This document shows positions 1 through 64,000 of a stretch of 64,000 nt of DNA, in pieces. Under the pieces are notes generated by a model. That model searched no databases. It was not told where the DNA came from and was given only the letters and a program-made list of their open reading frames with translations. How positions within the stretch are numbered: position 1 is the stretch's first letter; each line of letters opens with the position of its first letter. The position numbers and the translations under genes were made by a program. Origin of the DNA: Streptomyces sp. ITFR-21 (GTDB lineage: Bacteria; Actinomycetota; Actinomycetes; Streptomycetales; Streptomycetaceae); the NCBI RefSeq assembly GCF_031844685.1, contig NZ_CP134605.1:496001-560000 (forward strand). Direction: 5' to 3'.

Positions 1-156
1 CCGTCCTGGAGTTAAGAATACAAACGGGCGCGTAACGCTTTGCGCCTCTGCCGGAAATACGGAATTCACATGCCGTCGAGTTTCGAATGCTCCTATCGCG
101 GCTAATCCGCTGGTCAAGGGGGAACGGAATTTCCCGCCAGCGCGGGACGGCGATTG

Positions 157-1398
157 GTGCGCTTTATGAGCGAACTGCGTGTGCTGTCGGTCTACGAAGG
201 CTTCTTTTCCGGTGGAGCCCGCATTTTGCACAGCGATGTGATCCTCGGCCTGCACGGGGCGGCCCAGGAGCACGCGGTGCTGAGCATCCAGGGCGAAATG
301 CACCGCGAGGCGACCCGGCAGCGATTGGAGGACGACGCCTGTTATCGCGCCCTGACCGGCGCGGGCGTCCCGGTCTCGGCACTGCGCCGCGGCGAGACCG
401 GTCCCCCGCCGCCGGACCCGGCGGGCTTCGGCGGACCGGAACCGGAGGACTTCAGCGCCGAGGAGCTGGCGGCGGTGGCACGGGCGACGGCCGCCGCGGA
501 CGTGGTGCTGTCGCTCAAGGAGCAGCCGCTGGCGCTGCTGAACCAGGCGGGCCTGCCGCTGCGGCCGGTCGTGGTGTGCCTGCACCGGTCCGACCCGGAG
601 AACCAGGGCGCCGCGCTGGACGCGCTGCTGGCCGCGGTCGAGGCGGGCCGGGTGCGCGCCGGGGTGTGCTGCGCGGAGTCCACCCGGGCGGCGTACGCGG
701 CGGCCGGCGTCCCGGCCGAGCTGCTGCGGGTGATCCCCAACGGGGTGGACCTGCTGCGGTTCCGCCCGGACCCGGTCCAGCGGGCCCGTTGGCGCGCGGC
801 GCTGGGGGTCGACGCCGGGGCGCCGGTGGTGGTCTTCGCCGCCCGGTACGCCGGGATGAAGAACGTACCGCTGTTCCTGCGGGCGGCCCGCCGGTTCCTG
901 CGGCAGGAGCCGCGCGGGCACGTGCTGATGTGCGGTGCCGGGATGACCGCCGACAACGCGGACCTGCGCGCCGACATCGGCGCGGCGCTCGGCAGCGAGC
1001 CGTGGCTGGCCCAGCGGATGTCGCTGCTCGGGGTCCGCTGCGACATGGAGGCGGTGTACGCCGCCGCCGACGTGGTGTCGCTGACCTCCTCCTCGGGCGA
1101 GGCCGCGCCGCTGTGCCTGATCGAGGGCATGATGTGCGGCGCGGTGCCGGTGGCCACCGATGTGGGCGACTGCGCGGCGCTGGTGGCCGGGCACGGGCTG
1201 CTCGCCCCGCCGGACCCGGCGGTGGTCGCGGCGGCCTGGAGCGAGGCGGCGGCACGTGGCACGGAGTTCGCCCCGGCCCTGGAGCTGAACCGGGAGCGCT
1301 TCAGCCGTACCCGGATGATCGCCGCCTACGGCACGCTGATCGAGCAGGTGCACCACGGCCTGGTGCCCTCGCCGGCCCCGCTGCCGGAGCCGTTCTAG
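157..1398 (+). CDS. Family 4 glycosyltransferase
   Basis: Retaining GT-B glycosyltransferase of about 413 residues, probably cytoplasmic; donor and acceptor sugars cannot be told from sequence. The N-terminal Rossmann half begins LRVLSVYEGFFSGGARILHS. The C-terminal half carries VVVFAARYAGMKNVPLFL and the EX7E motif in SSGEAAPLCLIEGMMCG, typical of GT4 enzymes. Starts at 154 (TTG), 157 (GTG) and 166 (ATG) are in frame. I chose 157 because GGGACGG at 144-150 is 6 bases upstream; 166 lacks a well-spaced SD. The gene stands alone. Its TAG stop lies inside the first bases of a palindromic repeat (1396-1555), so the repeat may have supplied the stop. Confidence 0.85.
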   Translation: MRFMSELRVLSVYEGFFSGGARILHSDVILGLHGAAQEHAVLSIQGEMHREATRQRLEDDACYRALTGAGVPVSALRRGETGPPPPDPAGFGGPEPEDFSAEELAAVARATAAADVVLSLKEQPLALLNQAGLPLRPVVVCLHRSDPENQGAALDALLAAVEAGRVRAGVCCAESTRAAYAAAGVPAELLRVIPNGVDLLRFRPDPVQRARWRAALGVDAGAPVVVFAARYAGMKNVPLFLRAARRFLRQEPRGHVLMCGAGMTADNADLRADIGAALGSEPWLAQRMSLLGVRCDMEAVYAAADVVSLTSSSGEAAPLCLIEGMMCGAVPVATDVGDCAALVAGHGLLAPPDPAVVAAAWSEAAARGTEFAPALELNRERFSRTRMIAAYGTLIEQVHHGLVPSPAPLPEPF

Positions 1399-1555
1399 GG
1401 CCTGCCGTAGGGATCCGCGCGAGTGGCGGAGCGGGGGCCGGTGGGTCGCGGCCGTACGGCGCGGGAGGGAGGCGGCGTGGTGTGCCGTCGACCGGCGGGA
1501 ACGCGGCGGATGGGCGTACCGGGGCCCGCGGCGCCGCGCGGGTCCGCCCGGCAGG
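1396..1555. repeat. Palindromic intergenic repeat, copy A
   Basis: About 160 bp beginning CTAGGGCCTGCCG and ending near CCGCCCGGCAGG. The ends are imperfect inverted repeats (CCTGCCG-N2-GGGATCCGCGCG against the reverse complement of CGCGCGGGTCCGCCCGGCAGG). Its interior (GTGTGCCG, CCGGCGGGAACGCGGC, CCGGGGCC, CGCCGCGCGG) recurs in copies at 12491-12653 and 31224-31389. No protein-like sequence is present. It may fold into a long hairpin in transcripts leaving the glycosyltransferase gene. Confidence 0.75.
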
Positions 1556-1604
1556 TGCTGGGCCGCGGAGCGCCGGGAGGCGCGGGAGGGGGCGTCCGGC
1601 GGCT

Positions 1605-2708
1605 TCAGCCGGGCGCCTCCGGCAGGTCGTACAGCTCCCGGTAGGCGGGGAAGTCGCCGCCGGGGCCGGTGACGCCGTCGGCCGTCAGGACGGCGTGCAG
1701 CACGGCGCGGGTGAGGGTGTCGGCGCCCGCCGCCAGGACCTCGTTGAGCGCGCCCGCCTCGATGTGGACGCCGAACGCCGGGTCGCCGGCCGGGCGGCCG
1801 GCGGGCAGCAGCGGGCGGCGGCCGGTCGCCATGGAGAAGACGGTGTCGCCGTCGGAGAGCAGGTGCACCGGGCGTACCGCGCGGGCCAGGCCGTCGTGCG
1901 CGGCGCCGGCCAGCTTCTGCGCCTGGGCGCGGGTCAGTTCGGCGTCGGTGGCGACGACGGCGAGCGTGGTGTTGAACGGCGGCGGCCGCAGAGCGGCCAG
2001 CCGGTCCCGGGCGCGGGCCGCCGCGGCGGCGGGCGGCGGGGCTCCGTCGAGCCCGAACTCGGCGTTCCAGGCGGCCCTGGCGCCCCACAGGACCCCGGTG
2101 TCGGGGTCGGCGACGGAACCGGCCGCGTTGACGACCGCCAGCGCGGCCACCGTCGTCCCGGACGGCAGTACGAGGCTGGCGGTGCCCACACCGCCCTTGA
2201 GGCCGCCGGCGACCGCGCCCGTACCGGCGCCGACGCAGCCCTGCGGCACCGGGGCGCCCTCCTCGGTGGCCGCCGCGGCCTCGACGGCGGCGCGGCCGAG
2301 GCCGGGGCCCGGCCGGGCGTCCCAACTGCCGCCGCGGCCGAGGTCGAAGAGCGCGGCGGCGGGCACCACCGGGACCACCTGGCCGGGGCCGCCGACCCGG
2401 AAGCCGCGGCCGTGCCGCTCCAGCCAGCCGACCACGCCGGAGGCCGCGTCCAGGCCGAAGGCGCTGCCGCCGGTGAGGACGACCGCCTCGATCCGCTGGA
2501 CGAGGTTGCGCGGGTCGAGCGCGTCGGTCTCCCGGGTGCCGGGGCCGCCGCCGCGCACGTCGACGGCGGTGACGGCGCCGCCCTCGGGGGCCAGCACCAC
2601 GGTGACCCCGGTCAGCCAGCCGCCGCCGCGGCGGCCGGCGTGGCCGACCCGCAGCCCGCCGACGTCGGTGAGCGCGTTGCGCGCGCCCGGCCGTCCCGAT
2701 CCGCTCAT
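1605..2708 (-). CDS. P1 family peptidase (DmpA/BapA-like Ntn hydrolase)
   Basis: About 367 residues, start ATG at 2708 (MSGSGRPGARNALTDVGG). Family S58/P1 aminopeptidases are autoprocessing N-terminal-nucleophile enzymes that cleave small peptides or amides. Visible hallmarks are the N-terminal NALTDVGGLRVGHA, the central VVLTGGSAFGLDAASGV, and FNTTLAVVATDAELT. The Thr after the Asn in that last stretch is the expected cleavage site and nucleophile. An upstream in-frame extension to 2822 is Ala/Pro/Arg-rich and not family-like, so the shorter start is preferred. The gene is flanked downstream by repeat copy A and upstream by the decayed SGNH hydrolase. No signal peptide is visible, so it is probably cytoplasmic. 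Confidence 0.85.
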   Translation of the reverse strand: MSGSGRPGARNALTDVGGLRVGHAGRRGGGWLTGVTVVLAPEGGAVTAVDVRGGGPGTRETDALDPRNLVQRIEAVVLTGGSAFGLDAASGVVGWLERHGRGFRVGGPGQVVPVVPAAALFDLGRGGSWDARPGPGLGRAAVEAAAATEEGAPVPQGCVGAGTGAVAGGLKGGVGTASLVLPSGTTVAALAVVNAAGSVADPDTGVLWGARAAWNAEFGLDGAPPPAAAAARARDRLAALRPPPFNTTLAVVATDAELTRAQAQKLAGAAHDGLARAVRPVHLLSDGDTVFSMATGRRPLLPAGRPAGDPAFGVHIEAGALNEVLAAGADTLTRAVLHAVLTADGVTGPGGDFPAYRELYDLPEAPG

Positions 2709-2847
2709 CTGCCGCCCCGTCCCGGTGCCGCCTCGGCCCGTCGCCCGTTTCCGTACCGCTGCGCGCGGCCCCGGCGGCGCCGGGGCCGGCTCCAGCTTCA
2801 CACCCGCCGTGCCGGCCGGCACGGCGGGGCCGCCCCGCGGGGGTCAG

Positions 2848-3431
2848 GGCCGGAGCAGCGAGCGGGCGGCGTTCGCCCGGGACGTGGCCGGCCAGCCCGG
2901 CGCGCGCTGGGTGATCTTCTCCGACGGCCCGATCAACGACCTCGGCTCGGGCAATCGCCGACCGGCGCCCAGCTGATCAGTGCGCTCCAGCAGCTGGTCA
3001 CGCGGGCGCACCAGGCCGGGCTGTCCTTCCTGCGCCCGACGCTCACCCCGTTCCAGGGATCGGGCGGCTGGACACAGGCGGGTGAGACCGCCCGGGGGCA
3101 GGTCAACGTTTTCGTCCGGGGCGCGGGCAGCGGCTGCGACGGCGTCGTGGGCCAGGACACCGCCACCCACGACCCGGCCAACCCGACCCGCTATCTGCAG
3201 GCGTACGACGCCGGCGACCGTCTGCACCCGGACGAGGCCGGGTCGCAGGCCATCGCCAACGCGGTGAACCTCGGTGCGTTCGGCGACCCCACCCAGCCCA
3301 CGGGCGGTTTCGACGCCCTGCGCGCACACGCCGACGGCAAGTACGTGACCGCACCGAACGCGGGCGCCGCCGCGCTGATCGCCAACCGCGACGCGATCGG
3401 CCCCTGGGCGGAGTTCGACCTCGTCACGTCC
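2848..3431 (+). pseudogene. Decayed SGNH/GDSL hydrolase, C-terminal remnant with fascin-like lobe
   Basis: Remnant of a secreted SGNH-fold esterase. The readable protein starts at RDVAGQPGARWVIFSDGPIND, so the signal peptide and the GDS nucleophile block are missing. Frame breaks near 2953: GPINDLGSGN continues in another frame as PTGAQLISALQQLVTRAHQA, consistent with one lost C. The catalytic block YDAGDRLHPDEAGSQAIA is present. The last 41 codons (3309-3431) are one lobe of a fascin-like module. The expected stop after the final DLVTS is absent and the frame runs into the antisense of the next gene. Non-functional on three counts. Confidence 0.8.
3309..3431 (+). other. Fascin-like single lobe, copy A
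   Basis: 41 codons LRAHADGKYVTAPNAG ... LIANRDAIGPWAEFDLVTS. One of three related modules in the window (also 43841-43963 minus and 55000-55122 plus). A stretch of 34 bases (3356-3389) is identical to 55047-55080. Confidence 0.75.
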
Positions 3432-3436
3432 CGACG

Positions 3437-5071
3437 TCACCCGGCGTGTCCGCCTCGCCGGTCCGTCACCGGCAGGACGAGCCGCGAGGGGCGGTCCGGA
3501 TCGTGGAAGACGGTACGGACCGCCGCCGGTGAGGCGCACTCCCACCGGGGGTGGCCGGCCGCCGCGACCTGGAGCCGCACCCGGTGCCCCGGCAGGAACA
3601 CGTGCGCGGTGGACCACAGGTCGACGGTCACCTCGGCGGGTCCCCCCGCGCCGGTACGGACGATGCCGTCGGTGAGGTTGACGGAGGTCCCGTCGGGGGC
3701 CACGTCGCACAGCCGGGCCACCCAGTCGGCGGGCCCGGCGCTGGCCGCCGCGACCAGCAAGACCCGGACCCGGCCGATCACCTCCAGCGGCTCGGCCAGC
3801 GGTTCGCCGGTGAACACCAGCACGTCGGGGCGGGCCTCCACCGGTCCCTGGTCCGACGGCCCGGCCGGGTACGCGGCGGTAAGCAGCAGCGCGCCGCCGC
3901 GTACCGGCGCCGGGTCCGCCGGGTCGTGGTCGAAGGTGTCGGGCGCCTCGTCCGGCTCCGGCGGCCGAGCGGACAGGACGCCGCCGGAGCGCAGGAACCA
4001 GTCGGTGTCGACCGCGTCGGGCGGCCACCGGTCCAGGCGGCGCCAGGTGTTGGCGCCCATCACGAAGACGAGCACGGTGTCGGCCGGCTCCGCGGCCCGC
4101 CCGCGTCCCAGCACCCCGTCGAGCCAGTCGAGTTCGCGGTCGAGCAGGGCGGGCCCGCCGTCGATGGCGTGCTGGCCCGCGTTCGGGCCGAAGTCGGCGG
4201 CGCCGGTCCGGCCGGTCTGGTCCTCGTGGGTCCAGGGGCCGACGATCAGCGCCGCGGGGTGGCCACCGGCCCTGGCCAGTACGTGGTGGTCGAGGCCGCC
4301 CTGGAGGAAGGCGTCGTACCAGCCGGCGATCGTCAAGGTGGGCAGGCACGGCGGTGCGGACCCGTCGAGGGCCGGGCGCGGCGCGGGGCCGCCGGAGCGG
4401 CCGGGACCGGGCAGCGTGTCCAGGATCGGCGGCGCCCAGTCCTCGGCCGTGGTGCCGCCCCGGCGGTGGAGCGCGGCGAAGGCGTCCGCCCACTCCCGCA
4501 GGGCGCGCCGGCGCTCCTGCGGGGCGTCGGCGTGGCGGCGCTTGAGGAGGTCGAAGCCGAGGCCGAGGGTCCACTGGGCCACCAGGCCGCGCTCCGGGGC
4601 CCCGCCGCGGGAGACCAGGCCGTCGGCGGGGTCGGACCAGGTGAACTCGGGCAGGACGGCGGCCAGTTCGGGCGGCCCGGCGGCGGCTGCGGCCCACTGG
4701 ACGAAACCGAGGTAGCTGGGCCCGTACATCGCGACGCGCCCGTCCGCGGCCGGCAGCCGCGCCGCCCAGCGGACCGTGTCGTAGCCGTCGGCGTACTCGT
4801 TGACCAGCGGTTCCCACTCGCCGCCGGAGGTGAAGCGGCCGCGGGTGTCCTGGATGACGACGAGGTAGCCGCGGCGGGCGGCGGCAGCGGGGCCGAGCCG
4901 GGCCAGCATGCCGGGGTCGCGCTTGCCGTACGGGCAGCGGGCCAGCAGGACCGGCCACGGGCCGCGGCCGGTGGGCGGCCGGTGGATGTCGGCGCGCAGC
5001 ACCGTGCCGTCGCGCATCACGGCCTCCACGTCGGACTCCACCGTCACGTCCGCCCGCACGTCCGCTTCCAC
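3437..5071 (-). CDS. CocE/NonD family alpha/beta-hydrolase
   Basis: About 544 residues, normal for the S15/CocE family (cocaine esterase, glutaryl-7-ACA acylase, X-Pro dipeptidyl-peptidase relatives), which hydrolyses esters or acyl-amides; the substrate is unknown. It opens with VMRDGTVLRADIHRPP. The nucleophile elbow is MYGPSYLGFVQW (Ser in GPSYLG), followed by the cap and catalytic Asp/His region (WTHEDQTG) and the C-terminal jelly-roll domain (PRWECASPA near the end). No signal peptide is evident. The start lies just downstream of a modest purine-rich stretch. Its 3' end nearly touches the decayed SGNH gene. Confidence 0.88.
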   Translation of the reverse strand: MEADVRADVTVESDVEAVMRDGTVLRADIHRPPTGRGPWPVLLARCPYGKRDPGMLARLGPAAAARRGYLVVIQDTRGRFTSGGEWEPLVNEYADGYDTVRWAARLPAADGRVAMYGPSYLGFVQWAAAAAGPPELAAVLPEFTWSDPADGLVSRGGAPERGLVAQWTLGLGFDLLKRRHADAPQERRRALREWADAFAALHRRGGTTAEDWAPPILDTLPGPGRSGGPAPRPALDGSAPPCLPTLTIAGWYDAFLQGGLDHHVLARAGGHPAALIVGPWTHEDQTGRTGAADFGPNAGQHAIDGGPALLDRELDWLDGVLGRGRAAEPADTVLVFVMGANTWRRLDRWPPDAVDTDWFLRSGGVLSARPPEPDEAPDTFDHDPADPAPVRGGALLLTAAYPAGPSDQGPVEARPDVLVFTGEPLAEPLEVIGRVRVLLVAAASAGPADWVARLCDVAPDGTSVNLTDGIVRTGAGGPAEVTVDLWSTAHVFLPGHRVRLQVAAAGHPRWECASPAAVRTVFHDPDRPSRLVLPVTDRRGGHAG

Positions 5072-5158
5072 CTGGGCACCTTCCCTCCGCCGGGCAAGCC
5101 CCCGCCGCGGACAAGACGGCGGGGCGGCCGATACGGCGACACGTCGACTGCCGCCCGG

Positions 5159-6306
5159 TCAGCCTATGGTGCGGTCGTCGACATAGCCCCGGTAACCTCC
5201 CGTTCCGCCCGGGTGGTCGTAGCCGACGAGGATGCGGGCGATCTGCTTGCCGGCGTTGTCCGCGGCGAGGGCGACGGTCACGTGGTTCCATGTGCCGAGC
5301 GTCACGTGGCCGCACCAATGGGCCGGACGGGCCTGGTCGCCGTTTCGGTCGACGGTCCCGGAGTCCCGCAGCGTGCTGTTGTCGGTGAAGATCAGGTCCA
5401 CCGCGACGCACGTGCTCTCGGTGAAACCGGCCGGCACCCACGGGGTGGTGGCGGCGGACTGCGGGTAGATCCGGTAGCCCAGCGTCTGCGCGGTGTTGAC
5501 GGCGAGCGGCGCGCCGCTGAGGTCGTACACCTTGAGGTATGCGTGGGCGTTGCCGCCGGCGGCGGACCCGGAGTACATCAGCGAACTGCCGCCGGTGCGG
5601 GCCGTCTCACCGGTGCGCGGACTGGCCTGCGGGCCCGGGGTGCCGGAGTTGACACCGGTGACGCCGACGTCGTTGCCGCCCCGCGGTGTCCACGGTGTCG
5701 GTCCAGGTCGGCGCCGGGTCGCCGGGCTCGAACCCGGAGGAGAAGGCACCGCCGGTGCCGTGGTGAGCGGCTGGGCGAGCCGCGTCTGCACGGTGGCGTG
5801 CGACGGCCCGGACGGGGCCGGGGTGACGGTCTCGCCGACCGACGTGGCCAGGGTGATCCTGGTGCCGGACACAGTGCCGGACACAGTGCCGGACACAGTG
5901 CCGGACACGATGCCGGACACGATGCCGTTCCGGCACAGCTGCGGGCTCCGCCCCGGCCAGGGATTGGTGAGGACCAGGCTGCCGCCCTTCTGCGCCACCG
6001 CGCGCACGTACTGCGCGGAGTTGCCCGAAATGCCGCTGGAGATCAGGAAGTCGCCCGCCGCCGTCAGGTCGCCGAACCTGGCGTTGAAGTCGGCCGACCA
6101 GTCCGCGAAGACCCTGACGTCCTTCTGGAAGGGCTGGAGCAGCGTCTCGTCCAGGCCGGAGGTGACGACGTTGCGGTTCTCGATGCCGCCGCCGTTGTGG
6201 TGGATGCCGAGGTCGTCGTGGCTGTTGCCGACCGCCTCGGTGTGCAGGCGCTGGTCGCCGCCGACCTGGCGGAGGACCTCCCGCCGGCGCTCCGGGCCGA
6301 GGCGTG
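5159..6306 (-). pseudogene. Decayed GH95-like glycosidase, C-terminal remnant
   Basis: Reading leftwards, the frame contains HTEAVGNSHDDLGIHHNGGG, IENRNVVTSGLDETLLQPF and VRVFADWSADFNARFGDLTA, which I recognise as the C-terminal part of GH95-related alpha-fucosidase/galactosidase-like proteins. A domain common at the C-end of streptomycete glycosidases follows (SGSAAGGNAHAYLKVYDLSG ... GTGGYRGYVDDRTIG). The N-terminal catalytic portion is absent. Between the parts lies a 12-bp tandem repeat encoding VSGT units. The segment FSSGFEPGDPAPTWTDTVDT is in a different frame from both flanks, implying two frameshifts near 5745 and 5690. No start with SD is visible. Confidence 0.65.
5862..5921. repeat. 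12-bp tandem repeat, five units
   Basis: Five head-to-tail copies of GTGCCGGACACA (the last two begin or end with variants ATG/ACG), followed by a degenerate sixth. On the minus strand they encode repeated Val-Ser-Gly-Thr inside the GH95-like remnant. This is a slippage-type expansion in a decayed gene, not a CRISPR. Confidence 0.9.
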
Positions 6307-6836
6307 ATCGCCGGGCTGTTCGGCGTGGAGCCGGAGCTCGGCGCGGCGGCCGTGGCCGAGCCGGCGCGGCGCACGTCCTACGGGCGGCTCAGCGGCATCC
6401 GCGCCGCGGGCTACGGCCTGCCGCCCTCGGTCCTTCCCGGCGGGGTGAGCCCAAGGGGCGCCGGTGACCGGCCGGCGGCCTGCGGGCGAGGGGTTGCCGT
6501 GGGCCCGGAGCGGGGAGGACCGGGGCCCAGGGCCGTCGTGGGGTCAGCGGCGGAGCCGAGGGGCGGCCGGGCTCCACCGGGTGGGTGCCGCCGCGGCTGC
6601 GGCCGGGACCGCGCCGTACCCGAGCGGTCTCCTCATCGCTGTCGCCCTCCTCGGCTCGCCTGCTCTCCCGTGCGGTCCCGCTGTCATCGAAACATCCTGA
6701 AACATTTTCAGGAACCCGAGTACGAGAGCCAGGTAAGCCGCCGACCCGTCGGCGTGTCAATATCGGGGACTACTCCCGTTGTTGACGGCCGGACGCTGCC
6801 GTTAAGCTGCACACATGAAACGAAACCGTGTAACAC
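6307..6836. other. 530-bp non-coding stretch upstream of a LacI gene
   Basis: I see no convincing gene here. A short plus-strand open frame from GTG 6304 (MIAGLFGVEPELGAAAV...) has no recognisable family or SD. The right half falls sharply in GC content and holds the palindrome at 6696-6712 and the dyad at 6827-6837, both candidate regulator sites. Confidence 0.6.
6696..6712. promoter_or_regulatory. 17-bp AT-rich palindrome, candidate operator
   Basis: CCTGAAACATTTTCAGG is a perfect inverted repeat (CCTGAAA, CAT, TTTCAGG) in a region otherwise far richer in GC. A second GAAACAT stands 10 bases upstream (6689-6695). It lies about 125 bases before the LacI-family gene, so autoregulation is a reasonable inference. 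Confidence 0.45.
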
Positions 6837-6837
6837 G
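6827..6837. promoter_or_regulatory. CGTGTAACACG dyad at a LacI start codon
   Basis: A perfect 11-base odd-centred inverted repeat whose last base is the first base of the GTG start codon at 6837. It could bind the encoded regulator and block initiation, or be coincidence. Confidence 0.3.
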
Positions 6838-7853
6838 TGGTTAGGCAGCCGGGATCACGCGCCACGGTCCGTGCCATCGCCGCCGAGGCGGGTGTGTCGA
6901 TCGCCACCGTGTCCCGGGTGATGAACGGGCACGCCCATGTCGCCCCGGAGACGCAGGAGCTGGTACGCCGGGCGGTGGCCCGGCTGGGCGCGCCGGCCCC
7001 GGCCAGACGCGGCACCGCGAACGGGGCGATCTGTCTGCGATGTCCGTACGTGCTCACCGACTACTTCGGGGTGATCGTCTCCTCGATCGCCGAGACGCTC
7101 GACCTGCACGGGCGCCGGGTGGTACTGAGCGCGGGCGACGCGGCCCGCGAGACGTCGGTGCTGCCGGGGCTGCCGAACGACCCGGGGATCGCGGGCGCGG
7201 TGCTGGTCGTACCGCCGGAGCCGGAGAAGGAGCTGGAGGCGCTGCGGGCGCAGGACTTCCCGTTCGTGGTGGTCGACCCGCGCACCCCGCTGCCCCCCGA
7301 CATCGCCTCGGTGTCCGCCGCCCACCTCACCGCGGCGCGCAGCGTCAGCGCGCACCTGGTCACCCTCGGGCACCGCAGGATCGGCGTGATCGGCGGCCCC
7401 GGCGACTGGCTGGCCGGGCAGTCCCGGCTGGCGGGCCACACCTCCGCGCTGGCCGACGCCGGAGTGCTGCCCTCCCCGGAGCTGCTGCGCAGCATCGAGC
7501 CGACCTCCGAGTGGGGGTACGTCGCCGCGTGCGAGCTCCTCGACCTGCCGGACCGCCCCACCGCCCTGGTCGCCTTCAACGACAAGGCCGCGGTCGGCGC
7601 GCTGCGGTCGGCCTACGAGCGCGGGCTGCGGATCCCGGAGGACCTGTCGATCACCGGCTTCGACGACACCTATCTCAGCCGCAGCACGGTGCCCCGGCTG
7701 ACGACGGTGCGGCAGCCGCTGGAGGAGATGGGACGGATGGCCGTCTCGCTGCTGATGCGGCTGCTGGACCGGCACACGGTGGACACGCTGCACGTGGAGC
7801 TGGCCACGCAGCTGGTGCTGCGGGAGTCGACCGGGCCGGCTCCGCAGCGCTGA
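6837..7853 (+). CDS. LacI family transcriptional regulator
   Basis: About 338 residues. The N-terminal helix-turn-helix (residues 9-32, TVRAIAAEAGVSIATVSRVM) is followed by a periplasmic-binding-like effector domain with HLVTLGHRRIGVIGGPGDW and the C-terminal ITGFDDTYLSRSTVPRLTTV. This group usually represses sugar-uptake or glycosidase genes until a sugar binds. The linker (LGAPAPARRGTANGAI) lacks the usual GYxPN hinge, which may weaken operator binding. The start is GTG 6837. It lies beside the dead GH95-like gene, possibly its former target, and converges with the acetyltransferase 38 bases downstream. Confidence 0.88.
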   Translation: MVRQPGSRATVRAIAAEAGVSIATVSRVMNGHAHVAPETQELVRRAVARLGAPAPARRGTANGAICLRCPYVLTDYFGVIVSSIAETLDLHGRRVVLSAGDAARETSVLPGLPNDPGIAGAVLVVPPEPEKELEALRAQDFPFVVVDPRTPLPPDIASVSAAHLTAARSVSAHLVTLGHRRIGVIGGPGDWLAGQSRLAGHTSALADAGVLPSPELLRSIEPTSEWGYVAACELLDLPDRPTALVAFNDKAAVGALRSAYERGLRIPEDLSITGFDDTYLSRSTVPRLTTVRQPLEEMGRMAVSLLMRLLDRHTVDTLHVELATQLVLRESTGPAPQR

Positions 7854-7891
7854 CCCGGCAGGCTCCCGCGAGGGTGAGCGCCGGACGCCGC

Positions 7892-8458
7892 TCAGGTGCC
7901 GCCGGGCGGCCGCAGGATCCTGATCACCCGGGCCGGGTTGCCGACGGCCAGCACCCCGGCGGGCAGGTCCTTGGTGACGACCGAGCCGGCGCCGACCACG
8001 GTGTCGGCGCCGATCGTCACGCCGGGGCAGACGATCACCCCGCCGCCGAGCCAGACGTTGTCGCCGATCGTGACCGGTTCCGCCCGCTCCCAGCCGGCGC
8101 GGCGCCGCTCAGTGTCCAACTCGTGCGTGGGTGTGAGCAGCTGTACGTTCGGCCCGATCTGCACATCGGCGCCGACCGTGATCGGCGCGGCATCGAGGAA
8201 GACCGCGCCGAAGTTCACGAAGGTGCGGGCACCCACGCTGATGTACCGGCCGTAGTCGCACTGGAACGGCGACCTGATGCGTACGCCTTCGCCGACCGAG
8301 CCCAGCAGCTCCGCCAGCAGCAGCCGCCGTTCGGCGTGGTCGACGCTGGCGTTGAAGTCGCGGCACAGTTCGGCCCGGCGCATGCTGTCGGCACCCAGTT
8401 CCCCGTCGTCGGGCAGGTACCAGTCGCCGGCCAGCATCCGTTCCTTGTTCTCACCCAT
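7892..8458 (-). CDS. maa: Sugar O-acetyltransferase (maltose acetyltransferase type)
   Basis: A 188-residue hexapeptide-repeat enzyme that transfers acetyl from acetyl-CoA to a sugar hydroxyl. The N-terminal maltose-acetyltransferase segment (MGENKERMLAGDWYLPDD) is followed by the left-handed beta-helix (RTFVNFGAVFLD, ITVGADVQIGPNVQLL) and by LLTPTHELDTERRRAG, which carries the catalytic His of the LacA/Maa group. The closing part AGSVVTKDLPAGVLAVGNPA is the typical end of the helix. Length and motifs are complete. It is tail-to-tail with the LacI gene. The physiological substrate is unknown; overflow-sugar detoxification is the usual suggestion for the family. Confidence 0.88.
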   Translation of the reverse strand: MGENKERMLAGDWYLPDDGELGADSMRRAELCRDFNASVDHAERRLLLAELLGSVGEGVRIRSPFQCDYGRYISVGARTFVNFGAVFLDAAPITVGADVQIGPNVQLLTPTHELDTERRRAGWERAEPVTIGDNVWLGGGVIVCPGVTIGADTVVGAGSVVTKDLPAGVLAVGNPARVIRILRPPGGT

Positions 8459-8485
8459 CGGATCGGTGTGCCCGGGAGGCGGCCC

Positions 8486-8863
8486 TCAGGACTCGCCGCC
8501 CACCTTCATCTCCACGTGCTGCGGGTAGAAGGCGACGTGGCCGGCGATCTCGCCGACCGACTCGTAGGGCTTCTCGTAGGTCCACACCGCGTCGGTGATC
8601 TCGTTGTCGCCGCTGGTCAGCGAGTAGTACGACGCGTCGCCCTTGTACGGGCAGTAGCTCTCGCTGTCGGTGGAGCGCAGCGCGCCGTCAACGATGTCCT
8701 CCAGCGGGATGTACTGTACCGGCGGATACGTCGACTCACGCAGGGTGAGCGCGCGGGTGGTGTCGGCGATCACCCGGCCGCCGGCGCGGACCACGACGCG
8801 CTCCCCGGTCGGTTCGACGGTGATGGGGTGGTCGGGGCCCGGCTTCTTGACAGTGCGTTCCAT
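8486..8863 (-). CDS. DUF427 domain protein
   Basis: 125 residues from ATG 8863 (MERTVKKPGPDHPITVEPTG). The DUF427 signature is clear: VVVRAGGRVIADTTRALTL, PPVQYIPLEDI, SYCPYKGDASYYSL and EIAGHVAFYPQHVEMKV. The family is a small beta-barrel of uncertain biochemical function. A longer in-frame reading to 8938 is Arg-rich and not part of the domain. A dyad at 8882-8891 lies upstream and may control it. Confidence 0.88.
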   Translation of the reverse strand: MERTVKKPGPDHPITVEPTGERVVVRAGGRVIADTTRALTLRESTYPPVQYIPLEDIVDGALRSTDSESYCPYKGDASYYSLTSGDNEITDAVWTYEKPYESVGEIAGHVAFYPQHVEMKVGGES

Positions 8864-8881
8864 GACACTCTCCGATTGAGT

Positions 8882-8891
8882 AGACCGGTCT
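8882..8891. promoter_or_regulatory. AGACCGGTCT palindrome upstream of DUF427
   Basis: A perfect 10-base palindrome 19 bases upstream of the DUF427 start codon, in the position expected for a promoter or operator. It resembles short TetR-type operators, but no TetR gene is adjacent. Confidence 0.3.
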
Positions 8892-8978
8892 GTTCGTCGA
8901 CGCTTCCGACGATAGGCAGATCGCTCCCGCCGGGTCAAGCCGGGACCGGCCGGCGCGGCCCCGTACCGGCGCGGGTGT

Positions 8979-9733
8979 TCACCGGCCCCGGCCGCGGTCG
9001 ACCGTGCGGTTGGCGCGCAGCCATTCCCTGTTCATCGCGGTGATCGAGGTGAGCGGGATGCCCTTGGGGCAGGCGGTGGCGCACTCGCCGGCCAGTGTGC
9101 AGCCGCCGAAGCCCTCGGCGTCCATTCGGGCGACCATGTCCAGCACCCGGGTCTCGCGCTCCGGGCCGCTTTGCGGGAGCGCGCCGAGGTGGTTGACCTT
9201 CGCCGCGGTGAAGAGCGTGGCCGAGCCGTTCGGGCAGGCGGCCACGCACGCCCCGCAGCCGATGCACTCGGCGTGCTCGAAGGCCCGGTCGGCGGCGGCC
9301 TTGGGCACGGGCGTGGCGTGCGCCTCGGGGGCGGAGCCGGTCGGGACGCTGACGTAGCCGCCGGCCTGGATGATCCGGTCGAAGGCACCGCGGTCCACCA
9401 CCAGGTCGCGGACCACCGGGAAGGCGGCGGCACGCCAGGGCTCGACGTCGATGGTGTCGCCGTCGGCGAAGGACCGCATGTGCAGCTGGCAGCTGGTGGT
9501 GCGTTCCGGCCCGTGCGCCTGGCCGTTGATGACGAGGCCGCACGCGCCGCAGATGCCCTCGCGGCAGTCGTGGTCGAAGGCGACCGGCTGCCCGCCCTCC
9601 AGGGTGAGCCGCTCGTTGAGGGTGTCCAGCACCTCCAGGAAGGACATGTCCGGGGAGACGTCCTCGACCCGGTATTCGGTCATCGCGCCGGGGGCGTCGG
9701 CGTGCCGCTGCCGCCAGACGCGGAGGGTGAGCC

Positions 9734-9737
<4 letters not shown>
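8979..9737 (-). CDS. sdhB: Succinate dehydrogenase/fumarate reductase iron-sulfur subunit
   Basis: 252 residues from ATG 9737, overlapping the flavoprotein stop by ATGA, so translation is coupled. It carries electrons from FAD to the membrane quinone site. The [2Fe-2S] domain shows [16 protein letters not shown] and a later Cys in TTSCQLHM. The C-terminal domain has [15 protein letters not shown] and [15 protein letters not shown] for the [4Fe-4S] and [3Fe-4S] clusters. All expected cysteines are present. It is the last gene of a three-gene operon (membrane subunit, flavoprotein, iron-sulfur). Confidence 0.93.
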
Positions 9738-11683
<1,946 letters not shown>

Positions 11684-11703
11684 GGTGGGTGTCCTCCGCC
11701 TGC

Positions 11704-12450
11704 TCAGTGGACGATTCCGGTCATGACCCCGACGGGCACGGCGATGAAGCCGGCCGTCAGCACCGCGGCCAGGACGTCGCCGGTGGCCTTCAGCGCCCGG
11801 TCGCGGGTGGCGCTGCCGGCGCCGAGGGTCTGCGCGGCGCTCCAGAAGCCGTGCCGGATGTGCAGGCCGAGAGCGAGCATGGCGACGATGTAGACGACGT
11901 CGCCGTACCAGGTGTGGAAGGTGGCCTCGACGTTCTGGTAGGGGTGGCCGGGCTCGGCGTTGCGGTTGACGGTGAGCGTGGTGAGGTCCAGCAGGTGCCA
12001 GACGACGAACAGCGCGAGGATCACCCCGCCCCAGCGCATGGTGCGGGTGGCGTAGCCGGTGCGGGCCCTGCGGTGGACGTAGCCGACCGGGCGGGCGGCG
12101 AGGTCGCGCCGGCTGAGCTGGTACGCGCACACGCCGTGCGCGACCACCGAGGCGGCCAGCACGACGCGGATGATCCACAGCGCCCATGCCTGGTGCAGGA
12201 CGGGTTCGCCGAGGGTGCGCAGCCAGTGCGCGTAGCCGTTGAAGGTGTCGGGACCGAAGAAGATCTTCAGGTTGCCGAACATGTGGGCGTAGAGGTAGAG
12301 CAGCATGACCAGGCCGCTCACGGCCATGATCGTCTTCTTGCCGACGGTGGTGTCCCAGAGGGTCCGCGCCATCGACGGCCGCCGGTCCGGCCGCGTTGCC
12401 AGTGCCATGGCGACGACGGTAGGCCGCGGGTGAGCAGTGGTCCAAGACAT
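11704..12450 (-). CDS. sdhC: Succinate dehydrogenase/fumarate reductase cytochrome b subunit
   Basis: About 248 residues with five hydrophobic spans, the membrane anchor and quinone site of the complex. Candidate haem-ligand histidines lie in [33 protein letters not shown] and GLHIRHGFW. In-frame starts exist at 12468, 12450 and 12408. I prefer 12450 (MSWTTAHP) because GGAGA lies at 12466-12462 and a LysR-type dyad at 12466-12482 would sit inside the coding region if 12468 were used. It is the first gene of the operon, divergent from lysR. Confidence 0.88.
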
Positions 12451-12465
12451 GATCGGGCTCGTCTC

Positions 12466-12482
12466 CATAGATGGTGCCTATG
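12466..12482. promoter_or_regulatory. LysR-type operator candidate between lysR and sdhC
   Basis: CATAG-N7-CTATG is a perfect interrupted dyad of the LysR T-N11-A form. It lies in the divergent intergenic region, overlapping the sdhC ribosome-binding zone and about 180 bases upstream of lysR. Binding here would let the adjacent regulator control the dehydrogenase operon. Confidence 0.55.
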
Positions 12483-12490
12483 AACGGGGC

Positions 12491-12653
12491 CAGGGTCCGC
12501 CGGGCGGATCCGCGCGGGCTGCGGAGCGGGGCCGGGTGCGTCGCGGCTGCGCGGCGCGCAAGGAAGGCAAGGCGGTGTGCCGCCGGCCGGCGGGAACGCG
12601 GCAGGAGCGCGTGCCGGGGCCGCGACGCCGCGGAGATCCCCGCGGCAGGCCCT
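12491..12653. repeat. Palindromic intergenic repeat, copy B
   Basis: About 163 bp filling most of the lysR-sdhC intergenic space. The left end GGGTCCGCCGGGCGGATCC pairs imperfectly with the right end GATCCCCGCGGCAGGCCCT. The interior (CGGAGCGGGGCCGG, GCGGTGTGCCGCCGGCCGGC, GGGAACGCGGC, CCGGGGCCGCGACGCCGCG) matches copies A and C. It ends 12 bases before the lysR start, so it could shape the lysR leader. Confidence 0.75.
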
Positions 12654-12664
12654 AGCCTGGGAGT

Positions 12665-13591
12665 GTGCAGTTCCAGCAGCTCGCGTACTTCGTGGCCGTC
12701 GCCGACAGCCGGCACTTCACCCGTGCCGCCGAGGCGGTGCACGTCTCCCAGCCGTCGCTGTCGCAGCAGATCCTGGCCCTGGAGAAGGAACTGGGCGCGG
12801 CCCTGTTCAGCCGGGCCCGCGGCAACATCACGCTGACCGACGCGGGCCGGGCGCTGCTGCCGCTGGCCCGGCGGATCCTCGCCGACGCCGACACCGCCCG
12901 GCACGAGGTGCTGGAGCTGGCGCAGCTGCGCCGGGGGCGGGTACGGCTCGGGGCGACGCCAAGCCTTTGCACCGGTCTGCTGCCGGACGTGCTGCGCGCC
13001 TTCCACGACCGGCACCCGGGCATCCAGCTGCTGGTCCGCGAGAGCGGCTCGCACGACCTGGTAAGGGAGCTGGCGCGCGGCGCGCTGGACCTGGCACTGG
13101 TGGTGCTGCCGCTGCCCGGCCCGTCGCCCGCGCTGACCACGGTGGAGCTGTTCCAGGAGGACCTGGTGGTGGTCTCCTCCGCCGAGGCGCCGCCGCTGCG
13201 CCCGCCGGCGCGGATCACCGACCTGGAGGGGCGGCCGATGGTGATGTTCCGGCACGGCTACGACCTGCGGGACCTGACGCTGGCCGCCTGCCGGGCGGCG
13301 GGCTTCGAGCCGTACCTCGCCGTCGAGGGCGGCGAGATGGACGCGGTGCTCGGCTTCGTGCGGGCCGGTCTGGGGGTCGGCGTCGTTCCCGCCATGGCCG
13401 CCGACCGGGCCGGGCCCGGGCTGCGGGTCACCCCGCTGGCCCGACCGGGTCTGCGCCGTACCGTCGCGCTGGCGCACCGCGGCGACGTGGCCCCGCCGCG
13501 GGCCGCCCGCGCCTTCCAGGACGTCCTGCTGACCTCCGCCCGGCTGGCGATGGCCCGCGACGGGCTGCGGCCGGCGGGAGCGGCGGAGTGA
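12665..13591 (+). CDS. LysR family transcriptional regulator
   Basis: 308 residues, GTG start at 12665. The winged helix-turn-helix occupies residues 1-60 ([40 protein letters not shown]). The effector domain runs from about residue 90 ([19 protein letters not shown]). It is divergent from the succinate dehydrogenase operon with a T-N11-A dyad between them, so it probably activates or represses that operon in response to a small metabolite; the inducer cannot be read. The 3' end abuts the truncated phospholipase C-like remnant on the opposite strand. Confidence 0.9.
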
Positions 13592-13592
13592 G

Positions 13593-14324
13593 GGGGCGGG
13601 CGGCAGCGGCACGTAGCTTGTCGTGCCGGTCCTTGTCGGTGGGCCGGTAGGCGTCGGTGTCGGGCAGCCGGGCCGGCCGGTCGTTCTTGAGGCGGAAGTC
13701 GAAGGCCGAGGTGAGGTCGCCGCAGACGGCCCGGCGCCAGGGCGGGATGTCGGGCTCGCGCGCCCCGAAGCGGCGCTCCACGAAGCGCGGGCTCGAGGTG
13801 TGCTCGAAGATCTCGGAGCAGACGTAGCCGCCGGTGCTCCAGGGGGACACCACCAGCATCGGCACCCGCTGGCCCAGGCCGTACGGTCCGGCGGCGTAGG
13901 TGCCGTCGCCGGCGAAGACCTCAAGGCCGGTGTCGGCGGTGGATGCGCCGCCGGGCAGCACCGTCGGCGGCACCAGGTGGTCGAAGTGGCCGTCGTTCTC
14001 GCCGTAGGTGATGAACAGCGCGGTCCTGCTCCACACCTCGGGGTTGGAGGTGAGCGCGTCCAGTACCTGCGAGACGTACCAGGCACCGTAGTTGGCGGGC
14101 CGGTCGGGGTGCTCGGAGAACGCCTCGGGTGCGGCGATCCAGGAGATCCGCGGCAGCTTCCCGGCCTGCACGTCGGCCCGCAGCACGTCGAAGAAGCCGT
14201 CGCCGGCCGCCGCGTCGGTGCCGGTGCGGGCCTTGTCGTAGAAGGGGTCGCCGGGCTTGGCGTTCTGGTACTGGTCGACGTACAGCAGCGAGTTGTCGCC
14301 GTGGTTGCCCCGGTAGGCGTCGTT
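13593..14324 (-). pseudogene. Truncated phospholipase C/phosphoesterase-like gene
   Basis: Internal piece of a secreted phosphoesterase (PLC/acid phosphatase family). Recognisable blocks are [78 protein letters not shown] and [17 protein letters not shown]. The signal peptide and N-terminal half are missing beyond 14324. The C-terminal domain is also lost, with no native stop before the lysR 3' end. The motif ITYGENDG has Gly where the family normally has a metal-binding Asp. It meets the plus-strand phosphatase remnant at the same breakpoint. Confidence 0.82.
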
Positions 14325-15065
14325 GAGTACGCGTTCACCGCCGGCTCGGTGCGGGTGATCGTGCTGCAGAACGACGACAACGCGCTGCAGGACGGTGGCG
14401 ACCTCTACGTCAGCGGCTACTCCGGCGGCCGTCAGTTGGCCTTCCTGGAGCGGGAGTTGAAGGCGGCCAGGAAGGACCGCGACATCGACTGGATCGTCGT
14501 GGCCATGCGCCAAGTGATGATCAGCTCCTCCGACGCCAACGGCGCCGACCTCGGCCTGCGCGCCAAGTACGGCCCGCTGTTCGACCGTTACAGCGTGGAC
14601 CTGGTGGTCTGCGGCCACGAGCACGACTACGAGCGGTCGCTGTCGGTCCGCGGCGTGGTCAGCGGCAGCGAGACGCTGACCCCGAACCCGTCCTCGACCC
14701 GTACCGACGACATCGACACCAGCCTCGGCACCGTCCACATGGTGCTCGGCGGCGGTGTCTCCGGCACCACCAACCAGTCCTTCTTCAAGGACGGCACCGC
14801 GAAGGTGATCACCGCGGTCGCCGACACCCGGCCCGCGGGCGGCAGGCGCGCGGCGACGTACGTCCGGGAGCAGGCGGTCTGGACCGGCGTGCGGGACATC
14901 GAACACCCCTACGGCTTCGCGGCGTTCACCGTCGACCCGGGCCGCTTCGCCGGTGACACCACGCAGCTGCACGTCACGTACTACAACGTGAACAAGCCGA
15001 ACGGCGAGCTGTCGGTCTTCGAGAGCTTCACCCTCCACCGCAAACGGTCCGACGGCCACCGCTGA
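14325..15065 (+). pseudogene. Truncated purple-acid-phosphatase-like metallophosphoesterase
   Basis: C-terminal half only, starting at [17 protein letters not shown]; signal peptide, fibronectin-like domain and the first metal-binding blocks are missing. DLVVCGHEHDYERSLSVRG, the last metal motif, remains, and the C-end (NVNKPNGELSVFESFTLHRK) is intact with a stop. In VVAMRQVMISSSD an Arg occupies the position where relatives have a metal-ligand His. With the neighbouring PLC remnant this looks like one deletion that removed the 5' halves of two divergent phosphatase genes. Confidence 0.82.
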
Positions 15066-15164
15066 CCTCGCCCCTCCCCCGGCGGGCGGGCGGCGCGGGC
15101 CCACCCGCCCCCGCCCCGCCCGCCGGACTGCGCGGGAACCGCGCCGCACCGAACCGCCGGAGTG

Positions 15165-16445
15165 CTACGGCTTCCCGATCTCCTCGGCCGCCGGTACCGC
15201 GCGGCGGCCCGGGGCCAGGTCGCCGGCCGTGGCCTTCACGGCGAGCCGGCGCGGATAGACGCCTTCGAGCAGCGGACTGGTTATCGCGGTGGTCACCACG
15301 GCCATCACCACCATCAGCGAGTACACCCGGGTGTCGAGGATGTGCAGTTGGAGGCCGACGTTGAGGACGATCAGCTCGGTCAGCCCCCGTGTGTTCATCA
15401 GCAGCGCCAGCGCCGCGGAGATCCGGCCGCCCAGCTTGTTGGCGCGCGCCGCCGTGTAGGCGCCGACGAACTTGCCGCCGACCGCGGCCAGCAGGATCAG
15501 CGCGAGGTCCAGCAGGTCGGACGGGCCGATGTGGGACAGGTCCACCTGGAGACCGGCGACCAGGAAGAACACCGGCAGCAGCAGGACGTTGTTGACCATC
15601 CCGATCCGCTCGTGCACCACCGCGCGCAGCGGGGCCGAGCCCGAGCGGGGGATGACCGCGCCGAACAGGAACGCGCCGAAGATGAAGTGCAGCCCCATCC
15701 ACTCGGTGGCCGCGCCGGACAGCAGCAGTCCGGCGAACATCACCGCCAGCGGCAGCGTGCCGGGCACGGCGCTCTGCGACAGCCGTCTCATCGGCCGGGC
15801 CAGCAGCCGCCGGACCGGGAAGACCATCAGCAGCAGGTACGGCACGAACAGCAGCGTCCGCCAGAGGTGGCCCTCCGGTGAGACGATGGCGACGACCACC
15901 GCGAGCAGCGACCAGGCCAGCACGTCGCCGACCGCGGCGCAGCACAGGGCCAGCGCGCCCAGCGGCGTACGGTGCAGGTCGCGGTCGGTGAGGATGCGGG
16001 CCAGTACCGGGAACGCCGTGATGGACATCGCCACGCCCATGAAGAGCACGAAGCCCGGCCGGTTGTCGCTGGGGTGGTCGCGGAGCAGGTAGTAGCCCAG
16101 CGCGATGCCGAGGCCGCACGGCAGCAGGATGGCCGACAGTGAGACGGAGGCGGTGATCCTGCCGGTGCCGCGGATCAGGTCCCGGTCGATCTCCAGACCC
16201 ACCAGGAACATGAAGACGGCCACGCCGACGTTGGCCAGGGCGGTCAGGAACGGGCGGATGTCGGTGGGCAGCAGGGCGTCGGAGACGGCGCCGCCGAAGA
16301 GGGTCGGGCCGAGGGCTATGCCGGCGAGGATCTCGCCGATGACGGCGGGCTGGCCGAATCGGCGGGCGAGCTGCCCGAGCAGGCCGGCGACGAGGATGAT
16401 GGTGGCAAGGCCCGTCAGCAGGCTGCTCGCTTGGCTGGAGGTCAT
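15165..16445 (-). CDS. Kef-type cation/proton antiporter (CPA2 family)
   Basis: 426 residues from ATG 16445 (MTSSQASSLLTGLATIILVA), a membrane protein with about 12 hydrophobic spans. Family marks include RFGQPAVIGEILAGIALGPT, FMFLVGLEIDRDLIRGTGR and LLMNTRGLTELIVLNVGLQL. CPA2 proteins exchange K+ or Na+ for H+ across the membrane. There is no C-terminal TrkA-N/RCK nucleotide-binding domain, so any gating must come from elsewhere. An unusually long GC-rich leader (16446-16949) lies upstream. It converges with the phosphatase remnant. Confidence 0.9.
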   Translation of the reverse strand: MTSSQASSLLTGLATIILVAGLLGQLARRFGQPAVIGEILAGIALGPTLFGGAVSDALLPTDIRPFLTALANVGVAVFMFLVGLEIDRDLIRGTGRITASVSLSAILLPCGLGIALGYYLLRDHPSDNRPGFVLFMGVAMSITAFPVLARILTDRDLHRTPLGALALCCAAVGDVLAWSLLAVVVAIVSPEGHLWRTLLFVPYLLLMVFPVRRLLARPMRRLSQSAVPGTLPLAVMFAGLLLSGAATEWMGLHFIFGAFLFGAVIPRSGSAPLRAVVHERIGMVNNVLLLPVFFLVAGLQVDLSHIGPSDLLDLALILLAAVGGKFVGAYTAARANKLGGRISAALALLMNTRGLTELIVLNVGLQLHILDTRVYSLMVVMAVVTTAITSPLLEGVYPRRLAVKATAGDLAPGRRAVPAAEEIGKP

Positions 16446-16949
16446 CGCGTGGCTCCCTTGACGAAGGGGCGGGGTAACGGCACGAGGCCGGCCCTCGCGA
16501 GGAGGACCGGCCGGTGGTGGAGGGCAGGTCGGCCGCGACTGCGGGCGTCGGGCCGCGGGGCGGGCACGGGAACGCACGCGGTGGGCGGACAGCACCGCAA
16601 GGCCGGCACACGCCGGTGCCGACGGGATCCCGCGGTTCGCCGAAGAGGTTCCATTGCGGCTCCTCGCGCGGCCGGGAGCGAACGGAGCGGGCGGCGGCTG
16701 GAGCCCCGCCACCGGCGGCGCGCACCCGCCGCTTCACACGGCCGGGCGTGCCCCCGAACGTCCTGCGGATGAGCCGCCGTTGGAGCTGGGCACCACGATT
16801 TTACCCCGCCAGGAGCGGCCGGCGACAGGGCCGGGCGGCAGCCCGGGGGCACGCCGGCGGGCGGTCCCCGGGCCCGCGCGCCGGACCGGCCCGCCCCCGG
16901 GGCCGGCCGCATCGGGCCGGGCCCCGGCGGCGCCGCCGGCCCGGCGCGG
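16446..16949. other. 504-bp leader/intergenic region before the antiporter gene
   Basis: No convincing gene on either strand. It separates the antiporter start from the 3' end of the methyltransferase gene, both on the minus strand. The sequence holds many short GC hairpins, but I could not fit a known riboswitch consensus to it. Confidence 0.5.
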
Positions 16950-17672
16950 TCACGCCCTGCCGGCCAGGACCAGCCGGGCGCGCGGGCTGCCGTCGGGGCG
17001 CCGGCCGAACTCCGGCAGCGGGCGCAGCTCCACAGTGAACCCGGCGCGGATCAGGTCCTCCCGGACGGCCCGGAGCGGGAAGGTGCGGTAGTACATCACG
17101 AAGGGCGGTCGCCATACGGCGTTGCGCACCCGCATGGCCGCGTCGAAGCCGGCGAACGCCCAGTACCAGGGCGAGCTGAAAGGCGGCGGCGCGCCGATCG
17201 GGAACGCGAGGAGTCCGCCGGGCCGCAGCGCCCGGTGGATCCCGGCGAACAGCGCCGGCCGCTCGGCGGGCAGGAAGTGCCCGAAGGCGCCGAAGCTGAC
17301 CGCCAGGTCGAAGCCGTCCCGGAAGGGCATCGCCCGCGCGTCGCAGCGCACCCACCGCGGACCCGGCCGCCGCGCCGAGCCGGCCCGCCGCGCCTCGGCC
17401 AGCATCCCGGCGCTGAAGTCGGCCCCGGTCACGCTGCCCCGGCACAGCGGCGCCAGGACCCGCAGCCCCGCCCCGGTCCCGCAGCAGAGGTCGAGGCCGT
17501 CCTCGAACGGCCCGAGTCCGGCCAGCCCCGCCCCCACCGCGTCGAGGAACCGGTCCGGGGTACGGAACGGCGTGTGGTCGAACCTGGGCGCCAGCAGGTC
17601 GTACCCGCGTTCGACGGAGCTGAGCGCCTGCTCGCCCAGCTCCCGCAGGCTGGGTCCCTCCGGAGAGAACAT
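16950..17672 (-). CDS. Class I SAM-dependent methyltransferase
   Basis: 240 residues. Motif I is DGLDLCCGTGAGLRVLAP (SAM-binding glycine loop), followed by GADFSAGMLAEARRAG, RCDARAMPFRDGFDLAVS and the post-motif HRALRPGGLLAFPIG. The substrate cannot be predicted; the N-terminal YDLLAPRFDHTPF is common in small-molecule methyltransferases of this fold. Start ATG 17672 (MFSPEGPSLRELGEQ) is the only sensible one. It is divergent from the MFS/TetR operon. Confidence 0.85.
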   Translation of the reverse strand: MFSPEGPSLRELGEQALSSVERGYDLLAPRFDHTPFRTPDRFLDAVGAGLAGLGPFEDGLDLCCGTGAGLRVLAPLCRGSVTGADFSAGMLAEARRAGSARRPGPRWVRCDARAMPFRDGFDLAVSFGAFGHFLPAERPALFAGIHRALRPGGLLAFPIGAPPPFSSPWYWAFAGFDAAMRVRNAVWRPPFVMYYRTFPLRAVREDLIRAGFTVELRPLPEFGRRPDGSPRARLVLAGRA

Positions 17673-17905
17673 CCCCTCACCTTAGGGGGACCCCGGGCGG
17701 CCGGGCCGTACGGGTGTGATCTCGGTCGCTCCGGGGCCCCTCCGGGCGCCGGCCGGGAAGTTCGTGGGGCGTGCGGTGGTTGGCCGGGGGTGAAGGTGGC
17801 GTGGCACCGCGCGGGGGATGAGCCGACGTGCTTCAGCTGTGCGCAAGACCTCATGACCACGAAACGGAATCGCCATTCACGACGGGATATTCTGATCTCG
17901 TATTC

Positions 17906-17925
17906 GGAACCGTGATTCCGGTTCC
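17906..17925. promoter_or_regulatory. GGAACC-N8-GGTTCC dyad before an MFS/TetR operon
   Basis: A perfect 6-base inverted repeat with an 8-base spacer, 32 bases upstream of the MFS start, within a locally AT-richer promoter-like stretch. The TetR gene that ends this operon is the natural candidate to bind it. Confidence 0.4.
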
Positions 17926-17957
17926 CGAGTTGTCCAGACTTTCGCTGAAGGAGACCC

Positions 17958-19433
17958 ATGGCGTCCGAGGCCCGGCGCACGCACCACCAGGTCACGTTCG
18001 CGGTCCTCGCCGCCAGCGTGACCGCGTACGCGCTGCTCCAGTCACTGGTCACCCCCGTCCTGCCGACGATCCAGGAGGACCTGCACACCAACCAGAACAC
18101 CGTGACCTGGGTGCTGACCGCCTATCTGCTGTCGGCGTCCATATTCACCCCGATCATGGGCCGGATCGGCGACATACTCGGCAAGGAACGGGTCTTCGTG
18201 GCCACCCTCGGCGCGCTCGCCGCCGGCTCGCTGCTGGCCGCGCTCGCCACCAACGTCCAGGTGATGATCATCGCCCGGGTCATCCAGGGCATCGGCGGCG
18301 GCGTGCTGCCGCTGGCCTTCGGCATCATCCGCGACGAGTTCCCGCGCGAGAGGCTCAACGGCGCGGTGGGCGCCATCGCCTCACTGACCGCGGTCGGCGC
18401 GGGCCTGGGCATCGTGCTGGCCGGCCCGATCGTCAACGCGCTGGACTACCACTGGCTGTTCTGGCTGCCGATGATCCTCACCATCGCCGCCGCCATCGCC
18501 GCCGCGTACTTCATCCCCCGCTCGCCGGTCCGCACCCCGGGCCGGATCAGCTGGCTGCCCGCCGTCCTGCTGTCCACGTGGCTGATCGCCCTGCTGGTGG
18601 GCCTGAGCCAGGCGCCCGTCTGGGGCTGGGGCTCCAACAAGGTGATCGGCCTGTTCGTGGCGGCCGTGGTGCTCGCGGTGGGCTGGGTCGAGGTCGAGCG
18701 GCGCGCCGCCATGCCGCTGATCGACATGAAGATGATGCGACTGCCCGCGGTGTGGACCAACAACCTGGTCGCGCTGTTGTTCGGCGTCGGTATGTACGCG
18801 GTCTTCGCCTTCCTGCCGGAGTTCGTGCAGACCCCGAAGTCCACCGGATACGGCTTCGGCGCCAGCATCACCCAGTCCGGCCTGATCCTGCTGCCGATGA
18901 GCGTCACCATGTTCCTGGTGGGCCTGGGCGCCAGCGGCTTCGCGGCGCGGGTCGGCGGCAAGGCCGTGGTGCTGCTCGGCACCCTGATCGGCACCGGCTC
19001 GATGGCCCTGCTGGCCTTCGCGCACACCCAGACCTGGGAGCTGTACGTGGCCACGGCCGTCATGGGCGTCGGCTTCGGGCTGGCCTTCGCCGCCATGTCC
19101 AGCCTGATCGTCAGCGCTGTGCCACCGGAGCAGACCGGCGTCGCCAGCGGCATGAACGCCAACATCCGCACCATCGGCGGCTCCATCGGCGCCGCCCTGA
19201 TGGCCAGTGTGGTCACTGCCTCCCCGGCCGCCGACGGCCTGCCGAAGGAGTCCGGCTACACCAACGGCTTCGCCATGCTCGGCGGCGCCCTGCTGATCGC
19301 CGCGTTCGCCGCCGTGCTGATCCCGGTGACCAGGCGCGGCACCCGGATCGCGCTTTTCACCTCAGACGAACCGGCACACGCCGAGCTCGCGCTGGTTCCG
19401 GGCGGTACGGTCGTGGGTGACACGTCGGAGTGA
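17958..19433 (+). CDS. MFS drug:H+ antiporter (DHA2, EmrB/QacA type)
   Basis: 491 residues with about 14 hydrophobic spans, start ATG 17958 after GAAGGAGA. Motif A appears as PIMGRIGDILGKERVFV. The family signature continues through QGIGGGVLPLAFGIIRDEFP and GMNANIRTIGGSIGAALMAS. DHA2 proteins export drugs or toxic metabolites in exchange for protons. It forms an operon with the TetR gene 54 bases downstream, a common efflux/regulator arrangement, so expression is probably relieved by the exported compound. Confidence 0.92.
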   Translation: MASEARRTHHQVTFAVLAASVTAYALLQSLVTPVLPTIQEDLHTNQNTVTWVLTAYLLSASIFTPIMGRIGDILGKERVFVATLGALAAGSLLAALATNVQVMIIARVIQGIGGGVLPLAFGIIRDEFPRERLNGAVGAIASLTAVGAGLGIVLAGPIVNALDYHWLFWLPMILTIAAAIAAAYFIPRSPVRTPGRISWLPAVLLSTWLIALLVGLSQAPVWGWGSNKVIGLFVAAVVLAVGWVEVERRAAMPLIDMKMMRLPAVWTNNLVALLFGVGMYAVFAFLPEFVQTPKSTGYGFGASITQSGLILLPMSVTMFLVGLGASGFAARVGGKAVVLLGTLIGTGSMALLAFAHTQTWELYVATAVMGVGFGLAFAAMSSLIVSAVPPEQTGVASGMNANIRTIGGSIGAALMASVVTASPAADGLPKESGYTNGFAMLGGALLIAAFAAVLIPVTRRGTRIALFTSDEPAHAELALVPGGTVVGDTSE

Positions 19434-19487
19434 CGTCCGGGGACGGGATCCCCGGACACCGGCCCGCCGCATCGACCGGGAGTGACG

Positions 19488-20132
19488 ATGGCAGCGCACG
19501 ACACGCAGGCCCGGCCGATGCGGCGGGACGCCGCCCGCAATCACCAGCTGGTGATGGAGGCGGCCCGTGCGGTGCTGGCCGAGTTCGGCACGGACGCCAG
19601 CATGGAGCTGATCGCCTCCCGTGCCGGCGTCGGCGTCGGCACCGTGTACCGGCGCTTCCCCAACAAGGAGGCGCTCGTCGACGAGATCGCCGGGCAGATC
19701 CTGGTGGGATTGGTCGAGCAGGCCCGCCGGGCGCTGGACCGCGCCGACGGCACCGGTCTTGAGACCCTGCTGCGGGTGATCGGCCGCTCGCTGAGCGAGC
19801 ACCACGGCTACGCCGACAAGCTGGTAGGCCACACCAGGGCGACCCACGTCGAGCAGCTGCGCGACCTGATCGAGCAGCTCTTGGCGCAGGCGCACGAGTC
19901 CGGCCGGATCGGGGCGCATGTCACGCTCGGCGACATCATGACCCTGGTGTGGGGCCTGCGCGGCGTGGTGGAGACCGGCAGCAGCGTCGTACCGGACGCG
20001 TGGCAGCGGCACCTGGAGATCCACCTGGCGGGGCTCCGGTGCACCCGGCCGCCCAGCGCCCGCCCGGCGGTCAGCCGCGCGGAGCTGGCCCGGATCGACC
20101 ACGGGCCGACCGGGCCCGAGGCGGCCCGCTGA
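19488..20132 (+). CDS. TetR family transcriptional regulator
   Basis: 214 residues. The N-terminal HTH spans residues 12-58 (NHQLVMEAARAVLAEFGTDA, MELIASRAGVGVGTVYRRFP). The C-terminal ligand pocket contains LGDIMTLVWGLRGVVET. ATG 19488 is preferred over GTG 19482 because GGGAG at 19478-19482 is spaced for the ATG. It is co-transcribed behind the MFS exporter and probably represses it through the dyad at 17906-17925. Confidence 0.9.
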   Translation: MAAHDTQARPMRRDAARNHQLVMEAARAVLAEFGTDASMELIASRAGVGVGTVYRRFPNKEALVDEIAGQILVGLVEQARRALDRADGTGLETLLRVIGRSLSEHHGYADKLVGHTRATHVEQLRDLIEQLLAQAHESGRIGAHVTLGDIMTLVWGLRGVVETGSSVVPDAWQRHLEIHLAGLRCTRPPSARPAVSRAELARIDHGPTGPEAAR

Positions 20133-20162
20133 CCGTCCCACCCGGCCCAACGGCCCCCTGTA

Positions 20163-20195
20163 CGGCCTCGTGTGGCAGTCCGCCACGCGAGGCCG
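20163..20195. terminator. Hairpin terminator after the TetR gene
   Basis: CGGCCTCG-T-GTGGC pairs with GCCAC-G-CGAGGCCG around a 5-base loop, starting 30 bases after the TetR stop. No U-tract, as is usual in streptomycetes. Confidence 0.6.
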
Positions 20196-20227
20196 CCAGT
20201 TTCCCGCCTGTCTCGATTTTCCCCGCA

Positions 20228-20243
20228 ATTGGTCTAGACCCCA
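20228..20243. promoter_or_regulatory. DasR-responsive element (dre)-like site
   Basis: ATTGGTCTAGACCCCA contains the perfect 10-base core GGTCTAGACC of the DasR consensus (ACTGGTCTAGACCACT), about 13 of 16 matching. It lies roughly 20 bases before a possible -10 (CATAGT, 20259-20264) of the small secreted protein gene. DasR is the GntR regulator of GlcNAc/chitin use in streptomycetes. Confidence 0.6.
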
Positions 20244-20328
20244 GCTGGCACAGCACGGCATAGTGGCACCCGCGCGCAAGATCCAACGGCCGGCCACCGC
20301 CCCCCGTGCCACGAAAGAGGTCCCGACT

Positions 20329-20634
20329 GTGCGAGTCCCCACCCTGCTCGGCCTGGCCGCCTGCGCCGCCGCCACCACCGGCGCGCTGGCCGTCGCACCC
20401 GCGCAGGCCGCGCAGCTGCCGTGCTTCCTGTCCGGCAGTGGCAACTCCGCGTCCGCCACCTGCTACAGCGGAGCGCCCTACACCTGGCGGCTGGTCGTCG
20501 ACTGCCAGGACACCCGCACCATCAAGTGGCCGGTCACCGTGACCACGCTCTACGGCGCGTACATCACCGGTGACGGCACCGAGACGCTCTCCTGCGGCTC
20601 CTACCGGGCGCAGGGCCGTATCGAGGCCCGCTGA
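20329..20634 (+). CDS. Small secreted protein behind a DasR-like site
   Basis: 101 residues from GTG 20329, preceded by AAAGAGG 8 bases upstream. Residues 1-27 are a Sec signal peptide (VRVPTLLGLAACAAATTG, cleavage after AQA). The mature part of about 74 residues has four Cys (PCFL, ATCYS, VDCQD, LSCGS), enough for two disulfides, and is rich in Thr/Tyr beta-strand sequence. I do not recognise the fold. The upstream GGTCTAGACC suggests control by GlcNAc/chitin status, so a chitin- or cell-wall-related role is an inference only. Confidence 0.75.
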   Translation: MRVPTLLGLAACAAATTGALAVAPAQAAQLPCFLSGSGNSASATCYSGAPYTWRLVVDCQDTRTIKWPVTVTTLYGAYITGDGTETLSCGSYRAQGRIEAR

Positions 20635-20677
20635 CCGGGCACCGGCCGGTCACGACCTGACCGGCGCGTGCCCCCGC

Positions 20678-20718
20678 CGCGGCACCGCACCGGCGTTTTT
20701 TCCGGGCGCGGTGCCGCG
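20678..20718. terminator. Bidirectional hairpin between convergent genes
   Basis: CGCGGCACCGC pairs perfectly with GCGGTGCCGCG across a 19-base loop that contains TTTTTT. It sits between the ends of the small secreted protein and zinc-ribbon genes and could serve both. Confidence 0.65.
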
Positions 20719-20766
20719 CGTGTTCCCGTCGCCCGTCCGCCGAGCGGCGTCCCGGCCGCCGGCCGC

Positions 20767-21426
20767 TCAGCGCCTGGTGCCGCAGTTCGGGCAGAACGCG
20801 GCGCCCTCCGGCAGCGGTGTCGCGCACGACACGCAGTTCTGCTCCTGTGCCATCCGGTGGCCGCAGCCGGGGCAGAACGGTGTGCCGTGCGTCTCGGTAC
20901 GGCACTGCGGGCAGACCAGCTGCCGGGGCGCGTTCACGTCGAACCGCCCGGCCGACTGCTGGCCGGCGTCGTACGCCCGCTGCGCCACCGCGTCGTTCAG
21001 GCCGCGCTGCTGGGCGGCCAGCGCCTCGGCCGCGGTGTCCGGGGCGCAGTTCAGGCAGATGCCCTGGCCCGCGTTCCAGCAGCGGTTGCAGACGTAGTGG
21101 GTGCACCGCGGGCAGCGGTTGAAGTGGCCCTGCGCGTTGCTGATCGCCCGCTGGAACGAGGCGTCGCGGGCGCTGCCGTAGCCCATGCCGGCCAGCCCGT
21201 CGGCCGCGCTCGACACCCCGTACCCGGTCCGGCCGAGCACGCTCCAGGCCGCGTTGACCCCCTTGTCGACCCAACTCGCCGCCCGGCCACTGGTGTACGC
21301 CTCGAACGGCGACCGCCAGGTGTCGTAGCACCGCCCGCAGGAGAACTCGAACTGGAAGCCCGCCCCCGTGCCGTGCTCCTGACACAGATCGCGGTAGTTG
21401 TTGCTGAAGTAGATCTCCGCACTCAT
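20767..21426 (-). CDS. Double zinc-ribbon protein
   Basis: 219 residues with Cys pairs typical of zinc knuckles: FSCGRCYDTW near residue 30, RCPRCTHYVCNRCWNAGQGI with CLNCAP in the middle, and two C-terminal ribbons VCPQCRTETHGTPFCPGCG and NCVSCATPLPEGAAFCPNCG. No enzyme domain or membrane span is visible. Such proteins are usually scaffolds or nucleic-acid/protein binders, but the role here is unknown. Start ATG 21426 (MSAEIYFSNNYRDLCQ). Confidence 0.8.
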   Translation of the reverse strand: MSAEIYFSNNYRDLCQEHGTGAGFQFEFSCGRCYDTWRSPFEAYTSGRAASWVDKGVNAAWSVLGRTGYGVSSAADGLAGMGYGSARDASFQRAISNAQGHFNRCPRCTHYVCNRCWNAGQGICLNCAPDTAAEALAAQQRGLNDAVAQRAYDAGQQSAGRFDVNAPRQLVCPQCRTETHGTPFCPGCGHRMAQEQNCVSCATPLPEGAAFCPNCGTRR

Positions 21427-21579
21427 TGCACGCCTCCCCGAGCGCCGCGCGGTACGGCCCCCTGCCGCACCGTCCTCTCACCGGAAGTGAACGCCGCGGG
21501 CGCCCGGCCGGTTCTGCCCGCCACCGGCGTGCCGGCCGGGCGAGAAACACCCTCCCATACCGGTTGGGGGGCGTGTCGC

Positions 21580-21604
21580 TTGCCCCCCCTGGGGGATGGT
21601 CAGG
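21580..21604. promoter_or_regulatory. MerR-type operator/promoter candidate
   Basis: TTGCCCCCCCTGGGGGATGG holds a C5/G5 inverted repeat immediately after a -35-like TTGCCC. MerR regulators bind dyads in the spacer of such promoters. It lies 60 bases before the SnoaL-like gene that is coupled to a merR gene. Confidence 0.35.
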
Positions 21605-21664
21605 GGTCGAAGGGAGCCGGCGGAACGCCGGGGCGAGCAGCGGAACCCCCTCGGGGAGGGCCCC

Positions 21665-22050
21665 ATGGACACCGCCACCACTCCCCCGGCCGTCGCCCGC
21701 TGCCTGCTGGCCGCCGACAGGCAGGACGCGCGGGCCTGCGCCGGCTGCTCACGCCGGACGGCACCGTACTGGACGAGGGGCAGACCTACCGGGGCCGGGA
21801 CGAGATCGCCGCCCGGCGCACCGCGGTGGCCGACCGCTGGACGCACACCAGCACCGTGACGGGCGTCGAGGAGCCCGGCGCGGACGGCGAGTACCGGCCG
21901 CGGGTGCACGTGGCCGGGGACTTCCCGGGCGGGCAGGCCGACCTGCGCTTCGGTTTCACGCTGCGCGACGGCCTCATCGCGGCACTGCGGATCGTAGGAG
22001 CGGCGCCGCGCACCCCGGCAGCGGCGGCTTGCGCCCCCGACCGGCCATGA
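21665..22050 (+). pseudogene. Frameshifted SnoaL/NTF2-like protein gene
   Basis: ATG 21665 follows GGGAGGG and opens MDTATTPPAVARCLLAADRQ. Near 21742 the natural sequence continues in the next frame (LLTPDGTVLDEGQTYRGRDE, AGDFPGGQADLRFGFTLRDG), consistent with loss of one base after DARA. The second part is a typical SnoaL-like cone-fold end. The stop overlaps an ATG (ATGA) of the downstream regulator frame. A sequencing error could also explain the single-base shift. Confidence 0.65.
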
Positions 22051-22094
22051 TGGCGCGCAAGGGGGCGGCCGACGACAGGAAGGAGGTGGACCGG

Positions 22095-22918
22095 ATGGCC
22101 GCACGGGTGCCGATCGGGGCGTTCCCGGTAATGACCGGGCTGAGCAGGAAGACCCTGCGGCACTACCACGAGGCGGGGCTGCTGGAGCCGGCCTCGATCA
22201 ACCCCTCGCCGGGATACGGGCACTACGACACCTCGCAGGTGCGCACCGCCGGGATCATCCGTTGCTTCCAAGCGCTCGACATGCCGGTGGCGGAGGTCAG
22301 GGCGGTCCTGGCGGCGCCGGACGCCGTCACCCGCGACGCGGTCATCGCGGCGCACCTGCGCCGGATGGAGGCCCGGCTGGACCAGACCCGGCGGGCGGTC
22401 GGCGCGCTGCGCGGCCTGTTCGACCCGGGCGCCGCGTACCGGCCCGCGGTCGCGGTGGAGTTCCGTTCGGTTCCGGTGCTGCGGGCCGCCGCGATCAGCG
22501 CGTCGGTACGGCACGACGAGGTCGGCAGCCGGTGGCGTACGGCGATGGAGGAGCCGTACGCGGCGGTACGGGCGGCGGGCGCCGTCCCCGCCGGGCCGCC
22601 GGGCGGCCTCTACGCCACCGAACTGTTCGCGGACGACGCGGGCGCCGCCACCTTCTACCTGCCGGTCGGCGCCGACCTGCCCTCCTCCGGCCGGGTGGCG
22701 ACGGAAGAACTGCCGGCCGCCGACCTGGCCGTCACCGTGCACGAGGGGTCCCACGAGGACGTCGGAGGCACCTACGCCGAGCTCGGGACCTTCGTCGCCG
22801 AGCGGCTCATCGCGGTGGACGGGCCGGTGCGCGAGCGCTACCTGGTGGGCGGACCGGACACGCCGGAGGACGGCCGGCGTACCGGGATCTGCTGGCCGGT
22901 ACTGCGCGCGCCGGCTGA
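22095..22918 (+). CDS. MerR family regulator with GyrI-like effector domain, altered 3' end
   Basis: ATG 22095 follows an excellent SD (AAGGAGGT). Residues 1-70 are a MerR winged helix (IGAFPVMTGLSRKTLRHYHE, GYGHYDTSQVRTAGIIRCFQ), then a helix linker (HLRRMEARLDQTRRAVGALR) and an AraC/GyrI-type effector domain ending RTGICWPV. The expected stop just after ICWPV is missing: the frame stays open to 23483 across the antisense of rpmJ, while a TGA in another frame lies at 22916-22918. A small indel near the 3' end is likely. I give the end of the domain as the gene end. Confidence 0.7.
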
Positions 22919-23000
22919 GCGTGGCTCGGCCGGCTTCACGGGGCGCCGTACGGCCGCCGGAGTCGGCCAGCCGTACGGGGACGGGTACGGGGTCGCGGGG

Positions 23001-23123
23001 TCAGCCCTGGCGGGCCTTGTTGCGCGGTTCCTTGCGGTTGATCACGTAGACCTTGCCGCGGCGGCGCACTACCTGGGCCCCCGGGCGGTTCTTCAGCGAC
23101 CGAAGCGACTTACGGACCTTCAT
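23001..23123 (-). CDS. rpmJ: Ribosomal protein L36, cysteine-free paralogue
   Basis: 40 residues: [20 protein letters not shown] then [20 protein letters not shown]. This is L36 (bL36) without the C-x2-C / C-x4-H zinc ligands of the housekeeping form, i.e. the C-minus type that replaces it under zinc limitation in many actinomycetes. An SD (GGAAAGG) lies 8 bases before the ATG. In related organisms such genes are Zur-repressed; I did not find a convincing Zur box, and the upstream region is cut short by the GH3 remnant. Confidence 0.9.
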
Positions 23124-23139
23124 TCGGGGCACCTTTCCG

Positions 23140-23166
23140 CTCGTATTTGTCTTTTACGCACGTCAA
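23140..23166 (-). promoter_or_regulatory. Possible rpmJ promoter
   Basis: TTGACG (23166-23161) and TACGAG (23145-23140) stand 15 bases apart in a locally AT-rich stretch upstream of the L36 start. The spacing is short for a sigma-70-type promoter, so this is tentative. Confidence 0.3.
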
Positions 23167-23179
23167 CCGCTACGGATCC

Positions 23180-24330
23180 CCGTTCATTCCGGGCGCCGCT
23201 GGGGCCGCGCCCTCGAGTCGCTCGGCGAGGACCCGTATCCGGCCGGGCAGCCGGGCGCCGCGGACATCCAGGGCATCCAGAGCCAGGGCCCGATGGCCCA
23301 GGTGAAGCACTACGCGGTGTACAACCAGGAGACCAACCGCAACAACGCCTCGGACAACGCGATCATCTCCGACCGGGCCGAACGGGAGATCTACACCCAG
23401 GCGTTCGAGGCGGCGATCCAGCAGGGCCAGGCCGACTCGGCGAGGTGCTCGTACTTCGCCGTCAACGGCCCCTTCGCCTGTGAGAACCGGCCGCCGCAGA
23501 ACGGCACCCTCAAGGGTGACCTGGGCTTCACCGGTTTCATCACCTCGGACTGGGGTGCCGCCCACTCCACCGTCGCGTCCGCCGACAACGGCCTGGACTT
23601 GGAGATGCCGGGCCAGGACTACTACGGCACGGCGCTGACCAACGCGGTCAGCAGCGGACAGGTCCCGCAGGCGACCCTCAACGACCACGTCCGGCGGATC
23701 CTGGTGTCGATGTTCCGCCAGGGCCTGTTCGACTACGCCAACACCGGCAATCTCGACGCGGTCCTCACCTCGCCCGCGCACGCTGCGGTCGCGCAGCAGG
23801 TCGCCGAGGAGGGCAGCGTGCTGCTGAAGAACGCGGGCCCGGTGCTGCCGGTGGCCTCCTCGGTGCACTCGCTCGCGGTGATCGGCGACGACGCGGGAAC
23901 CGACGCGATGACGCGGGGCGGCGGCAGTTCGCACCCGGTGCTGCCCCGCGCCGGCTGGACGGCGACCGCCTCGGCGACCGGCGGCGGTGACGTGCCGGCC
24001 CGCATGCTGGACGGCGACGCCGGCACCCGCTGGAGCACCGGCACCCCGATGGCCAACGGCCAGACGGTGACGGTGGACATGGGCGCCTAGCACTCGATCA
24101 GCCGGATCACCATGGACCCGGCGGCCAGCACCAACGACTACGCCGACGGGTACTCGGTGGCGCTGTCCGCGGACGGGGTCACCTGGACGGCCCCGGTGGC
24201 GACCGGTACCGGGACCTCGGCCCTGGTCACGGCGTCGTTCACCGCGCCGCCGGCCCGGTTCATCCGGGTGACCCAGACCGGCAGTTCGACGTCGTGGTGG
24301 TCGATCGCGGAGTTCGACGCGTTCAGCTGA
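23180..24330 (+). pseudogene. Decayed GH3 beta-glucosidase with discoidin domain
   Basis: The frame opens inside the GH3 barrel (LESLGEDPYPAGQPGAADIQ), lacking signal peptide and the first barrel half. The nucleophile block FITSDWGAAHSTVASADNGL is present. After VIGDDAGTDAMTRGGGSS the rest of the C-terminal sandwich domain is missing and the sequence jumps to an F5/8 type C module (GWTATASATGGGDVPARMLD). That module is interrupted by TAG at 24088-24090, where CAG (Gln) would be expected, and resumes in frame to 24330. Three independent lesions: 5' truncation, internal deletion and nonsense codon. Confidence 0.88.
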
Positions 24331-24675
24331 CACAGCGTCGGCTCGACTGCGAGCAGGCGGTTCAGCGGCGGCCCGGGGCCTTCGGGGTGCGGGCCGCCGT
24401 GCGTTCGACCGCGCTCGCGACGGCGGCCGGCGCCGCGCGTCCGGTTCCCACTGCCGCCGGTAGGGGGGTACGTCCGCGTACCGTCCCGCGGCGAGGTCGA
24501 CGAGGGTTGCCGGCGGCCGGCTGGGCGACGGGCGGTGGGCCGGGCCGGGACGCTCGGGGACACGCGGGGGATCCGTACGGGCGCCGGCGCCCGGCCACCT
24601 GATCGTCAACGCCGCTCATGCCGGGTAGGGATCATGAACTGGCCTGACGGCCGCGGATGATCTTAGTCTCGGTGC
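24331..24675. other. 345-bp intergenic stretch
   Basis: Between the GH3 remnant and the LysE gene. I see no recognisable gene, repeat or operator, only GC-rich sequence without coding character. Confidence 0.5.
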
Positions 24676-25314
24676 ATGCCCTACGTTCTCGTCGCCGCCC
24701 TGGCGGGTCTCGGTACCGGTCTGTCCCTCATCGTCGTCATCGGCGCCCAGAACGCGTTCGTGCTACGGCAGGGCATCCGGCGCGAGCATGTGGCGGCCGT
24801 GGTGGCGATCTGCGCGGCCTCGGACGCGGTGCTGATCACGGTGGGCGTCAGCGGGGTCGGCCGGGTGGTGAAGCAATGGCCGTCGGCGCTGACCGTGAGC
24901 GCGCTCGTCGGCGGCGCCTTCCTGGTCTGCTACGGCCTGCTCGCCGCCCGCCGCGCGCTGCGCCCGGGTGCCCTGACCGCGGACAGCCCCGACGGTCCGG
25001 CGGGACCCGGCGGCAGCGCCGGCGGCTCCCTGCGCGCCGCGGTGCTCACTTGTCTCGCGATGACCTGGCTCAACCCGGGCGTCTATCTCGACACCGTGCT
25101 GCTGCTGGGTTCCGTCTCGACCGGTTACGGGGGCGCCCGCTGGACCTTCGGCCTCGGCGCGGCCACCGGCAGCGTGCTCTGGTTCACCGCGCTCGGCTAC
25201 GGCGCCCGGCTGCTGCGCGGCCCCTTCGGCCGGCCGGGTTCCTGGCGGATCCTGGACGCGGTGATCGCCTGCACGATGATCACGCTGGGCGTGGTGATGG
25301 CCGCTCGGGCCTGA
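24676..25314 (+). CDS. LysE/ArgO family amino-acid exporter
   Basis: 212 residues with six hydrophobic spans. The N-terminus LVVIGAQNAFVLRQGIRREH type block (here LIVVIGAQNAFVLRQGIRRE) is the LysE signature, with TCLAMTWLNPGVYLDTVLLL in the middle as in LysE/ArgO. It exports basic amino acids, lysine or arginine, or their toxic analogues, across the cytoplasmic membrane. Start ATG 24676. No LysG-type regulator is adjacent. It converges with the SpoIIE phosphatase gene 25 bases away. Confidence 0.9.
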   Translation: MPYVLVAALAGLGTGLSLIVVIGAQNAFVLRQGIRREHVAAVVAICAASDAVLITVGVSGVGRVVKQWPSALTVSALVGGAFLVCYGLLAARRALRPGALTADSPDGPAGPGGSAGGSLRAAVLTCLAMTWLNPGVYLDTVLLLGSVSTGYGGARWTFGLGAATGSVLWFTALGYGARLLRGPFGRPGSWRILDAVIACTMITLGVVMAARA

Positions 25315-25338
25315 CCGGGCGGCCGGCGCGGGACCCGT

Positions 25339-27417
25339 TCAGACCGCCGGGCGGCCGGCGGCCACCGGCCGGAACCCGATCACGGCGGCGTCGTCGCGGC
25401 GCTCGCTGACCGCGGCCAGCAGCTGGGCGCACAGCGTGGCGAGGGAGACCCCGCAGTCCCGGGCGGCGCGGGCCTGCACGGCGAGGTCAGCCATGCCGTC
25501 GGCGAGGTCGGTGCCGGGGATCTCGATGAGGCCGTCGGTGTAGAGCAGCAGGGTGTCGCCGATCCCCAGCTCCTGGTGCCAGGTGTGGCGGCGTTCGGCG
25601 GGCGCGACGCACAGCGGCAGGTCGGGGCCGTGGCCTTCGAGGTACCGGGGCGGGCCGGCCGCGGGCAGCAGCAGCGGCGGAGGGTGGCCGGCGTTGGACC
25701 AGGCGGCGTGCCAGCCGCCGTCGGGCGCCGGGACCAGGCGGGCGTGCACGGCGGTGACCAGGGGCGCGATGGACAGGCCGTCCGCCACCCGGTCAAGCTG
25801 GGCCAGGCTCTCGGCGGGGTCGGCCGGGCGGGAGCGGTCGAAGGCGATGACCCGCAGCATGCTGCGCAACTGGCTCATCGAGGTGGCGGCCTCCAGGTCG
25901 TGGCCGGCGATGTCGCCGATGGTGAGGGTGACCGAGCCGTCGGGCAGCAGCAGCGCGTCGTACCAGTCGCCGCCGACCTCGGCGGTCCTGCTGGCCGGCT
26001 GGTAGTGCGCGGCCATCTCCGCGCCGGGCACCTCGGGCGGGTGGGTGAGCAGGGCCCGCTGGAGGGTGAGGGCGGTGCGCCGGGTGCGCTGGAGCTCCAT
26101 GGCCTGGCGCAGCGGTTCGCGCACCTCGTGCAGGACCTCGACGAGCAGTTCCACGTCCGCGGGGCCCGGCGGCGGACTGTCCTGGCAGCCGGCCGCGCAG
26201 GCGAAGGCGACCACCGTGGAGTCGATGAGGATCGGCACCAGGGCGAGGCTGGTGGCCCGAGCCTCGCGCAGCCACTGCGTCGACACGTCCGGTACGGCTC
26301 CGGCCGGCGGCTCCCCGCCGGGGAAGACCAGCAGCTCGGGCCGGCCGCTGTCGATCACCCGCCGGGCCAGCGGTCCCACCGGGCGCATCTCGCCGCTGAG
26401 CGGGGGCAGCGGCGGCAGTCCCGGCCGGGCGTTGGAGGCGACCCGCCTGACGGTCAGCGTCCCGTCGGGGGCGGTGGTGCCGGTCAGCTCGGGGCTCGGC
26501 AGCATGAACACCGCGCAGGTGTCGGTCAGCTCCGGCACCACCGCGGCGGCGACCGCGGCGAGCGCCTGCGGCACGTCATGGGCGGCGGTCACGGTGGCGA
26601 CCCGGGCCAGCAGCCGTTCGCGGAGCCGGTTGTGCCACTGGTCCTCGACGTCGGTGGAGGAGCCGATCCACTCCTCGGTCACCCCGTCGCGCACCACCGG
26701 CACCGCGCGCGACTGGACGTGCCGGTACTCGCCGGAGACGGTCCGCATCCGGGAGGTGCACACGAAGAAGGTCGGCGGGTCCTCGGCCGCCTCCTTCCAG
26801 GTCCGCACCAGCCGGCCCCGGTCGTGCGGGTGGACGGCGGCCAGCCACTCGGCGTCGATCACCGGCCGCCACGCCGTGCCGGTGAACTCCTCGAAGCCGC
26901 CGACCAGCTCGGTGATCTCTCCGTTCGGCTTCATCAGCCAGATGATCTGCGGGACGGCGGACATCAGCGCCTCGTAGCGCTGGAGGGCGCGGTGCCGCTC
27001 CTGGGACTGCTCCTCGGCCCGCCGGGCGGCCTCCACCTGGGGGGTGGTGTCGACGGCGATGGCCAGCACGCCGGAGCCGTAGCGGGAGACGACCGGCGAG
27101 CAGCTGTAGACGAAGTGGCGGCGGCCGGGGGCGCCGGGGTGGGTGCCCTCGGTGGTCCTGGGGCTGGTGGCCTGGCGGGCGGTGTGGTCGCGGAAGACGC
27201 CTTCCAGCATGCGTATGAAGCGGGCCGCCCTGGGCTCGTGGAAGACCTCGGCCGCGGGGGCGCCCAGCCGGCGCGGGCCGAACAGCCGGGTGAAGGCGTC
27301 GTTGTAGTAGACCAGCCGGTGGTCGGGGCCCGCGGTGAGCACGACGGCGACGATGGCCCGGTCGAACACCTCGGGTTCGAACTCGGACATGTTCGCCTGG
27401 CTGCCGCTCGGACTCAT
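25339..27417 (-). CDS. PAS-GAF-SpoIIE (PP2C-type) phosphatase
   Basis: 692 residues. Order: PAS 1 (RAIVAVVLTAGPDHRLVYYN, residues ~15-130), PAS 2 (SAVPQIIWLMKPNGEITELV, ~155-270), a GAF-like domain (~280-440), and a SpoIIE phosphatase domain (EMAAHYQPASRTAEVGGDWY, TIGDIAGHDLEAATSMSQLR, LLLYTDGLIE; metal Asps in GGDW, GDI and the YTDGL region). Such proteins dephosphorylate anti-anti-sigma factors in partner-switching stress pathways. ATG 27417 has GGAGG touching it, so 27390 (MSEFEPEVF) is a possible alternative. A LacI-type palindrome lies 99 bases upstream. Confidence 0.88.
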   Translation of the reverse strand: MSPSGSQANMSEFEPEVFDRAIVAVVLTAGPDHRLVYYNDAFTRLFGPRRLGAPAAEVFHEPRAARFIRMLEGVFRDHTARQATSPRTTEGTHPGAPGRRHFVYSCSPVVSRYGSGVLAIAVDTTPQVEAARRAEEQSQERHRALQRYEALMSAVPQIIWLMKPNGEITELVGGFEEFTGTAWRPVIDAEWLAAVHPHDRGRLVRTWKEAAEDPPTFFVCTSRMRTVSGEYRHVQSRAVPVVRDGVTEEWIGSSTDVEDQWHNRLRERLLARVATVTAAHDVPQALAAVAAAVVPELTDTCAVFMLPSPELTGTTAPDGTLTVRRVASNARPGLPPLPPLSGEMRPVGPLARRVIDSGRPELLVFPGGEPPAGAVPDVSTQWLREARATSLALVPILIDSTVVAFACAAGCQDSPPPGPADVELLVEVLHEVREPLRQAMELQRTRRTALTLQRALLTHPPEVPGAEMAAHYQPASRTAEVGGDWYDALLLPDGSVTLTIGDIAGHDLEAATSMSQLRSMLRVIAFDRSRPADPAESLAQLDRVADGLSIAPLVTAVHARLVPAPDGGWHAAWSNAGHPPPLLLPAAGPPRYLEGHGPDLPLCVAPAERRHTWHQELGIGDTLLLYTDGLIEIPGTDLADGMADLAVQARAARDCGVSLATLCAQLLAAVSERRDDAAVIGFRPVAAGRPAV

Positions 27418-27515
27418 CCTCCGATCATCGCGTGCCCGGCCCGACCGGGCGCGCCGAACGTCCTGAAATCCACTCAAGTGACCAAATCGGTGCGATTGTC
27501 CGCTCAGCAGGCCGC

Positions 27516-27527
27516 GAGAGCGCTCTC
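27516..27527. promoter_or_regulatory. GAGAGCGCTCTC operator, site 1
   Basis: Perfect 12-base palindrome of the CebR/LacI-type class, in the gap between the lacI stop and the SpoIIE phosphatase start. It could place the phosphatase gene under the adjacent LacI regulator. Confidence 0.5.
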
Positions 27528-27587
27528 CCGACGGCGCTACGGTCACCGGCAGCCACCGGCGACCGCCCGGTACCACCGCGGCGCCTG

Positions 27588-28634
27588 TCAGGCGGAGGCG
27601 CGCAGGACCAGCCGGGTCGGGGTCACGATCGAGGACAGCGCGGGCACCCCGAGCGGGTCGGCCGCCGGTCGCAGTGCCCGCAGCAGCAGCCGGGCCATCA
27701 GCCGGCCCATCTCCTCGATGTCCTGCCGGACCGTGGTCAGTGGCGGGTCGGTCCACTCCGCTATGGACACCATGTCGTCGAAGCCCACCACGGCCACGTC
27801 GTCCGGCACCCGGCGGCCGGTGCCGCGCAGCACCCGCAGCGCGCCGGAGGCCATCACGTCGGAGGCGGCGAAGACCGCGTCGAGGTCGGGAAAGCGCTCC
27901 AGCAGCTCGGTCATCGCGCGGGCGCCGCCCTCCGGGGTGAAGTCGCCCTCGGCGATCAGGGCCGGCGCGGTGTCCGGGAACACGTCCCGGAAGCCGTCCA
28001 GCCGGTCCACCGAGGCCGGCTGGTCGAGCGGCCCGGCGATGTGCGCGATCCGGCGGCGGCCGAGGCCCTGCAGATGCCGTACCGCGTCCCGCGCGCCGCC
28101 GCGGTTGTCGCAGTCGACGTAGAGGGTCCGGCGGCCGGTGCGGTGCTCCGCCCAGGTGGGCCGGCCGCCGACGACGATCGGCACCTCGGCGCCCCTGGCG
28201 AGCGCGGTGAGCGAGTCGTCGGTGTGCAGCGAGAAGATCAGCGCGCCGTCCACGTGCCCGCCGGACAGGTAGCGGCCGACCCGTTCGTAGTCCGAGGTGC
28301 CGTTGCTCAGCAGCAGCACCAACTGGTTGTCGTAGGTGCTCAGTTCACGGCTGATGCCGCGGATCTGGCGGGCGAAGAAGGGGTCGGTGAAGAACCGGGC
28401 CTCGGGTTCGGCGACGATCACCGCGATGGCGTCGTTGTGCCGGGTGACCAGAGTGCGGGCGGCCTGGTTGGGGACGTAGCCGAGCTCGTCCACCGCCTGG
28501 CGGACCCGCTCCACCAGCGGGCCGCGCACCCCCGCTCCGCCGTTGACCACTCGCGAGGCGGTGGCTCTCGACACCCCCGCCAGGGCCGCGACGGCCTCCA
28601 GCGTGGGACGGGACACGGGGCTCGGCTGGGACAA
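27588..28634 (-). CDS. LacI family transcriptional regulator
   Basis: 348 residues. The HTH is LEAVAALAGVSRATASRVVN with the hinge LGYVPNQAARTLVTRH; the sugar-binding domain includes HLQGLGRRRIAHIAGPLDQP and VAVVGFDDMVSIAEWTDPPL. A TTG start at 28634 is supported by AAGGAGG seven bases upstream. Identical 12-base palindromes flank the gene, one 126 bases upstream of its start and one between its stop and the SpoIIE gene, so autoregulation and control of the phosphatase are both plausible. The effector is unknown. Confidence 0.9.
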   Translation of the reverse strand: MSQPSPVSRPTLEAVAALAGVSRATASRVVNGGAGVRGPLVERVRQAVDELGYVPNQAARTLVTRHNDAIAVIVAEPEARFFTDPFFARQIRGISRELSTYDNQLVLLLSNGTSDYERVGRYLSGGHVDGALIFSLHTDDSLTALARGAEVPIVVGGRPTWAEHRTGRRTLYVDCDNRGGARDAVRHLQGLGRRRIAHIAGPLDQPASVDRLDGFRDVFPDTAPALIAEGDFTPEGGARAMTELLERFPDLDAVFAASDVMASGALRVLRGTGRRVPDDVAVVGFDDMVSIAEWTDPPLTTVRQDIEEMGRLMARLLLRALRPAADPLGVPALSSIVTPTRLVLRASA

Positions 28635-28759
28635 CGCGGGCCTCCTTCACGCCGGGCGCGGACCACGGGCGGAACACGGCGCCGGACACAGGGCGGAACA
28701 CGGGCGCGGCAGGACACGGAGCGGATCTGGGCACAGCGTAACCGCTCCCATCCTTACGT

Positions 28760-28771
28760 GAGAGCGCTCTC
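28760..28771. promoter_or_regulatory. GAGAGCGCTCTC operator, site 2
   Basis: Second copy of the same 12-base palindrome, upstream of the lacI gene and about 250 bases before the aldo/keto reductase gene on the other strand. Confidence 0.55.
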
Positions 28772-29017
28772 CGGGACCCGGTGGAAAAGCCGGCCGGCCG
28801 AAGCGGTGTGGCGGCGGCCGGGGCGGGCAGGCGATAGACGGCCGCGAAAGTCGCCAGCACGGCGCGACGAAGACCCGCCCGCCCGCCCACCGCGGCCGCC
28901 ATCGCAGGTCAGGCGGGTGCTGCCCAGCCAGTGGCAGCCGACAGGAGAACGTACGGGCGGACGCCGTACGGACATCGCGTACGGACACATGGCCGACCGA
29001 GCGAGGAAGTCGCGGAC

Positions 29018-29854
29018 ATGAGCCAGATCCCCACCATCACCCTCAACAACGGCACCGCCATCCCGCAGCTGGGGTTCGGGGTGTTCCAGATCGAGCCGGC
29101 CGACACCGGGGCGGCGGTGCTCGCCGCCCTGGAAACCGGTTACCGGCACATCGACACCGCGGAGATGTACGGCAACGAGAAGGAGGTGGGGCAGGCCGTC
29201 CGGGAGTTCGGGGTGGCCCGGGACGAGGTGTTCGTCACCAGCAAGCTCGACAACGGGTACCACGCCTACGGTGACGCGCTCGCCGCCTTCGCCCGCACGC
29301 TGGACGATCTGGACCTGGAGTACCTGGACCTGTTCCTGGTCCACTGGCCGCTGCCCGGCGTGGGCGACTTCACCGAGACCTGGAAGGCGCTGGAGGAGGT
29401 CTACCGCTCCGGCCGGGTCAAGGCGATCGGCGTGTCCAACTTCAACCCGCACCACCTGGAGCGGCTGTTCCAGAAGACCGAGGTGGTCCCCGCGGTCAAC
29501 CAGATCGAGGTGCACCCGTACCTCACCCAGGACGGTGTGCGGGCCTTCGGCGCCGAGCACGGCATCGCCACCGAGGCGTGGTCCCCGATCGCCCAGGGCA
29601 AGGTGCTCGGCGACCCGGTGATCGCCGCCGTGGCCGAGCGGGTGGGCCGGACCCCGGCCCAGGTCACCCTGCGCTGGCACATCCAGCGCGGCGACATCGT
29701 CTTCCCCAAGTCGGTGACCCGGGAGCGGATCGAGGAGAACTTCCGGCTCTTCGACTTCGAGCTGACCGCCGACGACCTGGTGGCGATCACCTCCCTCGAC
29801 CGCGGCGAGCGCACCGGCCCGGACCCGGACACGCTCGACTACGTGCCCGGCTGA
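29018..29854 (+). CDS. Aldo/keto reductase
   Basis: 278 residues, a complete NADPH-dependent (beta/alpha)8 reductase. The catalytic tetrad is visible: Asp and Tyr in DTAEMYGNEKEVG, Lys in FVTSKLDNGYH, His in LFLVHWPLPGVG. The cofactor-binding end is IVFPKSVTRERIEENFRLFD. It belongs to the AKR5/2,5-diketogluconate reductase-like group acting on small carbonyls. ATG 29018 follows GAGGAAG 9 bases upstream. It is divergent from lacI, with operator site 2 in the shared region. A strong hairpin follows. Confidence 0.92.
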   Translation: MSQIPTITLNNGTAIPQLGFGVFQIEPADTGAAVLAALETGYRHIDTAEMYGNEKEVGQAVREFGVARDEVFVTSKLDNGYHAYGDALAAFARTLDDLDLEYLDLFLVHWPLPGVGDFTETWKALEEVYRSGRVKAIGVSNFNPHHLERLFQKTEVVPAVNQIEVHPYLTQDGVRAFGAEHGIATEAWSPIAQGKVLGDPVIAAVAERVGRTPAQVTLRWHIQRGDIVFPKSVTRERIEENFRLFDFELTADDLVAITSLDRGERTGPDPDTLDYVPG

Positions 29855-29868
29855 GGCGCCTCACGCGA

Positions 29869-29904
29869 GCGGGGGCCCGGCGGCAGTCGCCGCCGGGCCC
29901 CCGC
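29869..29904. terminator. Strong hairpin between convergent genes
   Basis: GCGGGGGCCCGGCGGC, AGTC loop, GCCGCCGGGCCCCCGC: a perfect 16-bp stem 15 bases after the aldo/keto reductase stop and 22 bases from the SDR stop on the other strand, so it can serve both. Confidence 0.8.
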
Positions 29905-29925
29905 CGTGCCGGGTGCCGCGGGAAC

Positions 29926-30930
29926 TCAGCGCCGGTGCCGGCGGACCGCCTCGCCGACCGCGGCGGCGGCGCCGACCAGGACCGCCGCGGCGGGCAGCGG
30001 ATGGCGGGCGGCGAGGGTCTGGTACGAACGCGGCGCGGACCGGTCGTCGAAGCCGCCGTGCGCGCCGTGGTCGGTGCCCGCCTCGTCGTCCACCGGGTGC
30101 CAGAGGTTGTCCGGGCGGCCGTCGTCGGCGACATCGGCCGTCTGCTGGGAGTCGTAGCCGGTGCGGGCCAGGTAGCGGTCGAGCAGTCCGGCGGCGACCT
30201 TGTTGCCGAGGATGGTCGCCACCGTGGACGCCCCGACGTAGTACTGCTTGCGCTGCGGGTGCGCGGCGGCGTGCGCGACCGCGCGGGCGGCCACCTCGGG
30301 CTGGTAGATCGGCGGGACGGGCTGGGGGTCGCGGGGCAGCCGGGACCGCACCCAGGAGAACTGCGGGGTGTTGACGGCCGGCATCTGCACCAGGGTGATC
30401 CGCACCGCGCTGTGGTCGTGCATCAGCTCGGTGCGGACCGCCTCGGTAAAGCCGTTGACGGCGTGCTTGGCACCGCAGTAGGCGGACTGCAGCGGGATCG
30501 AGCGGGAGCCGAGCGCGGAGCCGACCTGGACCACGGTGCCGTGGTCACGCGGGCGCATCCGGCTCAGCGCGGCGCGGGTGCCGTTGACGAAGCCCAGGTA
30601 GGAGACGGCGGTGACGCGGTCGAAGTCCTCCGGCGCGATCTCGGCGAAGGGCGCGAAGACCGAGGTGAAGGCGACGTTGACCCAGACGTCGATGGGTCCG
30701 AACGCCTCCTGCGCCGCGTCGGCCGCGGCCTCGACCTGCCGGTGGTCGGCGACGTCGGTCGGTACGGCCAGGGCCCGGCCGCCCAGCTCCTCGACCTCGG
30801 CCGCTGCGGCGTCCAGCCCGGCGTGGCCGCGGGCCAGCAGGGCCACGCGGTCGCCCTGTTCGGCGAACAGCCTGGCGCTGGCCCGGCCGATCCCCGCGCT
30901 GGCGCCGGTGATGACGACGGTCCGGTTCAT
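29926..30930 (-). CDS. Short-chain dehydrogenase/reductase with C-terminal extension
   Basis: 334 residues. The NAD(P) motif is VVITGASAGIGRASARLFAE and the catalytic motif YCGAKHAVNGFTEAVR (Tyr-x3-Lys). The usual NNAG block is replaced by VNVAFTS, as in a subgroup of longer SDRs. After residue 250 comes an extension of about 80 residues with a hydrophobic C-terminal stretch (PAAAVLVGAAAAVGEAV), possibly membrane-associated. The substrate is unknown. Start ATG 30930. Confidence 0.88.
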   Translation of the reverse strand: MNRTVVITGASAGIGRASARLFAEQGDRVALLARGHAGLDAAAAEVEELGGRALAVPTDVADHRQVEAAADAAQEAFGPIDVWVNVAFTSVFAPFAEIAPEDFDRVTAVSYLGFVNGTRAALSRMRPRDHGTVVQVGSALGSRSIPLQSAYCGAKHAVNGFTEAVRTELMHDHSAVRITLVQMPAVNTPQFSWVRSRLPRDPQPVPPIYQPEVAARAVAHAAAHPQRKQYYVGASTVATILGNKVAAGLLDRYLARTGYDSQQTADVADDGRPDNLWHPVDDEAGTDHGAHGGFDDRSAPRSYQTLAARHPLPAAAVLVGAAAAVGEAVRRHRR

Positions 30931-31223
30931 GATGGCGGTGCCCTTCTTCTGCTCTGCCCGGGGGGCGGGGTTGTCGGTTCCGCTCAGGGGCCCGGGGCCC
31001 CGCAGGACCCGGCCGTCGGCCCGGTTTCCGCGGGACGCCGAACGGCCCCGGATGCGGTGCGCCTGCCCGCGCCGGCCCCGGTGAATCAGCCGTCCGGCGG
31101 GTATCGGGGCGCAGGTCCGCGCCGCGGCCGGGCCTTCCGGCGGCGCCGGGGCGGATCACCTCGCCGGAGGGGTTGCGGGCACCGGCGAGGAGCGGGTTCT
31201 CGATCCGGACAAACCGGCCGGTC

Positions 31224-31389
31224 AGGGCCTGTCGGGTGGATCTCCGCGGGTGGCGGAGCGGGTCCGGTGCATGCGGCTACGAGGCCGAGGCGGCAGGCGG
31301 CGAAGGTGTGTCGCCGGCCGGCGAAGCCGCGACGGACGTGCGGGCCGGGCCCCGCGACGCCGCGCGGATCCACCCGGCGGACTTCAGGC
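31224..31389. repeat. Palindromic intergenic repeat, copy C
   Basis: About 166 bp between the SDR start and the pyruvate-oxidase stop. The left end AGGGCCTGTCGGGTGGATCT pairs with the right end GCGGATCCACCCGGCGGAC. The interior (GGTGGCGGAGCGGGTCCGG, GTGTGTCGCCGGCCGGCG, GGGCCCCGCGACGCCGCGCGG) matches copies A and B. Its right edge includes the stop codon (31384-31386) of the pyruvate-oxidase-like gene. The rest of 30931-31383 has no gene. Confidence 0.8.
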
Positions 31390-33201
31390 CCCCGCGCCGG
31401 GCCGGTCGTCGCGGTGGTGGCGACCGGGCAGCAGCTCCTGCACCTTCGCCTTGAGGCCCTGCCGGACCATGCCCGCGCGGTCGCTGTCGCCGTGCAGTAC
31501 GGCCGAGGCGACGGCCTCGGCCTGGTCGAGGCCGGCGTGCGGCGGGATCGGCGGCACCGCGGGATCGGTGCGTAAGTCGATGACGAACGGCCGGTCGGCG
31601 GCCAGCGCCTGCTGCCAGGCGTCCCGTACCCCGCCGGGCTCCTCGACGCGGACACCGCCGAGGCCGACGGAGCGGGCGAAGTCGGCGTAGCGCACGTCGG
31701 GGATCGACTGCGACGGCAGGAACTGCGGGGCACCGGCCATCGCCCGCATCTCCCAGGTGACCTGGTTGAGGTCCTGGTTGTTCAGGACGGCGACGACCAG
31801 CCGCGGATCCTGCCAGCCGCGCCAGTACTTGGCGGCGGTGACGAGTTCGGCCATGCCGTTCATCTGCATGGCGCCGTCGCCGACGAGGGCGATGGCGGGC
31901 CGGTCGGAGTGCGCGAACTTGGCGCCGATGACGTACGGGACGCCGGGTCCCATGGTGGCCAGCGTCCCGGACAGCGAGCCGCGCATGGCGCCGCGCATCC
32001 GCAGGTGGCGGGCGTACCAGTTGGCGGACGACCCGGAGTCGGCGGCCAGCATGACGTTCTCCGGCAGGAGTTCGTCCAGGGAGTGCACCACGTACTCGGG
32101 GTTGATCGGGTCGGCGTCCACCGCGGCGCGGCGCTGCATGACCTCCCACCAGCGGGCCGTGTTCCTCTCCACGGTCCTGCGCCAGTCGCCGTGCTGCTTC
32201 GCCTTCAGCAGCGGCAGCAGCCGCTTGAGGGTGCCGGCCGCGTCGCCGACCAGGTTGACCTCGAAGGGGTAACGCATGCCGATCATGAACGGGTCGTTGT
32301 CGATCTGCACCGCGCGGGCCTGGCCGAACTCCGGCAGGAACTGCGTGTAGGGGAAACTCGATCCGATCACCAGCAGCGTGTCGCAGTCGCGCATCATCTC
32401 GTACGAGGGGCGGGTGCCGAGCAGGCCGACGGAGCCGGTGACGTAGGGCAGGTCGTCGGGGAGCACGTCCTTGCCGAGCAGTGCCTTGGCGACCCCGGCG
32501 CCGAGGGTGTCGGCGAGCTGCTCCACCTCCGCGCGGGCGCCCCGGGCGCCCTGGCCGAGCAGGATCGCCACCTTCGCACCGGAGTTGAGGACCTCGGCGG
32601 CGCGGGCGACGTCGCCGTCGGCGGGCACCGGGGCGTAGTCGGCCAGGCCGAGGCTGGAGGGGACCATCTTGAAGGCGTGCGTCGGCGGGGTGTAGTCGAG
32701 TTCCTGCACGTCGGCGGGGATGATGACGGCGGTGACGGTGCGCTTGGCGTAGGCGGTGCGCATCGCCCGGTCGATGACGTTGGGCAGTTGCTCGGGGACG
32801 GTCACCATCTCGCAGTAGTCGGAGGCGACGTCCTTGAACAGGCTGAGCAGGTCCACCTCCTGCTGGTAGCTGCCGCCCATGGCACTGCGGTTGGTCTGGC
32901 CGACGATGGCGACGACCGGCACGTGGTCGAGCTTGGCGTCGTACAGGCCGTTGAGCAGGTGGATCGCGCCGGGACCGGAGGTCGCCGCGCAGACGCCGAC
33001 CCGGCCGGAGAACTTCGCGTAGCCGACGGCCTCGAAGGCGGCCATCTCCTCGTGCCGGGCCTGGATGAACTCCGGCCTGTTCTCGGCGCGGCCCCAGGCG
33101 GCGAGCAGGCCGTTGATGCCGTCGCCGGGATAGCCGAAGACGTGCTCCACGTCCCATTCGCGCAGCCGCTGCAGTACGTGGTCGGACACCTTGACGGACA
33201 C
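31384..33201 (-). CDS. Thiamine pyrophosphate-dependent pyruvate oxidase/dehydrogenase (PoxB-like)
   Basis: 605 residues from GTG 33201 (VSVKVSDHVLQRLREWDVEH), SD GAGAGGAA seven bases upstream. The catalytic Glu lies in FIQARHEEMAAFEAVGYAKF. The middle FAD/nucleotide-like domain is present (ARAAEVLNSGAKVAILLGQG). The TPP motif is ALVGDGAMQMNGMAEL followed by VLNNQDL (GDG-x-NN). This group decarboxylates pyruvate to acetate and CO2, passing electrons to quinone or oxygen, though acetolactate-synthase-like roles are possible. The C-terminal tail of about 30 residues is basic (RQGLKAKVQELLPGRHHRDD) and might help membrane contact. Confidence 0.88.
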   Translation of the reverse strand: MSVKVSDHVLQRLREWDVEHVFGYPGDGINGLLAAWGRAENRPEFIQARHEEMAAFEAVGYAKFSGRVGVCAATSGPGAIHLLNGLYDAKLDHVPVVAIVGQTNRSAMGGSYQQEVDLLSLFKDVASDYCEMVTVPEQLPNVIDRAMRTAYAKRTVTAVIIPADVQELDYTPPTHAFKMVPSSLGLADYAPVPADGDVARAAEVLNSGAKVAILLGQGARGARAEVEQLADTLGAGVAKALLGKDVLPDDLPYVTGSVGLLGTRPSYEMMRDCDTLLVIGSSFPYTQFLPEFGQARAVQIDNDPFMIGMRYPFEVNLVGDAAGTLKRLLPLLKAKQHGDWRRTVERNTARWWEVMQRRAAVDADPINPEYVVHSLDELLPENVMLAADSGSSANWYARHLRMRGAMRGSLSGTLATMGPGVPYVIGAKFAHSDRPAIALVGDGAMQMNGMAELVTAAKYWRGWQDPRLVVAVLNNQDLNQVTWEMRAMAGAPQFLPSQSIPDVRYADFARSVGLGGVRVEEPGGVRDAWQQALAADRPFVIDLRTDPAVPPIPPHAGLDQAEAVASAVLHGDSDRAGMVRQGLKAKVQELLPGRHHRDDRPGAGA

Positions 33202-33533
33202 AGGGGTTCCTCTCTCGCGGACGGTACGGGCGCCGGTCCCCGGGTCGGTCCGGCGGGCGGGGCTCGGTTCGGGTACGGCGGTGGACGAGCGCGTATGCGG
33301 CGCCCGCGGCGGTGGCCGCGGCGGCGAGCGCGGTCCCGGCGGCCGGCCGGGACGGTCGGGTGAGGGCGCGGCGGGCGGGCGGCGGCCTTCTCCTGGTGGT
33401 CGTCGGGCGGGCCGCCGCCGTAGCCGGTCGGCCCGTAGCCGGTCCGGGCGGGCCGGGCCGCCGCGCTCCGGCGGCGGTCCTGCCACCTCGCGGCCCGCCC
33501 CGGTGCCGCAGGCGGTGCGCGGCGGGGCGGCCG
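33202..33533. other. 332-bp intergenic stretch before the pyruvate oxidase gene
   Basis: Two short protein-like segments can be read on the minus strand in different frames (TGYGPTGYGGGPPDDHQEK and GTALAAAATAAGAAYALVHR). Neither has a start with SD, and together they might be the remnant of a small membrane protein. I cannot support a gene. Confidence 0.35.
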
Positions 33534-33857
33534 TCAGCGTCCGAGTGCCTTGCTGAGCTGGGCCTTGGACATGGTGGAGCGGCCCTTGATACCGCGCTGC
33601 CGGGCCTCGTTGTAGAGCTGGTCCCGCGTCGGACCCTGCGCGCCGGAGTGCGAGCGCTGTCCGCCGCGCCGGGACGAGGGCATGTCGCGCGTCGAGGTGC
33701 GGCTGGCGGCCTTGGACTCGCCGGAGCGGGCGCGCTCTTTGTTGACGGTGCGCGAGGCGATCTCCTTGGCGCGCTTGTCCGACTCACCGCGGTCCTTGGC
33801 GCTGTCCTTGATGTGCTCGTACTGCCGTTCGCGCTTGGCGTTCGATCCGCTGGGCAT
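33534..33857 (-). CDS. Small basic Rho_N-like protein
   Basis: 107 residues from ATG 33857 (MPSGSNAKRERQYEHIKDSA). The N-terminal two thirds are charged and helical (KDRGESDKRAKEIASRTVNK). The C-terminus TRDQLYNEARQRGIKGRSTM followed by SKAQLSKALGR is a SAP/Rho N-terminal-like nucleic-acid-binding motif. Similar streptomycete proteins are often labelled plasmid-stabilisation-like, without experimental basis that I can cite. The gene reads away from the TetR-type operators at 34079-34130, which stand about 220 bases upstream of its start. Confidence 0.8.
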   Translation of the reverse strand: MPSGSNAKRERQYEHIKDSAKDRGESDKRAKEIASRTVNKERARSGESKAASRTSTRDMPSSRRGGQRSHSGAQGPTRDQLYNEARQRGIKGRSTMSKAQLSKALGR

Positions 33858-34078
33858 GGTGCCCGCCTTCCTGAACTCGTTCGGCCGGTGTGCTCGTCGC
33901 CGTGCCCGCCGCAGGCGGTGCGCCGGCCTCCGGCTCCCTGCCGTCGAAGGGCGCCTGCCCGGCCGCGGCGCGGGCACGCACGCCGTTCCAGTGTCGGCAC
34001 CCGGTGACCGCCGGCGCCCGCTCCGCTGGTCCGTTCGGTGGCCGCCGGGCGTGGTCCGCGGCTACGTCGGGCGCATTA

Positions 34079-34094
34079 TGGACCTTGTGGTCCA
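34079..34094. promoter_or_regulatory. TGGACC-N4-GGTCCA operator, copy 1
   Basis: Perfect 6-base inverted repeat with spacer TTGT, in the AT-richer promoter region of the SDR gene. Same motif at 34115-34130 and 35022-35037; probable binding sites of the TetR encoded at 35058. Confidence 0.65.
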
Positions 34095-34114
34095 GAGTCG
34101 TGTTACGGTTTTTC

Positions 34115-34130
34115 TGAACCGCACGGTCCA
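34115..34130. promoter_or_regulatory. TGAACC-N4-GGTCCA operator, copy 2
   Basis: Second copy, exactly 36 bases downstream of copy 1, with one mismatch in the left arm. It lies 20 bases before the SDR start codon. Confidence 0.6.
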
Positions 34131-34150
34131 CTATGGAAGAGGTCCACGGC

Positions 34151-34921
34151 ATGACCGCACGACTGCAGGGCAGGACCGCGCTCGTCACGGGCGCGACGAG
34201 CAACATCGGGCAGGCGATCGCCGTCGCCTTCGGGGCGGAGGGCGCGCACGTGGTGGTCTCCGGCCGCAGCACGGCCCGCGGCGCCGAGGTGGTGGCCGGC
34301 ATCAGGGCGGCGGGCGGCAGGGCCGACTTCGTCGCCGCCGACCTCGACGGCGGCGCGGCGGCCAGTACCGCGCTCGCCGCGGAGGCCGCCCGGGTACTCG
34401 GCGGCCGGATCGACGTCCTGGTCAACAACGCGGGCATCTTCCCCGGGGACGTCACCACGGCCACCGACGAGGCCACCTTCGACCAGGTGTACGCGGTCAA
34501 CGTGAAGGCCCCCTTCTTCCTGACCGCGGCCGTCGCCCCGGCGATGGTGGAGGCCGGCGGCGGCGCGATCGTCAACCTCGGTTCGTGGGTCGCCCGGCTC
34601 GGCCTGCCGGTCGGCGCGCTCTACAGCTCCACCAAGGGCGCGGTCGAGACCCTGACCAGGGCGTGGGCGGCCGAGTTCGGCCCGTCCGGGGTGCGGGTCA
34701 ACGCGATCTCGCCCGGCGTCATCCGCTCCCCCGCGCTCGGCGACCGGCCGCACCCGGCCGAGGTGATGATGAGGGGCACCCCGGCCGGCACCACTGGCTC
34801 GCCCGAGGCGATCGCGCAGGCGGCGGTCTATCTCGCCAGCGACGAGGCGGCGTTCGTGCACGGCACGGTGCTGGACGTGGACGGCGGCCGGGTCGGGGTC
34901 GCGGTGGTCAGCGGGACGTGA
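34151..34921 (+). CDS. SDR family oxidoreductase
   Basis: 256 residues from ATG 34151 (MTARLQGRTALVTGATSNIG). AGAGG ends 8 bases upstream, which favours this start over ATG 34133. The cofactor motif is TGATSNIG, the structural block VLVNNAGIFPGDV, and the catalytic Tyr/Lys are in YSSTKGAVETLTRAWAAEF; the C-end (EAIAQAAVYLASDEAAFVHG) is typical of 3-oxoacyl-reductase-like SDRs. Two TetR-type operators lie in its promoter and the TetR gene follows 136 bases downstream, so it is probably the repressor's target. The substrate is unknown. Confidence 0.9.
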   Translation: MTARLQGRTALVTGATSNIGQAIAVAFGAEGAHVVVSGRSTARGAEVVAGIRAAGGRADFVAADLDGGAAASTALAAEAARVLGGRIDVLVNNAGIFPGDVTTATDEATFDQVYAVNVKAPFFLTAAVAPAMVEAGGGAIVNLGSWVARLGLPVGALYSSTKGAVETLTRAWAAEFGPSGVRVNAISPGVIRSPALGDRPHPAEVMMRGTPAGTTGSPEAIAQAAVYLASDEAAFVHGTVLDVDGGRVGVAVVSGT

Positions 34922-35021
34922 GCCCGGCCCGGCGGGGCGGGCGGCGCGGCCGGCGGCGCGCGGTCCCTGGCGTACGACCGACGGCGTACGGGCGACGGCG
35001 CAGCCGCCGGGCCCGTACCCT

Positions 35022-35037
35022 TGGACCGGGAAGTCCA
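35022..35037. promoter_or_regulatory. TGGACC-N4-AGTCCA operator, copy 3
   Basis: Third copy of the same dyad, 20 bases before the TetR start codon, with one right-arm mismatch. It suggests autoregulation. Confidence 0.62.
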
Positions 35038-35057
35038 GTCGTTAGGGAGGCGGAAGC

Positions 35058-35651
35058 GTGCCGCAGGGGCTGACGAGCAAGGGCGCCGCCACCCGGCAGC
35101 GCATCATCGACGGCGCGGCGGTGCTGATGCGGCAGTCGGGCGGCGGCGTGTCGCTGGACGAGATCCGCGAGGCGACCAGTACCAGCAAGAGCCAGCTCTT
35201 CCACTACTTCCCGGACGGCCGGGAGCAGCTGGTGCTCGCGGTCGCCTCCCACGAGGCCGACCAGATCCTGGCCGACCAGCAGCCGTACCTGGACGATCTG
35301 ACCTCCTGGCGGTCCTGGCACGCCTGGCGGAACACCGTGGTGGCCCACTACAAGCGGCAGGGCCGCCAGTGCCCGCTGCGGGTGCTGCTCGGGCAGCTCG
35401 ACCCGGAGGACACCGGCGGCCAGAGCGTGCAGGCCCGGCTGATGGACAGCTGGCACGGCAAACTGGCGGCCGGGGTGCGGCATATGCAGGATCAGGACCT
35501 GATGACCCGCGGGCTGGCCGCCGACCGCGCCGCCGACGTGCTGCTGGCCGCGGTCCAGGGGGGCGCCGTCGTCCTGATCGTCACCGGCAGCACCGGTTCG
35601 CTGGAAGCCGCCGTCGACCTGACGCTGGACCAGCTGCGCGTGCACCCGTAG
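35058..35651 (+). CDS. TetR family transcriptional regulator
   Basis: 197 residues, GTG 35058 with GGGAGG 7 bases upstream. The HTH is ATRQRIIDGAAVLMRQSGGG then LDEIREATSTSKSQLFHYFP. The C-terminal ligand domain has HAWRNTVVAHYKRQGRQCPL and DRAADVLLAAVQGGAVVLIV, the pattern of TetR proteins paired with quinone or aldehyde reductases. Its own promoter and that of the upstream SDR share the dyad TGGACC-N4-GGTCCA. Likely a local repressor that senses an electrophile or the SDR substrate; this is inference. Confidence 0.9.
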   Translation: MPQGLTSKGAATRQRIIDGAAVLMRQSGGGVSLDEIREATSTSKSQLFHYFPDGREQLVLAVASHEADQILADQQPYLDDLTSWRSWHAWRNTVVAHYKRQGRQCPLRVLLGQLDPEDTGGQSVQARLMDSWHGKLAAGVRHMQDQDLMTRGLAADRAADVLLAAVQGGAVVLIVTGSTGSLEAAVDLTLDQLRVHP

Positions 35652-35720
35652 CCGCCGGTTAGGGTGGACCGACAGGTTGCCCCCGGACGCAGGCCCGGGG
35701 CCGTCGCTCCGGAGGGGTAC

Positions 35721-36590
35721 GTGACACACGGTCGGCTGGTCCGCGGCGCGGGTGTGCCGGCCGCGCTGCTCACCGTCGCCGCGGCGATCACCCTGGCGCT
35801 GCTGACCACCAGCGGCTCGGCGGTCGAGAGCCGCCCCCGGCCGCCGTTCCCGGTCCGGGTGATGCCGCTGGGCGACTCGATCACCTGGGGTCAGGGCAGC
35901 ACCGGTGACGCCGGCTACCGCAAGCCGCTGTGGCGGCTGGTGGCCGGGCAGTCCCGGTACGCCGTGCGGTTCGTCGGCTCCGAGCGCAACGGCGATCTGC
36001 CGGAGCCGGCCAACGAGGGGCACCGCGGCTGGACGATCGGCCAGGTCCGGGGCAGGGTCGACGGCTGGCTGGCGGTGTCGCGGCCCGATGTCGTCCTGCT
36101 GCACCTGGGCATCAACGACCTGCGCCACAACGTGGACGTCGCCCGCGCACCGGACCGGCTGGCCGAGCTGGTCGACCGGATCTACGCCGACCGGCCGGGC
36201 GTCTCGGTGGTGTATATGGGCCTGCTGCCGGTCGCCTCGCACCAGCGGACCCCGCTCACCACGCGGCTGCGCGCCGAGGTCGCCGCGTTCGACCGGCGGG
36301 CCGCCGCTCTCCAGGCCGCCGAGCGGCGGCGCGGTCGCGCCTTCTGGTACGTCACCCCGCCCGACCTCACCGTCGCCGAGATGAGCGACGGCGTGCACCC
36401 CGACGACGCGGGCTACCGGCGGATGGCCGAGGCGTTCTTCCCGGTGCTCGGCAAGGCGGTGGCCGAGCGGATGAGCCGGCCGGCGCCCTCCCCCTCCCCG
36501 CCCGCCGCCTCCGCGCCCGGCCCGCCCGCCGCCCCCTCCGCCGGGGCGAAGGCCGCCAGGGCGAAGGCCGTCGGCGCGGGGGCCGGCTGA
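35721..36590 (+). CDS. Secreted SGNH/GDSL hydrolase
   Basis: 289 residues, GTG 35721 after GGAGGGG. An N-terminal membrane/signal segment (VPAALLTVAAAITLALLTTS) is followed by the full SGNH set: RVMPLGDSITWGQGSTGD (nucleophile Ser), the Gly block, LHLGINDLRHNVD (Asn) and SDGVHPDDAGYRRMAEAF (Asp/His). It therefore looks active as an esterase or lipase on an unknown substrate. The C-terminal 45 residues are Pro/Ala/Ser-rich (PSPSPPAASAPGPPAAPSAG), perhaps a wall-spanning tail. In contrast to the remnant at 2848, this copy is intact and has no fascin-like lobe. Confidence 0.88.
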   Translation: MTHGRLVRGAGVPAALLTVAAAITLALLTTSGSAVESRPRPPFPVRVMPLGDSITWGQGSTGDAGYRKPLWRLVAGQSRYAVRFVGSERNGDLPEPANEGHRGWTIGQVRGRVDGWLAVSRPDVVLLHLGINDLRHNVDVARAPDRLAELVDRIYADRPGVSVVYMGLLPVASHQRTPLTTRLRAEVAAFDRRAAALQAAERRRGRAFWYVTPPDLTVAEMSDGVHPDDAGYRRMAEAFFPVLGKAVAERMSRPAPSPSPPAASAPGPPAAPSAGAKAARAKAVGAGAG

Positions 36591-36601
36591 CCGGCCGGCA
36601 C

Positions 36602-37606
36602 TCAACCGGGCGCCGGCAGCTCGCCCGATCCGCGTACCACCAGCCGGGTGAGCAGCACCACGTCCCGGGGCGCCGAACGGTCGCCGGCTATCCGGGAGAA
36701 GACCAGGTCCGCCGCGGTGCCGCCGAGCGCCGCCGGGTCCTGGCTGACCACGGTCAGCGGTGGGCTGAGCCGTTCGGCCAGCGGCAGGTCGTCGAAGCCG
36801 ACGACCGCGATCCGCGCGGGGTGGTCGAGTCCGTCGAGCACCCCGAGGGTGATCAGGTCGTTGCTGGTGAACACGGCGGTCGGCGGCTGCGGCAGTTCGC
36901 GCAGCTCGGCCAGCGCGGCGCCGGCCGCGGCGCGCGAGCGCAGGCCGTGCCGGACCAGCGGTTGGTCCTCGGGTATGCCGTGTGCGGCGAGCGCGGCGAG
37001 ATAGCCCGTGTAGCGCTCCCTTTGCGTCCATATCTCGTACCGGTCGCCGAGGTAGGCGATCCGGCGGTGGCCCCGGTCGAGCAGGTGGGTGACGGCGCGC
37101 TGGGCGCCGGCCCGGTTGTCGACGGTGACGGTGTCCACGTCCAGGCCCTCGGCGGGGCGGTCCACGCACACCACCCGGGTGCCGGCCGCCATGGGCTGTT
37201 CGAGGAAGCCGTGGCCGCCGACGGTGGGCACGATGATCAGGCCGTCCACCTGGCGGGCGGTGAAGGCGGCGATGACCTCGCGCTCGCGGCGGGGCTCGTC
37301 GTTGGTGCTGGCGACCAGCACCACATAGCCGCGGCGGTGTGCCTCGTCCTCCACCGAGCGGGCCAGCAGGGCGTAGAACGGGTTGGCGAGGTCGTCGACG
37401 ACCAGGCCGATGGTGGCGGTGCCCGGGCGCTTCTGCCGCAAGTGGCGGGCGTTGTCGTTGCGCTGGTAGCCGAGCCGGCGGACCGCCTGCTCGACCTTCG
37501 CGGCGGTGCCGGGGCTCACTGCGGCCTCACCCGAGACGACCCGGGAGACGGTCATCGGGCTGACGCCCGCGGCGCGGGCCACGTCCTTCATCGTCGGGCG
37601 CCTCAC
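36602..37606 (-). CDS. LacI family transcriptional regulator
   Basis: 334 residues. The HTH is MKDVARAAGVSPMTVSRVVS with the hinge LGYQRNDNARHLRQKRPGTA. The effector domain shows IGLVVDDLANPFYALLARSV, RGHRRIAYLGDRYEIWTQRE and IAVVGFDDLPLAERLSPPLT. GTG 37606 (preceded by GAGGAGG) is preferred, with ATG 37591 as alternative. It is divergent from the GH92 mannosidase gene, and the dyad TGGTAACGTTCACA lies between them. It probably represses the mannosidase until a mannose-type sugar binds. Confidence 0.9.
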   Translation of the reverse strand: MRRPTMKDVARAAGVSPMTVSRVVSGEAAVSPGTAAKVEQAVRRLGYQRNDNARHLRQKRPGTATIGLVVDDLANPFYALLARSVEDEAHRRGYVVLVASTNDEPRREREVIAAFTARQVDGLIIVPTVGGHGFLEQPMAAGTRVVCVDRPAEGLDVDTVTVDNRAGAQRAVTHLLDRGHRRIAYLGDRYEIWTQRERYTGYLAALAAHGIPEDQPLVRHGLRSRAAAGAALAELRELPQPPTAVFTSNDLITLGVLDGLDHPARIAVVGFDDLPLAERLSPPLTVVSQDPAALGGTAADLVFSRIAGDRSAPRDVVLLTRLVVRGSGELPAPG

Positions 37607-37893
37607 GGGCCTCCTCGTCCTCCTGCCGGGCCGCGGCGGGGGCCGGCCGCCCCCTCGCACCGATGATGGCAGGCGGGCCCGGCGGGCGGGGCGCCGGCGA
37701 CGTGCACGGCGGACCGGGTGCGGTACGGGCGACATGACGGGGGTGTGGGCGGGTCTTGCGGCGTCCGGCGGCGGCAGCGCCGCTACGCTGCGGAGCGGCC
37801 GCCCGACCGGCCGGCGCCGCCCGCGGTATGTGCCGGCGGCCTGGTCCGGACCCTTGACATCCGTCAGGTACACATCAAAACTGCTCCCTTGCC

Positions 37894-37907
37894 TGGTAAC
37901 GTTCACA
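37894..37907. promoter_or_regulatory. LacI-type operator candidate before GH92
   Basis: TGGTAACGTTCACA has the LacI-family layout TG-N2-AACGTT-N2-CA with the central CG. It lies in the divergent lacI/GH92 region, about 35 bases after a TTGACA (37854-37859) that may be the GH92 -35 box. Confidence 0.5.
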
Positions 37908-37986
37908 CGCTTCGCGAGCCCGTGCCCCCCTCAGCCCCCCGGCGCCTGGACGACGCGGGGGCCTTCCGCGAGAAGGTGGTTCCTCC

Positions 37987-40900
37987 GTGCTTCCTGCCGT
38001 GTTCCGCTCCCGAACCGCGGGCGCCGTCAGCGCCCTGTTACTGGCCGCGCTCGGTGTCGGCGGCCTCGCCCAGGCCCCGGCCCACGCCGCCGCGCCCCAC
38101 CCGGCGCCGGCCCGCGCCGCCTCGGCCCCGGCCCTTACCCAGTACGCCGACCCGTTCGTCGGCACCGACGACAGCTCCGCGCCGAACCCGGTGCCCGGCG
38201 GCGCGGGCGGCAGTACGTACCCGGGCGCGGTGGTGCCCTTCGGCGGGGTGCAGTTCAGCCCGGACACACCGACCGGCTCGCCCTCCGGCTACCGCTACTC
38301 CGACACCTCCATCGAGGACTTCAGCCTCACCCACTTCGACGGCGCCGGCTGCCCCAACGACGAGGACCTGCCGCTGCTGCCGATCACCGGCGGTGTCGGC
38401 ACCTCGCCCGGCAGCGACTGGACCGCGTACGCGTCGCCGTACACCAAGGCCAACGAGACGGCGGTGCCCGGCTACTACCAAAACCGGCTGGACAGGTACG
38501 CCACCGGCGTGGAGCTGACCGCCACCACCCGCACCGGCATGGGGCGGCTGACCTACCCGTCGTCCACCTCGGCCGGGCTGCTGATCAACACCAGCCGCAG
38601 CGCCACCGGGAACCGCGCCGGCTCGGTGCAGGTCAACGGCTCCGAGATCACCGGCAGCGTCACCGCCGGCGGCTTCTGCGGCTCGTCGAAGACGTACCCG
38701 ATCTACTTCGACATCCGCTTCGACCGCGCCCCGACCGCCCACGGCACCTGGAACGGCGGCACGGTCAGCGCGAACTCGGCGAGCACCAGCGGGACCAACA
38801 CCGGCGCCTGGGTCACCTTCGACACCACCGGCTCGGCGACCGTGCAGTTCAAGGTCGGCCTGAGCTACGTGAGCACGGCGGGCGCGCAGGCCAACCTGAC
38901 GGCGGAGAACAGCGGCTGGGACTTCGGCGCGGTCCGCAGCGCCGCCGACGGCGCGTGGAACGCGATCCTCAACCGCGCGCAGGTGAGCGGCGGTTCGACC
39001 ACCGACCTGAAGAAGTTCTACACCGCGCTCTACCACGTCTTCCAGAGCCCCAACATCTCCAGCGACGTCAGCGGCGACTACCGCGGCTTCGACAACGCGG
39101 TGCACAACTCCTCCCGCCCGGTCTACCAGAACTACTCCGGATGGGACATCTACCGCTCCTGGGCGGCGCTGATCGCGCTGATCGCGCCGGCGGAGGCGAG
39201 CGACATCGCCAACTCGATGGTGCTGGACGGCCAGCAGGGCGGCCTGCTGCCCAAGTGGTCGCAGCAGACCAACGAGGACTTCGTGATGACCGGCGACCCC
39301 GGCCCGATCATCGTCAGCAGCCTCTACGCCTTCGGCACCCGCGGCTTCGACACCGCCGCCGCCCTGTCGCTGATGGAAAAGGCGTCCAACGGCGGTACGA
39401 CGCAGGGCTCCCCGATCCGCGGCAACCAGTCCTCGTACACCGCTCTGCACTACCTCAGCGGCGCCCCCTCGGACTCGCTGGAGTACTCGGCCTCCGACTT
39501 CGCGGTGGCGCAGTTCGCCAAGGCGCTCGGCGACACCGCCGGTTACAGTACGCACATGACGCGCGCCCAGTGGTGGCGCAACACCTACGGCGCCGAGTCC
39601 GGCTACGTCCAACCGCGCAACTCCGACGGCAGCTGGGTCTGGCCGCTGGACCCGGCCGGCCAGAGCAACTTCACCGAGGGCAACGCCGCCCAGTACACCT
39701 GGATGGTGCCCTACGACTACGCCGACCTGATCAACGACATGGGCGGCCGGCACACCGCGGTCCAGCGGCTGGACCACCACTTCACCCAGGTCAACGCCGG
39801 CCAGACGCTGCCGTACTACTACATCGGCAACGAGCCCGAGCACGGCGTGCCGTGGGCCTACGACTTCGCCCGCAACCCGGCCGGCGCCTCCGACGCGGTC
39901 CGCAAGGTGATGTCCGAGTCCTACACCACCGGGGCCGGCGGCCTGCCCGGCAACGACGACCTGGGCGCGACCTCCGCCTGGTACGTGTGGGCGGCCCTCG
40001 GCCTGTACCCGGTGACTCCCGGCGCGGACACCCTCGCGGTCAGCGGCCCGCAGTTCCCCTCGGTGCTGCTCCAGCGGCCCGGCGGGAACATCACGGTCAA
40101 CGCGGCGGGCAGCGGCACCTACGTCCAGGGCCTCACCGTCAACGGCACGGCCACCAGCCACAGTTACCTGCGCTACCCGGACGTGGCGGCCGGCGCCACG
40201 CTCGACTTCACCATGGGCGCCACCCCCGGCACCGCCTGGGGCACCGGCGCCTCCGACGTGCCGCCCTCCTTCCAGGACGGCGCCACCGCCGTGCCGGCCG
40301 CCCCCGAGCCGGGGACCGACCTCGCCCAGGGCCGGCCGGTGACCGGATCGGCGAGCTGCGCCACCGCCGAGTCCGCGGACAAGGCGGTGGACGGGTCGCT
40401 GAGGAACAACAGCAAGTGGTGCTCCAAGACGGCGAACGCCACCCTCCAGGTCGACCTGGGCTCGGCGCAGACCGTCTCGTCCTTCGTCGTCGAGCACGCG
40501 GGCCTCGGCGGCGAGAACACCGGCTGGAACACCGGTGCCTTCCAGATCCAGACCAGCACCGACGCCGCCACCTGGACGACCGCGGCGACGGTCGCCGGGT
40601 CGCGCTCCAGCCGCACGTACAACACGGCGTCCCCGCGGCAGGCCCGCTACGTCCGGCTGGTGGTCTCGCAGCCGGCCAACGCCGCGGGCACCGGCTCCGA
40701 CGCCGCCCGGATCTACGAACTGGAGGTCTACGGCGGCGGCCAGAGCGATCTGGCGCTCGGCCGGGCCGCCACCGGCTCCGACCCGTGCGGCAGCACCGAG
40801 ACCGCGGACAAGGCGGTCAACGGCAGCTACTCCGGCGGCACCGGCGACAAGTGGTGCTCCAAGGCGGCGGGCACCAAGACGCTGACCGTCGACCTCGGCG

Positions 40901-41166
40901 CCTCGCACACCCTGTCGTCGCTGACCGTCCGGCACTCCGGCGCCGGCGGCGAGGACCCGGCGTGGGACACCAGGGACTTCGACCTGGCGGTGTCCCCCGA
41001 CGGCACCGCCTGGACCACGGTCGCCCAGGTCCGCGGCAACACCGCCGACAGCACCACCAGCCAGGTGGGCGCGAACGCCCGCTGGGTGCGGCTGTCGGTG
41101 ATCACACCGACGCAGAACGGCGATCCGGCGGCGCGGATCTACGAGTTGGAGGTCTACGGAAGCTGA
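37987..41166 (+). CDS. GH92 alpha-mannosidase with two discoidin domains, secreted
   Basis: 1059 residues, GTG 37987. Residues 1-38 are a Sec signal peptide (GAVSALLLAALGVGGLAQAP). The GH92 domain runs to about residue 760: YADPFVGTDDSSAPNPVPGG, FSLTHFDGAGCPNDEDLPLL, YYYIGNEPEHGVPWAYDFAR, and NDDLGATSAWYVWAALGLYP. Family members are Ca-dependent exo-acting alpha-mannosidases that invert configuration. Two F5/8 type C modules follow (SCATAESADKAVDGS and PCGSTETADKAVNGS), probably binding glycans. It is complete, unlike most glycosidase genes in this window. It is divergent from its likely LacI repressor. Confidence 0.93.
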   Translation: MLPAVFRSRTAGAVSALLLAALGVGGLAQAPAHAAAPHPAPARAASAPALTQYADPFVGTDDSSAPNPVPGGAGGSTYPGAVVPFGGVQFSPDTPTGSPSGYRYSDTSIEDFSLTHFDGAGCPNDEDLPLLPITGGVGTSPGSDWTAYASPYTKANETAVPGYYQNRLDRYATGVELTATTRTGMGRLTYPSSTSAGLLINTSRSATGNRAGSVQVNGSEITGSVTAGGFCGSSKTYPIYFDIRFDRAPTAHGTWNGGTVSANSASTSGTNTGAWVTFDTTGSATVQFKVGLSYVSTAGAQANLTAENSGWDFGAVRSAADGAWNAILNRAQVSGGSTTDLKKFYTALYHVFQSPNISSDVSGDYRGFDNAVHNSSRPVYQNYSGWDIYRSWAALIALIAPAEASDIANSMVLDGQQGGLLPKWSQQTNEDFVMTGDPGPIIVSSLYAFGTRGFDTAAALSLMEKASNGGTTQGSPIRGNQSSYTALHYLSGAPSDSLEYSASDFAVAQFAKALGDTAGYSTHMTRAQWWRNTYGAESGYVQPRNSDGSWVWPLDPAGQSNFTEGNAAQYTWMVPYDYADLINDMGGRHTAVQRLDHHFTQVNAGQTLPYYYIGNEPEHGVPWAYDFARNPAGASDAVRKVMSESYTTGAGGLPGNDDLGATSAWYVWAALGLYPVTPGADTLAVSGPQFPSVLLQRPGGNITVNAAGSGTYVQGLTVNGTATSHSYLRYPDVAAGATLDFTMGATPGTAWGTGASDVPPSFQDGATAVPAAPEPGTDLAQGRPVTGSASCATAESADKAVDGSLRNNSKWCSKTANATLQVDLGSAQTVSSFVVEHAGLGGENTGWNTGAFQIQTSTDAATWTTAATVAGSRSSRTYNTASPRQARYVRLVVSQPANAAGTGSDAARIYELEVYGGGQSDLALGRAATGSDPCGSTETADKAVNGSYSGGTGDKWCSKAAGTKTLTVDLGASHTLSSLTVRHSGAGGEDPAWDTRDFDLAVSPDGTAWTTVAQVRGNTADSTTSQVGANARWVRLSVITPTQNGDPAARIYELEVYGS

Positions 41167-41173
41167 ACCGGCC

Positions 41174-41218
41174 GGCGGCGGCCGTTTCCCCGGGGTGCCG
41201 GGTGGGATTGCCGCCGCC
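41174..41218. terminator. Possible hairpin between GH92 and glgC
   Basis: GGCGGCGGC and GCCGCCGCC pair across a 27-base loop in the 69-base gap between these convergent genes. The loop is long, so support is moderate. Confidence 0.35.
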
Positions 41219-41235
41219 TGGTCGGGCCGCAGGGC

Positions 41236-42453
41236 TCACTGCACCCGCTGCCCCTTGCCGAGGGCGATCACGCCACCCGGCGAGACGGTGTAGAGCTGGC
41301 CGTCGCGGTCGGGGTTGACGCCGATGGTGGCGCCCGGCGGCACGTCCACGTTCTTGTCCAGCACCGCGCCCCTGACGATGGCGCCGCGCCCGACCCGTAC
41401 GTTGTCGTGCAGCACCGAGCCCTGGACGACCGCGCCGACGTCGATCACCACGCCGGGTGACAGCACCGAGCGGGTGACCTGCCCGCGGATCACGCAGCCG
41501 GGGCTGACCACCGACTCCCCCACGATGCCGCCGGCCGCGATCTTGGCCGGCGGCATGCTGTTCTGGTGGGTGTAGATCGGCCAGCGCCGGTTGTACAGGC
41601 TGAAGGCGGGCTGGTCGGAGATCAGGTCCATGTGCGCCTCGTAGTAGGCGTCCAGGGTGCCGACGTCCCGCCAGTAGCCGTGGTCGCGGCTGGTCTCCCC
41701 CGGTACGTGGTTGGTGTCGAAGTCGTAGACCTGCGCGACACCCTTGGCGGTGAGCCGGGGCAGGATGCTGCCGCCCATGTCGTGCACGGACTGCGGGTCC
41801 TCGGCGTCCTCGTGCAGCGCGTCCAGCAGCGTCTTGGTGGTGAACAGGTAGTTGCCCATGGAGGCGAAGACACGCCCGGGGTCGTCGGGCAGCCCCGGCG
41901 GGTCGGCGGGCTTTTCCAGGAAGCGCTCCACCGCGACGCCGTCGCTGGCCGGGGTGATGACGCCGAACGCGGCGGCGTCCGCCTTGGGCACCTTGATGCC
42001 GGCCACCGTGACGCCCGCGCCGTGCTCGATGTGCTGGGCGAGCATCTGCCGGGGGTCCATCCGGTAGACGTGGTCGGCGCCGAACACCGCGACGTAGTCG
42101 GGCTGTTCGTCGTGGATGAGGTTGAGCGACTGCAAAATCGCGTCGGCGCTGCCGAGGTACCAGCGCGGGCCGAGCCGCTGCTGGGCCGGCACCGGGGTGA
42201 CGTAGTTGCCCAGCAGACTCGACATCCGCCAGGTGGTCGTCACGTGCCGGTCCAGGGAGTGCGACTTGTACTGGGTCAGTACGCAGATCCGCAGGATGTC
42301 GCCGTTGACGAGGTTGGACAGCACGAAGTCCACGAGCCGGTAGGTGCCGCCGAACGTCACCGCCGGCTTGGCCCGGTCGGCGGTGAGCGGCATCAGCCGC
42401 TTTCCCGCACCACCGGCCAGCACTATGCCCAGCACCGAAGGTCCACCACGCAT
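41236..42453 (-). CDS. glgC: Glucose-1-phosphate adenylyltransferase
   Basis: 405 residues. It makes ADP-glucose from glucose-1-phosphate and ATP for glycogen or maltosyl-phosphate synthesis. The N-terminal nucleotidyl transferase motif is [20 protein letters not shown] with AKPAV, then [16 protein letters not shown] and [10 protein letters not shown]. The C-terminal left-handed beta-helix ([38 protein letters not shown]) is full length. It lies 99 bases downstream of glgA on the same strand, consistent with one glycogen operon. Confidence 0.95.
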
Positions 42454-42552
42454 CGAAGCCCCCTCAGATCGTGTCCGCTCGCCGGTGTCCGGCGGTCGCC
42501 GCCCGGTTGCCCTCGCCCGCCCGTCGGCCGGGCCCCGCCGTCCGGCCGGGGC

Positions 42553-43716
42553 TCAGCCGTCCTTCAGCACCGTCTGGTAGAGCTCTGTGGTGCGCCGGGC
42601 GACGGTGTCCCAGCCGAACTCGGTCACCGCGCGCTCCCGGCCGGCCTCACCCATCCGGGCGGCCGTCGCCGGGTCGCCGACCAGCCGGTCGATCGCCTCG
42701 GCCAGCCCGGTCTCGAACTCCTCGGGACGGCTCTCCCGGTAGGGCACCAGCAGCCCGGTCCGGCCGTCGTCCACCACCTCAGGGATGCCGCCGACCGCGG
42801 AGGCGACCACGGCGGTCCCGCAGGCCATCGCCTCCAGGTTGACGATGCCGAGCGGCTCGTACACCGAAGGGCAGACGAACAGCGCCGCGTGGGTGAGCAG
42901 CTGGACGACGGCCGGGCGGGGCAGCATCGCCGGGATCCAGTGCACCCCGTCGCGTACGGCGCTCAGTTCGTCGAACAGGGCGCGGAACTCGCGGTCCAGG
43001 GCCGGGGTGTCGGGGGCGCCGGCGCACAGCACCAGCTGGGCGGCCGGGTCGATCCGGCGGGCGGCGCGCAGCAGGTGCGGTACGCCCTTCTGCCGGGTGA
43101 TCCGGCCGACGAAGAGCACATACGGGCGGTCCGGGTCGATACCGATCCGGTCCAAGACGTCGGTGCGCGGGTCGGGGCGGTAGGTGGCGGTGTCGATGCC
43201 GTTGCGGATCACGTGGACCCGGTCGGGGTCGAGCGCCGGGTAGCTGGCCAGGATGTCGCGGCGCATGCCGTCGGAGACGGCGACCACCCCGTCCGCGGAC
43301 TCCATCGCGGTGCGCTCGGCCCAGCTCGACAGGGCGTAGCCGCCGCCGAGCTGCTCGGCCTTCCAGGGGCGCAGCGGCTCCAGGGAGTGCGCGGTCAGTA
43401 TGTGCGGGATGCCGTAGAGCAGCTTGCCTATGTGGCCGGCGAGGTTGGCATACCAGGTATGGGAGTGCAGCAGCTCGCGGCCCTCCAGGGCGGCGGCGAT
43501 CGACAGGTCGACGGCGAAGGTGCGCAGCGCGTCGTTGGCACCGTCCAGGGAGGAGGGCGCGCGATGCCGGATCACCGCGTCATCGGCGCCCTTTCCCCAG
43601 CTGTGCACTTCGAGGTCCACCAGAGCGCGCAGCTCGCGGGCGAGGAACTCCACATGGACCCCGGCTCCGCCGTACACGTCGGGCGGATACTCCCGGGTCA
43701 GCAGCCCCACCTTCAC
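42553..43716 (-). CDS. glgA: Glycogen synthase, actinobacterial GT4 type
   Basis: 387 residues from GTG 43716 (VKVGLLTREYPPDVYGGAGV) with GGGAGGG 5 bases upstream. The KVGLLTREYPP...GGAGVH start, SHTWYANLAGH and the EX7E motif in CPSVYEPLGIVNLEAMACG mark the Corynebacterium-type GlgA family (GT4), some members of which make alpha-maltose-1-phosphate from ADP-glucose and glucose-1-phosphate. Either that or alpha-glucan elongation fits here. It pairs with glgC downstream. Confidence 0.92.
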   Translation of the reverse strand: MKVGLLTREYPPDVYGGAGVHVEFLARELRALVDLEVHSWGKGADDAVIRHRAPSSLDGANDALRTFAVDLSIAAALEGRELLHSHTWYANLAGHIGKLLYGIPHILTAHSLEPLRPWKAEQLGGGYALSSWAERTAMESADGVVAVSDGMRRDILASYPALDPDRVHVIRNGIDTATYRPDPRTDVLDRIGIDPDRPYVLFVGRITRQKGVPHLLRAARRIDPAAQLVLCAGAPDTPALDREFRALFDELSAVRDGVHWIPAMLPRPAVVQLLTHAALFVCPSVYEPLGIVNLEAMACGTAVVASAVGGIPEVVDDGRTGLLVPYRESRPEEFETGLAEAIDRLVGDPATAARMGEAGRERAVTEFGWDTVARRTTELYQTVLKDG

Positions 43717-43837
43717 CGCGCCCTCCCATCCCTTCGGCAACCGCATCGGTCAACCGCGGTCGTTTCTTGCTTTCCCCGTTCGGGGAAGGCATATCACGCC
43801 GAGGCGGCCGAATCCCGGTCAGGGGGTGATCGGGTTG

Positions 43838-44659
43838 TTACGAGGTGACCAGGTCGAACTGTTCCCAGGCGCCGATGGCGGCCCGGTTGGCGATCAGCGG
43901 CTGGTCCCCGGCGTTCTCCGCGGTCACGTACAGGTTGTCGGCGCGGGCCCGCAGGCTGACCACGGTGCCGCCGGGGGGCGTGGTGTCGCCGCCGATGGTG
44001 GTGGTGGTGGTGACGGGTGGGGTGGGACGGGTGGCGGTCAGCGCGATCTGGCCCTTGAGCATCCGCCCGCCGTCACCGGCCAGCCGCAGGTAGTAGTCCG
44101 AGGAGCACGCCGTACCGTCCTCGTCCAACGCCGAAAACCCCGAATTCGTCGGCACCCACGCCAACGACTCCGCCGTCTTCGCGATCTGGTTCCCCTCGTT
44201 GAACTCGTTGAACTCGTCGAACATCGGGATATAAACGCCCTGCACCCCGCCCGCACCATTCTGCTGCAACCACAGGAAACGCGTGTCCACCGTCTGCTGG
44301 TCGTACGACGAGAACAGGTCCGCCGGCTGCCCGTTCCCCAGACTCGCGTACCCCGTGTGATACGTCCGCGCGTAGTCCCGCACGTCCGGCCACGCCACAA
44401 TCCCCGTGTTCGACGGCGACGGCGCCTGACCCGCGTTCGCCGACCAGTGCCACCACGCATATACCGGTGCACCGTCACCGACCGCCGCCAACCACCCCTG
44501 ACACCCCACCGACACCTTCCCCACCACATCCCCCGGACCACTCACCGCCGCAACACCCCCCACAGCAGACGCAGGTACGGCCACACCCAACGCAGCCAAC
44601 CCCACAGCAGCCGACCCACCGGCCGCCGTGCCCAAGAACGAACGACGTGACACACCCAT
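43838..44659 (-). pseudogene. Tat-exported GH71/GH99-like protein with catalytic core deleted, fascin-like lobe
   Basis: 273 residues in one uninterrupted frame. The Tat signal is MGVSRRSFLGTAAGG with an ASA cleavage site. KVSVGCQGWLAAVGDGAPVY and GYASLGNGQPADLFSSYDQQ match the start of GH71/GH99-like streptomycete proteins. After LWLQQNGAGG the sequence jumps to VQGVYIPMFDEF and EGNQIAKTAESLAWVPTNSG, which belongs to the end of that domain, so about 200 residues of barrel seem deleted in frame. A 9-bp duplication gives EFNEFNE. The last 41 codons are a fascin-like lobe. Third codon positions favour G and T, unlike neighbours. Confidence 0.72.
43841..43963 (-). other. Fascin-like single lobe, copy B
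   Basis: 41 codons LRARADNLYVTAENAG ... LIANRAAIGAWEQFDLVTS followed directly by a stop. It ends the Tat-exported remnant at 43838-44659. Confidence 0.75.
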
Positions 44660-45290
44660 GGAAAGCTCCGATGTTCAACAGCTGAACTCAGCGTCCCCGT
44701 GGCAGGCCATGGGTGATCGGCAACGGCATGGCGAAGGCTCCGCCTGATCTGCGCAGGCTTGCGGTGGGGGAGGCGTGCACCGGCTCGCGGTGACGCCTCG
44801 CTGAGCACTTCCGCATAAGCGGTTGAGGTCTGCGAGGATTCAACTGCTGAAAGAAACATGCCGTCAAGGGCCTGGACCAACGAGGCTCTTTGTCCTCGAT
44901 GCGGTGGTTTCCCGCACCGAGTACCGCATGAGACCACCCATGACGGGCGCGAAAGATCGGATGACCTGCTTCACTGCTTGTGCGCGACAGGCGCCGGGCG
45001 GCCCCCGACCGGCCGGTTCGTGATTCGGCCACGATCCACCGGGGGGCACGGCCCGCCGCCCGGGTCGGCGGCCCGGCCGCGTCGCGCACCCGCTGGGACA
45101 CCGGTGCACCCGGTGGTGCCTGGGACGCGGCGGCGCCCCGGCGGCCCCCGGCGGACGTACCGGTGTCAAGCACATACCCGGCCGCCAGGTGGCAATACGG
45201 CCGTTCTCACGACTTCGGGCCGTCCCGGGATTGACGCTTTATGGACGGCTGCAACGTACCCGACCGGGCACACGTAGGAGAGACAAGAGC
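44660..45290. other. 631-bp non-coding stretch with two similar small dyads
   Basis: GTTCA-ACAGC-TGAAC (44673-44687) and ATTCAACTGCTGAA (44835-44848) are similar dyads 162 bases apart. The rest has no recognisable gene on either strand; it is GC-poorer on the left and may include remnants of a mobile element, which I cannot prove. Confidence 0.4.
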
Positions 45291-45854
45291 GTGACGACCA
45301 CCCCCCACGCCACCGCCCCCGTTCCACTGCGGACCGGACAGCGGCTGGCTCTGACCCTGGCAAGAGAAGAGATGATGCAGGACTACCACCGATGGGAGAC
45401 CGACCCGGCGACCATCGTCGGTTTCGGTGCCCGCTGGCCGGTGTCCTGGGAGGTGTTCCGGGCCCGCTTCCGCGGCGTCCACACCTCCTCCCACTACCAG
45501 CTCTTCGAAGTGATCACGACGGCGGGCGCGACTCCGGTCGGCACCACCTCCCTCAACGTGGACCAGTCGGTCAACAGCGCCGAGTTCACCTTGGTGATCG
45601 CTCCGGAGCACCGCGGCCTGGGTTACGCGGCCGAGGCCACCGCACTCACTCTCGACTGGGCGTTCACCATCGCGTCACTGAACGCGGTGTGGCTGCAGGT
45701 GCTGGCTCCGCACACCCTTGCCGTGAACGCCTATCTCAAGGCCGGCTTCCGTACCGCGGGACGGTTGCGGGATGCCGCGCTGTGGCATGGCAAGCGCGTC
45801 GACAAGCTCCTGCTGGACTGCCTGCCCGACGACCTGGCAGCAGAGAGGAGGTGA
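45291..45854 (+). CDS. GNAT family N-acetyltransferase (RimJ/RimL-like)
   Basis: 187 residues from GTG 45291, with GGAG 10 bases upstream. The RimJ/RimL fold is evident: LRTGQRLALTLAREEMMQDY at the N-end, FTLVIAPEHRGLGYAAEATA (acetyl-CoA pyrophosphate loop, core RGLGYA), and LNAVWLQVLAPHTLAVNAYL, KAGFRTAGRLRDAALWHGKR. It transfers acetyl to an amine, often a protein N-terminus or a small molecule. Its stop overlaps the SD of a 31-residue Cys-containing peptide gene, so the two are translationally coupled and the peptide is a possible substrate. Confidence 0.9.
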   Translation: MTTTPHATAPVPLRTGQRLALTLAREEMMQDYHRWETDPATIVGFGARWPVSWEVFRARFRGVHTSSHYQLFEVITTAGATPVGTTSLNVDQSVNSAEFTLVIAPEHRGLGYAAEATALTLDWAFTIASLNAVWLQVLAPHTLAVNAYLKAGFRTAGRLRDAALWHGKRVDKLLLDCLPDDLAAERR

Positions 45855-45860
45855 TCCGAG

Positions 45861-45956
45861 ATGTCCTGCCCCGACGTGAACTGCCGCAAGGGCGGCTGCA
45901 CCACCGAGCCCGGCCGTAACCGGCCCGCTGGTGACAGCACCCCCGGAAAAGCCTGA
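45861..45956 (+). CDS. 31-residue Cys-containing peptide coupled to GNAT
   Basis: ATG 45861 follows GGAGGTGATC (45847-45856), a ten-base perfect complement to the 16S rRNA 3' end that overlaps the GNAT stop. The peptide begins MSCPDVNCRKGGCTTEP, has three Cys in its first 13 residues, then a Gly/Pro/Arg/Ser tail and TGA. A very strong hairpin follows 35 bases later. I do not recognise it. It could be a modified peptide (RiPP-like), a metal-binding peptide or a leader; the strong SD argues that it is translated. Confidence 0.6.
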   Translation: MSCPDVNCRKGGCTTEPGRNRPAGDSTPGKA

Positions 45957-45991
45957 ACCACCCCCGGCCCACCGGCCGGATGTCCCGCACC

Positions 45992-46030
45992 GAAGGCCGC
46001 GGCGCGCGCCGGACGCGCGCCGCGGCCTTC
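45992..46030. terminator. 17-bp perfect hairpin after the GNAT-peptide pair
   Basis: GAAGGCCGCGGCGCGCG, CCGGA loop, CGCGCGCCGCGGCCTTC. Ends the GNAT-peptide transcript. The remainder of 46031-46292 carries no recognisable gene. Confidence 0.85.
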
Positions 46031-46292
46031 ACCGCCCCCGGGAGGGGAGGCACCGGCTCACGGCGTAGTGTGCCTACGCCGTACGCGGTAGCCGCGCGCA
46101 GAGGTCACCCGTGCGGCGACCGCACCGGCCGGCGGGGTGCTCGCGCAGGTCATCCGCCGTGCCCGGCGTCCGCGGCGGCTCGGCCGCGGGTCCGGGCGGG
46201 CGGCTGCGAGGAAATCCGGGACGGAAGAGGCATACGTCCGGACGGCCAGGGCAGGCGGGCGGCGAACAGTCGGATGAGTGCGAGGCGATGAC

Positions 46293-47195
46293 GTGACCGC
46301 AATGGTTCAGCAGTCGGAAGACACGGACGCCACGGCGACGGGCGAGCGGCAGTCGGGTGCGTCACAGGACGCGACCGGTGGGCTGCCGTGGATCGACGAC
46401 GCGACGAGCGTGGCGCCCCAGGACGCCCGGGTGTTGTCGAAGCTCTTCTTCGACCGCCTCCAGGAGCTGGAGGAGGGCACCCACGCCTACAGTTACGCGC
46501 GCAGCACCCTGATCGAGATGAATCTGGCGCTGGTGCACTTCGCGGCGGGCCGCTACCGCAACCGCCCCGCCACCGACCACGAGGAGATCGTCCAGGTCGG
46601 CACGATCGGTCTGATCAAGGCGATCGACCGGTTCGACCTGTCCCGTGAGACGGAGTTCACCACTTTCGCCATCCCCTACATCGTCGGCGAGATGAAGCGG
46701 TTCTTCCGCGACACCTCCTGGGCGGTGCACGTGCCGCGGCGGCTGCAGGAGCTGCGGGTCGAGCTGAGCAAGGCCAGGGAGCAGCTGTCGCTGCTGCTGG
46801 ACCGCGACCCGACCGTCGCCGAGCTGGCCGCGCACCTCGACCTGAGCGAGGGCGACGTGATCGAGGGCCTGGTGGCGTCCAACGGCTACACCGCGGGCTC
46901 GCTGGACACCCCCTACAGCGACGCGGACAGCGGTTCCGACGGTGAGGGCCGCACCCTGGCCGACACCTTCGGGGCGTGCGACCCGGCGCTGGAGCTGGTG
47001 GAGGACTTCAACAGCCTGGCCCCGCTGCTCTCGCAGCTGCCGGCGCGCGACCGCCTGCTGCTGCAGATGCGGTTCGGCGAGGAGATGACGCAGGCGCAGA
47101 TCGGCGAGGAGCTGGGCTACTCGCAGATGCACGTGTCGCGGCTGCTCGGCAGGACGCTCAACAAGCTGCGGGCGGGACTGCTCGCCCAGTCCTGA
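46293..47195 (+). CDS. SigB/SigF-family (group 3) sigma factor
   Basis: 300 residues from GTG 46293 (VTAMVQQSEDTD), GAGG 7 bases upstream; GTG 46278 is possible. Region 2 is RSTLIEMNLALVHFAAGRYR with EEIVQVGTIGLIKAIDRFDL and FTTFAIPYIVGEMKRFFRDT; region 3 follows (VPRRLQELRVELSKAREQLS); region 4 is LLQMRFGEEMTQAQIGEELG, YSQMHVSRLLGRTLNKLRAG. Such stress or development sigma factors are held by anti-sigma kinases and freed by SpoIIE phosphatases, two of whose relatives occur in this window (25339 and 55273). Monocistronic, ended by a 19-bp hairpin. Confidence 0.93.
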   Translation: MTAMVQQSEDTDATATGERQSGASQDATGGLPWIDDATSVAPQDARVLSKLFFDRLQELEEGTHAYSYARSTLIEMNLALVHFAAGRYRNRPATDHEEIVQVGTIGLIKAIDRFDLSRETEFTTFAIPYIVGEMKRFFRDTSWAVHVPRRLQELRVELSKAREQLSLLLDRDPTVAELAAHLDLSEGDVIEGLVASNGYTAGSLDTPYSDADSGSDGEGRTLADTFGACDPALELVEDFNSLAPLLSQLPARDRLLLQMRFGEEMTQAQIGEELGYSQMHVSRLLGRTLNKLRAGLLAQS

Positions 47196-47274
47196 GGTCC
47201 GGCGCCGCGCACGGCGGCCGGACCCGCACGACGGCACACCACCTTCCCCCTGACCCGAACCGACTGTTCGGATC

Positions 47275-47316
47275 CGACGGCCGTGGCCCGGAATCCCTTC
47301 CGGGCCACGGCCGTCG
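47275..47316. terminator. 19-bp perfect hairpin after the sigma factor gene
   Basis: CGACGGCCGTGGCCCGGAA, TCCC loop, TTCCGGGCCACGGCCGTCG, 79 bases after the stop. The remaining part of 47196-47531 has no gene; GGCAGCCGCTTGCCCGG repeats appear at 47395-47425. Confidence 0.85.
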
Positions 47317-47531
47317 TCCGTCGTTCCCGCCACACGGTCAGGGGGTGGTCACGTCCGCGCCGGTCAGTGTCACATCGGCCGGCCGGCCTCGCGCGGCAGC
47401 CGCTTGCCCGGCAGCCGCTTGCCCGGGAGCCGGGCGGCCACCATGGTGGAGCCGCCGCCTTCGCCCGCGCCGTACGTGTGTCCCGGTCGGGCGGCGGTAC
47501 GCATCCCGGAGAAAACCGGAAGGAAGACGCC

Positions 47532-48272
47532 GTGCAGACCCCCTTTCAGACCACGTTCCGCGAGGCGCGCGACACCCTCGTCCCCGATCCGGCCGGGCCG
47601 CACGGTCCGCTGCCGCCGCTGCTGTTGGGGCTGACGGTGGTCACCGGTCTGGTGGACGCCTTCAGCTATCTGTCGCTGGGCCATGTCTTCGTCGCCAACA
47701 TGACCGGAAACGTCGTCTTCATGGCGTTCTCGCTGGCCGGCGCGAGCGGCTTCTCGGTACTGGCGTCCGTGCTGTCGCTGCTGTCGTTCACGGCCGGGGC
47801 GGCGGCCGGCGGGGTGCTCGCACAGCGGGTGACCGCGCACCGGGCCCGACTGCTGCTCGGGGCGACCGTGGCCCAGGTGGTGCTGGTGCTGGCCGGCTGG
47901 GTGATGAGCCGGCTGGTCGACCTGCCGGCCGGCGGCGGCGACCGGTGGACGCTGATCCTGCTGCTGGGACTGGCGATGGGCCTGCAGAACGCGGTGGTAC
48001 GCCGGTTGGCGGTACCTGATCTGACCACGACCGTGCTGACCTTGACCATCACCGGCATCGCGGCGGACGCGCGGTTCGCGGGCGGCGCGTCGAGCAGGTC
48101 CGGGCGGCGGCTGCTGTCGGCGCTGGCGATGTTCCTGGGGGCGCTGGCCGGGGCCGCGCTGATCGGCCACGGCCACGCGGATCTGCCGCTGCTGCTGGGC
48201 GCGGTGGCGCTGGCCGCGGTGGCGGCGGGCCTGCTGCCGCACCGGCGGTCGGCGGCGGCCTGGACCGGGTGA
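47532..48272 (+). CDS. YoaK/DUF1275 family membrane protein
   Basis: 246 residues, GTG 47532 after GGAAGGAAG. Six hydrophobic spans. The family mark is LTVVTGLVDAFSYLSLGHVF followed by VANMTGNVVFMAFSLAG and, later, LAMGLQNAVVRRLAVPDLTT with TVLTLTITGIAAD. Function is unknown; the family is widespread in bacteria as a putative small-molecule transporter. Confidence 0.88.
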   Translation: MQTPFQTTFREARDTLVPDPAGPHGPLPPLLLGLTVVTGLVDAFSYLSLGHVFVANMTGNVVFMAFSLAGASGFSVLASVLSLLSFTAGAAAGGVLAQRVTAHRARLLLGATVAQVVLVLAGWVMSRLVDLPAGGGDRWTLILLLGLAMGLQNAVVRRLAVPDLTTTVLTLTITGIAADARFAGGASSRSGRRLLSALAMFLGALAGAALIGHGHADLPLLLGAVALAAVAAGLLPHRRSAAAWTG

Positions 48273-48543
48273 GGCGCCCGGCTCTCTCCGCTCCCCCGCT
48301 TCCCCGCCCGGCCGGCGGGGACCGGGACCCGCGGCTCTTTCGTGACGGAATGTGACCGGGCGGCGTACGGCGGACGCGCGCCGGGGCCGGGGCAGGCGTG
48401 CCGGCCCCGGCCCGGCTTCCTGGCCTCCTTACGGGCGTTTCTTTCGGCCGTGCGGGACAACCGGCGCCGCCGGGGGAAGAAGGAGAGGGGCACGCCTCCG
48501 TGCCCGCCACGCTCCGACCGACTACGAGGTGTGAGGTCCCGCC

Positions 48544-49956
48544 GTGCGCCAGCCGAGCATCCCTCCTGAGCCGAGGACCCCCCGCACCGCCCCGGCCGCC
48601 GCGCTCTCCGGTCCGGCGGCCGCGCGCGCGGCGGCCCGCCGCCCGGTGCTCTGCGCGGTCGCCCTCGGCGTGCTGGTCGCCGTCGCCGCCTGCGGTAACG
48701 GCGGGGGGACGACATCGGCGACCTCCACCCCCGCCGCGCCCTCCTCGTCGGCCACCGCAGGCGGCACCCCCACCACGACGGGCTCGACCACCACCGCCTC
48801 CGATACCGCCGCCCCGTCCCCTTCGGCCTCCGCGTCCGGTGGCGCGACGCCGGTGCCGCCCGTACCGACCGCCTCCGGATCCGGCTCCACCGAGCCCGCG
48901 GCGAACTGCGTGGACCGGGCGGTGGCCGCCATGTCGCGGGCCCAGCAGGTCGGGCAGCTGTTCATGACGGCGGTGACCACCTCGGGCCTGACGTCCGCCG
49001 AGGCCACCGCGATCACCCGGGGCCGGGTCGGCGCGGTCATCCTGATCAGGCACACCGCCGGGGGAACCGCCGCGGTCAAGCCGGTGGCCGAGCGGGTGCA
49101 GACGCTGGCCCCGCGGCTGGAGGGCGGCGTCACGGTACGGATGCTGGTCTCCACCGACCAGGAGGGCGGCCGGGTCCAGGTACTCAACGGGCCGGGCTTC
49201 TCGGCGATCCCGAGCGCGGTGTCCCAGGGGACGTGGTCGGCGTCCCGGCTGCGAAGCAGCGCGGCCGGCTGGGGGCGGCAGCTGGCCGCCGCCGGGGCCA
49301 ACATGAACCTCGCGCCGGTCGGCGACACGGTGCCGCCCGGCCTGAAGGACGTCAACGCGCCCATCGGCAGGCTGGACCGCGAGTTCGGCGACGACCCGGC
49401 GACCGTGGCCTCGCACAGCACCGCCTTCCTGCGCGGCATGCTCCAGGCCGGGGTGATCCCGACCGTCAAGCACTTCCCGGGCCTCGGCCGGGTGACCGGC
49501 AACACCGACCTCACCGCGGACGTGGTGGACGGCACCACCACCCGCACCGACCCCTTCCTGCGGCCGTTCCGCGACGCGGTGCACGCCGGGGTGCCGTTCG
49601 TGATGGTCTCCTCGGCCGTCTACACCCGTATCGACCCCGGACACCAGGCGGTCTTCTCCACCGCGGTGATCCGCGGCCTGCTGCGCGGCTCGCTCGGCTT
49701 CAAGGGCGCGGTCATCTCCGACGACCTCGGCCAGGCCGTCGCGGTCAGCGACCACACCCCGGCCCAGCGGGCGCTGGACTTCATCGGGGCCGGCGGCAAC
49801 ATGGTGCTCACCGTCAAACCGGGCGACATCGCGCCGATGACGGCCGCGGTGCTCGGCCGGATGGCGGACAACGCGGCCTTCCGCAAGGACGTGGCCGACA
49901 GCGTACGGCGGGTGCTGACCGCTAAGCGGAACGCGGGACTGCTGACCTGCGGCTGA
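48544..49956 (+). CDS. Lipoprotein GH3 beta-N-acetylglucosaminidase (NagZ-like)
   Basis: 470 residues, GTG 48544. A hydrophobic segment ends in VAVAACGNGG, a lipobox, so the mature protein is membrane-anchored outside the cell. It is followed by a Ser/Thr/Pro linker of about 70 residues. The GH3 N-terminal barrel shows MLVSTDQEGGRVQVLNGPGF, MNLAPVGDTVPPGLKDVNAP and the NagZ-type loop IPTVKHFPGLGRVTGNTD; the nucleophile Asp is in GAVISDDLGQAVAV. Members release N-acetylglucosamine from peptidoglycan or chitin fragments. Complete and apparently functional, unlike the two other GH3 remnants here. Confidence 0.92.
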   Translation: MRQPSIPPEPRTPRTAPAAALSGPAAARAAARRPVLCAVALGVLVAVAACGNGGGTTSATSTPAAPSSSATAGGTPTTTGSTTTASDTAAPSPSASASGGATPVPPVPTASGSGSTEPAANCVDRAVAAMSRAQQVGQLFMTAVTTSGLTSAEATAITRGRVGAVILIRHTAGGTAAVKPVAERVQTLAPRLEGGVTVRMLVSTDQEGGRVQVLNGPGFSAIPSAVSQGTWSASRLRSSAAGWGRQLAAAGANMNLAPVGDTVPPGLKDVNAPIGRLDREFGDDPATVASHSTAFLRGMLQAGVIPTVKHFPGLGRVTGNTDLTADVVDGTTTRTDPFLRPFRDAVHAGVPFVMVSSAVYTRIDPGHQAVFSTAVIRGLLRGSLGFKGAVISDDLGQAVAVSDHTPAQRALDFIGAGGNMVLTVKPGDIAPMTAAVLGRMADNAAFRKDVADSVRRVLTAKRNAGLLTCG

Positions 49957-50039
49957 CGGCGAGGGACCGCGGCGGGCGGAGGCGGGCGGGCAGAGGCGGG
50001 CGGGCGGCGTGGCCGCCGCAGGCCGGTGACGGCAGGTGG

Positions 50040-50670
50040 CGGCCCGGCGCGACTGGCTGCCCGCGCACCTGGTCTACGAGCGGATGGGCGCCGCCTACGA
50101 CACCTTCGGTGACGCGGACGGCGCGATCAACGGCACCGTCGCGCTGGGCCCGGAGGCGGTCCACGACCCGGCTTCACCGGCTTCCACCGGCTGGAGTAGG
50201 GGCTGTGGCACGGGGAGTGCGCGAAGGCGCTGCGCGCCCCCGCCGACCGGCTGGCCAAGGACACCGGCGCGCTGCGGGACGGCTGGTCCGACCAGCGGAT
50301 GGACCCGGCCGACATGGGTCTGCGGGCGCACGAGATCATCGAGAACGCCGAGCAGTTCGAGCTGACCGGCCGCACCGACTACGGCAGCGGTACCAACCTG
50401 GCCACCGCGAGTGCCAACATCGACGGCACCCGGCAGATCCTGGCCGAGCTCACCTCCCTGCTGGTGCCGCGCGACGCCGGCCTGGCGCAGCTCGACGCCT
50501 CGCTGGACCGCGCCCAGCAGGACCTGGACGCACGGCACCACGGCGGGACCTGGACCCCGCTGGCCGAACTGACGCGCGCCCAGCGCGAGCGGGTCAACGC
50601 CGACTTCGGCGATCTGCTGGAACGACTCGCCCCGGTGGCGGCGATCTTCGAGGTACGGAGGACGGCATGA
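50040..50670 (+). pseudogene. efeO: Decayed EfeO (iron-uptake M75 domain) remnant
   Basis: The C-terminal M75/imelysin part of EfeO: DWLPAHLVYERMGAAYDTFG, MDPADMGLRAHEIIENAEQF, TGRTDYGSGTNLATASANID, and the end FEVRRTA. The N-terminus and cupredoxin-like part are missing. After GPEAVHDP a base is lost near 50170 (the natural GFTGFHRLE continues in the next frame), and TAG at 50197-50199 replaces the Tyr codon of the expected LEYGLWHG. The stop overlaps the next ATG (ATGA), preserving the old efeO-efeB junction. No efeU is visible upstream. Confidence 0.82.
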
Positions 50671-51074
50671 CCGACACGCACGAGCCGACCGGCACCGGCG
50701 ACCTGCGACGGCGCGGGTTCCTGCGCGGCGCCGCGCTGGGTGTGGGCGCGGTCGGCGCGGTGGCCGGCGGCGCGGCGCCGCTGGCCGGCGGTACCGCCTC
50801 CGCCAGCGCCCCCGCGCCGTCCGCGCGGCGCGGCGCCGACTTCCACGGGCCCCACCAGGCCGGTATCGCCGAACCGGTGACGCGGTCCACCGCGTTCCTG
50901 TCCTTCGACGTGACCGCGGCCGACCGGCGGGAGCTCACCGAGCTGCTGCACACGGTCACCGACCGGGCCCGTTTCCTGGCCACCGGCGGCACGCCCGCGC
51001 AGCTCGGCATCACCGACTCCCCGTCGGACAACCGCCAACGGGGCCGTCCGCCCGGCCTCGTGACCGCGCCCTGA
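50667..51074 (+). pseudogene. efeB: Truncated EfeB (Tat-exported DyP-type peroxidase)
   Basis: Only the first ~125 residues remain. The Tat motif DLRRRGFLRGAALG and a long hydrophobic segment lead to the DyP start FHGPHQAGIAEPVTRSTAFL, FDVTAADRRELTELLHTVTD and RARFLATGGTPAQLGITDSP. After SDN the sequence turns into unrelated RQRGRPPGLVTAP and stops. The haem-binding core (about 300 residues) is gone. It is coupled to the dead efeO by ATGA. Loss of the EfeUOB iron system here would have to be covered by another uptake route. Confidence 0.82.
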
Positions 51075-51126
51075 CGGCGCGGTGGGCCCCCGCCCGCGGG
51101 TGGGACCCCACGCACCCGCACGGCCG

Positions 51127-51161
51127 AGGGGCCGCCCCGGCAACCGCGGGGGCGGCCCTTC
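51127..51161. terminator. Hairpin after the efeB remnant
   Basis: AGGGGCCGCCCC pairs (one mismatch) with GGGGCGGCCCTT around a loop of about 10 bases, 52 bases after the remnant's stop. Confidence 0.5.
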
Positions 51162-51312
51162 GGATGACCGCCCGTCACACCGGTCCCACCCGGCCGTCGT
51201 GCTCTTGCGTTCACGATCTGAAGACATGCCAACGCCCAGCCGGACGGCACGACCTCTTTGCCGGAATTGGTGAAGCTTCTCCGTTTCCCGGATCCCGCCT
51301 TGTGCACAACTC

Positions 51313-51318
51313 TTGACA
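51313..51318 (+). promoter_or_regulatory. -35-like TTGACA upstream of the beta-helix protein
   Basis: A consensus TTGACA in an AT-richer stretch 174 bases before the 51492 start; a weak -10 candidate (AAACAT) follows 18 bases later. Operator site 3 (51358-51369) lies just downstream, well placed for repression. Confidence 0.35.
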
Positions 51319-51357
51319 TGGATGAAACACAGGGAGAAACATCACGGTGTGCATGGG

Positions 51358-51369
51358 GAGAGCGCTCTC
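51358..51369. promoter_or_regulatory. GAGAGCGCTCTC operator, site 3
   Basis: Third copy of the palindrome found at 27516 and 28760, here 123 bases before a secreted polysaccharide-active protein gene and just downstream of TTGACA. Confidence 0.6.
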
Positions 51370-51491
51370 ACTCGGCAACCGGAGTGTGCTCGCCCACAGT
51401 TCATCATGATCACGGCATCTCGCCGTTCCACCGGTCACGGCGGAACGGTTATCCACTTCTGCCCCCACCTGTGGAACCAGGAGAGTTGCTC

Positions 51492-54122
<2,631 letters not shown>

Positions 54123-54133
54123 ACGGCTGACGG

Positions 54134-54157
54134 CGGCGGCGCGGTGACGCGCCGCCG
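54134..54157. terminator. Hairpin after the beta-helix protein gene
   Basis: CGGCGGCGCG, GTGA loop, CGCGCCGCCG, 12 bases after the stop. Confidence 0.7.
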
Positions 54158-54180
54158 GCAGGGCCGGGTAGTACCAGCAT

Positions 54181-54216
54181 GAGGGGCCGTCGCCCTGCCA
54201 AGGGCGGCGGCCCCTC
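54181..54216. terminator. Second hairpin, 16-bp stem
   Basis: GAGGGGCCGTCGCCCT, GCCA loop, AGGGCGGCGGCCCCTC, with a single G-T mismatch. Tandem to the previous hairpin. Confidence 0.7.
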
Positions 54217-54302
54217 GGCATGTCCGGACCAGGAGGCTGATTCGGGATCGTACATAAACCACGGGGATGCGGTGCTCATGACCCACCGCGGCAGCCGGGT
54301 TC

Positions 54303-55125
54303 AGGCACGGTCGTGGTGGTCAACAGCGGTTCCGCGGTGACCATGCCGTGGGCCAACGGCGTCCGCGGCATCATCGAGAACTGGTACCCCGGCCAAGAAG
54401 ACGGCACCGCCATCGCCCGACTCCTCCACGGCGACGTCAACTTCCCCGGCAAACCCCCCGTACCCCTCCCACAGAGCCTGAACGACATCCCCGCCCACAC
54501 CACCCCCCAGTGGCCCGGCCAGAACAACACCGTCCAACACACCGAAGGCCGCAACATCGGCTACCGCTGGTACGACAGCCAGAACAAAACCCCGCTCCAC
54601 CCCTTCGGCTACAAACTCTCCTCCACGACCTTCGACTACCCCGCTCTGACCGTCTGCCAGCCGGACACGAACGGAAACGTCACCGCCGCCTTCGACATAC
54701 AGAACACCGGCACCAAAACCGGCACCGAAATCACCCAGGCCTACCCAGGACAACCGGCCACCACCGGCAAACCACCCAAAAACCTACGAGACCTCCAACG
54801 CGCCACCCGCAACCCCGGCCGAACCCGGCACATCACCCTCACCCTCAACGCCCGCAGCCTCCAGTACTGGAACAACGGCCGGACCAACGCCACCGGCACC
54901 GACACCGTCTCCACCGGCTCCTCCTCCCGCGACATCCGACTCACCGGCACCACCACGATCCCCACAAGCGGGGGCATGACGCCGCCCGGCCAGACCACCC
55001 CGATCACCTTGCGGGCGCACGCCAACAACCAGTACGTGACGGCCGAGAACGCGGGCGCCGCCGCGCTGATCGCCAACCGCACGGCGATCGGCCCCTGGGA
55101 AAAGTCCGACCCGATCCACGACTGA
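54303..55125 (+). pseudogene. GH3 C-terminal remnant with fascin-like lobe
   Basis: The frame opens in the middle of a GH3 beta-glucosidase C-terminal sandwich: VVVNSGSAVTMPWANGVRGI, ENWYPGQEDGTAIARLLHGD, IGYRWYDSQNKTPLHPFGYK, then the fibronectin-III-like end (TAAFDIQNTGTKTGTEITQA, STGSSSRDIRLTGTTTIP). No start codon with SD, signal peptide or catalytic barrel precedes it. The last 41 codons are one fascin-like lobe ending IHD and a TGA. Third codon positions are C/A-rich (CGA, AAA, CCA are frequent), unlike most genes here. Confidence 0.82.
55000..55122 (+). other. Fascin-like single lobe, copy C
   Basis: 41 codons LRAHANNQYVTAENAG ... LIANRTAIGPWEKSDPIHD. It ends the GH3 C-terminal remnant; the final residues diverge from copies A and B. 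Confidence 0.75.
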
Positions 55126-55272
55126 CGGTCCACGCACAGCCGGCCCCCTCCCCGTACCGCGGTGGCCCCGTCCCCCCGGACAGGGCCACCGCCCCTGGCA
55201 CGTACAAGAGTTGTACGGGAGGCAGGCGCCCGGCGCACGGCCCGCGCTCCGCGGCGGGCGGGAAGGTGGTGC

Positions 55273-56268
55273 CTAGGGCCGGTCGGCCGGGCGGTCCATG
55301 CCCTCGGCGGAGCGGGCCGCGAGGACGGCCGGGGCGCCGGCGGGGTGGACGGGCGGGTCGAAGTAGCAGCGGATCGCGGTGCCGTCAGGGCCGGTGTACT
55401 GGCGTACCAGGTCGGCGAGCTGGTGGACCATCAGCAGGCCGCGGCCGCCCGGCCGGCCGGGCGGGGGGACTTCGCGGCCGGCCAGCGGGTCGCCGATCCG
55501 GCCGCCGTCGCGGACCTCGCAGGCCAGCCGGCCGTCCTCGGCCCACAGCCGGATCACGCCCGAACCACCGCCGTGCAGCACGCTGTTGGTGGTCAGTTCG
55601 GAGACCGCGAGCGCCACGTCGTCCAGCCGGGTCCCCCGCAGCCCCAGCCCGCCCGCCACCCGCACCGCGAACTCCCGGGCGCCGCGCAGCCCTTCCCGGT
55701 CGAAGGTGAGGCGGTCGGCGTACGGCGGTACGGCCAGCGGGGTGTTGTAGGACGCGGCAGCCCGCTCGGGCGCGTACCCGGCGCTGGTCCGCTCCCGGCC
55801 GCCCTCGATCACCGCCGGGTGGGTGGCGCGGGCGTCGGCGAGCGCGCGGGCGGTGAGCCGCTCGGCGTCGTAAGGGCACAGGATGGTGACCGGGCAGCCG
55901 TGGAAAGCGGCGTTGGTGAGTGCTTCGTGCTGGACGCAGGCGGGGTATTCGAGGTCGGTGCGGCCGGGCCACACCGGCTCCCCGACGATCCGTATCCGGC
56001 GGCCCGGCGGCTGGGCGTCGCAGAAGGCCCGCAGCACACCGGGGATGATCCGGCCGGGGTTGCGGCCCGCCGCGGCCATGTCGGTGAAGCGCACACCGGC
56101 CGCGTCGGCGCCCAGTGCGGCGCGCAGCAGCGCCAGCCGGTCAGGCGGTACCGCCGCCGCGACGGGTTCCCCGACGGCCAGTCCGGCGCGGACGAAGGCG
56201 GTGGTTCCGGCCAGGTACTCGGCGTCGCCCCGGTAGAAGAGCGCCGGATGAGCGAAGGCAGCGGTCAT
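55273..56268 (-). CDS. MEDS-domain/HATPase anti-sigma-type regulator
   Basis: 331 residues from ATG 56268 (MTAAFAHPALFYRGDAEYLA). The N-terminal half is a MEDS sensory domain (TTAFVRAGLAVGEPVAAAVP, RIRIVGEPVWPGRTDLEYPA, VTILCPYDAERLTARALADA). The C-terminal half is an RsbW-like HATPase_c kinase (DDVALAVSELTTNSVLHGGG with the N-box, and a Gly-rich lid PPPGRPGGRGLLMVHQLADL). Such proteins phosphorylate anti-anti-sigma factors or bind sigma factors in stress pathways. The target could be the sigma factor at 46293, but nothing links them directly. Confidence 0.87.
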   Translation of the reverse strand: MTAAFAHPALFYRGDAEYLAGTTAFVRAGLAVGEPVAAAVPPDRLALLRAALGADAAGVRFTDMAAAGRNPGRIIPGVLRAFCDAQPPGRRIRIVGEPVWPGRTDLEYPACVQHEALTNAAFHGCPVTILCPYDAERLTARALADARATHPAVIEGGRERTSAGYAPERAAASYNTPLAVPPYADRLTFDREGLRGAREFAVRVAGGLGLRGTRLDDVALAVSELTTNSVLHGGGSGVIRLWAEDGRLACEVRDGGRIGDPLAGREVPPPGRPGGRGLLMVHQLADLVRQYTGPDGTAIRCYFDPPVHPAGAPAVLAARSAEGMDRPADRP

Positions 56269-56555
56269 CGCGTCCCCGCGACGGCGGCGACCGCCGCTGT
56301 ACCCCGTGTGTCCCCGGTCACCACTGCGTCGGCCCCTTTCGGACATGTGTGCTGACGCCGCCAGTATGCGCCTGCCCCTGACCACGTCGACGCCGGGGAC
56401 CGACGCCGCGGTTGCGGCACCGTGACGGCGCCGTCACGGTCCCGGGCGCCGTGGCCGCGCCGGCGCCGCGGCCCGCGCCCCTCCGCGCCGGTCCAGGACC
56501 CCCGCCGCCGACCGCCGCCCCGGCCGCTCACCGCTCACGGCTCACGGCTCACAGC

Positions 56556-57362
56556 TCACAGCTCGGCGATGGCCAGGAACGCGGCGGCGAGGCTCTCGCT
56601 GTCCTCGCGGGTGACCGCGCGGTCGATCGCGGGGACGAGGTCGCGGCGCTCGTGCGACAGGTACTGGTACATCGTGGTGAGCGCGCCGTCCACGGTCAGG
56701 GTGCGGGTGTCCTCGGGGTGGCGGTCCATGAGGGCCCGGTCCAGGATGCTCTGGATCAGGTCGCCCTCCTGCCGGTCGCGCTCGACGAGACCCACGGCGA
56801 CGTCGTGCCGGAGCAGCACCTTGCGGACCGTAACCTCCTTGGCGGCGCAGTGCCGGGCGAAGGTGTCGGCGAGCGGCCGCAGCTCCTCCGGTTCGACGGT
56901 GCCGCGCATCCGCACGTCCTCGACCATGGCCAGCAGCATTCCGCCGGAGGTGGTCAGGCTCGCGCCGAGGCCGGTCGGCACCCGCTCCCCGTTGCGGCCG
57001 TAGACGGCCTCGGGGGCGGCCGCCGCGCCGGGGTCGTCCCGGTGCCGGCGGTGCGGCCAGGGGAAGGTCCGCCCGCGCGGACGGTCCGCCGGCCCCGCGG
57101 CCGGCCTCTCCTCCCGCTCCGCAGGTCCCGCCCGCTCCGCCTGTTCCCGCCGCTCCGGCCGGCCCGGCTGCTCCGGCCGACCCGCGGCCGGGTCCGCCGA
57201 CCGCTTCCCGTCCGCCGACCGCTTCCGACCGGCCGGCCCGGCCTCGTCGGCCGGATCCAGCCGCCGCGCGCCGCCCGGCCGCTCGCAGCGGTCCCGCAGG
57301 CGGCCCCTCAGCCTGCCCCGGCCGCTCCGGCCCGGCTCGTCGCGTTCGCTCGCTGCTGCCAT
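56556..57362 (-). CDS. Helical hemerythrin-like protein with Arg/Pro-rich N-terminus
   Basis: 268 residues from ATG 57362. The first ~120 residues are low-complexity Arg/Pro/Gly/Glu (repeats such as KRSADGKRSADP and RPEQPGRPERREQAERAG). The C-terminal ~145 residues form helices with ADTFARHCAAKEVTVRKVLL, LIQSILDRALMDRHPEDTRT and YQYLSHERRDLVPAIDRAVT, resembling a hemerythrin/HHE four-helix bundle, although not all metal ligands are evident. A role in metal, oxygen or redox sensing is possible. The true start may be later, since the N-terminus looks disordered. Confidence 0.55.
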   Translation of the reverse strand: MAAASERDEPGRSGRGRLRGRLRDRCERPGGARRLDPADEAGPAGRKRSADGKRSADPAAGRPEQPGRPERREQAERAGPAEREERPAAGPADRPRGRTFPWPHRRHRDDPGAAAAPEAVYGRNGERVPTGLGASLTTSGGMLLAMVEDVRMRGTVEPEELRPLADTFARHCAAKEVTVRKVLLRHDVAVGLVERDRQEGDLIQSILDRALMDRHPEDTRTLTVDGALTTMYQYLSHERRDLVPAIDRAVTREDSESLAAAFLAIAEL

Positions 57363-57465
57363 CGCACCGGCTCCTTCCGTACTCGTCCGCGGGTGCGGTC
57401 CCGTGGGGCGGCTGCCCCGGGGACGCGCCCCCGCCGTCCGTGCCCGCCGTCACTGCCGGTCGCCG

Positions 57466-57960
57466 TCAGTGCCAGTCGTCCTCCCCGGCTCCCGGCTCGT
57501 CCGGGTCGCCGACGACGTGAACCGCGGCCTCCTCCGCGGAGGCGGCGCCGCCGTCGATGCCGATGTCCTCGCCGCTCACCCCGTCCAGCCTCTGGTGGGC
57601 GCCCTCGTCGGGGCCCACCAGCCGGCCGGAGCGGCGGTCGCCGACCTCGCCGTCGAGCAGTTCGCCGTCGCTGTCGCTGCTGTCGCCGAGGTCGTCGCCC
57701 TCGTACGGCTGCTCGTCGGGGATCTCCCGCCGCAGCCTGTCGTCGAGGGACTCGCCGCTGTGCTGCTCGTCGGCGGTGGTGCCGGTGTCCTCGACGCCGA
57801 GCGGCCGTTCCGGCGGCGAGTAGCCCTCGTCGAGGACGTCGTCCACACCGCGGTCGTCCAGCGTGTCCTCCGGTTCCAGCGGCCCGGCGTCCTCGCGGAT
57901 CTCGCTGTCGTCCGGCTGGTAGACGTCGTCGCCCATGCCGAAGTCGGCGGACCGGTTCAT
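57466..57960 (-). CDS. Acidic DUF5709-like protein
   Basis: 164 residues from ATG 57960 (MNRSADFGMGDDVYQPDDSE), overlapping the PfpI stop by ATGA. Highly acidic, mostly disordered, with DTLDDRGVDDVLDEGYSPPE, RPLGVEDTGTTADEQHSGES and RRSGRLVGPDEGAHQRLDGV, a pattern I associate with DUF5709 proteins of streptomycetes. No enzymatic motif. Coupling to the DJ-1/PfpI protein suggests a shared stress function. Confidence 0.75.
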   Translation of the reverse strand: MNRSADFGMGDDVYQPDDSEIREDAGPLEPEDTLDDRGVDDVLDEGYSPPERPLGVEDTGTTADEQHSGESLDDRLRREIPDEQPYEGDDLGDSSDSDGELLDGEVGDRRSGRLVGPDEGAHQRLDGVSGEDIGIDGGAASAEEAAVHVVGDPDEPGAGEDDWH

Positions 57961-58496
57961 GTCCTCACCCCCACTTCCCGCAGTACCGCCCGGTTGAAGG
58001 CGTCCAGGTCGTCGGGCTTCCGACTGGTGATCAGCGTGTTGGGCCCGTTGTCGCAGACCACGACCTGCCGGTCCGTCCAGTCGCCGCCCGCGTTGCGGAT
58101 GTCGGTGCGCAGACTGGGCCAGGACGTGAGGCTGCGGCCGCGCACCACGTCGGCCTCGATCAGGGTCCACGGCGCGTGGCAGATCGCCGCGACCGGCTTG
58201 CCCGCCTCGAAGAAGGCGCGGGCGAAGGCCACCGCCTTCGGGTCGGTGCGCAGCGCGTCGGGGTTGGCGACGCCGCCGGGCAGCACCAGCAGGTCGAAGT
58301 CCTCGGCCGCGGCCCCGTCCACGGTCAGGTCCACCGGGAAGGTGTCGCCCTTGTCCAGGTGGTTGAACGCCTGGACCGTGCCGGACGCGGTGGACACCAG
58401 TCGCGGGGTCGCACCGGTCGCGGCGAGGGACTGCCAGGGGGAGGTGAGTTCGATCTGCTCGACGCCCTCCGGCGCCACCAGGAATGCGGTTCGCAC
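57957..58496 (-). CDS. DJ-1/PfpI family protein (type 1 glutamine amidotransferase-like)
   Basis: 179 residues, GTG 58496, with GAGAGGA upstream. The nucleophile elbow is KPVAAICHAPWTLIEADVVR with the reactive Cys in AICHA; an acidic residue comes from APEGVEQIE and the partner region is GGDWTDRQVVVCDNG. The family includes proteases, glyoxalase III-like deglycases and chaperones. It is the first gene of a two-gene unit with the acidic DUF5709-like protein, the usual companion of general-stress loci. Confidence 0.9.
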   Translation of the reverse strand: MRTAFLVAPEGVEQIELTSPWQSLAATGATPRLVSTASGTVQAFNHLDKGDTFPVDLTVDGAAAEDFDLLVLPGGVANPDALRTDPKAVAFARAFFEAGKPVAAICHAPWTLIEADVVRGRSLTSWPSLRTDIRNAGGDWTDRQVVVCDNGPNTLITSRKPDDLDAFNRAVLREVGVRT

Positions 58497-58819
58497 GGAC
58501 GATCACGTCCTCTCGCGTGTCGATCGGTCGTTCGGAGCAGGGCCGGACCCGCCAGGGATTCCCGGCCCTCCCCCGCTACGGGCGGCGCCTACCCGGGCCG
58601 CCTTACCGAAAACGGGCCCGGTGGATCACCCCTGTCGTCCATCATCTGCCGTCCGCCGGGACTTCGCCCGGCCGGACGGACACGGCCCGGCGGACACGGC
58701 CCGGCGGACACAGCCCGGCGGAGACGGCCGGGGAACGCGGCGCAGAGGGTCGCGAGGGCGGTACGGCCGCGAGGGCGCCGGCCGGCCGACGACGGGTACG
58801 GGGCCGGCCGGCGCCCGGC
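58497..58819. other. 323-bp gap with a 14-bp tandem repeat
   Basis: No gene. It contains the repeat at 58678-58730 and, near the left end, the promoter zone of the PfpI gene. Confidence 0.5.
58678..58730. repeat. 14-bp tandem repeat, about 3.8 units
   Basis: Units of GGACACGGCCCGGC (third unit GGACACAGCCCGGC, fourth GGAGACGGCCG). Non-coding; lies downstream of the DUF6328 gene, which is transcribed towards it. Confidence 0.8.
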
Positions 58820-59338
58820 TCAGCTGTCCTCGGGGTTGCTGCGGTGCCTGGCCCACAGCGGCAGGGCGAACCAGCACAGCGCGAACCAGCCGACCATCGC
58901 GCCGACCAGCCACGCCGCCCAGGTGTCACGGACGGCCACCCGCAGCACCAGCAGCAGCGACGACGCCATGGTGCACAGCAGCAGCACCAGGCCGAGCACG
59001 GTCAGCCGGGACGCCAGCACGACCGTCTCCGGCTTCAGCCGGCGGCCGGTGAGCAGCCGGTGCATGGCCACCGGGCCGATCAGGGCGCCCGTGGTGGCCG
59101 CACCCAGCAGCACCGTGACGGTGTAGAGGTGCCGGTCGGTGCCGGACAGGTCGGTGAAGCGCTGCTGGAAGACCACGGTCAGCAGGAAGCCGAAGAGGAT
59201 CTGCACCCCGGTCTGGGCCACCCGCAGCTCCTGGAGCAGGTCGCCCCACCGCCGGTCGGCGCGCTCCTCGGAGGTCTCGTGGCGGCCGGCGTCCTTCCAC
59301 CGGTGCGAGGCACCCCCGTCGTCGCCGTGCTCCGTCAT
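58820..59338 (-). CDS. DUF6328-like four-helix membrane protein
   Basis: 172 residues from ATG 59338 (MTEHGDDGGASHRWKDAGRH), overlapping the preceding stop by ATGA. After a charged N-terminus (ADRRWGDLLQELRVAQTGVQ) come four hydrophobic spans (ILFGFLLTVVFQQ, TVTVLLGAATTGALIGPVAM, LTVLGLVLLLCTMASSLLLV, AAWLVGAMVGWFALCWFALP). Function unknown. It is co-transcribed with the glutamate-cysteine ligase-like enzyme. Confidence 0.85.
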   Translation of the reverse strand: MTEHGDDGGASHRWKDAGRHETSEERADRRWGDLLQELRVAQTGVQILFGFLLTVVFQQRFTDLSGTDRHLYTVTVLLGAATTGALIGPVAMHRLLTGRRLKPETVVLASRLTVLGLVLLLCTMASSLLLVLRVAVRDTWAAWLVGAMVGWFALCWFALPLWARHRSNPEDS

Positions 59339-60486
59339 CGTCGCCGCGCTCCCTCCGGGACGCCGGGAACGGCGTCGGGTGTCCGCGGTCCGGGCGCGAT
59401 CAGGTCCAGCAGCGCGTCCGGCCCGCCCGCGGCCAGGGCGCGCCGCTGCCGGGCGGCCCCGGTGCCGTCGGTCAGCAGCCGCTCCACCCCGGCGCCGATC
59501 CGTTCGGTGTCGCCGAGTTCGGCGAGCGCCGGGCCGATGTGGCCGAGCAGGGCGCCCACCACGTCGGCCGCCGGGGCGGGGGTGCCCTGCCGGGGGTCCA
59601 CCAGGCCGTCGGCCAGGCCGTGGCGCGCGGCGTGCCACCCGGCCGCATACAGGACGCTACTCGGCGGGTCCAGCGGGCGCGCGCCGCGCCGCGACTCGCG
59701 CAGCGCGGTCGCCACCAGGGCGCGGGCGATCCCGGCCAGGGTGACCGCGCTGTCGACGTCGAGCTGGACGTCGGGGGTGCGGACCTCCAGCGTCGGGAAC
59801 TCCTCGGACAGCCGGGCGTGCCAGTAGAGCTGGTGCCGGTCCCGGATCACGCCGGTGGCCAGCAGCGCGCCGACCCGGCGCTCGTACTCCACACCATCGG
59901 CGAAGAAGGGCGGCGAGCCGCTGACCGGCCAGCGGCCGAAGACCACCGTGCGCCAGCTGGCGAAGCCGGTGTCGCGGCCGTCCCAGAACGGCGAGTTGGC
60001 GCCGAGGGCGACCAGCACCGGCAGCCAGGGCCGGAGCCGGCCGAGCGCGGAGGCGCCCGCCGAGCGGTCGGGTACCGCCACATGGACGTGCATGCCGCAG
60101 ATGAGCTGCTCGTCCACCAGCCGGCCCGCGTCGACCCGCATCTCGCGGTAGCGCCGGGTAGGGGTGACCGGCACCAAGGTGCCGTCGCTCAGCGGGGCGC
60201 CCCCCGTGGCGGCGAGTCGGCAGCCGGCCCGGTCGGCGGCGGCGCCGACCGCCTGCCGGAAGCGCGCCAAATGGCCGGTCACCTCGTCCAGGCCGGTGCA
60301 CACCGGGGTGGCGACCTCGATCTGGGCCAGCAGCAGCTCGTTGTCCACTTCGTCCCGGCCGAGCACGGGTTCGAGGTCGGCGGCGGCCTGCACCTGCGCG
60401 GCGCGCGGCGCGGGCAGTCCGGTCTCGCGGTCGAGCAGCAGGTACTCCTCTTCGACGCCGAGGGTGGCGGTCGGGATCGTCGTCAT
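59335..60486 (-). CDS. Carboxylate-amine ligase, GCS2 family (YbdK-like)
   Basis: 383 residues from ATG 60486 (MTTIPTATLGVEEEYLLLDR). GVEEEYLL is the ATP/Mg-binding start of GCS2 ligases; IEVATPVC, CGMHVHVAVPDR and LEVRTPDVQLD are further signatures. The family links glutamate to cysteine or another amine with ATP. Streptomycetes use mycothiol rather than glutathione, so the true substrate is uncertain. The downstream DUF6328 gene overlaps it by four bases. Confidence 0.9.
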   Translation of the reverse strand: MTTIPTATLGVEEEYLLLDRETGLPAPRAAQVQAAADLEPVLGRDEVDNELLLAQIEVATPVCTGLDEVTGHLARFRQAVGAAADRAGCRLAATGGAPLSDGTLVPVTPTRRYREMRVDAGRLVDEQLICGMHVHVAVPDRSAGASALGRLRPWLPVLVALGANSPFWDGRDTGFASWRTVVFGRWPVSGSPPFFADGVEYERRVGALLATGVIRDRHQLYWHARLSEEFPTLEVRTPDVQLDVDSAVTLAGIARALVATALRESRRGARPLDPPSSVLYAAGWHAARHGLADGLVDPRQGTPAPAADVVGALLGHIGPALAELGDTERIGAGVERLLTDGTGAARQRRALAAGGPDALLDLIAPGPRTPDAVPGVPEGARRR

Positions 60487-60625
60487 GCGGGTGGCCTACC
60501 CCGGATCCCCGGCGCCACCGGGCTGGCGGCGCCCGCCCTGCCGCAGGCGGCAGGCATGACCGGCGGCGGCAACGGGCACCCGTCTGTGCGTATATCCGCC
60601 GGAGCCGGGAGAAAAGGACCGCACC

Positions 60626-62152
<1,527 letters not shown>

Positions 62153-62159
62153 GGGCCCG

Positions 62160-62783
62160 CTACGCCACCCCGCGCGGCCGGAACTGGACACTGATCCGGC
62201 CGCCGACGTCCGCCCGGGTCTTGGGGACCGCGTGGTCCCAGGTGCGCTGGCAGGAGCCGCCCATGACGATCAGGTCGCCGTGGCCGAGCGGTGTGCGGAC
62301 GGTCGCCGGGCCGCCGCCGCGCGGGCGCAGCAGCAGCGGGCGGGGCTCGCCGAGGGACACGATGGCGACCATCGTGTCCTGGGCGCCGCCGCGGCCGATG
62401 CGGTCGCCGTGCCAGGCGACGCTGTCCCGGCCGTCGCGGTAGTAGCACAGGCCGGCCGACACGAAGGGTTCGCCGAGTTCGGCCGCGTAGTGGGCGCAGA
62501 GCCGGGCGCGGGCCTCGGTGAGGACGGGGTCCGGCAGCGCGGCGCCCGGGGCGTAGTGGGCGAGCAGGCGCGGTACGGCGACGACGTTGTCGTACATCCG
62601 GCGCTCCTCGGCCCGCCAGGGCACCTCGGCGGCCAGCCGGTCGAAGAGGGCGTCGGCGCCGCTCAGCCAGCCGGGGAGGGTGTCGATCCACGCGCCGCGG
62701 CCGAGTTCGGTGCGGCGCAGCCCGTCCAGGGTGCCGAGCGCGGGGGCCCCGGTGCCGAAGAGGGACGCTTGCTGGTGGTGCAT
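62160..62783 (-). CDS. alkB: AlkB-like 2-oxoglutarate/Fe(II) dioxygenase
   Basis: 207 residues from ATG 62783 (MHHQQASLFGTGAPALG), AAGGTGG upstream. The iron facial triad is visible: His and Asp in RDSVAWHGDRIGRGG and His in RTWDHAVPKTRADVGGRISV, whose Arg residues bind 2-oxoglutarate. AlkB enzymes remove alkyl groups from DNA or RNA bases by oxidation. An SOS-box-like palindrome lies 22 bases upstream in the region shared with a DNA ligase gene, which fits damage-inducible repair. Confidence 0.9.
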   Translation of the reverse strand: MHHQQASLFGTGAPALGTLDGLRRTELGRGAWIDTLPGWLSGADALFDRLAAEVPWRAEERRMYDNVVAVPRLLAHYAPGAALPDPVLTEARARLCAHYAAELGEPFVSAGLCYYRDGRDSVAWHGDRIGRGGAQDTMVAIVSLGEPRPLLLRPRGGGPATVRTPLGHGDLIVMGGSCQRTWDHAVPKTRADVGGRISVQFRPRGVA

Positions 62784-62805
62784 GAGTGCCACCTTACCGC
62801 ACGGC

Positions 62806-62821
62806 TCGTACATTCGTTCGA
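62806..62821. promoter_or_regulatory. LexA (SOS) box candidate
   Basis: TCGTACATTCGTTCGA matches the actinobacterial SOS box TCGAAC-N4-GTTCGA with one mismatch. It lies between the divergent alkB-like and DNA ligase genes in a locally AT-rich stretch. Confidence 0.6.
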
Positions 62822-62872
62822 ATAACCGTCGGACAGGGGGCACGACCGGGCGGCGCGCCGCAGGATGGAGCC

Positions 62873-64000
62873 ATGCTCTTCGCCGACGTCGCCCGGGTGT
62901 CCCGGGAGATCGCACGGACCTCCGCGCGGTCCCGCAAGACCGTGCTGCTCGCCGAGTTCTTCCGGGCCGTCGAGCCGGCCGACGTGCACGTCGCCATCGC
63001 GTACCTGGCCGGCCGGCTGCCGCAGGGCCGGCTCGGCGTCGGCTGGGCCGCGCTGCGCGACCGTCCCGCGCCCGCCGCGCAGCCGGCGCTGACCGTGGCG
63101 GCGGTGGACGAGGCGCTGACCGCCGTGCGCCGGGCGGCCGGCGGCGGCTCCCAGGCCACCCGCAGGACGCTGCTCCGGGAGCTGTTCGGCGCGGCGACCG
63201 GGCCGGAGCAGGAGTACCTGCTGGGGCTGCTCACCGGCGAGGTGCGGCAGGGCGCGCTGGACGCGGCGGCCGTGGCGGGGCTGGCCGCGGCCACCGACGC
63301 GCCCCCGGCGGACGTGCGCCGCGCGGTGATGCTGGCCGGCGCCCTGGAGCCCGTGGCGGTCGCGCTGCTGGCCGGAGGGGCGGCGGCACTGGACGACTTC
63401 GCGCTGACGGTGGGCACCCCGCTGCTGCCGATGCTGGCGGGCAGCGCCAAGAGCGTGGCGGAGGCGGTCGCCAAAGCGGGCCGCTGCGCGGTCGAGGAGA
63501 AGCTCGACGGGATCCGGGTGCAGGTGCACCGCGACGGCGCCGGGGTGCGGATCTTCACCAGGACGCTGGACGAGGTGACCGCCCGGCTGCCGGAGATCGT
63601 CGAGGCCGCCGCCGCGCTGCCCGCCGAGCGCTTCGTCGTCGACGGCGAGGTGCTGGCCTTCGACGGCGCCGGCCGCCCCCGGCCCTTCCAGGAGACCGCG
63701 GGCCGGGTCGGCTCCCGGGTGGACGTGACGGCGGCGGCCAGCGCCATGCCCGTGCACGCGGTCTTCTTCGACGTCCTCGCCGTGGACGGCCGCGAGCTGC
63801 TGGATCAGCCCTACGACGTCCGGCACGCGGCGCTGGCGGCCCTGATGCCGGCCGAGCTGCGGGTGCGGCGGTCCGTCGTCACCGACCCCGCGGACCCGGC
63901 GCAGCTCGCCGCCGCCGAGGACTTCTTCACCGCCACCTTGGACCGCGGCCACGAGGGCGTCGTCGTCAAGGCCGCCGGCAGCGGGTACGCCGCCGGGCGG
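62873..64000 (+). CDS. ATP-dependent DNA ligase, 3' end beyond window
   Basis: At least 376 residues, open to the window end. From ATG 62873 (MLFADVARVSREIARTSARS) an N-terminal DNA-binding domain of about 190 residues (LAGRLPQGRLGVGWAALRDR) leads into the adenylation domain: the AMP-accepting Lys in CAVEEKLDGIRVQVHRDGAG (motif I), RFVVDGEVLAF (motif III) and GHEGVVVKAAGSGYAAGR (motifs IV-V). This is the LigB/ligase-I-like architecture of actinobacteria, a repair ligase accessory to the NAD-dependent one. Divergent from the AlkB-like gene with an SOS-box candidate between. Confidence 0.92.
   Translation, partial: MLFADVARVSREIARTSARSRKTVLLAEFFRAVEPADVHVAIAYLAGRLPQGRLGVGWAALRDRPAPAAQPALTVAAVDEALTAVRRAAGGGSQATRRTLLRELFGAATGPEQEYLLGLLTGEVRQGALDAAAVAGLAAATDAPPADVRRAVMLAGALEPVAVALLAGGAAALDDFALTVGTPLLPMLAGSAKSVAEAVAKAGRCAVEEKLDGIRVQVHRDGAGVRIFTRTLDEVTARLPEIVEAAAALPAERFVVDGEVLAFDGAGRPRPFQETAGRVGSRVDVTAAASAMPVHAVFFDVLAVDGRELLDQPYDVRHAALAALMPAELRVRRSVVTDPADPAQLAAAEDFFTATLDRGHEGVVVKAAGSGYAAGR

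Follow-up and report, generated by a model that had tools for sequence, protein, structure and literature searches.

A three-cysteine mini-protein encoded behind a GNAT acetyltransferase gene of Actinacidiphila and in phage contigs

A GNAT acetyltransferase gene in the window, the whole stretch of 64,000 nucleotides that was analysed, is followed almost at once by an open reading frame of 31 codons that contains three cysteines. The locus raises the question of whether this short frame is a real gene and whether its product belongs to the acetyltransferase or acts independently of it. A sequence-only reading had described the pair as a compact two-gene operon, closed by a perfect hairpin, with a product that may be acetylated or otherwise modified. 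In this study, we followed the small frame through related genomes and phage contigs.

The GNAT-peptide locus and its coding capacity

The frames, the coordinates and the Pfam score of the GNAT agreed with a GNAT gene followed by a small cysteine-containing ORF (Table 1). The GNAT scored 55.0 bits against PF13302 (Acetyltransf_3; gathering cut-off 25.4, E 1.8e-14), and its RGLGYA fits the acetyl-CoA loop pattern R/Q-x-x-G-x-G/A. Both the score and the motif are those of an ordinary RimJ/RimL-type GNAT (PF13302). Coupling to a three-cysteine peptide is not known in that group, whereas the window GNAT is so coupled. The peptide was not found downstream of more distant GNAT relatives in other genera.

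Table 1. Features of the GNAT-peptide locus, in positions of the window.
Feature	Position	Strand	Description
glgA homologue	42553..43746	-	Divergently oriented; marks the conserved locus on its upstream side
GNAT acetyltransferase gene	45291..45854	+	187 aa, GTG start, TGA 45852-45854; RimJ/RimL-like
12-nt Shine-Dalgarno	45846..45857	+	AGGAGGTGATCC; GNAT stop TGA (45852-45854) inside
Three-cysteine mini-protein ORF	45861..45956	+	MSCPDVNCRKGGCTTEPGRNRPAGDSTPGKA; 31 aa, ATG 45861, TGA 45954-45956
Conserved part of the mini-protein	45861-45911	+	Residues 1-17, followed by the variable hydrophilic tail
Perfect 17-bp stem, 5-nt loop	45992-46008 / 46014-46030	+	Probable operon transcription end
Sigma-factor gene	46278..47195	+	Downstream marker; spacing differs among genomes

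The peptide ATG is six bases past the GNAT TGA. The Shine-Dalgarno (SD) sequence overlapping the GNAT stop, first described as a perfect match of ten bases, proved slightly better, with 12 nt that can pair with the 3' end of the 16S rRNA encoded in this genome (GGATCACCTCCTTTCT). The mean SD match was 7.4 nt in the family and 4.75 nt in 255 control ORFs, the latter figure being an upper bound. The perfect hairpin said to close the pair was also recovered, with z = -4.26 against dinucleotide shuffles and equal stability in 0 of 200. There was no T-run 3' of this hairpin, and GC-rich hairpins were found shortly 3' of the peptide in many, though not all, orthologous loci. Between glgA and the GNAT, the window also contains a gene for a predicted secreted protein (43838-44659, minus strand) with a twin-arginine-like start (MGVSRRSFLGTA), which was present among the compared relatives in G024 only.

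Selection was estimated from the first 17 codons. Among 16 distinct GNAT-linked sequences, pN was 0.023 and pS 0.327 (pN/pS 0.07), far from the equal synonymous and non-synonymous rates that had been named as grounds for discarding the gene. The ratio was 0.14 when three helicase-linked phage copies were compared, and 0.41 across the whole family, where silent sites are nearly saturated. The phage contig L168 encodes exactly MSCPDVNCRKGGCTTEP, which is the identical 17 residues written in other codons: L168 has AGT TGT CCT GAT where the window has TCC TGC CCC GAC. The 31-codon ORF codes for a protein on which purifying selection acts strongly. The gene has a very strong ribosome-binding site, and the mini-protein is independent of the GNAT.

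The GNAT-peptide pair was found between glgA and the sigma-factor gene in 22 sampled Actinacidiphila genomes. In the compared loci, the gene order is the same: the divergent glgC-glgA, then GNAT and peptide, with the sigma-factor gene farther downstream. GNAT orthologues at 78-87% identity were present in 23 genomes of the genus. As the sequence-only reading had asked, tblastn searches recovered the small frame behind the orthologous GNAT in nearly every GNAT-bearing genome, and both the cysteines and the SD were kept among the relatives. The peptide was present at every GNAT-positive locus whose contig reached far enough. The GNAT stop lies 4-7 nt ahead of the peptide ATG in 16 of the 22 orthologous loci, and the GNAT ends 30-107 nt upstream in five. 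In the remaining locus (L073, genome G011), a single open frame covers GNAT and peptide without an intervening stop, possibly through a natural fusion or a frameshift. G005 has only the peptide between glgA and the sigma gene, and a GNAT orthologue is absent from the whole genome; two peptides are present in this genome and one in G028, both without a GNAT. In a GlgA tree, the 24 positive genomes fell on one side of a 100/100 branch. The pair therefore arose once in a subclade, and retention followed in 24 of 24 of its genomes.

The three-cysteine family in chromosomes and phage contigs

The peptides share the consensus M-S-C-x4-C-R-[KR]-[GMA]-G-C-[TS]-[TS]-[DE]-P, with cysteines at positions 3, 8 and 13. 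This head is followed by a hydrophilic tail, which is rich in Pro, Gly and Arg and reaches about 15 residues at most; the tail is variable, has no cysteine and is nearly absent in the 19-aa copy of L158. A degenerate pattern gave 51 matches in 26 of 35 genomes of the genus and 0 in the reversed control, and the family has about 50 copies in the genus. Since S2, C3, C8, R9, G12 and C13 were demanded by the search pattern, their invariance is partly built in and counts as independent only in copies located via the GNAT or protein X (described below), in which it also holds. Hydrophobic residues made up 0.2% of the tail and no hydrophobic segment was present, which suggests a cytosolic peptide. 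AlphaFold gave no confident fold (pLDDT 60, pTM 0.18).

With a relaxed motif, 395 genomes of the bacterial family gave believable matches in the own genus only, the remaining matches being about as numerous as those of the reversed control; no believable member was found in the approximately 360 other genomes of that family. In class and phylum samples, the pattern search returned the window's own genome only, and two extra matches look like chance. No credible match was obtained by tblastn of the peptide against plasmid and phage collections (one search gave E values of 3-8 only), and there was none in Pfam, NCBIfam, PHROGs, PADLOC or PDB. A literature search returned no description of the peptide family. 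Undescribed small-protein families are common in general. The earlier statement that no described system matches was borne out in that neither a family nor a publication was found, and the peptides apparently form a previously undescribed three-cysteine mini-protein family.

Most copies outside the glgA-sigma locus have no adjacent GNAT. In chromosomes they are found behind protein X in prophage-like loci, behind an L,D-transpeptidase, or alone. The class MSCSNPDCRKMGCSTDP and its close variants (L131-L133, L136 and L138-L140) are separated by about 150-220 nt from a conserved L,D-transpeptidase gene (YkuD) upstream. The window's own genome contains a second copy, MSCPNVDCRRGGCTSDPQPAPAGGTAGK (L057, G000:C1:66749-66829), with no evident coupled partner, and copies related to it occur in G018 and G024. 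The copies L059 and L060 adjoin a threonine-dehydratase-like gene; just 5' of the SD, about 15-30 nt from the peptide ATG, both have a short, conserved inverted repeat, GCCTATTGAGTAGGC.

Protein X has about 95 aa and a predicted five-helix structure (pLDDT 81). No family match was found for it, and Foldseek returned nothing better than E about 1; it is an undescribed helical family. The peptide lies directly 3' of X in 11 of 12 X occurrences, with the overlap conserved, and the exception is an X copy in G008 without a recognisable peptide. The X sequences (L192-L203; upstream of the peptide, for example, in L134 and L163) share a conserved RLxxLxSxLYH. Among 150 genomes of the bacterial family, X was confined to Actinacidiphila, and it also occurs in viral contigs.

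Metagenomic viral contigs carry the peptide in at least four settings or types, both virulent-type and prophage-like. L162, L168, L170 and L240 (about 57% G+C) fall within or resemble the Streptomyces BI cluster. In L162, L168 and L170, the peptide lies between a DnaB-like helicase and endonuclease VII. L167 and L169 have another neighbourhood, common to both; in L155, a contig of 160 kb, a strong SD precedes the peptide; and L156, L158, L160 and L163 are prophage-like. The integrase of L163 is closest (54%) to that of a genome from another family, which has no peptide. The peptide start shares 4 nt with a CxxCxGxG zinc-finger-like ORF in L168, L170 and L240; in L158, 5 nt separate the peptide from a preceding Cys-rich protein. 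In some phage copies, the motif is identical in amino acids with diverged codons. The helicase-endonuclease VII module of the BI-cluster phages (Beephvirinae: Dennebes, Manuel, Olicious and Stella) is shared or resembled by L162, L168, L170 and L240. However, the cultured Streptomyces BI phages examined have no peptide at the helicase-endonuclease spot, unlike L162, L168 and L170. Unannotated tiny Cys-containing ORFs, MNGWCHCGRPYPCLEHGS and MCGCGECADVGCDVCCCHKNGSR, were seen at this spot in Olicious (L188:3818) and Stella (L190:3873), respectively. Pattern matches in L157, L159, L161, L164-L166 and L171-L184 were rejected as chance, having no SD or unrelated sequence.

Relation of the peptide to the GNAT and to other explanations

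The peptide could be a dedicated substrate of the GNAT, acetylated or otherwise modified in a RiPP-like two-gene operon. The pair itself is compact, translationally coupled and conserved, as had been read from the sequence. The overlapping order, the single GNAT-peptide frame of L073, the peptide's presence at each sufficiently covered GNAT locus and the Ser at residue 2 throughout are consistent with this explanation; an N-terminal Ser is acetylated by RimL-type enzymes. Extra, non-orthologous copies were also commoner in GNAT-positive genomes (18 of 24 versus 2 of 11; Fisher p = 0.003, for genomes that are not independent, with relatedness uncorrected and G005 and G028 as exceptions). However, the peptides of G005 and G028 have no GNAT, the phage copies and most other chromosomal copies have neither a GNAT nor a common modifying enzyme, protease or exporter nearby, and GNAT relatives in other genera have no peptide. 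The adjacent maturase of a RiPP family is lacking at the GNAT-less chromosomal and phage copies. In place of a conserved leader and a modifiable variable core, the conserved part is the N-terminal head, which bears the cysteines. In view of these GNAT-less copies and the Cys-bearing head, the simple RiPP reading was rejected, and the claim of a product specific to GNAT modification was not supported, as most other copies, the viral contigs and the G005 locus have no GNAT. Members of the family are found in phages of several kinds as well, mostly with another upstream gene overlapped each time, so that the peptide is not simply the private substrate of the GNAT, and we regard the dedicated-substrate explanation as unlikely. 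In a softer form, the GNAT, a core enzyme of the clade, may Nalpha-acetylate the constant Ser2, in trans for other copies too. A toxin-antitoxin arrangement, in which the GNAT or X is harmful, the peptide is the antidote and the orphan and phage copies are counter-defence antidotes, appears quite improbable. It would agree with a GNAT that never occurs without the peptide while the peptide often occurs without a GNAT, with the loss of the GNAT and retention of the peptide in G005, with a strong SD that would secure an excess of antidote, and with the existence of phage copies. In TacT and AtaT, as in the window, a GNAT gene overlaps that of a small partner within an operon. However, their antitoxin is a ribbon-helix-helix protein of about 90 aa whose gene usually leads the operon, whereas the partner here is a 31-aa Cys peptide with no Pfam match, second in order and found alone in phages. 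One conserved peptide beside unrelated partners (GNAT, X and zinc-finger-like proteins), the toxin-first gene order, the absence of a DNA-binding antitoxin domain and of a PADLOC match, and the vertical retention between glgA and sigma, which is core-gene-like and not mobile, also argue against it.

Two further explanations would deny the product any importance. The ORF might be a Cys-responsive leader peptide, in which translation matters and the hairpin is the attenuator. Cys-containing uORFs of the attenuator type have been reported in mycobacteria, and the peptide shares with them a Cys mini-ORF, having three Cys codons in 13 and a hairpin 3' of the ORF. However, it lies behind a gene and is not a leader, its Cys codons are unclustered with no consecutive run, and selection acts at the protein level, with amino acids kept while codons change, non-Cys positions included. 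Different classes have different downstream genes, sigma lies at distances that differ by kilobases, and the hairpins are not constant. An attenuator, having neither a constant downstream gene nor consecutive Cys codons here, was rejected as highly improbable. The ORF might also be spurious, with conservation at the DNA level only or as a GC-rich artefact, given its shortness, the GC-rich region and the long open alternative frames. This is refuted by the selection test, and the same protein in other codons in phages of 56-57% GC and the pattern matches in excess of the reversed control leave it a negligible chance.

A possible role of the mini-protein

The peptide is usually the last, overlapping cistron behind the GNAT, protein X or a zinc-finger-like phage protein. 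Ribosomes that end the upstream gene would restart at the peptide and could produce it in molar excess. From its sequence, the peptide is probably a metal-binding intracellular mini-protein common to hosts and phages. The combination of three cysteines with basic residues and glycines is suggestive of metal binding and of docking. Zinc-knuckle, zinc-ribbon and DnaJ-type zinc fingers likewise have regularly spaced cysteines near basic and glycine residues; the peptide differs from them in its CX4CX4C spacing with three ligands and has no such Pfam match. A point against a Zn site is that three cysteines are one ligand short of the classical site; the conserved head has no His, and four metal ligands in a known spacing are not present.

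The explanation we prefer, tentatively and at somewhat less than an even chance, is an autonomous mini-protein that binds metal and docks on a host component also needed by phages. After removal of Met, the S-C-x4-C-R-K-G-G-C-T-T-D-P head would bind a soft metal such as Zn via its three cysteines or, alternatively, form a mixed dimer. The basic loop and the flexible tail would dock on a conserved host component, and phages would carry a copy since they depend on this component or have to tune it. The GNAT would be a co-expressed and dispensable partner, which may acetylate the peptide or a shared target. A bolder proposal, which we consider doubtful, is that the metal-bound and possibly GNAT-acetylated mini-protein docks on a core machine of one bacterial lineage, with the ribosome, RNA polymerase or replisome as candidates. 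Unrelated phages would each have picked up the mini-protein because infection requires this machine to be tuned, and it could have spread by settling, translationally coupled, as the last cistron after any gene on hand.

The 17-residue Cys head is the same letter for letter in a bacterial core locus and in phages of very different base composition. An identical motif in host and phage, with its coupled partners exchanged through repeated overlap with unrelated upstream genes, is unusual. The adjacency of GNAT and peptide is a warning that neighbourhood can mislead about function. If the mini-protein is an adaptor of a host machine, it would offer a direct handle on what the phages of these actinomycetes must control.
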